Part shown: piece by piece, positions 1 to 29,221 of the stretch
How positions within the stretch are numbered: position 1 is the first letter of the stretch
Layout: each line of letters opens with the position of its first letter
Source of the DNA: a virus
Virus record (IMG/VR): IMGVR_UViG_3300010885_001361
Coordinates: 1 to 29,221 of that record
DNA: 29,221 nt
Direction: 5' to 3' (one strand)
The notes under the pieces: model-generated
Databases searched by the model: none
The model's input: only the letters and a program-made list of their open reading frames with translations
Told to the model about the DNA's origin: nothing
Made by a program: the position numbers and the translations under genes

Positions 1-948
1 AAATCTATCCAAGCACCTATTGCTATTCCACAAGATGTGCAAGAGTTAGCCCTTGGTCCTGATTCAATTATGCGTTCTTCTAACCCACAAGGTATTCGCC
101 GTGTTCCTTTGGAACTACCACCTGGAGTCTTTACTGAGTCCGGTGTCCTAGAACGTGAACTACGTCTTGGTTCTCGTTATCCTGAATCTCGTTCAGGTAA
201 CATTGACGCATCTGTTGTAACAGGACGTGGTGTACAAGCACTACAGGCTGGATTTGATACACAGATCAAGGCAGCACAAGCACAATTTGCTCGTTTGTTT
301 ACAGACCTAGTATCTCTTTGCTTTGAGATTGACGAAAGAGTCTTTGGTTCTATGACCAAGGAGATTCGTGGCGTTGATGACGGTACTCCATACTCAATGA
401 AGTACATCCCATCACGTGACATCAAGGGTGAGTACGGCGTAGATGTACGTTACGGCATTATGTCTGGTATGGATCCTAACCGTGCCATCATTGCATTGCT
501 TCAGATGCGTTCAGATAAGCTCGTATCACGTGACTACGTGCGTCGTGAGATCCCTATGGAACTTAACGTCACACAGGAGGAACAACGTGTTGATATTGAA
601 GAGATGCGTGACTCTTTGCGTGTTGCTGTTGCACAGTATGCACAGGCAATCCCAGCTCTCGCGGCGCAAGGACAAGATCCAAGTGAAATCGTTAACCGTA
701 TCGCAGGTGTTATCCAGGGTCGTCAAAAAGGACTCTCACTAGAGTCTGTTATTGAAAAGGTCTTCGCACCTGTTCCACAACCAGCACCAATGCCTGGTGC
801 AGAACAAATGATTCCAGCAGCAGGTGCGGCCACCGCTCCTGCCTCGCAGCTACCTCCACAAGAACAAGCTGGTATGGCCCCTGCTGCTGGTCCAACTCAA
901 CGTCCAGACATTGCAGGTTTACTTGCATCCATCACAGGCGCAGCATAG
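1..948 (+). CDS. Phage portal protein, C-terminal part (5' end outside window)
   Basis: The frame is open from base 1, so the gene starts upstream; 315 residues are visible. It most resembles the C-terminal half of an actinophage portal protein, the dodecameric ring at the DNA-packaging vertex. The long helical stretch after GRGVQALQAGFDTQ, the mixed alpha/beta core and the Pro/Ala/Gln-rich tail (about the last 60 residues) fit that family. Its place at the head of the virion block, before scaffold and capsid genes, agrees. A terminase large subunit would be expected just upstream but is not in the window. The assignment rests on family resemblance and synteny, not on a catalytic motif. Confidence 0.7.
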   Translation, partial: KSIQAPIAIPQDVQELALGPDSIMRSSNPQGIRRVPLELPPGVFTESGVLERELRLGSRYPESRSGNIDASVVTGRGVQALQAGFDTQIKAAQAQFARLFTDLVSLCFEIDERVFGSMTKEIRGVDDGTPYSMKYIPSRDIKGEYGVDVRYGIMSGMDPNRAIIALLQMRSDKLVSRDYVRREIPMELNVTQEEQRVDIEEMRDSLRVAVAQYAQAIPALAAQGQDPSEIVNRIAGVIQGRQKGLSLESVIEKVFAPVPQPAPMPGAEQMIPAAGAATAPASQLPPQEQAGMAPAAGPTQRPDIAGLLASITGAA

Positions 949-961
949 GAGGAGGTGTAAA

Positions 962-1108
962 ATGAAAAAAGGAACATTCGCAAAGGCAATTATGGCTAAG
1001 GTCGTAGAAGGCAAGCGAGATACTTCAAAGCCAGCAGGTCCAGGCAAGGTATCTTTCGGTATGACTCCAGCAGGCCGTAAGGGTAAGTCAGTTAAAAAGG
1101 GTAAGTAA
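962..1108 (+). CDS. Small Lys-rich protein (48 aa), unknown function
   Basis: The ATG at 962 follows a strong AGGAGG-type ribosome site 7 to 8 bp upstream, so this start is preferred over an in-frame ATG inside the portal gene. The product is strongly basic, with about a quarter Lys, starts MKKGTFAKAIM and ends GKSVKKGK, and has no membrane segment. It resembles the other tiny basic proteins at 11591-12380. A DNA- or capsid-associated role is possible but is inference only. Confidence 0.7.
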   Translation: MKKGTFAKAIMAKVVEGKRDTSKPAGPGKVSFGMTPAGRKGKSVKKGK

Positions 1109-1132
1109 TAATTCAAATGAGAGGCGTATTGG

Positions 1133-1354
1133 ATGAGAAATGAAGAAGAGTTTATACCTCGTCCAGTACGTCGCTCTGATTTTGGAGTGATCTTTGCAGG
1201 CTTGGTACACAACCTAGCCTCAGCATTCCATTCATTTACAGAAGAGATATTAGAAATTTCTATCTATCACGCTAATCAAAAGACAAAAACAATGCAGGCT
1301 TGGGAAGATATGAGCCAAGACCTAGAGAAAATTCAGGAGGAAACAGATGGCTAG
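1133..1354 (+). CDS. Hypothetical protein (73 aa) in virion operon
   Basis: A short ORF with normal composition: a charged N-terminus (MRNEEEF), a hydrophobic middle (about residues 18-32) and an acidic, probably helical C-terminus rich in Glu and Gln. It overlaps the next gene by 8 bp, as is usual in this operon, which supports translation. I recognise no family. The position between portal and large virion genes suggests a virion or assembly role, but nothing in the sequence proves it. Confidence 0.6.
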   Translation: MRNEEEFIPRPVRRSDFGVIFAGLVHNLASAFHSFTEEILEISIYHANQKTKTMQAWEDMSQDLEKIQEETDG

Positions 1355-1736
1355 AGGTCCACTCGCCGGTGCTTCAGGTCCTGGTAAGTTTTCAAAGCGA
1401 ACAGATTTACCTTCTGCCTATTATGGTGAAGGTGTAGAAACAGCAGCTATTAAATCAGGTGCGCCACTGGCAACCACTCCAGATGTGCGCCCATCACAAG
1501 CTCCAGCAGTACCTGCACCAGAGGCAGTCACACCATTATTTGCACCAACCCAACGTCCAGAAGAACCTATCACCACAGGTATTGACCGTGGTGCAGGACC
1601 TGGTTCATCAGTATTGGCTATGCAGTCACAGTTTGCTACACGTAAACTCTCTGACATCTTAGCTGAGATGATTCCATACGATAACACTGGAGAAATTGCT
1701 ATTCTTTATCAGAACGCACTAGCGCGAGGTAACTAA
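1347..1736 (+). CDS. Hypothetical Pro/Ala-rich virion-operon protein (129 aa)
   Basis: The start has a good AGGAGG site (CAGGAGGAAACAG then ATG). The N-terminal 90 residues are Gly, Pro and Ala rich and probably disordered (PSQAPAVPAPEAV). The last 35 residues look like a compact helical segment (ATRKLSDILAEMIPYDNTGE). The stop codon overlaps the ATG of the next gene as TAATG. Comparable disordered small proteins sit between portal and internal-protein genes in some actinophages. Function unknown. Confidence 0.65.
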   Translation: MARGPLAGASGPGKFSKRTDLPSAYYGEGVETAAIKSGAPLATTPDVRPSQAPAVPAPEAVTPLFAPTQRPEEPITTGIDRGAGPGSSVLAMQSQFATRKLSDILAEMIPYDNTGEIAILYQNALARGN

Positions 1737-4700
1737 TGGCTGATAATCTTTCATCAGCAGCCTATGCAGCTAAGTTAGCAGCAGAAGATAAGAAGAAACT
1801 TGATGCATTTAACAAGTCTCTTAAAGCTCACAAAGAACTTACTAATCTTCCACCTGATCTTGCACAAAAGCAGTACGCTAAGTATACACCTGCACAGCAA
1901 GCATCACTTAAACAGCAGTATGGCAACGAAGATCCAGTGCAAAAGCCAGACCAAGGTTGGTTATCTACCACTTGGAACTATACAGGCGGTGCAGTTTTAG
2001 GTGGACTTAAGGAAGTTGGCAAGGATGTCCTTGGTGGACTCCAGAACGTATCTGATTTCTCTACACGTTTGTACCGTACTGTTGCTATTGCAGGCGATCA
2101 AGGTGTAGATCTTAACCAGGCTTGGGATATCGCCAACGATAAAGGCGATAAGGTCTTTAGTCCAGGACGTATTGACCGTGCCAAAGAACTCTTTGACCCA
2201 AATGCTGTAATTGTTGCTATGCGTATTGCAGCAGGTGAAGACCAAGGTAAGATTCTTAAGGAATCAACACCTGAGCAGGTTAAGTATCTTAAACTCTATG
2301 ACAAAAAACAGGGTACACAAGAAGAACAAGACCTGTTTCAAGACACACTTGATGCTGTTCAAGCAGCCAAGTACTCACCTGGTCGTTTTGTAGCCAACTT
2401 AATTACTCCTGAAAAGTATGAAGGTTCTGGATTCTTTTACAAGTTAGTCTCTGGTGCTACCGATGCAATCTTTCGTCTTGCTGCAGACCCACTTATCGTT
2501 GCTGGTAAGGCTAAGAAGTTATACGATCTAAGTAAGTACTCTGTAGAAGTTATTGCAGGTAGTGCTGCTCGTGATGGAGTAGCCTTTGCAAACTACTTTG
2601 ACCAACCAAAGACTGCTAATTTCTGGAATGACTACGGCTCAAAGCTCAAGGCATACCGTGATGCAGATAAAGCACAGAACACAGTAGAGAAAACACGTCT
2701 CATTGAAGAGATGAAGATACTTGCACCTGAGTTTGGGCCTGCGGTTATTCAAACATTTAACAAAGCAGATGAGCCAATTCAAGATGTGCTCACAGCTAAG
2801 GCTTTCTTTTCTAATGCAAAGCAAATGGATGAGATGATTAAGGGTGCAGGTGGTCGTCGCCGCATCATTGCGCCTCGTATGACAGAGGCTCGCAAACTAC
2901 GTGTTGCATCTTTGACTCAAGTTAACAAAGTATTTAACATTGACAAAGTTGGACCAACTTTAGTTAACGCAGCATTCTTTGGTGAAGATGCAACAGATGC
3001 TGGTATCTACAAAGCTGTAACAGAAGGTAAAGAGGAGATTGTACAATCTCTCAATGCACTCAATAAGACCAAGAAGGTCGGAGTTGCACGCTTCTCAACA
3101 GCAGATATCAATGTCCGAATTGACCGTTTTAAGCAACGCTTTGCTATTGCACCGATGTTTAGAGACAATGAATTTGATTTACTAGATCCTAACGCTGCAG
3201 AATATATGTACCGACTTGCTCGCTTAGTATTTCCACAACGTGAATCTAAGTTAGTAGCAGAAACCTTCCGTGGTATGGAAGATCTAGGACAGCGTAAAGA
3301 ATTTTACTATGGACTTATGGATAACATTACAGATATCCGTGGCATCAATACAACTGAGCCTACACAAAAAGCTGGGCGACTTATAGCAGGCAAAGGTAAG
3401 TCTAAGTTTGATAACACTGGCGAAGAACTAGATGAAGTCGGTGCGTTTGCTACAGACTTTAACAGCAAAGTAACAGTACCTACTCTAGTAGACATTGACC
3501 GTTTAACTGCTCGTAGCACTATTGGTCAGAAGTTACTAGGACCAGTTGCTAACAGTGAGTTTCTTGAGAAGATCGTAGGCGGTTGGTCTTTCCTAACCCT
3601 TGCTGGACCACGTTATGCTATCCGTAACTCAATTGAAGATTTAATGGTCAACCTTGCTATTGGTGAGTCTCCTTGGGGACTTGTTGCTAGCCGTCGTTTA
3701 ACTACACGTGTATTAACATCACTGCAAGAAGCAGGTAAAGCAGGAGGCTTTGAGGCATTAGCCAATAGCCCACTTGGTTTTGTTATGCGTCTTGTTAACA
3801 AAGAAGAAGCATTACGTTACCAAGATGAAATTAAGAAACTTGATGATGTCTTAGTACGCAACAAGGCTGAGATCAAAGACCTTCGTAAGATTATTGAAGA
3901 GTCAACAGATGAAGCAACTATTACTGCTGCTCGTAACAAGATTGCTAAACTTCGCAAAGAGACAGATGTAGATGTAGTCCGTAAAACTCGTGAGATTATG
4001 GCAGGTGCTTTGACTCAGGGACGTGTTAACAACTTCTTAAAGTCACAAGGTCGCAAGCCTTTGAACGAAGAGGCTGTAGAATTTCTTACAGAACAGATTG
4101 TCTATGGAGACTTAGAGAACTTACTATCTGTTATCTCAGAAGGCGGCTTTAACTTTGCTACCGGTGGAGACTTTTTGACTAACGCAGTCAACTTTACTAA
4201 ACTGCATAAGGTTCGCTCAGCAGAACTACGCATCACAGGACCTAAGCAAAGGTATACTCGTGCTCAAGGAATAACTGGATTTAAGTCTATTGGTCTGACT
4301 AATACAGATGAATCATCTTTAGTTGCTTTGCTTCTACGTATCTCATACGTATCTAACGATGAACTAGGTGCTTTAGCTGTAGCCAACCTTGATAGACCAG
4401 ATGTAGCAATTGCTGCTATCCGTGACTATCTACGTAAGAACCCTAAGATCGTTGATGACTCAATCTTTAAGGCTAAAAACATTAGCGTTGATGAACACGC
4501 ACGTATTGTCTATAAACGTACTCGTAAAGTATTTGAAACACGTCGTGTAGATGCCAATGGTGTCAAAGAACTTAATAGAGACCTTCTTGAAAAGGTACGT
4601 ACAGTTGATGATAACGGCGAATACGTCGTATCTGGTAGAATCTCTTTAGATGATTTGTACTCACAAAGTGATATGAATTTACCAGAGTCTGTAATTGGAC

Positions 4701-6589
4701 CACAACTTGTACCAGTAACAGATAGCGGAAATATCACAGCATCCTTTATGGAAAATGGATGGCGCTGGTTAGGTATGGCTAACGCACGTATCTCACGTCA
4801 ACCTATTGTTATCTCTGAGATGCTAGACATCCGCAAGTCAATGCGTAAAACAGGCTTTGAAGACGCTTGGATTGCTTCATATACCAAGGGCATTAACCCT
4901 GCAGAGCAAGGACTAATTGACCAAGCAAAAGAACTTGCCAAGCGCGATCTAGCAACTGTTGTTGAAGAGCGTGCTATTGGACAGACATTGGCTTACATTG
5001 ATAATCCTTTGATCCGTTCACAGATGTCTTTCTCAATTCGTAACTTTGCTCGCTTCTATCGTGCAACTGAAGACTTCTACCGTCGTGTTGGTCGTGCGGT
5101 AACGTACAACCCAGAGTCAATTGCAGTAGCTGCACTGACATATGAAGGTATCAGCCACTCAGGTTTCATCCAAGAAGATGACCAAGGCGAGAAGTACTTT
5201 ATCTATCCAGGTATTGCACCTGTCTATAATGCATATCAGAAGATGCTAGATACAATAGGTATTGGCAGTGAGTTCAAAGCACCATTTCCAATTCAATTCG
5301 GTGCTCAACTCAAAATGCTTACACCATCTTTGAACCCAGATTCATTGGTTCCTACATTTGCAGGACCAGTTGCCGGTGTCTCAATTAAAACACTTGAGAA
5401 CATTGTCAATATCTGGAGTCCAGGGGCTGCAGATACCATCACTCGCCTTACATTAGGTAAGTACGCAGTAGATCAACCTATGGTTTCGTCATTCTTACCA
5501 GCACACGTTAACCGTATCTTGGCTGTTATGGACCGTGATGAGCGTAACTCACAGTACGCATCAGCGCACCGCAAGGCAGTTACCTACCTTGAGGCTGCAG
5601 GTCACGGTATCCCTAAAGTCTACGATGAAAATAACAACCTGATTCCACCTACTGCTCAGCAGTTAGAGGAATACCGTTTAATGATTAAGAACACAACTCT
5701 TAACATTTTAGGTATGCGCTTTATATTTGGTTTTTTAGCACCTGCATCTCCACAAGTTCAGCTTAAGTCAGATATGGCTGAGTGGGTACGCGATAATGGT
5801 CGCGCTAACTTCAAGCAACTATGGAGTGACTTGAAGGATGAGTACGGTGCAGACTACGACGCAGCAATGAAGCGCTGGGTAGAACTTTATCCTAACCAGA
5901 TTGCCTTTACTATCCCAGAGTCAGAGCGTTCAACTGTTGCATCCTTTGGATATGCAGAAGAGGCTGGCTTATTCGTTGACCAGAACCAAGAACTCTTTAA
6001 GCAATACCCAGAAGGTGCAACCTTCTTGATCCCTCACAAGGGTGGATTCTCTTGGGATGCTTACAAGACTATGACAGATATGGGTCTTCGTAAGAACCAG
6101 CGAGTAGAAGACCACCTTCGTAAGATTCAAACATCAGCTGATTTGCAGTCATACTATGATCGCAAAAATGAATACGAAGCAAGCCTGAAGAACTCTGCTA
6201 CAGATTATGAACGCAGTCGCTTGCGTAAAGATTTCACAGCTTGGAAGACAGTATTCTTTGCAGGTCGTCCATTAGTTGCTGAAGAGCTAGCATCAGGTGG
6301 TCAGAAGAAGATTGAAACATACAATGCACTTAATGATCTTGAGTTTATGTTGTCTGACCCAGCAGCACGTTCTGCAAGCCCTAAGACATTTGATGCTCTT
6401 AAGGAAATGCTTAATACCTATCTTGAGTTCAAGTCAGAGAAAGAACGCTATGACCGCTTTGGTGGCTCACAGGTTCTTATTCAGAACGCTAAAGATAGAA
6501 CTATCGTAAAGTTGCGTGAACTATCACAGTTTAATGAGAACACATTAGCAGCATACGATTCACTATTTGGAAGTTTACTAGGAGACTAA
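1736..6589 (+). CDS. Very large virion-associated protein (1617 aa), candidate internal/ejection protein
   Basis: The largest gene of the window, starting in a TAATG overlap with the gene before. The product is mostly helical, with a Lys/Ala-rich N-terminus, a coiled-coil-like region around residues 690-755, and hydrophobic stretches near residues 615-645 and 1320-1340 that could touch membranes. I see no protease, lysozyme or polymerase motif. It lies between portal and scaffold, not after a tail-tube gene, so a siphovirus tape measure is unlikely by position. Together with the next two genes it could form an internal core ejected with the DNA, as in short-tailed phages. That role is inferred from size, position and composition. 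Confidence 0.6.
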   Translation: MADNLSSAAYAAKLAAEDKKKLDAFNKSLKAHKELTNLPPDLAQKQYAKYTPAQQASLKQQYGNEDPVQKPDQGWLSTTWNYTGGAVLGGLKEVGKDVLGGLQNVSDFSTRLYRTVAIAGDQGVDLNQAWDIANDKGDKVFSPGRIDRAKELFDPNAVIVAMRIAAGEDQGKILKESTPEQVKYLKLYDKKQGTQEEQDLFQDTLDAVQAAKYSPGRFVANLITPEKYEGSGFFYKLVSGATDAIFRLAADPLIVAGKAKKLYDLSKYSVEVIAGSAARDGVAFANYFDQPKTANFWNDYGSKLKAYRDADKAQNTVEKTRLIEEMKILAPEFGPAVIQTFNKADEPIQDVLTAKAFFSNAKQMDEMIKGAGGRRRIIAPRMTEARKLRVASLTQVNKVFNIDKVGPTLVNAAFFGEDATDAGIYKAVTEGKEEIVQSLNALNKTKKVGVARFSTADINVRIDRFKQRFAIAPMFRDNEFDLLDPNAAEYMYRLARLVFPQRESKLVAETFRGMEDLGQRKEFYYGLMDNITDIRGINTTEPTQKAGRLIAGKGKSKFDNTGEELDEVGAFATDFNSKVTVPTLVDIDRLTARSTIGQKLLGPVANSEFLEKIVGGWSFLTLAGPRYAIRNSIEDLMVNLAIGESPWGLVASRRLTTRVLTSLQEAGKAGGFEALANSPLGFVMRLVNKEEALRYQDEIKKLDDVLVRNKAEIKDLRKIIEESTDEATITAARNKIAKLRKETDVDVVRKTREIMAGALTQGRVNNFLKSQGRKPLNEEAVEFLTEQIVYGDLENLLSVISEGGFNFATGGDFLTNAVNFTKLHKVRSAELRITGPKQRYTRAQGITGFKSIGLTNTDESSLVALLLRISYVSNDELGALAVANLDRPDVAIAAIRDYLRKNPKIVDDSIFKAKNISVDEHARIVYKRTRKVFETRRVDANGVKELNRDLLEKVRTVDDNGEYVVSGRISLDDLYSQSDMNLPESVIGPQLVPVTDSGNITASFMENGWRWLGMANARISRQPIVISEMLDIRKSMRKTGFEDAWIASYTKGINPAEQGLIDQAKELAKRDLATVVEERAIGQTLAYIDNPLIRSQMSFSIRNFARFYRATEDFYRRVGRAVTYNPESIAVAALTYEGISHSGFIQEDDQGEKYFIYPGIAPVYNAYQKMLDTIGIGSEFKAPFPIQFGAQLKMLTPSLNPDSLVPTFAGPVAGVSIKTLENIVNIWSPGAADTITRLTLGKYAVDQPMVSSFLPAHVNRILAVMDRDERNSQYASAHRKAVTYLEAAGHGIPKVYDENNNLIPPTAQQLEEYRLMIKNTTLNILGMRFIFGFLAPASPQVQLKSDMAEWVRDNGRANFKQLWSDLKDEYGADYDAAMKRWVELYPNQIAFTIPESERSTVASFGYAEEAGLFVDQNQELFKQYPEGATFLIPHKGGFSWDAYKTMTDMGLRKNQRVEDHLRKIQTSADLQSYYDRKNEYEASLKNSATDYERSRLRKDFTAWKTVFFAGRPLVAEELASGGQKKIETYNALNDLEFMLSDPAARSASPKTFDALKEMLNTYLEFKSEKERYDRFGGSQVLIQNAKDRTIVKLRELSQFNENTLAAYDSLFGSLLGD

Positions 6590-6590
6590 A

Positions 6591-8036
6591 TTGGCTAAAT
6601 ACTCAGATGATGCTAAATACGTTAGCGCATTTAATCGCGGATTAAAAGCATCTAACGAAGCAAAGTTATTACTACAAGACCTTAACCGAGCCACTCCTGG
6701 AACAGCAAAGCACTCTCAATTAAAAGCCAAATATGACTCAATAAAGGCTGTAGCCGATAAGGCAGAGGCAGAGCGCCTTGCACGCAAGGCAGAGATTGAT
6801 AGTGCTGCTGCTAAAGAAAAGACAAAAAAAGAACAGTCAAAGAAAAAAGAATCTCTTAAAACAGAACTACCATTATTAGAGTATCAACTACAGGTTGCAA
6901 AGAATAAAGGTGATACTGCTGGCATTACAGCCGCTGAACTTGCCATCAATGCGGCTAAGGATAAAGCAGCAGGTATCAAACCCAAGACACCTGAACAAGT
7001 TGCCGCAGAAGAAGCAGGCGTAGAAACTGGAGCTGTTGGTCTTACGGACTTTCTTAAGAGCTCAGTTGGCAATGTAGAAAAGATTAAGAAGTTACAGCAA
7101 GCACTTAAGAACGCTGGCACTTATGATGGGCCAGTTAATGGAATTGGAAACTGGGATATTTTACTTCCTGCTGCTGAAAAAGCAGAAGAGAAGTTAGATC
7201 GTTACGCCAGCCTAGGTATTACATTTACTGACAGATATGATGGCTACTCTCGTCTTGCATCAGCCAAGGGTGGAGATGGACTAGGAACTGGTGGTCCATC
7301 AGTTACCCAGTATCCTGCTATATCTAGCGAGACAGATGCGTTAGCAACTATCAATGCAGTATTTAACGCTGAACTAGGGCGCGATGCTACGCCTAGCGAG
7401 TTCAAAGTACTTGCTCCTAAGTTAATGGCAGCACAGAAAAAGAACCCTTCAACTCAAACAGTTAGAACTGTTAACGGTAAGAAGATAGTTGAAACTCTTA
7501 CAGGTTTAGATCCTAAGCAGTTCCTTGTCACTGAGATTCAAAAGAATCCTGCTACCAAGGCAGAGATTGCTATGCGCCTTAAGTCTGCTCAGTCTCTTAC
7601 TCGTCAGAATCTTGAAAAGACTGCCCGTGCTAATGGTTTAGATCTTAACAAGAACTTTGGTTCAGTTGTAGATACCTGGATTAAGCGCGTAGATAACGGC
7701 GAGAACATTGAGATATTCGATAACCTTATCCGTAACACAGCAAAGATTGGCCTACCAGAGAAGGTATCTAAACTCCTTGATGGAGGAGTGGATCTAGAGA
7801 CTGTCTATTCACCATACAAGCGATTGATGGCATCAACGCTAGAGGTTGCTTCAGATAGCATCTCACTAGATGATGCAACACTTCGTATGGCTATTGGCCC
7901 AGACAAAGAGATGTCATTATATGATTTCCAGCGTTCATTGCGTAAAGATCCACGCTGGCAGTACACAGACCAAGCACGTCAGAGTGTGTCAGAGGCAGCA
8001 TTAGGAGTCCTTCGTGACTTCGGATTCACGGGGTAG
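6591..8036 (+). CDS. Virion-associated protein (481 aa) with possible peptidoglycan-binding segment
   Basis: The start is TTG at 6591, one base after the previous stop, with AGGAG about 6 bp upstream; no ATG competes nearby. Residues 60-130 are highly charged, Lys/Glu/Ala-rich and probably helical. Around residues 160-205 the run KIKKLQQALKNAG followed by YDGPVNG resembles the first helix and loop of PG_binding_1 domains (LQ..L...GYY.GPVDG), though the rest of that fold is not obvious. The remainder is helical. By position it is a partner of the 1617-aa protein and could help the ejected complex contact the cell wall. The domain match is by eye and tentative. Confidence 0.6.
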   Translation: MAKYSDDAKYVSAFNRGLKASNEAKLLLQDLNRATPGTAKHSQLKAKYDSIKAVADKAEAERLARKAEIDSAAAKEKTKKEQSKKKESLKTELPLLEYQLQVAKNKGDTAGITAAELAINAAKDKAAGIKPKTPEQVAAEEAGVETGAVGLTDFLKSSVGNVEKIKKLQQALKNAGTYDGPVNGIGNWDILLPAAEKAEEKLDRYASLGITFTDRYDGYSRLASAKGGDGLGTGGPSVTQYPAISSETDALATINAVFNAELGRDATPSEFKVLAPKLMAAQKKNPSTQTVRTVNGKKIVETLTGLDPKQFLVTEIQKNPATKAEIAMRLKSAQSLTRQNLEKTARANGLDLNKNFGSVVDTWIKRVDNGENIEIFDNLIRNTAKIGLPEKVSKLLDGGVDLETVYSPYKRLMASTLEVASDSISLDDATLRMAIGPDKEMSLYDFQRSLRKDPRWQYTDQARQSVSEAALGVLRDFGFTG

Positions 8037-8039
8037 AAG

Positions 8040-9209
8040 ATGGCACAGACAGCAGCACAAAAGAAAGCAGCAATAGCCAAAGCTGCAGCGGCTAAAAAAG
8101 AAAAAGCATACATTGATTCTTTTAGCAACCCTATTACTAGTCAATACGATACACGCATTGCTCAAAATATGGGTGTTTCTCCAGCAATTTCTGAAACTAG
8201 ACCTAATGAAGTTCCAACTACTCCAGCACCAGTAGTACCAACAACTAAAGCACCTATTACCAAGTACACAGCATCAGATGGAACAGAATTTACTGACCTT
8301 GCTACTTATGAAAAGTATCAGGCATTGCTTGGCGATAAGGAAGATATTGCTTCAACCAAGAAGCGTGCAGGAGAATCTGCCTATGCTTTGCTTTATGCAG
8401 AATTTGCACAGTATGGACTTGGTGCATTAGTAGAACCTCTACAGTCTTACATCCAAGATGGTTTATCTTCAGCAGAGTTTACACTTCGTTTGCGTGAAAC
8501 TGCAGCTTACAAAAAGCGTTTTGCTGCTAACGCTCAGCGTGTAGCAAAAGGACTTACTGCCTTATCTGAGGCTGAGTACATTGGTCTTGAGGACCAGTAC
8601 CAAAACATTATGCGTAACTATGGACTGCCTGCTTCATACTATGAAAAGGGAGATCTAGGAGTACAAGTAGGATTTGAAAAGTTCTTGGCAAATGATGTAT
8701 CTGCAGCAGAGTTAGAAGACCGCGTTGTCACAGCACAAAAGCGTGTCATCAATGCTAACCCAGAGGTTGCAAACGCGCTTAAGCAGTTCTACCCAGATAT
8801 CACTAATGGTGACATCTTGGCCTATACACTAGATCCAACACAGGGACTTGAGGCTATCAAGCGCAAGGTAACTGCAGCTGAGATTGGTGGTGCTGCTATG
8901 GCTCAAGGACTAGGAACCAGCGCCTCTCGTGCTGAAGAGTTAGCAAGTTACGGCGTTACTAAGCAGCAAGCCCAGCAGGGATTTGAGATTGTGGCACAGG
9001 CTGCACCACGTGGTGGACAACTAGCAGCAATCTACGGACAGGACCCATACACGCAAGCAACTTCAGAGAGTGAAGTCTTTTCATTAGGTGGATCTGCAGA
9101 GGCTAGAAAAAAGCGTGAGAAGATTTCTGGACTAGAAAAGGCCACCTTCGGTGGTCAATCTGGTCTAACACAAGGCGCACTATCACGAGATAGAGCTGGC
9201 GCTTACTAA
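8040..9209 (+). CDS. Virion-associated helical protein (389 aa), unknown function
   Basis: Starts with ATG 3 bp after the previous stop. The N-terminus is Ala/Lys-rich, followed by a Pro/Thr linker (PTTPAPVVPTTKAP, about residues 60-74), then a long helical body rich in Ala, Glu and Gln. The C-terminus is basic and Gly-rich and ends in DRAGAY. I find no enzymatic motif. It is the last of three large genes between portal and scaffold and is probably an internal or ejection-type virion component. Confidence 0.6.
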   Translation: MAQTAAQKKAAIAKAAAAKKEKAYIDSFSNPITSQYDTRIAQNMGVSPAISETRPNEVPTTPAPVVPTTKAPITKYTASDGTEFTDLATYEKYQALLGDKEDIASTKKRAGESAYALLYAEFAQYGLGALVEPLQSYIQDGLSSAEFTLRLRETAAYKKRFAANAQRVAKGLTALSEAEYIGLEDQYQNIMRNYGLPASYYEKGDLGVQVGFEKFLANDVSAAELEDRVVTAQKRVINANPEVANALKQFYPDITNGDILAYTLDPTQGLEAIKRKVTAAEIGGAAMAQGLGTSASRAEELASYGVTKQQAQQGFEIVAQAAPRGGQLAAIYGQDPYTQATSESEVFSLGGSAEARKKREKISGLEKATFGGQSGLTQGALSRDRAGAY

Positions 9210-9222
9210 CAAACAAAGCCTG

Positions 9223-9246
9223 CCATTGGAACGACTGGCCCAATGG
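9223..9246 (+). other. Perfect 7-bp inverted repeat (hairpin) before the scaffold gene
   Basis: CCATTGG at 9223-9229 is matched exactly by CCAATGG at 9240-9246, with a 10-base loop. It starts 13 bases after the stop of the 389-aa gene and lies in the 127-bp gap (9210-9336) before the scaffold gene. No T-run follows, so it is not a classical terminator. It could be an mRNA-processing or stabilising hairpin that separates expression of the capsid genes. The same gap holds ATATGAG twice (9275-9281, 9295-9301); I see no convincing promoter. Confidence 0.45.
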
Positions 9247-9336
9247 AGTGATAACAAGACCAGTAGTAGAAGCCATATGAGAAACCCCAAACTTATATGA
9301 GGTCTGCGCTAACAACTAATAGGGAGAAGGACCACT

Positions 9337-9804
9337 ATGTCCAATTACGACTACGAGGACGACGACTCAGATCTAAACGATTTGGGTAATGATCTCGTCA
9401 AACAACTGCGTAAAACAAATAAGCAAAAGGAAAAGGAACTAGCCGATCTAAAGGCACAGTTTGAAACCTTATCTAAAGCGCAAAGAGAACGAACAATCAA
9501 AGATGCCCTCGAACGTCGCGGGGTAAATCAGAAAATTGCTGCATTTATCCCACAGGATATAGACCCAACTGAAGAGTCTGTATCTAACTGGTTGACAACC
9601 TATGCCGATGTATTCGGACTAGAACTTGCTCAACCAAACCAGACGCCTAATGTAGATCCAGCTCAAGCTGCTGCATATCAGAAGATGACCAATACCGTTG
9701 ACCAAGCTGCAGCACCTGCACCTACGGAAGATGTAATGCGTCGTCTAATGAATGCACACAGCAAAGAAGAGCTAGATGAAGTCATTAGGACATCTGGACT
9801 CTAA
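9337..9804 (+). CDS. Capsid scaffolding protein (155 aa)
   Basis: A short acidic protein directly upstream of the major capsid gene. It has an Asp-rich start (YDYEDDDSD), a coiled-coil-prone helix at residues 20-55 (KQKEKELADLKAQFETL), an Ala/Pro/Gln-rich linker and a helical C-terminus (MRRLMNAHSKEELDEVI). This size, charge pattern and position are typical of scaffolds that organise procapsid assembly and are then removed. The ribosome site is GGGAGAAGG. No protease domain is visible, so it is not a fused maturation protease. Confidence 0.75.
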   Translation: MSNYDYEDDDSDLNDLGNDLVKQLRKTNKQKEKELADLKAQFETLSKAQRERTIKDALERRGVNQKIAAFIPQDIDPTEESVSNWLTTYADVFGLELAQPNQTPNVDPAQAAAYQKMTNTVDQAAAPAPTEDVMRRLMNAHSKEELDEVIRTSGL

Positions 9805-9841
9805 CATCCGATCCTAACAAAAACGAAAGGAAGGTGAAGAA

Positions 9842-10765
9842 ATGGCAACACCAGCCGGTAGCCCTACCACTGTAACGTCCATCTCCAACCTCGTCCAAAC
9901 AGCGTACGATCAGTACGTTCGTATGGCACTTCGCTCCATTCCAGTAATGCGTGCGATTGCTGATGTAAAGCCAAATCAGCAAGCAATGCCAGGATCATCA
10001 GTTGTATTCTCAATCTATTCAGATCTTAGTGCAGCAACATCTACACTAACTGAAACTTCTGATGTATCTTCAATTGCCCTAGGCAACCCATCACAGGTAA
10101 CTGTGACACTACAGGAATACGGTTCAGCCGTAACCACAACAAAGAAGTTAAACCTAACTTCATTCAACGACGTAGATTCAGCACTAGCTGACATCATTGC
10201 TTACAATGCTGCAGATTCTATTGACTCTATCGTTGCTTCAGTTCTAACAGGTGGCACAAACGTCATCTACGCAGGAACTGCTACAACTCGCGCAACTATC
10301 TCATCAACAATGACTATCTCTGTTGCTGATATCCGTGAGGCTGTAACTCAGCTTCGTTCAAACAAGGCATTGCCTCGTATTGGCGAACTATATGCTGCAT
10401 ACCTACACCCACGTCAGTCTGCTGACCTACGTGCTGAATCAGGTACTGGTGGATTCCAAGAACTCACTAAGTACGTTGAGCGCACACCGTTCGTCGCAGG
10501 TGCAGTTGGAGTTATCGAAGGTGCGTTCGTAGTTGAAACACCTCGTGTTCCATCTGTTGCATCAACAGTAACTGTTTATCAGGGTGTTGTTGCAGGTCGT
10601 GAAGCACTGGCTGAAGCACAGGCTCAAGACATCACAACTGTCATTGGTCCAGAGATTGACGCATTGCGTCGTTTCCGTACCATCGGTTGGTACTATATGG
10701 GCGGCTTTGCTCGCCTACGCGAAGCGGCTCTATACCGCATCGAGTCTGCTACATCAATCAGCTAA
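9842..10765 (+). CDS. Major capsid protein, N4-gp56 family type (307 aa)
   Basis: Length, composition and C-terminus match the N4-gp56 family of HK97-fold capsid proteins: the segment DITTVIGPEIDALRRF is followed by GWYYMGGFARLRE and a terminal YRIES-like end. The N-terminal region contains the helix that precedes the E-loop and a Ser/Thr-rich beta section (residues 50-100), as expected. It follows the scaffold gene by 37 bp with a GGAAGGTG ribosome site and is followed by a strong hairpin, both usual for a highly expressed capsid gene. The family call is by eye from conserved C-terminal motifs. Confidence 0.85.
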   Translation: MATPAGSPTTVTSISNLVQTAYDQYVRMALRSIPVMRAIADVKPNQQAMPGSSVVFSIYSDLSAATSTLTETSDVSSIALGNPSQVTVTLQEYGSAVTTTKKLNLTSFNDVDSALADIIAYNAADSIDSIVASVLTGGTNVIYAGTATTRATISSTMTISVADIREAVTQLRSNKALPRIGELYAAYLHPRQSADLRAESGTGGFQELTKYVERTPFVAGAVGVIEGAFVVETPRVPSVASTVTVYQGVVAGREALAEAQAQDITTVIGPEIDALRRFRTIGWYYMGGFARLREAALYRIESATSIS

Positions 10766-10782
10766 TAGTTGGCTGACTGCAG

Positions 10783-10800
10783 GGCAGGAGCAATCCTGCC
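10783..10800 (+). other. Hairpin with GNRA loop after the capsid gene (processing site or weak terminator)
   Basis: GGCAGGA (10783-10789), loop GCAA, then TCCTGCC (10794-10800): a perfect 7-bp stem closed by a GNRA tetraloop, 18 bases after the capsid stop codon. The following TTGTGGTAAG is not a U-run, so full intrinsic termination is doubtful. It may protect the 3' end of the capsid transcript or act as a partial terminator that sets capsid above downstream products. Confidence 0.6.
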
Positions 10801-10827
10801 TTGTGGTAAGCCCACTAAGGAGAGTTA

Positions 10828-11130
10828 ATGTCTTATCAACTAATTACACCTTGGGACGCTGAGACGTGGATCGTAGACGGAACCTACGCCTCCCCCTATG
10901 CACGTCTTGCTGCACGTCCTGCGCCACAAGGTGGTCGCATCACAGATATAGGTCGTGGTATTACATTATTAGTAACAGGTACTACTGTTGCTGAGAACAG
11001 AACACCAAGCCAAGATGATTTAGCAGCAGCAGATGTATACTACCTCGGTGGTCACAGCTACGTGCTAGATGACAGCGCAGCACAAATCCTTATCAACGCC
11101 GGATATTCGGAGTACCTAACCCAACTATGA
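10828..11130 (+). CDS. Conserved-looking head gene (100 aa), unknown; candidate head completion or decoration protein
   Basis: It has an AAGGAGAG ribosome site 7 bp upstream of ATG and ends in an ATGA overlap with the next gene. The product appears beta-rich, with many aromatic residues (ITPWDAETWIVDGTY) and a C-terminal alpha/beta segment (AAADVYYLGGHSYVLDDSAA). No membrane segment is seen. Placement right after the capsid gene suggests head completion or decoration, but no specific family was recognised. Confidence 0.6.
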   Translation: MSYQLITPWDAETWIVDGTYASPYARLAARPAPQGGRITDIGRGITLLVTGTTVAENRTPSQDDLAAADVYYLGGHSYVLDDSAAQILINAGYSEYLTQL

Positions 11131-11417
11131 CACGTAACGATAACTGCACATCAAGTTGCAAGACACAAGACCATAGCAACTATGGCGATTGTATTAGACA
11201 GAATACTCCTATGTTTAATGGGGTTACACCCACTAAGGATGGCTGGGATCAGTCTAAGGTTAAGCGTGATGAGAAAGAACTCAATGCTTACTACGGCGCA
11301 GTGCGCCAAGGTATAGAGCCACGCTCAACACGTATGGAAGATATCAAGGCAGCAGAGATAATCAGTAACGAAGGTGGCAAAGCCTTTGACGGAACAACAC
11401 TTACATTCAAGGAGTAG
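11127..11417 (+). CDS. Small Cys-containing conserved actinophage protein (96 aa)
   Basis: Starts inside the previous stop (ATGA). The N-terminus has Cys at 7, 11 and 22 with His 16, in the pattern CTSSCKTQDHSNYGDCIR, which could bind a metal. The rest is a charged helical region containing ELNAYYGAVRQGIEP. The pattern recalls small proteins encoded after the capsid gene in many actinophages. Their function is not known to me. Coupling to the upstream gene suggests a shared virion-assembly role. Confidence 0.65.
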   Translation: MTRNDNCTSSCKTQDHSNYGDCIRQNTPMFNGVTPTKDGWDQSKVKRDEKELNAYYGAVRQGIEPRSTRMEDIKAAEIISNEGGKAFDGTTLTFKE

Positions 11418-11420
11418 AAA

Positions 11421-11591
11421 ATGCCAGTTAACAACCCAGAAGCATACGGTAAGGGACAAGAGAAGCAAGAGTTTGAAGAGTCTTACTACCAGCCATACCC
11501 AGTCGTACAGCCAGTATCACAGATGAAGTTTGACTCATACGACAAGCTACAATCAGGTGCATACGGTAAGCCTGCACCAAAGCAGGGGTAA
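11421..11591 (+). CDS. Small Tyr/Gln/Pro-rich protein (56 aa)
   Basis: Starts with ATG 3 bp after the preceding stop and uses GGAG at 11411 as ribosome site. It has 56 residues, rich in Tyr, Gln, Pro and Lys, containing ESYYQPYPVVQPVSQ, and is probably extended or disordered. Its TAA shares an A with the ATG of the next gene. It is the first of five very short coupled genes. Function unknown. Confidence 0.6.
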   Translation: MPVNNPEAYGKGQEKQEFEESYYQPYPVVQPVSQMKFDSYDKLQSGAYGKPAPKQG

Positions 11592-11782
11592 TGATGAAGA
11601 AAACAACACACCCAGGATTTAAGGCAGTACAGAAGAAGATCGCTGCAAAGCAGGGAGTCGGTATGGAGCGTGCTGGTGCGATTCTCGCAGCCGGTGCTCG
11701 CAAGGCATCTGCTAAGGCAGTTAAGGCTAACCCAAACTTGAAGAAGGTTTCAGGTGTTAAGAAAAAGATGGGTGGCAAGTAA
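11591..11782 (+). CDS. Small strongly basic protein (63 aa)
   Basis: Starts in a TAATGATG overlap; either of two adjacent ATGs (11591 or 11594) could be used. The product is rich in Lys and Ala (KAVQKKIAAKQGVGMERAGA, then KKMGGK at the end), probably helical, and has no acidic cluster or membrane segment. Histone-tail-like composition suggests nucleic-acid binding, for example packaged-DNA condensation, but that is inference. Confidence 0.7.
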   Translation: MMKKTTHPGFKAVQKKIAAKQGVGMERAGAILAAGARKASAKAVKANPNLKKVSGVKKKMGGK

Positions 11783-11955
11783 TGAAGAAGAAGGCAACCA
11801 AGACTAAGGTCGAGAAGGTAATGGGCGAGTTCAAGCGTGGAACCCTTCACTCAGGTAAAGACCCAAAGGGTCCTAAGAAGGCACCAGTTGTTAAGAACCG
11901 CAAGCAAGCTATTGCTATCGCGCTAAGCGCAGCAGGCAAAGCAAAGAAGAAGTAA
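11782..11955 (+). CDS. Small basic protein (57 aa), DUF6496-like
   Basis: The ATG overlaps the previous TAA. The sequence has VMGEFKRGTLHSGK followed by VVKNRKQAIAIALSAAGK. I recognise this as the pattern of DUF6496-type proteins (EFK.GTL.SG, then KQAIAIALSEA) found in bacteria and phages. The function of that family is not known to me. It is very Lys-rich and lies in the same coupled run as its basic neighbours. The family call is from memory of the motif. Confidence 0.7.
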   Translation: MKKKATKTKVEKVMGEFKRGTLHSGKDPKGPKKAPVVKNRKQAIAIALSAAGKAKKK

Positions 11956-12219
11956 ATGGCAAAGAAAGATCCTCGCTTAGAGCGAGCAGGGGTATCTGGT
12001 TTTAACAAGCCTAAGCGCACACCTAACCATCCTAAGAAATCACACGTAGTTGTGGCTAAAGAGGGAGATCAGGTAAAGACTATCCGCTTTGGACAGCAAG
12101 GCGTTACAGGTGACAAGAAGCCTACGGCTCGTCAAGCATCTTTCAAAGCTCGTCACGCAAAAAACATTGCTAAGGGCAAAATGTCTGCAGCATATTGGGC
12201 TAACAAGGAGAAATGGTGA
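11956..12219 (+). CDS. Small basic protein (87 aa) with RHAKNI...AAYWANKEKW C-terminus
   Basis: ATG follows directly on the previous stop. The C-terminal half (IRFGQQGVTGD, then ARQASFKARHAKNIAKGKMSA and the aromatic end YWANKEKW) matches a pattern I know from small proteins of environmental tailed phages, where an R/KFG segment precedes an SFKARH motif. The role is unknown. High Arg/Lys and one His point to nucleic-acid contact as one option. No membrane or signal segment is visible. Confidence 0.7.
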   Translation: MAKKDPRLERAGVSGFNKPKRTPNHPKKSHVVVAKEGDQVKTIRFGQQGVTGDKKPTARQASFKARHAKNIAKGKMSAAYWANKEKW

Positions 12220-12380
12220 AAAAGAAAACAGCATTCTGGGACAAACCAAATCCTAACAAGAAGTCAAAGCCTTTAACACCTGAGCAGAAGAAGCAGGCTA
12301 AGGCACGTGCCAAGGCAGCTGGGCGACCATACCCAAACTTGGTGGACTCGGCAGCAGTTGCAAGAAAAAAGTCTAAGTAA
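12216..12380 (+). CDS. Small Lys-rich protein (54-55 aa) with AKARAKAAGRPYPN motif
   Basis: Two starts are possible: ATG at 12213, only 2 bases after AAGGAG (12205-12210), or GTG at 12216, 5 bases after it and overlapping the previous TGA as GTGA. I favour GTG because of the spacing. The product reads KKKTAFWDKPNP, a Lys-rich helix (TPEQKKQAKARAKAAGR) and PYPNLVDSAAVAR. The GRPYPNLVD segment is recurrent in small phage proteins of this kind. It is the last of the coupled run. Confidence 0.65.
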   Translation: MKKKTAFWDKPNPNKKSKPLTPEQKKQAKARAKAAGRPYPNLVDSAAVARKKSK

Positions 12381-12399
12381 AACAATCTAAGGAGAAACA

Positions 12400-14781
12400 A
12401 TGTCACTAGGAACTCTAGGTAGCACACTTAACGATGAACTCAATCGTCTAGCAAATGGTGGTACCTATCGTGATAGCGGTGCTATGGTTGATGAGGCACT
12501 TGCCGCTAAGCAATGGGCCAACCGTGAAAACATCTCTCCTTACACAACAGATACAGTAGGAGTGCTCAATGAGATCGCAGGGCTGGGGACTAATCGCCAA
12601 AATTGGCTTGACTTTAACGGCGTATGTAATTACATCGCTGGTACTTCTGGCTTACCTGCAGCAGCAGCTCTCCGACAAATCTACCCAACCACCGATCTCC
12701 TAACTGGTGTTGCCTCTTACTACATTGATGCAACAGATGCTTCTGCATCTGGACAGACTGTTACTAACCTTGGCGCAGCTGGCTCACTATTACCAACTAC
12801 TGTTGGCTCAACTACCTCTGCAGACTCTAACGATCCTATCTTCCTAGCCCATACTGGCACTAATTATGTTTATCTGCCAGGTGCTTCTGGTAATTATATC
12901 TCAACTCCTGATGCTGCTGCATTAGATATTACTGGAGATATAGATATTCGTGTTCAATTAGCACCAGACGATTGGACACCTACAGCCGCTTTACAAATTC
13001 TAGCAAAAGAATCATCTGCAACAACTCGTTCTTATCGTTTTTCTTTATTAAGTACTGGTGGTATTCAACTAATTTGGTCAGTAGATGGTTCGGCAACCCT
13101 TGTTTCCGCATCAACTGCTCCAGTGTCAGCAACTGATGGAGCAGTTAAATGGGTCCGTGTAACACTTGATGTAAATAACGGAGCATCAGGTAATACAACT
13201 ACATTCTTTACTTCAGATGATGGCTCTAGTTGGACTCAACTAGGTACAACTATTGTCGCTGCTGGAACTACAAGCATATTTAATTCAACATCACCAGTTG
13301 AAATTGGTTCAAGATTCTTGGGAGTAAACGAACCATTTGCAGGCAAAATTTACCGAGCACAAATCTTCTCAGACATTACAAGTACCAATAAGGTTCTCGA
13401 TGTGGACACCTCAGTTATCACTGCTGGTGCTGCTACATCCTTTACTGCACTTACTGGTCAGACTATGACCATTAACCGTTCAAGCACTGGACGCAAGTCT
13501 GTTGCTGTAACTCAACCTACTTGGCTCTTTGGTACTGATGACTATATGGAAGTTAACAACCGCTATATGGCTTACAGTGGAAGTAAATATATGTATCTGC
13601 CTGGTATTGCATCTAACTATGCCTCAGCACCTGATTCAGCGGCGCTAGATATTACGGGTGACATTGATTTGCGCGTAAAAGTTGCAATGGACGATTGGAC
13701 GCCGAGTGCAATAAATATATTGCTGGCAAAGCGACCAAATGGCTCAAGTCAGCAAAGTTATTTCTTCTACCTAAATACCGATGGAACAATTGCTATTAGT
13801 TGGACAACAGACGGAGCAACAGTAGTTACAAAAGGTTCTACCGTGGTAACAGGAATTGCCGATGGTGTCACTAAGTGGGTACGTGCTACATTAGACGTTG
13901 ATAATGGTGCGTCAGGAAATACTGTTACATTTTTTACATCTGATGACGGAAGTACTTGGACGCAATTAGGTTCAACAGTAGTAACTGCTGGAGTTACAAG
14001 CATTTATTCTGGAACAGGAATCCTAGAAATAGGTTCACAATTTACTGGAGCAAGTGCCCCAGCCCGTGGCAAGTTCTTCCGCGCACAGGTACTAAGCGGT
14101 ATCGGTGGCACAGTAGCCTTCGATGCTAACTTTGAGAACAGCATTACCAGCCTATTGCAGACATCATTTACTGAATCCTCAACTAATGGTGCCACTGTAA
14201 CAATCAACCGTTCTGGTAGTACATTCCGCAGTGCTGGTATTACTGCTGCTGGTTACCTCTACCCAGGAGCAACTAACACATTTAGCAATAGCACTACAGA
14301 CTTTTTGAACTTTGGTGCTACTGATTCCTTTACAGCCTTAGTAGTATCTCGCCAAGCAAACTACACCGCTACTCAATTCCTTTTGTCAAAAGCACTTGGA
14401 CTTGCAAGTGCTGGCTACCTTATTAGAAATGCAACTGGAACCCCTGCTAACCTTGCTGGTCAAATTTACGACACAACTACAGGTGTTGGACTTACTGGAC
14501 TAGGTAGAACAAATCTTGCTTTAGTACTTTCAACATTAGTAAGAAATACCTCTACAGACATTGCAACAATGTATACAAATTCAACTGTTGGAACACTATC
14601 AACGGATACAACTACTAGTTCATTATCAAATGTAATAACATTGCAAATTGGTAGAGCAGGTGAAGGAAGTTCTTATGCCGATATGGAACTATACGCAGTA
14701 GCTGTATTCCGTCAGGCATTAACTGCCACACAGATCCGTCAGATTACTAACTACTTTGCTAACCGAGAGGTGTACCTATAA
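12400..14781 (+). CDS. Tail/adsorption protein with tandem LamG-like domains (793 aa)
   Basis: The N-terminal 95 residues are helical and may anchor to the virion. Two homologous units follow: residues 156-326 (YVYLPGASGNYISTPDAAALDI onward in shortened form) and 397-568, of 171 and 172 residues. Both contain LPG..NY, AALDITGDID, a KWVR.TLDV block, TFFTSDDGS.WTQLG and a final EIGS.F segment. This is the layout of concanavalin-A/LamG-type jelly rolls, which often bind carbohydrate. A third, more diverged beta domain covers about residues 610-793 and ends with a helix typical of LamG C-termini (ALTATQIRQITNYFA). Probable receptor-binding or surface protein. Ribosome site AAGGAG. Confidence 0.75.
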   Translation: MSLGTLGSTLNDELNRLANGGTYRDSGAMVDEALAAKQWANRENISPYTTDTVGVLNEIAGLGTNRQNWLDFNGVCNYIAGTSGLPAAAALRQIYPTTDLLTGVASYYIDATDASASGQTVTNLGAAGSLLPTTVGSTTSADSNDPIFLAHTGTNYVYLPGASGNYISTPDAAALDITGDIDIRVQLAPDDWTPTAALQILAKESSATTRSYRFSLLSTGGIQLIWSVDGSATLVSASTAPVSATDGAVKWVRVTLDVNNGASGNTTTFFTSDDGSSWTQLGTTIVAAGTTSIFNSTSPVEIGSRFLGVNEPFAGKIYRAQIFSDITSTNKVLDVDTSVITAGAATSFTALTGQTMTINRSSTGRKSVAVTQPTWLFGTDDYMEVNNRYMAYSGSKYMYLPGIASNYASAPDSAALDITGDIDLRVKVAMDDWTPSAINILLAKRPNGSSQQSYFFYLNTDGTIAISWTTDGATVVTKGSTVVTGIADGVTKWVRATLDVDNGASGNTVTFFTSDDGSTWTQLGSTVVTAGVTSIYSGTGILEIGSQFTGASAPARGKFFRAQVLSGIGGTVAFDANFENSITSLLQTSFTESSTNGATVTINRSGSTFRSAGITAAGYLYPGATNTFSNSTTDFLNFGATDSFTALVVSRQANYTATQFLLSKALGLASAGYLIRNATGTPANLAGQIYDTTTGVGLTGLGRTNLALVLSTLVRNTSTDIATMYTNSTVGTLSTDTTTSSLSNVITLQIGRAGEGSSYADMELYAVAVFRQALTATQIRQITNYFANREVYL
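12865..14103 (+). repeat. Tandem domain duplication inside the LamG-like tail protein
   Basis: Unit 1 (12865-13377) and unit 2 (13588-14103) encode closely related 171- and 172-residue domains separated by about 70 residues. Shared landmarks include SGNTxTFFTSDDGS and WTQLG. Similarity is clear in protein but broken by many synonymous changes in DNA, so the duplication is not recent. Confidence 0.75.
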
Positions 14782-15008
14782 TGGGAACATTACGTTCAAC
14801 TGAGGTTGTATTCATTCCTAATGAAGATCCTGACCTGCCAGATACAGCCGTGCCTGCCTGTCAAGGGCTAGTCATCAACGGTGTTCTGCTCGGTGACCCT
14901 GTAGAAATTGACGGAGATCCCAACACCTATGAGTGGGATGATGGCGCTTTCCCTACCGGCGTGGTATACCCAGATGGAACCGTAGTTCCAGATGAAGAGC
15001 CTGTATAA
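14781..15008 (+). CDS. Small acidic protein (75 aa), unknown
   Basis: Starts in a TAATG overlap with the LamG-like gene; GAGAGGTG lies upstream. The product is acidic and Pro-rich (FIPNEDPDLPDTAVPACQG, then GVVYPDGTVVPDEEPV) and probably beta or extended, with one Cys. It may be an accessory or chaperone of the preceding tail protein because of the coupling, but no family is recognised. Confidence 0.6.
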   Translation: MGTLRSTEVVFIPNEDPDLPDTAVPACQGLVINGVLLGDPVEIDGDPNTYEWDDGAFPTGVVYPDGTVVPDEEPV

Positions 15009-15016
15009 TAACTGCT

Positions 15017-16066
15017 ATGAAAGTAGCTGTATATGCCATTGCCAAGAACGAGGAAAAGCACGTAGCACGCTGGCTGACATCTAGCCTGAAAGCTGACTAT
15101 CACCTGATAGCAGATACTGGTTCTACAGATGAGACAGTTGCTATAGCCAAGTCCCTTGGCATCAATGTCATAGAGATCAAGGTTGAACCTTGGCGCTTTG
15201 ACACAGCAAGGAACCTCAGCCTAGATGCCCTGCCAGATGATATTGACTACTGCGTAGCCCTAGATATGGATGAGGTGCTAACTCCAGGCTGGCGTGAGCA
15301 GCTTGAGATTGCCCATTCAGAAGGCATAGAACGCCCACAGTACCGCTTTATTACCTCGTGGGATGAAAAGGGTAAGCCTCTTACAGAGTTAGACGGATTT
15401 CGTATCCACAAGCGTCACGGTATGACCTGGGTACATCCTATCCACGAGGTGCTCAGGTGTACTGAAGGTGAAGACAAGCACAAGGTTTATCCCTTTGAGG
15501 TTCACCACCTGCCAGATCACGACAAGCCTAGAAATTACTTGAAGCAGTTAGAGACAGCAGTCAAAGAAGATCCTAATGCTCGTAACCTGTACTACCTAGC
15601 CAGAGAATACTTTGGTCACGGCAAACTAGATAAGGCACAGAAGGTCATCAAGCGATACCTCAAGGTATCTGAGTTTGATGCTGAGAAGTCTTATGCCTTG
15701 CGGATGCTAGCCAAATGTGAGGTACATAAACAGGAGCATTGGCTCCTTGCCTCAATGGAAACCTATCCTAGCCGTGAGTCAGTACTGGCTTTGGCTAACT
15801 ACTACTACGCCAACCAACGCTGGCAAGAGTGCAACTATGTTGCCAAGCGTGGCTTAGATTTCAAAGAAAGAACATCAGAGTTTCTATCAGAGAACTGGGC
15901 GTGGGGTCATATGGGATATGACCTTGCAGCTGTCTCTGCGTGGAAACTAGGTAAGTATCAAGAAGCCTACGAGTATGGTCAGCAAGCAGTTCTTAAATCA
16001 CCTCACGATGAAACTTTACGAAATAACCTCAAGTCCTATCAGGAGAAAATAGATGCCAACGTTTAA
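15017..16066 (+). CDS. GT2-type glycosyltransferase with C-terminal TPR-like repeats (349 aa)
   Basis: The N-terminal 120 residues have the GT-A fold signature of family 2 glycosyltransferases: AIAKNEEKHVARWL at 7-20, ADTGSTDET at 32-40, which binds the nucleotide sugar in this family, and ALDMDEVL at 81-88 with the DxD metal site at D83-D85. The later half has helical pairs resembling TPRs (NARNLYYLAREYFGHGKLDKA; KLGKYQEAYEYGQQAV). This architecture occurs in SunS/TPR-type protein glycosyltransferases and in many phage enzymes. It sits among tail genes and overlaps the adaptor gene by 14 bp, so a virion protein is a plausible acceptor. The ribosome site is weak. Confidence 0.85.
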   Translation: MKVAVYAIAKNEEKHVARWLTSSLKADYHLIADTGSTDETVAIAKSLGINVIEIKVEPWRFDTARNLSLDALPDDIDYCVALDMDEVLTPGWREQLEIAHSEGIERPQYRFITSWDEKGKPLTELDGFRIHKRHGMTWVHPIHEVLRCTEGEDKHKVYPFEVHHLPDHDKPRNYLKQLETAVKEDPNARNLYYLAREYFGHGKLDKAQKVIKRYLKVSEFDAEKSYALRMLAKCEVHKQEHWLLASMETYPSRESVLALANYYYANQRWQECNYVAKRGLDFKERTSEFLSENWAWGHMGYDLAAVSAWKLGKYQEAYEYGQQAVLKSPHDETLRNNLKSYQEKIDANV

Positions 16067-16958
16067 CGATATCATTAACGAAGTGCGTTCCAATTTACAG
16101 GGATACACCTTAAGGCAAGACCGCCTCACATACCTTGCCAATACAGGTGGCATCACCGCATCTGGTACCAGCATTGAGGTTGGTTCATCTAACAACCTTG
16201 CTAAAGGCATCATTGAAATTGATGATGAACTTATCTGGATTGACTCCTTTGACAAGGCAACAAGCACGATGAACGTTATCCCTGCAGGCTTTGGTCGTGG
16301 CTATCAGGGAACAGATGCAGCATCTCACGCACAGTATGCTCAGGTAATCCTATCTCCAACCTTTCCACGTCAGAGCATTAAGCGTGCAATCAATGACACT
16401 ATCAACTCATTCTTTCCTAAGCTCTGGGGCGTAAGCTCTACTACCTTTACCTTCAACGCAAGCCAGACTGCATACTCACTGCCAGCAGATGCACAATCTG
16501 TCATCTATGCCTCTTGGCAGACAACAGGTTCTAGCCTTGAGTGGTTGCCTATCAACCGCTGGCGTATGGACCCAATGGCTAACGTAACAGCATTTGCTAC
16601 CGGTAACACTATTAACATTTATGAGAACATCCAACCAGGTAGAACCGTTCAGGTCTTCTACACTAAGGAACCAACAGTCCTAACAGATAACGGTGATGAC
16701 TTTGCAACAGTAACAGGGTTGCCATCATCTGCCTATGATGTAGTTGTGCTTGGTGCCTCATACAAGTTGCTTTCATTCCTTGACCCAGGTCGTATCAACT
16801 TAACATCTGCTGAGGCTGACCTTAACGATTCAAAGATTCCATCCAATGCAGGTGTTGGTGCATCTCGTTACATCTACGCTCTATATCAACAGCGTCTTAA
16901 TGAAGAAGCGCTCAAGCTACAAGACAAATATCCAATCCGAATCCACTACATTAAGTAA
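16053..16958 (+). CDS. Probable head-tail adaptor/connector protein (301 aa)
   Basis: AGGAG precedes ATG by 6 bp. The N-terminus (TFNDIINEVRSNLQGYT) is followed by a beta-rich inserted domain (residues 25-105) containing FGRGYQGT and SHA, like the small beta modules often inserted in tail proteins. Next comes FPRQSIKRAINDTINSFFPKLW, a helix pair, then Y.LP.D (AYSLPADAQSV), as in many gp6/gp11-type adaptors. The C-terminus is a helical bundle (YALYQQRLNEEALKLQDKYP). I infer a ring protein between portal and tail. It has no enzymatic motif. Confidence 0.55.
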   Translation: MPTFNDIINEVRSNLQGYTLRQDRLTYLANTGGITASGTSIEVGSSNNLAKGIIEIDDELIWIDSFDKATSTMNVIPAGFGRGYQGTDAASHAQYAQVILSPTFPRQSIKRAINDTINSFFPKLWGVSSTTFTFNASQTAYSLPADAQSVIYASWQTTGSSLEWLPINRWRMDPMANVTAFATGNTINIYENIQPGRTVQVFYTKEPTVLTDNGDDFATVTGLPSSAYDVVVLGASYKLLSFLDPGRINLTSAEADLNDSKIPSNAGVGASRYIYALYQQRLNEEALKLQDKYPIRIHYIK

Positions 16959-16967
16959 GGCAGACCA

Positions 16968-17768
16968 ATGACACGTAGATACTCATCCATCAGCGTAGAG
17001 ACAACACTACAAACAACCGCTTCAATAGGTGCTACAACTCTTACACTACCTTCTTCAGGTGCTGTTACCGCGCTCCTTGGTGGAGCAACGCTTTCTCCAG
17101 GCAATGTGGATCAGTTCACTGTAGTGCTAGACCCAGATACAGCCAATGAAGAGATTGTATTTGTCACCGAAACATCTGGTGCAACATTAACAGTAGTGCG
17201 TGCTCGTGCTGGAACTGCTGCAGTTGCTCACACAGCAGGTGCAGTCATCCGTCACTCATTGACTTCAGATGACTTGACTTACTACACAACAGGTGTTGAC
17301 TCAGCAGCAACGGCTGCAGGAACTCTAACCTTTAGCAACAAGACTATTGCCCTTGGCTCTAACACAGTCTCAGGTACTACTGCTCAGTTTAATACTGCGT
17401 TAACAGATGGTGATTTTGCTACCCTTGCTGGAACTAACACCCTGACTAACAAGACTCTGACTACACCTGTGGCTAGTATTGCAATCAATCCTCAGACAAC
17501 TGCATACACCTTGGTTGCTACAGATAAGAGCAAGTTGGTAACAGTTACATCTGCCACTGCTGCAAATATCACAGTGCCACCAAGCATCTTTGCTGCAGGA
17601 GATATCATCTATGTAGCACGTCTAGGTGCAGGTACTTGCTCTCTAACTGCAGGTGCTGGAGTTACTATCAACACCACACCTGGTCTAAGCCTACGTGCTC
17701 AGAACTCAACAGCAGCAATTATCTGTACAGCATCTAACACATTCTTGGCTACTGGAGATCTTTCTTAA
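16968..17768 (+). CDS. Tail-fibre-like protein (266 aa)
   Basis: It is almost entirely beta and rich in Thr, Ala, Ser and Gly. Residues 10-100 form an N-terminal module with EEIVFVTETSG and RARAGTAAVAHTAGA, common in phage tail proteins. The centre has the fibre repeat phrase TLTNKTLTTPV. The last 90 residues (YTLVATDKSKLVTV, ITVPP, GAGVTI, LSLRAQNSTA, then GDLS at the end) match a C-terminal domain widespread in phage tail fibres and appendages. The stop overlaps the ATG of the mucin-like gene as TAATG, so the two products are translationally coupled and may assemble together. Confidence 0.75.
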   Translation: MTRRYSSISVETTLQTTASIGATTLTLPSSGAVTALLGGATLSPGNVDQFTVVLDPDTANEEIVFVTETSGATLTVVRARAGTAAVAHTAGAVIRHSLTSDDLTYYTTGVDSAATAAGTLTFSNKTIALGSNTVSGTTAQFNTALTDGDFATLAGTNTLTNKTLTTPVASIAINPQTTAYTLVATDKSKLVTVTSATAANITVPPSIFAAGDIIYVARLGAGTCSLTAGAGVTINTTPGLSLRAQNSTAAIICTASNTFLATGDLS

Positions 17769-18076
17769 TGCTCAACCTACTGGCATTTATTGGTAACTTT
17801 GTATCACCGGTGACAACCACAACAACCACTACGGCTGCGCCTACGACTACCACTACTGCTGCACCAACTACAACAACAACTCCAGCACCGACTACACCAG
17901 CACCTACTACTACGACAACAACACCAGCTCCAACAACGACTACCACAACAGCACCAACTACAACTTGGTATTGCACTACCTTCAACGGTGGTCGTTATAC
18001 ATCATCTACAGATGATTCTGAAGTGTGTGTAGTATACTGTTCTACTAGCGGGTATCCAGGCGCCGTGCCTTGTTAG
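17768..18076 (+). CDS. Mucin-like Thr/Pro/Ala-rich protein with Cys-rich C-terminal domain (102 aa)
   Basis: Residues 1-15 are hydrophobic (LNLLAFIGNFV). Residues 16-66 contain only Thr (34), Pro (9) and Ala (8), as runs of 2 to 7 Thr separated by AAP, PAP or AP. Residues 67-102 form a small Cys-rich domain with Cys at 69, 87, 91 and 102. All four ACN Thr codons are mixed, so the tract is not a simple DNA repeat. The composition is that of an O-glycosylated stalk. It is coupled to the fibre gene upstream and lies two genes before a GT60-type glycosyltransferase, so it is the obvious candidate acceptor. No enzyme motif. Virion display is inferred from position. Confidence 0.75.
   Translation: MLNLLAFIGNFVSPVTTTTTTTAAPTTTTTAAPTTTTTPAPTTPAPTTTTTTPAPTTTTTTAPTTTWYCTTFNGGRYTSSTDDSEVCVVYCSTSGYPGAVPC
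17813..17965 (+). repeat. Thr-Pro-Ala low-complexity tract
   Basis: 51 consecutive codons made only of Thr, Pro and Ala (34/9/8). Spacing between the proline blocks is irregular, and codon choice varies (ACA, ACC, ACT, ACG), arguing for selection on the protein. The - strand is open across the tract, giving a Val/Gly-rich reading that is an artefact. Confidence 0.85.
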
Positions 18077-18084
18077 GAGTTTAG

Positions 18085-18279
18085 ATGTCAGATGTTAAGC
18101 CTTGGGATATGTTCAACGGAACACCAAGGGCCACAAAGGAAGAGACTGAGCGCAGATTTAATATCTGCCAAGGTTGTCCAGAACTTGTGGAGTTAACATC
18201 CACCTGTAAGCAGTGCGGTTGCTTTATGTATATGAAGACTAAGCTACAGCCTGCTACCTGTCCGTTAGGAAAATGGTAA
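18085..18279 (+). CDS. Small Cys-rich protein (64 aa), DUF6171-like
   Basis: The core is ERRFNICQGCPEL, TSTCKQCGCFM and ATCPLGKW, with Cys at 28, 31, 41, 44, 46 and 58, a likely zinc knuckle or ribbon. I recognise the R..IC..CPEL..L...CK.CGCFM..KTKL..A.CP.GKW pattern as that of DUF6171-type proteins, which are common in tailed phages, often beside glycosyltransferase or tail genes. Function is unknown. TAGGAG lies just upstream of the ATG. It ends in a TAATG overlap with the GT60-type gene, so the pair is probably co-translated, and it might assist that enzyme (inference). Confidence 0.8.
   Translation: MSDVKPWDMFNGTPRATKEETERRFNICQGCPELVELTSTCKQCGCFMYMKTKLQPATCPLGKW
18267..18270 (+). promoter_or_regulatory. 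Ribosome site that decides the GT60-type gene start
   Basis: AGGA at 18267-18270 is 2 bases from ATG 18273 but 8 bases from ATG 18279. The second ATG shares an A with the stop of the gene before, the arrangement used throughout this operon, so 18279 is chosen. Confidence 0.6.
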
Positions 18280-19190
18280 TGGCATCTATATTTGTACAGA
18301 TAGCATCTTATCAAGACTTTGAATTACCCAAGACAGTCATAGATGCAGTAGCAAAGAGCAGTGGTAATCACGTTATCTGCTTCGGTGTTCATAACTGCGT
18401 AGTTGAAAACCATCAGATCTTTATACCGATGGTGCCTAACTTTAGAATGCAAGAGAGCCAAGCGCCAGAGAACATTGGCGTAGGTCTAGGCAGAAGTATA
18501 GCAAATTCACTATACAACGGTCAGGACTACTACCTACAGGTAGATGGACATACTAGGTTCTATCAGAACTGGGATGAAGAACTCATCCGTAACATATTAG
18601 AGATGCAAGCACAAGGTATTAAGAAGCCACTGATAAGTGCATATCCTTCTTCGTATTCCTACAATAACCAGTTACAAGAACACTGTGACTGGGATAGATC
18701 AGTTACCAGTATCTCTTTTGCAGAAAAGCCTGAGCAGTTTGAGCAGACTCTAATACCTAGCCAGCTAGCAGTACCCAGTGAAGGCGGCATCAAGCAGACT
18801 TCTATATCTGCTGGCTTTATCTTTACTCTCGGTGAGTTTGCCTATCTTGGCTTTAACGAAAAGATTATGTTCTGGGGAGAAGAGATCCTCATAGCAGCTC
18901 GTGCTTATACCAATGGCTTTGATTTGATGATTCCAAATAAGCAATATATCTATCATCTCTACTACGACCACAGTTCAGTGTTCCAGAAGAACCTACGCAG
19001 ACACGTATGGAAAGACTACCCAGACCAGTATCACGCCAAGGATCTTGAGTCCAAGGCTGAGGTCTATGACATCTTATCTACTGCTCGTATAGGTAAAGAT
19101 GCGCTAGGTAATCAACGCACGCTAGATGAGTACGGTCAGTATGCAGGTTTAGATTTTAAGAATAAGGCAGTAATAATCAAAGGAGAATAA
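18279..19190 (+). CDS. GT60-family glycosyltransferase, polypeptide alpha-GlcNAc-transferase type (303 aa)
   Basis: The motifs follow the GlcNAc-transferase family (Pfam Glycosyltransferase GlcNAc, CAZy GT60): IFVQIASYQD at 4-13, YYLQVDGHTRFYQNWD at 84-99 (the family's Q.D.H.RF..NWD metal/sugar site), SAYPSSY at 120-126, a helical spacer, then FWGEEI at 198-203 and YHLYYD at 225-230. Characterised members transfer alpha-GlcNAc from UDP-GlcNAc to Thr in protozoan mucins or to hydroxyproline in Skp1. No membrane anchor is present, so the enzyme should act in the cytoplasm of the infected cell. The neighbouring mucin-like Thr/Pro protein is the likely acceptor. An alternative role is modification of other tail proteins. 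Sugar donor specificity cannot be read from sequence alone. Confidence 0.85.
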   Translation: MASIFVQIASYQDFELPKTVIDAVAKSSGNHVICFGVHNCVVENHQIFIPMVPNFRMQESQAPENIGVGLGRSIANSLYNGQDYYLQVDGHTRFYQNWDEELIRNILEMQAQGIKKPLISAYPSSYSYNNQLQEHCDWDRSVTSISFAEKPEQFEQTLIPSQLAVPSEGGIKQTSISAGFIFTLGEFAYLGFNEKIMFWGEEILIAARAYTNGFDLMIPNKQYIYHLYYDHSSVFQKNLRRHVWKDYPDQYHAKDLESKAEVYDILSTARIGKDALGNQRTLDEYGQYAGLDFKNKAVIIKGE

Positions 19191-21338
19191 ATGGCAACCG
19201 AGTTCGACATTACGGATCCAATCCCATATCCATTATCGAACCCAGCAGGTGCTACGAACTTTTCAGCAACTGGTGTTGCATACGATGTAGCCTTTGCAAG
19301 CAATCCATTTTTTATCGGAGCATCCGATGAGACACCCTATCGTCGCGTAACAGCGCAGTATCGTAAGCAACAGATTGACCAGTCCAGAGAACCAGGTGAG
19401 CAGACACTTACCGGTTGGTGGACTCGTAGCCAGAGTTCTTTTCACTTTGGAGCTGGCATTAAGTTCTTTGAGCCTGTGCAAGAGGAATCATTACGATTCC
19501 AGTACACAGAGTCTAAAGGTATAGATGTTTGGACTAGAGGGCAAGCAACCCTGCTTAATGATACTGCTTCATTCTATGCAGGTGCAGCACCTGCTCAGAT
19601 GATTGGTGTTAATGATGGGACTAATGACTGCATCCTTGTCACAGATGGTACTGCTCTCAAGAAGATTACAACTGACGGTACTGCTAGCACTTATACTCAG
19701 ACTGGTACAGCATCTACAATTTATAGCCTTACAACCAATGGCAAACAGTACTTCTTCATCAATGGCAGCCACGTTCATAGAGGTAACCTTGCTGGTACTA
19801 CTAGCGATACTGAAATCTATAACGCTTCTAGCACTACTCGTGCCACTATTCGCTATGTCAAGCAACGCCTTATTGCAGCTATTGGCAGTGCCATCTATGA
19901 ACTAAATCCTAATCATTCATCTGGTGCGCTACCTACTGCTTTATTTACCCACCCTAATTCATCTTGGGTATGGTCAAGCATTGCAGAAGGACCACAGGCT
20001 ATTTACATCTCAGGCTATGATCCCAACGGTACTTCATCATCAGTCTTTAAGATTGGTCTTGATACTACTGCTACAACCACTTTAGGTTTTCCAGAATTAT
20101 TACCACCTACCGTTGTTATTGATATGCCACAAGGCGAAAGCATCAATGACTTTGATGTATACCTTGGTTCCTATGCAGTCCTTGCTACCAGTTTAGGTTT
20201 TAGAGTAGGTATTACTGATACAACTGGAGATGTTCAATATGGGCCACTTCTATTTAGAGATGCACCCTGCAACGCTATTGCTTTTAGAGATAGTTATGCC
20301 TATATCGCGACGCTTGTAGATGGTGAAGCAGGGCTAGTTCGTGTTGATCTATCTACCACTGTTATAGGAAATAGTCTTTTCTTTCCTTGGGCTTGGGATC
20401 TTGTTGCCACTGACACTAGCGCAACTATTACTAACTTAGCAATTACTTCAGGTACTGTTACAGTAACTACTTCAGCAATTCACGGTCTTGGTGTTGGTCA
20501 GGTCGTTACATTCTCTAACACAATAGCTCCGTTTACTGCTGTTACAGGATCTGCAACAATTCTAACTGTACCAACTTCAACAACCTTTACGGTTCTTATT
20601 GGTTCAAGCACAGTTACAAGTGCTGCTACAACAGGCACTGTTACTACTGCTGGAACTAGCACAACAGCATCTCAGGTTGCATTCTTTGGCAACTCAGATC
20701 GAGCAGCATTTAGTACTGGCAATGACATTTGGGCTGAATCTACAACTAACTTAGTACCAAGTGGATACCTACGTACCGGATTTATCCGTTACAACACCAC
20801 AGAGAATAAGATTTTTAAGATTATGCAGACACGTGTAGATAACACCTACGGTTCTGTAACTATAGATTCTATTACAGAAGATGACACCTATTACCGCATT
20901 GGTTCCTTTGGACAGGGAACTGCTATCAGTGATGTGAGTATCGTCTTCCCAACTTCTTCTGTTGAGTTCCTAGGTTTTCAATTTAACTTCACCCGTTCAT
21001 CAACAGATATTACACAAGGTCCAGTCTTTACTGGATACCAAGTTAAGTCATTACCTGCAGTACCGCGTCAGCGATTGATTCAGTACCCAGTGTTCTGCTA
21101 TGACCACGAGAAGGACCACTATGGAGTTGAGGTGGGTTATGAAGGTTCAGCCTATGACCGCATCAGTCAACTAGAAGCAATAGAGAATCTAGGCGACACC
21201 ATCCGCGTTGAAGATTTTAGAACTGGGGAATCATTCCTCGGTCTGATTGAAGAGATGGACTTCATCAACCGCACACCAACAGATAAGAGATTCTCCGGAT
21301 ACGGTGGAACTTTGTTGGTCACTATACGTTCAGTCTAA
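19191..21338 (+). CDS. Large tail protein (715 aa) with inserted beta module
   Basis: ATG follows the previous TAA directly; ribosome site AAAGGAG. The N-terminal part includes RRVTAQYRKQQIDQ, GWWTRSQSSFHFGAGIKFFEP and GIDVWTRGQ, phrases I associate with minor tail proteins of actinophages. Residues 150-400 have recurring beta stretches compatible with a propeller. Residues about 420-490 are a Thr-rich insertion (GTVTVTTSAIHGLGVGQVV...TTFTVLIG), a mobile beta module seen in many phage tail proteins. The C-terminal part (residues 600-715) ends with YGGTLLVTIRSV. It is the last tail gene before lysis. A nozzle or tail-tubular role is possible if the virion is short-tailed. Confidence 0.65.
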   Translation: MATEFDITDPIPYPLSNPAGATNFSATGVAYDVAFASNPFFIGASDETPYRRVTAQYRKQQIDQSREPGEQTLTGWWTRSQSSFHFGAGIKFFEPVQEESLRFQYTESKGIDVWTRGQATLLNDTASFYAGAAPAQMIGVNDGTNDCILVTDGTALKKITTDGTASTYTQTGTASTIYSLTTNGKQYFFINGSHVHRGNLAGTTSDTEIYNASSTTRATIRYVKQRLIAAIGSAIYELNPNHSSGALPTALFTHPNSSWVWSSIAEGPQAIYISGYDPNGTSSSVFKIGLDTTATTTLGFPELLPPTVVIDMPQGESINDFDVYLGSYAVLATSLGFRVGITDTTGDVQYGPLLFRDAPCNAIAFRDSYAYIATLVDGEAGLVRVDLSTTVIGNSLFFPWAWDLVATDTSATITNLAITSGTVTVTTSAIHGLGVGQVVTFSNTIAPFTAVTGSATILTVPTSTTFTVLIGSSTVTSAATTGTVTTAGTSTTASQVAFFGNSDRAAFSTGNDIWAESTTNLVPSGYLRTGFIRYNTTENKIFKIMQTRVDNTYGSVTIDSITEDDTYYRIGSFGQGTAISDVSIVFPTSSVEFLGFQFNFTRSSTDITQGPVFTGYQVKSLPAVPRQRLIQYPVFCYDHEKDHYGVEVGYEGSAYDRISQLEAIENLGDTIRVEDFRTGESFLGLIEEMDFINRTPTDKRFSGYGGTLLVTIRSV

Positions 21339-21352
21339 GGAGACTACGATCA

Positions 21353-21547
21353 ATGAGCGCATCTGATTACGCAACCCTTGCAGTTGCAGTAACCACAATA
21401 CTAGGAGCCTTACTTACAGCAATGCGTTGGCTAGTCAAGCACTACCTTAATGAACTTAAGCCAAATTCTGGAACCAGTTTGCGTGACTCTTTAGACAGAT
21501 TAGAAAAAAGAGTAGACGATCTATTCAAGTTGATAGCAGAGAAATGA
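21353..21547 (+). CDS. Small membrane protein with coiled coil (64 aa), lysis-associated
   Basis: One hydrophobic segment (residues 5-28, TLAVAVTTILGALLTAM), a basic turn (RWLVKH), then a charged heptad-like helix (RDSLDRLEKRVDDLFKLI, residues 44-61). The layout, N-outside single span with a cytoplasmic coiled coil, is common in small proteins beside phage endolysins. It precedes the peptidase and may be a holin partner or antiholin. The ribosome site AAGGAG is 10 bases before ATG. Confidence 0.6.
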   Translation: MSASDYATLAVAVTTILGALLTAMRWLVKHYLNELKPNSGTSLRDSLDRLEKRVDDLFKLIAEK

Positions 21548-21553
21548 GTAACG

Positions 21554-22012
21554 ATGAAACCTGTTGTAAAGAAAGCCACGCCTGCCGCTATTGCTGTACT
21601 GCGCCAGGCCACAGCGATATGTCCATTGCGTATGAAAGCATCCGATGGACTCCTACCGTCCAAAGCGCATATCCATCAGAATCCCAACTCTGACCACAAC
21701 ACAGGATTAGCAGTTGATTTAACCCACGATGTGCTAGGTGGCATTGATTGCAATGTAATCTTTGAGAAGCTACAAGCAGATCCACGAGTTGACTACCTGA
21801 TATTCAAGGGAAAGATCTGGTCAAAGGCTAAGGGACTACACGTTTACAAGGGTAGTAACAAGCACACAAAACATCTTCACATCTCCATCAAACAGGGATG
21901 TGGAGGCGACACGTCGCCTTGGTTTGCCTGGATGGGTAAGCCAAAGAAGATCAACACAATCAAAGCAGCGGTCAGACGATTGCCTGATAAGCATTCTGAG
22001 AAGGCTGTTTAA
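21554..22012 (+). CDS. Endolysin: M15-type D,D/L,D-peptidase (152 aa)
   Basis: The zinc-peptidase motif is visible: SDHNTGLAVDL places His 48 and Asp 55 in the H-x6-D pattern of the M15/VanY-like fold, and KHTKHLHIS provides the third ligand, His 109, in the HxH element. The N-terminus lacks a signal peptide, so release through a holin is expected. It should cleave peptide cross-links or stems of peptidoglycan at the end of infection. It lies between two membrane-protein genes. No separate wall-binding domain is present, and it is short even for phage M15 enzymes. An out-of-frame ORF over its 5' end (21544-21693) was rejected. Confidence 0.85.
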   Translation: MKPVVKKATPAAIAVLRQATAICPLRMKASDGLLPSKAHIHQNPNSDHNTGLAVDLTHDVLGGIDCNVIFEKLQADPRVDYLIFKGKIWSKAKGLHVYKGSNKHTKHLHISIKQGCGGDTSPWFAWMGKPKKINTIKAAVRRLPDKHSEKAV

Positions 22013-22021
22013 GGAGATCCT

Positions 22022-22210
22022 ATGGACAAGAAGTTACAAGCAGTACTCGCAACATATCTTCGTGCAGCAGTAGCAGCAGTGATTGCTCTCTACTTAGCAG
22101 GAGAAACAGATCCAAAGGCACTAGCAGCAGCAGCAGTAGCTGCAGTTGCAGGTCCAGTCCTTAAGTGGCTAGACCCAAATGCTAAAGAGTTCGGACGTGG
22201 GTCTAAGTAA
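22022..22210 (+). CDS. Holin-like protein (62 aa)
   Basis: AAGGAGATCCT precedes ATG. The product has two hydrophobic helices: residues 10-27 (ATYLRAAVAAVIALYLAG) and 32-47 (ALAAAAVAAVAGPVLKW), separated by ETDPK, and ends in a charged tail (DPNAKEFGRGSK). This matches a small two-helix holin pattern common in actinophages (YLAGETDPK...PVLKWL.P). It immediately follows the endolysin, with the operon terminator 21 bp downstream. Confidence 0.8.
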   Translation: MDKKLQAVLATYLRAAVAAVIALYLAGETDPKALAAAAVAAVAGPVLKWLDPNAKEFGRGSK

Positions 22211-22231
22211 CCCATAAGCGCGAGGCAAAGA

Positions 22232-22265
22232 GGTCGGTCCCTTCGGGGACCGGCCTTCTTTTTTT
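22232..22265 (+). terminator. Strong Rho-independent terminator of the late operon
   Basis: The 10-bp stem GGTCGGTCCC (22232-22241) / GGGACCGGCC (22246-22255) has one T-G wobble, a very stable TTCG tetraloop (22242-22245) and the tail TTCTTTTTTT (22256-22265). It closes the rightward run that began before the window. Because the - strand gene 22277-22522 ends 11 bp to its right, the same stem may also serve leftward transcripts, though the tail in that direction (TCTTTG) is weak. Confidence 0.92.
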
Positions 22266-22276
22266 ATGCCACAAAA

Positions 22277-22522
22277 CTATGGTGCATCAACTGGACAAGG
22301 AACTGTTACCAGATTGCCACAGTTGACACAGCTGGCATCAAGGAAATACCAGACCAGTTCATAATCTTCAAAGGCTGCCATAACATTAAATACCTGAGAG
22401 CCACAGGAACATACGTGGATGGGTCCTAAACCCCGCAGATCGGCTCCAGTGACCTCTGGAAGGGTACTGAGGGAGCTTAGTCGCTCCCAGATTTTTGACA
22501 GGAGTGGGAAACGGAGTACCAT
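22277..22522 (-). CDS. Zinc-ribbon-like small protein (81 aa), the only leftward gene
   Basis: Read on the - strand it encodes a two-knuckle metal site: HVCSCGSQVFNV (Cys 38, 40) and ASCVNCGNLVTVPCP (Cys 65, 68, with Cys 76 nearby). Between them is a hydrophobic/acidic core (AFEDYELVWYFLD). The LGP.HVC.CGS..(W/F)N......DYE...Y.LD..C..CG pattern is one I know from small actinophage proteins of unknown function. The ATG at 22522 has AGGAAGGAG about 13 bases upstream, a long gap. It faces the late operon and diverges from the next gene, so it probably has its own promoter in 22523-22675. A regulatory role is conceivable. Confidence 0.7.
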   Translation of the reverse strand: MVLRFPLLSKIWERLSSLSTLPEVTGADLRGLGPIHVCSCGSQVFNVMAAFEDYELVWYFLDASCVNCGNLVTVPCPVDAP

Positions 22523-22675
22523 ATGCTCGGCACGGCTCCTTCCTGTGGTCAGTCGCCTCTCGGCCTTACGGCCTCGGCCCCGTAAGGGGCCACTGTAAAT
22601 TCGCTATCGCTCATATTGTACACATCAGGTAGCGTGTCTCAGGTACGACACGCCGTAGGTGTGTTACTCTCAGGT
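22523..22675. promoter_or_regulatory. Divergent intergenic region with competing hairpins, inverted repeat and triple direct repeat
   Basis: This 153-bp gap between divergent genes must hold both promoters, though no clear -35/-10 pair stands out; ATTGTA at 22615-22620 reads TACAAT on the - strand. It contains (a) stem CCTTACGG 22564-22571 / CCGTAAGG 22580-22587, (b) the alternative stem GGCCCC 22576-22581, loop GTAA, GGGGCC 22586-22591, which cannot form together with (a), (c) the inverted repeat GCGTGTC 22632-22638 / GACACGC 22647-22653, and (d) TCAGGTA three times, at 22625, 22639 and 22670. This suggests a regulated control region; no binding protein is identified. Confidence 0.5.
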
Positions 22676-23233
22676 ATGACAACCATCGCAGCTGTTGAAG
22701 GTATTGATTACGCGGTCTTCGTAGCTGACTCTCAGATAACTGAGGACAATCTCGTGACCTTAGCAACGAGTACGCCTAAGATAGTTGAGGTGGGTAAGTT
22801 CATCATCGGCATATCAGGTGATACCAGACCAGGTGATATCCTTGCCTATAACTGGAAACCGCCACTCTATCGTGGCGAGGAACCAGCACAATTTATGGGA
22901 CGCAAAGTAATACCAAGCATTATGAGTACCTTTACAGATAATAACTACGAGTGGAACAAGGTGGACAAAGATGGTGGCTTCGATTATCTCATTGCTTTTA
23001 ACGGCAATATCTTCCGTATTGCTTGTGATCTCTCTTTTTTCCAAGCAGATCACGGAACGTACGGCATTGGTTCTGGTGGGCAGCTCGCTCTTGGCTACCT
23101 GTATTCAATTCGCAAACCTGATATGGAGTTAGCCTACGCCAAGCGACACGCCAAGAAAGCCGTAGAGATTGCGTCAATGCTTGACGCCAATACTGGTAAG
23201 CCTATACAGTTGGTAGTCCAAGAACGGTTCTAG
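22676..23233 (+). CDS. Proteasome beta/HslV-like Ntn-hydrolase (185 aa)
   Basis: The start is set at ATG 22676, which leaves Thr-Thr after the initiator Met; a longer in-frame reading from 22616 would bury the catalytic Thr. Counting the first Thr as 1, Asp 17 lies in the VADSQ motif and Lys 34 in PKIVEV, matching the Thr1/Asp17/Lys33 triad of 20S beta subunits and HslV within one residue. GISGD and GIGSGGQLALGYL correspond to the conserved GSGG..AL element of HslV. Beta-strand and helix order also agree. It may be a self-compartmenting peptidase or a decoy for the host proteasome. No ATPase partner gene is present. It is the first gene of the second rightward run. Confidence 0.8.
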   Translation: MTTIAAVEGIDYAVFVADSQITEDNLVTLATSTPKIVEVGKFIIGISGDTRPGDILAYNWKPPLYRGEEPAQFMGRKVIPSIMSTFTDNNYEWNKVDKDGGFDYLIAFNGNIFRIACDLSFFQADHGTYGIGSGGQLALGYLYSIRKPDMELAYAKRHAKKAVEIASMLDANTGKPIQLVVQERF

Positions 23234-23241
23234 GAGGAGCT

Positions 23242-23370
23242 ATGGAAAAAAAGATTGGAAGTTTCTGGTTCTACTATGGTAAAAACAGTGGAGTTGGTTT
23301 TGGTATTCACATTGATAAGTACCACCTGACTATTGATTTCTTATTCTGGTATTTAGGGTGGGAGTTCTAA
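23242..23370 (+). CDS. Small aromatic-rich protein (42 aa)
   Basis: A strong TAGGAGGAGC ribosome site precedes ATG by 2 to 8 bases. The product is 42 residues, unusually aromatic (FWFYYGKN; FLFWYLGWEF), and beta-like with a hydrophobic C-terminus that might touch membrane. The stop and next start overlap (TAATG). No family recognised. Small ORFs like this are common in early actinophage regions. Confidence 0.6.
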   Translation: MEKKIGSFWFYYGKNSGVGFGIHIDKYHLTIDFLFWYLGWEF

Positions 23371-23498
23371 TGGAGAAGACTATTGGGTACGCCTTGAAAG
23401 AGGCGTATGAAACAGGCTTTGAAGATGGTGTTTCATCTGTTGTCAAAGCATCTGAAGAAGATATGAAACTGCTACTGAATCAGGTGAAGAATGGGTGA
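23370..23498 (+). CDS. Small acidic helical protein (42 aa)
   Basis: Coupled to the previous gene by TAATG. The sequence runs MEKTIGYALKEAYETGFEDG, then SVVKASEEDMKLLLNQVK. It is amphipathic and probably helical, with the AYETGFEDG phrase seen in other small phage proteins. No motif indicates function. It may be a host-takeover or antirestriction-type peptide by position, but this is a guess. Confidence 0.55.
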   Translation: MEKTIGYALKEAYETGFEDGVSSVVKASEEDMKLLLNQVKNG

Positions 23499-23565
23499 GT
23501 GGCTTATTTACTGGGGAATTATTTTGTTCATCATTCTATTCTGGAATTACACAAGATGTCAGTAA
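23491..23565 (+). CDS. Possible 24-aa single-span membrane peptide
   Basis: ATG at 23491 (with AGGTGAAGA just upstream) opens MGEWLIYWGIILFIILFWNY followed by TRCQ and TAA. Residues 4-18 are an unbroken hydrophobic stretch ending in aromatic and basic residues, the profile of a one-span membrane peptide. It overlaps the end of the previous gene by 8 bp and the start of the nuclease gene by 10 bp, the spacing style of this operon. Evidence is composition and context only. Confidence 0.45.
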   Translation: MGEWLIYWGIILFIILFWNYTRCQ

Positions 23566-24503
23566 CAGATCCTAAAGACTTACTGCTAACTGCACTACGT
23601 GCAGGCGATGCAAAGCGTTCACGCTCTACTCAGGTACAGATTGGTCCATCAGAGGTAGGTGGCTGTCGCCGTAAGGTGTGGTACCGACTTAATGACCAAC
23701 CTGAAACTAATGATGGTGAGTTAAAGCTCGCTGCAATTATGGGTACTGCTATTCACGCAGAGATTGAAAGAGCGTTAGAAGATAATCCAGATGTGCTGAT
23801 TGAAACCGAAGTTGAGTACAACGGAATGAAAGCACACATTGACTGTTTCGTACCTGGTACCGGTGATGTGATTGACTGGAAGACATCTAAGATTAAGAAC
23901 CTTGGATACTTTCCATCAAAGCAACAACGGTGGCAGGTACAGCTATACGGCTACCTCCTAGCTAAGAACGGCTATGCGGTCAACCGAGTGTCACTGGTGG
24001 CAATTGCCAGGGACGGGGACGAAAGAGATGTCAAGGTTCATACCGAAGACTACGATGAGTCCATTGCACTAGAGGCACTCGGTTGGCTAGCGGCTGTCAA
24101 GGAGGCAGCAGAGGCACCTGCACCTGAACGCGACTCAAGTTACTGTCAGTTCTATTGCAAGTATTATGACGCAAGTGGGCAGATGGGATGCGTTGGTATA
24201 AAAAAAGAACATACACCAGTCAGTGATGTCATCATTGATGATTTTGATGTTGACAGGAATGCACTGTTGTACTTACAGTTAGCAGCACAGATTAAAGAGT
24301 TAGAAAAGCATCAGGATTCTTTGAAGGCATCTTTTGAAGGATTGCTAGGTGTTACTAATTCAGGTATCGAAGTAAGTTGGACAACTGTTAAAGGACGTGA
24401 GTCAGTTGACAGTAGCGAGGTAGAAAAACTATTAGGGTTCGTCCCTAAGAAGGTAGGAGCTGAAAGCCAGCGACTATCTATAAAGCAAATCGGAGGTAAG
24501 TAA
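23556..24503 (+). CDS. Cas4/RecB-like PD-(D/E)XK exonuclease with Fe-S cysteines (315 aa)
   Basis: The start at ATG 23556 is chosen because the longer GTG reading (23499) would translate the overlapping membrane-peptide region in another frame. Nuclease core: GTAIHAEIE with His 67, AHIDCF with Asp 96, and VIDWKTS with Asp 107 and Lys 109, then QLYGYLL as the RecB-family QxxxY-type helix. Cys 37 (GGCRRK) plus Cys 197, 201 and 212 (YCQFYCKYY...MGC) are placed as the four ligands of the [4Fe-4S] cluster in Cas4/AddB-like enzymes. Probable role is end resection in phage recombination or replication. No CRISPR array or Cas1 is near. Confidence 0.85.
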   Translation: MSVTDPKDLLLTALRAGDAKRSRSTQVQIGPSEVGGCRRKVWYRLNDQPETNDGELKLAAIMGTAIHAEIERALEDNPDVLIETEVEYNGMKAHIDCFVPGTGDVIDWKTSKIKNLGYFPSKQQRWQVQLYGYLLAKNGYAVNRVSLVAIARDGDERDVKVHTEDYDESIALEALGWLAAVKEAAEAPAPERDSSYCQFYCKYYDASGQMGCVGIKKEHTPVSDVIIDDFDVDRNALLYLQLAAQIKELEKHQDSLKASFEGLLGVTNSGIEVSWTTVKGRESVDSSEVEKLLGFVPKKVGAESQRLSIKQIGGK

Positions 24504-24881
24504 ATGGCTACAGAAGGTACAAAGTTTCAGATCAACTACAAGTTGTCAGATGGAACACTTATCAATCTTTACGCATCATCAGTTTCTGAACTAGAGACAG
24601 GTCTTGCAGATATTTCTATGAACGCAATGAACATTCGTGCAACAGGTTTGGAACTATCAGGTGGTCAAGCAGCACCAGCACCATCAGTTGCTTCAGTTGC
24701 TCAGGCATTTAATGCAACACCAGTTGCAGCAGCACCAGCACCAACAGGTGGAGGCAACTCCTGTCGTCACGGTGTGATGGCATTTCGTGAAGGAACATCA
24801 AGCAAGGGACCTTGGAAGGGCTATATGTGTGCTGCACCAAAGGGTGCAACAGACAAGTGCGATACCATCTGGGTTCGATAA
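24504..24881 (+). CDS. Unknown DNA-metabolism neighbour (125 aa) with C-terminal Cys/His module
   Basis: ATG follows the nuclease stop directly. The N-terminal 50 residues look beta/alpha (FQINYKLSDGTLINLYASS). The middle is an Ala/Pro linker (residues 55-84). The C-terminus has Cys 87, His 89, Cys 109 and Cys 119 in SCRHGVMAF, KGPWKGYMCAAPKG and DKCDTIWV, a plausible small zinc site. The KGPWKGY.C..PKG..D.C pattern recurs in phage proteins I cannot name. Context beside a Cas4-like nuclease suggests a single-strand binding or recombination accessory. Confidence 0.6.
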   Translation: MATEGTKFQINYKLSDGTLINLYASSVSELETGLADISMNAMNIRATGLELSGGQAAPAPSVASVAQAFNATPVAAAPAPTGGGNSCRHGVMAFREGTSSKGPWKGYMCAAPKGATDKCDTIWVR

Positions 24882-24884
24882 CAA

Positions 24885-25160
24885 ATGCGGGAGCCGAGGT
24901 TTTACGAAGCTCCTAGTTGTGCAACAGTAGGTGGAGACTTTTGGTTTCCAGATAATGAATCAGGTGTACCTGGTGCATCCACAGTAGATTCTCTTTTTGC
25001 TAAGAGCATCTGTAATCGCTGTCCCTATAGAAGGGAATGCGCTGAGTGGGGTATCAAGAATGAGGCTCACGGTATCTGGGGCGGTCTAACACCAAGAGAC
25101 CGTCAACGAATAAGACGTGATCGCGGTATCAAAATACATCAGGAGGATGACGTTGCTTAA
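24885..25160 (+). CDS. whiB: WhiB-family transcription factor (91 aa)
   Basis: All four iron-sulfur cysteines of the family are present: Cys 12, then Cys 43, Cys 46 and Cys 52 (SICNRCPYRRECAEW). The conserved turn GIWGG at 63-67 is followed by a basic tail (RDRQRIRRDRG) that binds DNA. WhiB proteins regulate actinobacterial transcription by contacting the principal sigma factor, and phage copies can repress or compete with host paralogues. The ATG at 24885 lacks a clear ribosome site and lies 4 bp after the preceding stop, so it is probably translated by coupling. It is the best single marker for an actinobacterial host. Confidence 0.92.
   Translation: MREPRFYEAPSCATVGGDFWFPDNESGVPGASTVDSLFAKSICNRCPYRRECAEWGIKNEAHGIWGGLTPRDRQRIRRDRGIKIHQEDDVA
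25141..25146 (+). promoter_or_regulatory. Ribosome site pointing to a TTG start for the ATPase
   Basis: AGGAGG at 25141-25146 touches ATG 25147 with no spacer but is 6 bases from the in-frame TTG at 25153, the normal distance. The gene is therefore started at TTG, inside the end of the WhiB gene. Confidence 0.55.
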
Positions 25161-26004
25161 TCTGTCCCGTGCGTGGGGTGGTGTGCTTACCAAGGCAACA
25201 CCACTACCTGACGTATGGACTGGCTTAGCTGCCAAGCAGATTAAGTTCAGGCGTGGGCAAGTATGTATGGTTGCAGCAGCACCTAATGCTGGTAAGTCAA
25301 TGTTCGCATTGATCTATGCAATCAAAGCAAAGGTGCCTACATTATTCTTCTCAGCCGATACTGATACAGCCACCGTGATGATGAGAGCAGCTTCTCACAC
25401 ATCAGGTCACTCACAGATTACTGTTGAGAACAACTTGGCTGGGAACAGTCATCACTACGACCATCACTTCCAGAAGATTGACCACATCAAATGGGTCTTT
25501 GATTCATCACCTTCGATAGATGATCTTGAACTTGAGATAAGGGCATACGTAGAACTCTACGGAATTGCACCGGAACTTATCATCATAGATAACCTAATGA
25601 ACGTGGCAGCAGAGACAGACAATGAATGGTCAGGACTACGTGCAATTATGATGGAGTTGCACGATATGGCACGAAAGACTGAGGCTTGCGTACTGGTACT
25701 GCATCACGTCTCTGAGCAATCAGAGTACGGATCTCCCAGCAAACCACCAGCCAGACGTGCTATCCACGGTAAGGTCAGTCAGTTGCCTGCACTGATCTTA
25801 ACTCTAGGCTATGACCCCAACCAGGCAACCTTATCTGTGGCTGCTGTGAAGAACCGCTTTGGTCCACACACAGCTGATGCTTCCGATTTTGCACAACTGC
25901 TAGTAAACTATGCAGCGTGCCAGATATCAGATCAAGATGAGTTTGGTTGGATGTTAAGGAGAGATGCAATGGCAAACTATCAAGGAGGTTACAATGTCCA
26001 ATAG
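25153..26004 (+). CDS. RecA/DnaB-type ATPase, probable replicative helicase (283 aa)
   Basis: Start at TTG 25153 (ATG 25147 is the alternative). Walker A is APNAGKS at 43-49; Walker B is LIIIDN at 142-147, after a predicted strand; LVLHH at 181-185 is the usual next strand with a polar sensor, as in RadA and DnaB C-terminal domains. FFSADTD at 65-71 fits the conserved strand with the catalytic-type acidic residue. There is no N-terminal DnaB domain, and at 283 residues it is shorter than full DnaB. Together with the split primase at 28048-28972 it would supply the phage helicase-primase. RecA-like recombinase is the alternative. Confidence 0.75.
   Translation: MLNLSRAWGGVLTKATPLPDVWTGLAAKQIKFRRGQVCMVAAAPNAGKSMFALIYAIKAKVPTLFFSADTDTATVMMRAASHTSGHSQITVENNLAGNSHHYDHHFQKIDHIKWVFDSSPSIDDLELEIRAYVELYGIAPELIIIDNLMNVAAETDNEWSGLRAIMMELHDMARKTEACVLVLHHVSEQSEYGSPSKPPARRAIHGKVSQLPALILTLGYDPNQATLSVAAVKNRFGPHTADASDFAQLLVNYAACQISDQDEFGWMLRRDAMANYQGGYNVQ
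25982..25988 (+). promoter_or_regulatory. Ribosome site setting the start of the second GT-A gene
   Basis: AAGGAGG lies 5 bases before ATG 25994. It fixes this start and rules out the longer reading from 25964, whose first ten codons lie inside the ATPase gene. Confidence 0.8.
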
Positions 26005-26662
26005 CAACTTAGTTATTCTGCCTTCACGCAGCAGACCAGATAACGTAGAGCGTTGCATCAATGCGCTGAAAGAGAACTCAGTTATATCTGATTTCTGTGT
26101 AGCAATTGATGATGACCAATCAGATCTTTACCCACGACTAGATGATGTTATCTATGAGGTCAATCCAAGACTTCGTATGAATGGCACACTCAACCTTGTG
26201 GCTAACAAATATGCGAGTAAGTACAAGACTATCTACTTCCTTGGTGATGACCACCTGGTCAAGACTAAGAGCTGGGATAGACACTTAGCAGAAGCAATCA
26301 ACATCAAGGGCTACGGTCTTGCTTATGGCAATGACTTACTGCAAGGTAAGAACCTTGCTACTGCTGTGATGATGAGTACTAACATCATTGAGACACTTGG
26401 ATTTATGGCACCGCCTAAGTTGATTCACCTGTTTATGGATAACTTCTGGATGACACTGGGCTTGAAGATTAACTCACTGTATTACTTTGATGATGTCATC
26501 ATTGAACATCTACATCCATACGCAGGCAAGGCTGAGATGGATGCAGGTTATGTTGATGCAAACTCAGAAGAGGTAGGCAGTGCAGACCAGAAAGAGTTTG
26601 TGCGCTACCTTAGTGAAGAGTTTGAGGATGACCTCAAGAAAGTGATGAAACTAATCGGATGA
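25994..26662 (+). CDS. GT-A-fold glycosyltransferase (222 aa)
   Basis: NLVILPSRSRPDNVERCINAL at the N-terminus (the SRxRP element in residues 11-15) and the acidic pairs AIDDDQSD at 38-44 and FLGDDHLVK at 82-90 give the nucleotide-sugar and metal sites of a GT-A enzyme. In the middle, GYGLAYGNDLLQGKN and later MDNFWMTLG match phage enzymes of this small GT2-related class. The acidic C-terminal helix is unusual. It overlaps the ATPase end by 11 bp and the epimerase by 4 bp (ATGA). It probably works with that epimerase on an activated sugar. Acceptor unknown: host surface glycan, virion protein or phage DNA are all open. Confidence 0.75.
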   Translation: MSNSNLVILPSRSRPDNVERCINALKENSVISDFCVAIDDDQSDLYPRLDDVIYEVNPRLRMNGTLNLVANKYASKYKTIYFLGDDHLVKTKSWDRHLAEAINIKGYGLAYGNDLLQGKNLATAVMMSTNIIETLGFMAPPKLIHLFMDNFWMTLGLKINSLYYFDDVIIEHLHPYAGKAEMDAGYVDANSEEVGSADQKEFVRYLSEEFEDDLKKVMKLIG

Positions 26663-27516
26663 AGATTCTCATAACCGGTAATCACGGTTTTGTTGGTAAG
26701 TATTTTCATAAGCGTTTAGGTCCTGACCACGACATAACAGGTATTGATATCAGAAAAGGTATTGATTGCAGAGACTTCTTCAAGAAGGATGACTCTCAGT
26801 ATGATCTTGTTATCCATCTAGCTGCTATCGTAGGTGGACGTGAGTCCATTGAAGGTAGACCAATGGCAGTTGCTGATAACTTCAGCATTGACTCTGAGTT
26901 CTTTCAGTGGTGCTTGAAGACTAAGCCTAAGAAGATTGTTTACTTCTCATCTAGTGCTGCATATCCTACGCATTACCAGCAGGGTAGCGAGGCTAAGAGA
27001 TTACAAGAGTGGATGATTACACCTTCATCACCTAACGGTCCTGATATGACTTACGGTATGGCTAAGGTAATCGGTGAGTATCTTGCATCATTTGTAGAGA
27101 ACGTTCATATCTTCAGACCATTCTCAGGTTACTCATACCTGCAAGATACAAGTTATCCGTTCCCTATGTACATCAGACGTGCTATCAAGAAGTCAGATCC
27201 GTTTGAAGTCTGGGGTCCAGGTACACAGACACGAGATTTTATTCATATCGAAGATATTGTTAGCGCAGTGTTAACTGCTGTTGAACAAGGCATCACTGAA
27301 CCAATCAACCTTGGTACAGGTAGATCTACATCATTCCTTGAACTGGCACAGATGTCTATGGATGCAGTCGGTTACAAGGGTGAGATACTTACCAGGCCAG
27401 ATAAACCAGTTGGCTGTATGCACCGTGTATCTGATAACACAAAGCTGTTAAGTTTCTACACTCCCAAGATTACTTTGGAAGAGGGAATAGCTGAGGCGGT
27501 AAAAGCACTTGGCTAA
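26659..27516 (+). CDS. NAD-dependent epimerase/dehydratase (extended SDR, 285 aa)
   Basis: The Rossmann dinucleotide site is TGNHGFVG at 6-13. VIHLAAIVGG at 51-60, YFSSSAAY at 95-102 and the catalytic YGMAK (Tyr 132, Lys 136) follow in the order of extended short-chain dehydrogenases, with RDFIHIEDI and INLGTG further on, as in UDP-glucose 4-epimerases, GDP-fucose synthases and dTDP-sugar enzymes. Length is slightly short for the family. It starts in an ATGA overlap with the glycosyltransferase gene, implying a shared pathway that remodels a nucleotide sugar. Substrate cannot be assigned from sequence alone. Confidence 0.85.
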   Translation: MKILITGNHGFVGKYFHKRLGPDHDITGIDIRKGIDCRDFFKKDDSQYDLVIHLAAIVGGRESIEGRPMAVADNFSIDSEFFQWCLKTKPKKIVYFSSSAAYPTHYQQGSEAKRLQEWMITPSSPNGPDMTYGMAKVIGEYLASFVENVHIFRPFSGYSYLQDTSYPFPMYIRRAIKKSDPFEVWGPGTQTRDFIHIEDIVSAVLTAVEQGITEPINLGTGRSTSFLELAQMSMDAVGYKGEILTRPDKPVGCMHRVSDNTKLLSFYTPKITLEEGIAEAVKALG

Positions 27517-27859
27517 CAAGAACGGTAGAAAAGGTTCTCAGTTTGAGACAGATGTGATGAAGTGGCTACGCAAGTGCGGAGTTATTGCAGAGCGTCTGAC
27601 TAAGGCTGGGGCAAAGGATGAGGGCGATATGGTTGTTATCATATCGGGAGAAACCTATATCCTTGAACTCAAGAACAGGCAGACACTATCTCTGCCGGAG
27701 TTCTGGAGAGAAGCACAAGTTGAGGCGCTTAACTATGCGAAGGCTAGGGATCTTGGGGAAGTTCCTCTGTCTTATGTTGTAGTTAAGCGTCGCAACGCAT
27801 CAATAGATCAAGCCTGGGTCATTCAGGACCTAGCACAATGGATTAAGGAGAAACAGTAA
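27509..27859 (+). CDS. Holliday-junction-resolvase-like PD-(D/E)XK nuclease (116 aa)
   Basis: The start is TTG at 27509, overlapping the epimerase by 8 bp, with GAGGCGG upstream. The motifs are GSQFETDVMKWL with Glu 13, KDEGDMVV with Asp 40, and ILELKN with Glu 53 and Lys 55, the E...D...ExK arrangement of Hjc-type and related resolvases. The C-terminal half has an amphipathic helix (FWREAQVEALNYAKARD) followed by a strand (SYVVVKRR) as in that fold. It should cut branched DNA in replication or packaging. VRR-NUC-type nucleases are the alternative. Confidence 0.8.
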   Translation: MANKNGRKGSQFETDVMKWLRKCGVIAERLTKAGAKDEGDMVVIISGETYILELKNRQTLSLPEFWREAQVEALNYAKARDLGEVPLSYVVVKRRNASIDQAWVIQDLAQWIKEKQ

Positions 27860-27969
27860 TGCCAATACCAGGTGGAGAAGTTAGTACATCACAGATTTGG
27901 ACAACACCAGAAGTAATCGAAGAAGAGTTACCAGAAGAGGATGAAGATGATCTGCCAGAACTGTCTTAA
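27859..27969 (+). CDS. Very small acidic protein (36 aa)
   Basis: ATG overlaps the previous TAA; AAGGAG lies 8 bases upstream. The peptide begins MPIPGGEVSTSQIWTTPEV and ends in an acidic run of Glu and Asp (EEELPEEDEDDLPEL). It is probably disordered, and the charge could mimic DNA or act as a protein-binding tail. No family recognised. Confidence 0.5.
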   Translation: MPIPGGEVSTSQIWTTPEVIEEELPEEDEDDLPELS

Positions 27970-28126
27970 AGCTGGAGAAGAGAACCAACTCAGTCATCTG
28001 AAACGAGCTGAGCATTGGCACGGTAAGTGCGATTACAAGGGGTGCGTATGTCAACACAAGACTGGTCCAGGTCACGCAAAGCTAAAGGATACAAAGGTTC
28101 CGTTGATGCAAACGCAATCCCCATAA
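27947..28126 (+). CDS. Small Cys/His protein (59-61 aa) overlapping two neighbours
   Basis: Starts at ATG 27947 or 27941, inside the acidic gene. The sequence MICQNCLKAGEENQL, HLKRAEHWHGKC and YKGCVCQHK gives Cys-x2-Cys, then His-x-His-x2-Cys and Cys-x-Cys-x-His, a likely zinc site. This C..C...A......H..C....C.CQH pattern is familiar from small actinophage proteins near the primase. It overlaps the primase zinc-finger gene by 79 bp in another frame, so one codon series constrains both. Function unknown. Confidence 0.6.
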   Translation: MICQNCLKAGEENQLSHLKRAEHWHGKCDYKGCVCQHKTGPGHAKLKDTKVPLMQTQSP

Positions 28127-28425
28127 GTCCTATTGTAAGTTACTTCGGTGGGGAAGTACGAGAGGGTAGAGAGGTAGCTGTGCGTTGTGTGATGCACGCT
28201 GACTCACGCAGGTCTGCCTCTATGAATACAGATAAGAACCTTTACTTTTGTCAGACCTGTGGTAGAGGTGGCAATGCAGTGAACATAGTCTGCATATTAG
28301 AGAACTTGGAGTTTAACGATGGCCTCAAACGCGCAATCGAAATTGCTACTGGAAGCGGCGCAACAATACGCTCAGGCAATAAGTCCAGAGGCGCTAGGCG
28401 TGCTAGCAGAACGTGGGATATCTGA
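28048..28425 (+). CDS. Primase zinc-finger subunit (CHC2-type, 125 aa)
   Basis: The start at ATG 28048 is chosen (AAGGGG upstream); an earlier in-frame ATG at 28027 is less likely. Residues 30-90 hold the DnaG-type CHC2 zinc ribbon: VRCVMHAD with Cys 47 and His 50, then SASMN and YFCQTCGRGGNAVNIV with Cys 68 and Cys 71. The protein ends with a basic tail. It should recognise the template for RNA priming. The polymerising part lies in the next gene in another frame, overlapping by 107 bp. Confidence 0.85.
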   Translation: MSTQDWSRSRKAKGYKGSVDANAIPISPIVSYFGGEVREGREVAVRCVMHADSRRSASMNTDKNLYFCQTCGRGGNAVNIVCILENLEFNDGLKRAIEIATGSGATIRSGNKSRGARRASRTWDI

Positions 28426-28972
28426 GGTTGTAGCCTCACAGTTTATGTTAGGTGTGGTTACAAAACCTCACAATGGACACGAGATGTATGAGGGTTGGCT
28501 GTCAATACCTTACATCACTGCCTCTGGTTCCTGTGTAGGTTTCAAGTTTCGCAGGCTAGATGAGGGCAAGCCTAAGTATGGATCTCCTACTGGGCAGAAG
28601 GCACACTTGTATAACGTATGCGATATTACCTTGCAGTCACCACACATTGTGGTCTGCGAAGGTGAGTTAGATGCAGTAGTTACCAGTGGAATGCTAGGTA
28701 TCCCAGCAGTCGGTGTACCTGGAGTTGCATCGTGGAAGCCACACTTCCCGAAGTTATTTAGTGGCTATGACACTATCTACATTGTCGGAGATAATGACAT
28801 CAAAGAAGATGGCTCTAACCCTGGAGCTGAGTTTGCTAAGCGTGTGGCTAACGAGGTAATGAACTCAGTTATTGTTACACTACCACCAGGTATGGACATC
28901 AATGACTACTACCTAGCCAATGGTGCGGATGCAACCAAGGCTTTGCTAGTAGGTGAACCGAAGGGTGAGTAG
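28319..28972 (+). CDS. Primase catalytic subunit with Toprim domain (217 aa)
   Basis: The N-terminal helices (residues 1-45, LAERGISEVVASQFMLGVV) resemble the linker of DnaG-type primases, followed by a strand pair with LSIPYITASG and FKFRRL. The Toprim motifs are VVCEGELDAV with Glu 114 and Glu 116, GIPAVGVPG, and VGDNDIKEDGSN with Asp 158 and Asp 160. AEFAKRVANEV and LPPGMDINDYY complete the domain. The CHC2 part is encoded separately upstream, in a different frame. The ATG at 28319 has GGAGTTTAACG before it, a modest ribosome site. It works with the helicase-like ATPase. Confidence 0.88.
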   Translation: MASNAQSKLLLEAAQQYAQAISPEALGVLAERGISEVVASQFMLGVVTKPHNGHEMYEGWLSIPYITASGSCVGFKFRRLDEGKPKYGSPTGQKAHLYNVCDITLQSPHIVVCEGELDAVVTSGMLGIPAVGVPGVASWKPHFPKLFSGYDTIYIVGDNDIKEDGSNPGAEFAKRVANEVMNSVIVTLPPGMDINDYYLANGADATKALLVGEPKGE

Positions 28973-28978
28973 AGACGA

Positions 28979-29221
28979 ATGGCTACAGATGGTACAGATT
29001 TTGCAGCATATGGGCTTCCAGATCCTAGAGATCAATATGGAAACCGAGACTATACTGCTTCGTCCTACGCCGACAAGATAGATGCAGCTTTTATTGCAGA
29101 TGTCTGGCGTATTATGGATCAAGCTGGCAACCTACTGGTGCGTAAGCATCACGACTACGGCCCAAAGAACATTGCTCACTCACCAGGTGGACCACTTAAT
29201 GGTTTGCGTGTACGTATGTGG
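28979..29221 (+). CDS. Nmad1/DUF1599-like protein, N-terminal 81 residues (3' end outside window)
   Basis: ATG 7 bases after the primase stop, with an AGAGACGA ribosome site. The visible part has a soluble N-terminus (AYGLPDPRDQYGNRDY) and then VRKHHDYGPKNIAHSPGGPLNGLRVRMW. I recognise the KH.DYGP.NI...PGG...GL.VR.W phrase from proteins with the nucleotide-modification-associated domain 1 (DUF1599) in actinophages. That domain is linked to hypermodified-base gene sets in phages, but its reaction is not established to my knowledge. The gene runs off the window. Confidence 0.6.
   Translation, partial: MATDGTDFAAYGLPDPRDQYGNRDYTASSYADKIDAAFIADVWRIMDQAGNLLVRKHHDYGPKNIAHSPGGPLNGLRVRMW

Follow-up and report, generated by a model that had tools for sequence, protein, structure and literature searches.

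Characterised GT60 enzymes transfer alpha-GlcNAc onto Thr of Trypanosoma cruzi mucins, with KPPTTTTTTTTKPP as the Thr8 test peptide (PMC3769586). These mucins contain about 50% Thr, 10% Ala and 8-9% Pro (PMC3769586), and another GT60 acceptor is the hydroxyproline of Skp1, which also receives alpha-GlcNAc (PMC6939170). GT27 and GT60 are GT-A families in which the DxD motif has become DxH, and in GT27 a C-terminal His completes the metal site (PMC7185993). In phages, mycobacteriophage virion proteins carry glycans, and there is precedent for a phage-encoded glycosyltransferase that acts on virion proteins (Freeman et al. 2023, cited through PMC12619734). Literature searches, with subscription papers lying mostly outside them, returned no mention of DUF6171 and no phage system of the exact make-up described below, in agreement with the sequence-only reading that had singled out the locus.

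The locus lies in a linear IMG/VR virus record of 29,221 bases, analysed as a whole and referred to here as the window. On the plus strand, an adaptor, a 266-aa fibre-like protein, a 102-aa Thr/Pro/Ala protein, a DUF6171 protein, a PF11397 transferase and a PHROG 11667 protein are encoded in that order. The window also encodes a capsid protein (PF13252), tail-fibre-like proteins, a helicase, a primase and a WhiB-family protein. The nearest isolated relatives of the major capsid and adaptor proteins are mostly Streptomyces phages (about 39-45% identity), and an unannotated Caudovirales record shows ~50% identity to the capsid/adaptor proteins. Because of these relatives, and because whiB has been counted as an actinophage mark in freshwater work (PMC10202952), this freshwater phage likely has an actinobacterial host. 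A phage-encoded protein of the proteasome/HslV peptidase family (PF00227, PHROG 1040) is found at 22616-23233, and the gene at 24504-24881, which adjoins the WhiB-family gene at 24885-25160, matches the mycobacteriophage L5/D29 gene 49 protein family (PF25690). The features of the structural region and the cassette are as follows.

15017-16066, plus strand: GT2 and TPR protein (PHROG 13126), by profile match; possibly another virion or surface glycosyltransferase, with a hypothetical tie to the stalk.
16053-16958, plus strand: SU10-type adaptor (PF24175), by profile match; marks the structural region and is the anchor for the sister-phage comparison.
16968-17768, plus strand: tail-fibre-like protein (PHROG 38058), 266 aa, directly 5′ of the stalk gene; candidate attachment partner of the stalk.
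17768-18076, plus strand: putative stalk protein, 102 aa, with a 15-aa N-terminus, a 51-aa Thr/Pro/Ala tract and a 36-aa Cys-rich C-terminal knob.
17813-17965, plus strand: Thr/Pro/Ala-only tract, residues 16-66, the proposed O-glycosylation region.
17966-18073, plus strand: C-terminal knob, WYC...CVVYC...PC, with four Cys, kept in relatives by sequence comparison.
18085-18279, plus strand: DUF6171-family Cys-rich small protein, 64 aa, by PF19668 match, an alignment with six invariant Cys and a model.
18279-19190, plus strand: GT60-family (PF11397) glycosyltransferase, 303 aa (305 from the alternative ATG at 18273), by profile, alignment and model.

Residues 16-66 of the stalk protein had been read as Thr, Pro and Ala only (34, 9 and 8 residues), and these counts are exact. 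All four Thr codons are used in the tract (14 ACA, 12 ACT, 4 ACC and 4 ACG), which is therefore not a simple DNA repeat; the next-longest run of these three residues among the proteins of the window is 7 residues, and the chance expectation for a 51-residue run has a log10 of about -29. In nine relatives the tract is 48-52 aa long, with 46-79% Thr and 8-32% Pro. Judged from these alignments, it has the features of a mucin domain, namely a long Thr/Ser/Pro tract in which length and composition are kept while the order of residues drifts. The Pfam Mucin profile (PF01456) gave 10.8 bits against a cut-off of 34.7, a low-complexity resemblance only. The cassette genes are tightly packed on one strand, since the fibre stop and the stalk start overlap in TAATG (17766-17770), the gap from the stalk gene to the DUF6171 gene is 8 nt and the DUF6171 and GT60 genes overlap or abut; the earlier description of overlapping or nearly adjacent starts was thus confirmed. 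A fusion of fibre and stalk by frameshifting was considered, the stalk lying in the -1 frame, and was rejected as reading the overlap by eye revealed no slippery heptamer. Coupling through TAATG, with GGAG ahead of it, appears simpler.

The transferase had been placed in GT60 on the motifs QVDGHTRFYQNWD and FWGEEI, both of which are present, and the PF11397 (GlcNAc/GT60) profile establishes this family at 128.3 bits (cut-off 21, E 6e-37). Three elements of the active site could be located in the alignment of phage GT60s.

18543-18551, plus strand: DxH metal-binding motif, D89-G-H91, with D and H in 63/63 phage GT60s.
18879-18884, plus strand: Glu-Glu pair E201, E202 of FWGEEI, in 63/63 sequences; taken as the position of the xED motif (motif role: PMC7185993).
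18954-18956, plus strand: H226, candidate C-His metal ligand, in 62/63 sequences (role: PMC7185993).

R72, D89, H91, W98, D99, E201 and E202 are invariant over the 63 phage homologues, at identities down to 18%. The GT60 pattern of DxH for DxD with a C-terminal His is present, H226 being taken as the C-His by position and not from superposed ligands. The AlphaFold model of the enzyme (pLDDT 95.2, pTM 0.93) has a GT-A fold near the GT27 clade. Foldseek ranked polypeptide GalNAc-transferases first among solved structures, and with VIA-align the best 29 solved entries were all polypeptide GalNAc-transferases (Z 22.0 to 18.3), followed by chondroitin polymerase (Z 18.2) and other GT-A enzymes at 18.2 and below. 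The likeness is one of fold only: a GT60 profile search matched no GT27 chain among PDB sequences, and PDB sequence searches with the protein and the profile gave nothing useful. Since its model is nearest to polypeptide GalNAc-transferases, the phage GT60 fits a polypeptide O-glycosyltransferase and is a candidate for that activity.

The pairing of enzyme and tract was examined in other viral genomes. The sample comprised 80 GT60 loci in viral contigs and further loci reached via DUF6171, from which 63 representatives were aligned and treed. Pairing was counted in 54 representatives, under about 85% identity and with enough upstream DNA, and was scored when a Thr/Pro-rich protein was encoded on the same strand, no more than 3.5 kb upstream. 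Such a protein was found 5′ of GT60 in 44/54 loci, compared with 3/63 sister phages without GT60 (in the slot downstream of the adaptor) and 4/158 stretches of random viral DNA. Under a strict criterion the counts were 42/54 for GT60 loci vs 0/63 sister slots and 0/158 random stretches (Fisher 3e-21 and 7e-34). The co-occurrence of Thr-rich proteins with the transferase expected by the sequence-only reading was thus upheld, in a test set beforehand. Where DUF6171 was nearby (46 GT60 loci) the tract was upstream in 40 and downstream in 1. Among 70 sister-phage loci anchored on the adaptor, tract and GT60 were both present in 7, both absent in 63 and never found one without the other. The rise in Thr relative to random DNA was by far the largest among the 20 amino acids, with Cys and Pro also up; Ser in the proteins upstream of GT60 was no higher than in the sister-phage slot.

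The association runs in one direction, since GT60 is not more frequent with Thr-run tracts than on random contigs. GT60 was within reach of 3/118 tract loci, and on long viral contigs it accompanied Thr-run tracts in 3/42 cases vs 1/34 random contigs, which rules out the Thr tract as a predictor of GT60. Thr-run and AAP tracts are common in viral contigs (L018-L135); they usually sit close to the C-terminal end of the carrier, and most have no GT60. A general rule pairing tracts with glycosyltransferases was also rejected, as only a handful of GT families was found among 120 downstream neighbours of GT60-less Thr tracts. On the tree the tract and DUF6171 labels change 7 times each, and an independent-pairs test was too small for significance; because the GT60 loci are related and the label changes few, the co-occurrence partly reflects joint inheritance of the cassette. 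No tract was found near GT60 in a distant clade (L190, L195-L207), beside primase-adjacent GT60s (L144-L148) or in the jumbo phages RAS14 and XacN1. Among isolated phages, GT60 was found in only three records, two of which were examined and had no tract nearby, and the cassette was not found in any cultured phage. Bacterial GT60s had a Thr/Pro protein within 5 kb in 5/40 cases, one of them with DUF6171 (L554, probably phage DNA), and SAR86 and most other bacterial GT60s had none within that distance.

The abundance of Thr tracts without GT60 in viral contigs, together with the adjacent fibre gene, would suit a reading in which GT60 glycosylates another virion protein, such as the 266-aa fibre or the Cys-rich knob, with the Thr tract as a co-inherited flexible linker only. 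We consider this unlikely, as members of one phage lineage have either both tract and GT60 or neither, it is Thr content that rises and not Ser or Gly, and the carriers differ widely outside the tract. Among the upstream carriers, at least 9 groups with no detectable match outside the tract can be distinguished, a figure that is soft because single-linkage BLAST joined multi-domain proteins into one large chain, and carriers of the window type show no detectable kinship to most others. The shortest carriers have about 100 residues and the longest more than 1,200. In 37/44 carriers the tract falls within the final 150 residues, and four or more Cys follow it within 80 residues in 36/44 GT60 carriers vs 16/96 Thr-tract proteins without GT60 (p 1e-13). 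As the carriers vary in size and mostly show no detectable kinship outside the tract, what they share is a stalk ending in a Cys-rich tip, borne on different structural proteins. In L033, L188, L456 and L476 the tract of a structural protein is followed by a domain judged by eye to be Hint-like (self-processing).

Glycosylation of the tract itself, that is, a GT60 cassette for phage-encoded O-glycosylation of a virion stalk, is the reading we regard as probable. The earlier proposal that the phage decorates its own mucin-like protein stands as far as the enzyme-substrate pairing is concerned, which is well supported by the HMM placement in GT60, the mucin-type-transferase-like fold and the statistical co-occurrence, but is weakened by the frequency of Thr tracts in viral contigs without GT60. 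The stalk gene would be expressed together with the tail-fibre protein, giving a stiff Thr/Pro/Ala stalk that ends in a small Cys-rich knob. Within the infected cell and ahead of virion assembly, GT60 would place a HexNAc, presumably in the retained (alpha) configuration, on many threonines of the tract; the donor would most likely be UDP-GlcNAc, and the product alpha-GlcNAc or a related sugar. DUF6171 may act as a small Cys-rich helper, perhaps a metal-binding adaptor for substrate or enzyme. In the virion, dense sugars could extend and rigidify the stalk, shield it from proteases and present the knob for receptor contact, so a glycosylated stalk may serve adsorption or protection. Two further genes of the window may belong to the same pathway.

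25964-26662, plus strand: GT-A-like glycosyltransferase (PHROG 14945), with a 55% homologue between DUF6171 and GT60 in L149; candidate for a further step.
26659-27516, plus strand: NAD-dependent nucleotide-sugar epimerase (PF01370, PHROG 540), with a 70% homologue next to GT60, between DUF6171 and GT60, in L149; candidate donor-sugar enzyme.

Because these homologues sit between DUF6171 and GT60 in L149, synteny suggests that the two genes may serve to extend the first sugar or to produce its donor in the window phage.

Other substrates were also weighed. The enzyme could modify a host surface polymer, for example in a superinfection block, with its closeness to tail genes due to chance, and cell-wall modification is among the published guesses for freshwater actinophage glycosyltransferases (PMC10202952). 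This is very unlikely in our judgement, as it leaves the 44/54 pairing with Thr/Pro proteins unexplained, no GtrA/GtrB-like membrane partner was found among the window proteins scanned and the nearest folds are polypeptide transferases. Glycosylation of bases in the phage's DNA, an activity put forward for other phage glycosyltransferases, finds some support in the suggestion of DNA protection for Nanopelagicales phages (PMC10202952) and in the jumbo phages RAS14 (L485) and XacN1 (L486), the GT60 of the latter being near genes annotated as DNA polymerase, RNase H and carbamoyl transferase; these enzymes may act on DNA or another substrate. For the window enzyme such a role is highly improbable, since the jumbo-phage GT60s are distant from it (25-31% identity) and without a tract, its gene sits inside the structural module, and no pyrimidine hydroxymethylase was found among the window proteins scanned, in a record that may be incomplete.

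The sequence-only reading had called the middle gene of the cassette DUF6171-like, which PF19668 bears out (29.3 bits vs a cut-off of 27). Its product is probably metal-binding; the model (pLDDT 87) had no PDB match (best E 9). DUF6171 is present in 51/80 GT60 loci, ending in most of the 51 exactly at the GT60 start or at most 34 nt from it, and in 120 random loci the sole DUF6171 gene adjoins the sole GT60 of that set. DUF6171 is not specific to GT60: the family is common (at least 598 stretches), and away from GT60 its neighbours are genes for 2OG-Fe(II) oxygenases (PF13640), radical SAM/SPASM proteins and sulfotransferase, and one weakly matching O-FucT. A 2OG gene was found in 42/79 DUF6171 loci vs 6/120 random loci, and in isolated cyanophages DUF6171 lies beside fibre genes or prolyl 4-hydroxylase-like genes. 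We infer that DUF6171 is a helper of appendage-modification loci. That DUF6171 is the true partner of the enzymes, in loci of mixed tail-region modification genes where the stalk is incidental, accords with this range of neighbours and is scarcely probable, as a Thr/Pro-rich protein lies upstream in 11/41 DUF6171 loci without GT60 (7 under the strict criterion) and tract type tends to follow the enzyme.

Most tracts near a 2OG oxygenase are of the (PT)n or (VTP)n type, and Thr runs predominate where GT60 stands alone; L033, L153 and L158 are exceptions. The association of tract type with the oxygenase has p 0.0007 per locus, 0.008 within GT60 loci and 0.09 (not significant) per carrier group. 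One DUF6171 locus (L422) has a weak match to protein O-fucosyltransferase (PF10250), below the cut-off, and another (L429) has a gene resembling it and a Pro/Thr-rich carrier. We tentatively propose, with slightly less than even confidence, that aquatic tailed phages carry a class of interchangeable appendage-modification cassettes. Each would combine a Thr/Pro-tract fibre or stalk, often with a Cys-rich tip, with a DUF6171 helper and swappable enzymes (GT60, prolyl-hydroxylase-like 2OG oxygenases, O-fucosyltransferase-like, sulfotransferase and radical SAM), the enzyme being matched to the tract, Thr runs with GT60 alone and Pro-Thr repeats with oxygenases.

If the stalk is glycosylated as proposed, phages would have their own mucin-type glycosylation, with enzyme and acceptor genes side by side, and a polypeptide O-glycosylation system that is compact and has a known acceptor would be working in the bacterial cytosol. 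The function of many freshwater actinophage 'glycosyltransferase' genes, for which the usual guesses are DNA or the host wall, would become testable, and a handle on DUF6171 would be gained. If Pro-Thr repeats are indeed tied to 2OG oxygenases, this would account for the prolyl-hydroxylase-like genes near tail fibres in marine and freshwater phages, and the wider class, if it exists, would correspond, on the viral side, to the mucins and hydroxyproline-rich glycoproteins of eukaryotes.

Compared with known systems, the glycans of mycobacteriophages are at the C-termini of capsid and tail-tube subunits (Freeman et al. 2023, cited through PMC12619734), whereas a dedicated Thr/Pro stalk is proposed here. 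GT27 polypeptide GalNAc-transferases share with the phage GT60 the nearest solved fold (Z 22), the DxH motif and a peptide acceptor, predicted in the case of the phage; the phage enzyme differs in its CAZy family, has about 12% identity to them and has no lectin domain. In the Skp1 pathway the prolyl hydroxylase PhyA acts before the GT60 enzyme Gnt1, and this order is echoed in L423, L430, L451, L456 and L478, where DUF6171, one or two 2OG-Fe(II) oxygenase-like genes of the prolyl-hydroxylase-like type and GT60 stand in a row; Skp1, however, has one hydroxyproline whereas the phage tracts are long repeats, and the window is without a 2OG oxygenase near GT60. TcOGNT-2, with its Trypanosoma cruzi mucins, and Dictyostelium Gnt2 are UDP-GlcNAc:polypeptide alpha-GlcNAc-transferases of GT60 that share with the phage cassette the PF11397 family, the DxH signature and a Thr-run acceptor with Pro and Ala. 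Those are eukaryotic Golgi enzymes acting on membrane mucins, whereas the phage system has the candidate acceptor in the enzyme's own gene cluster.
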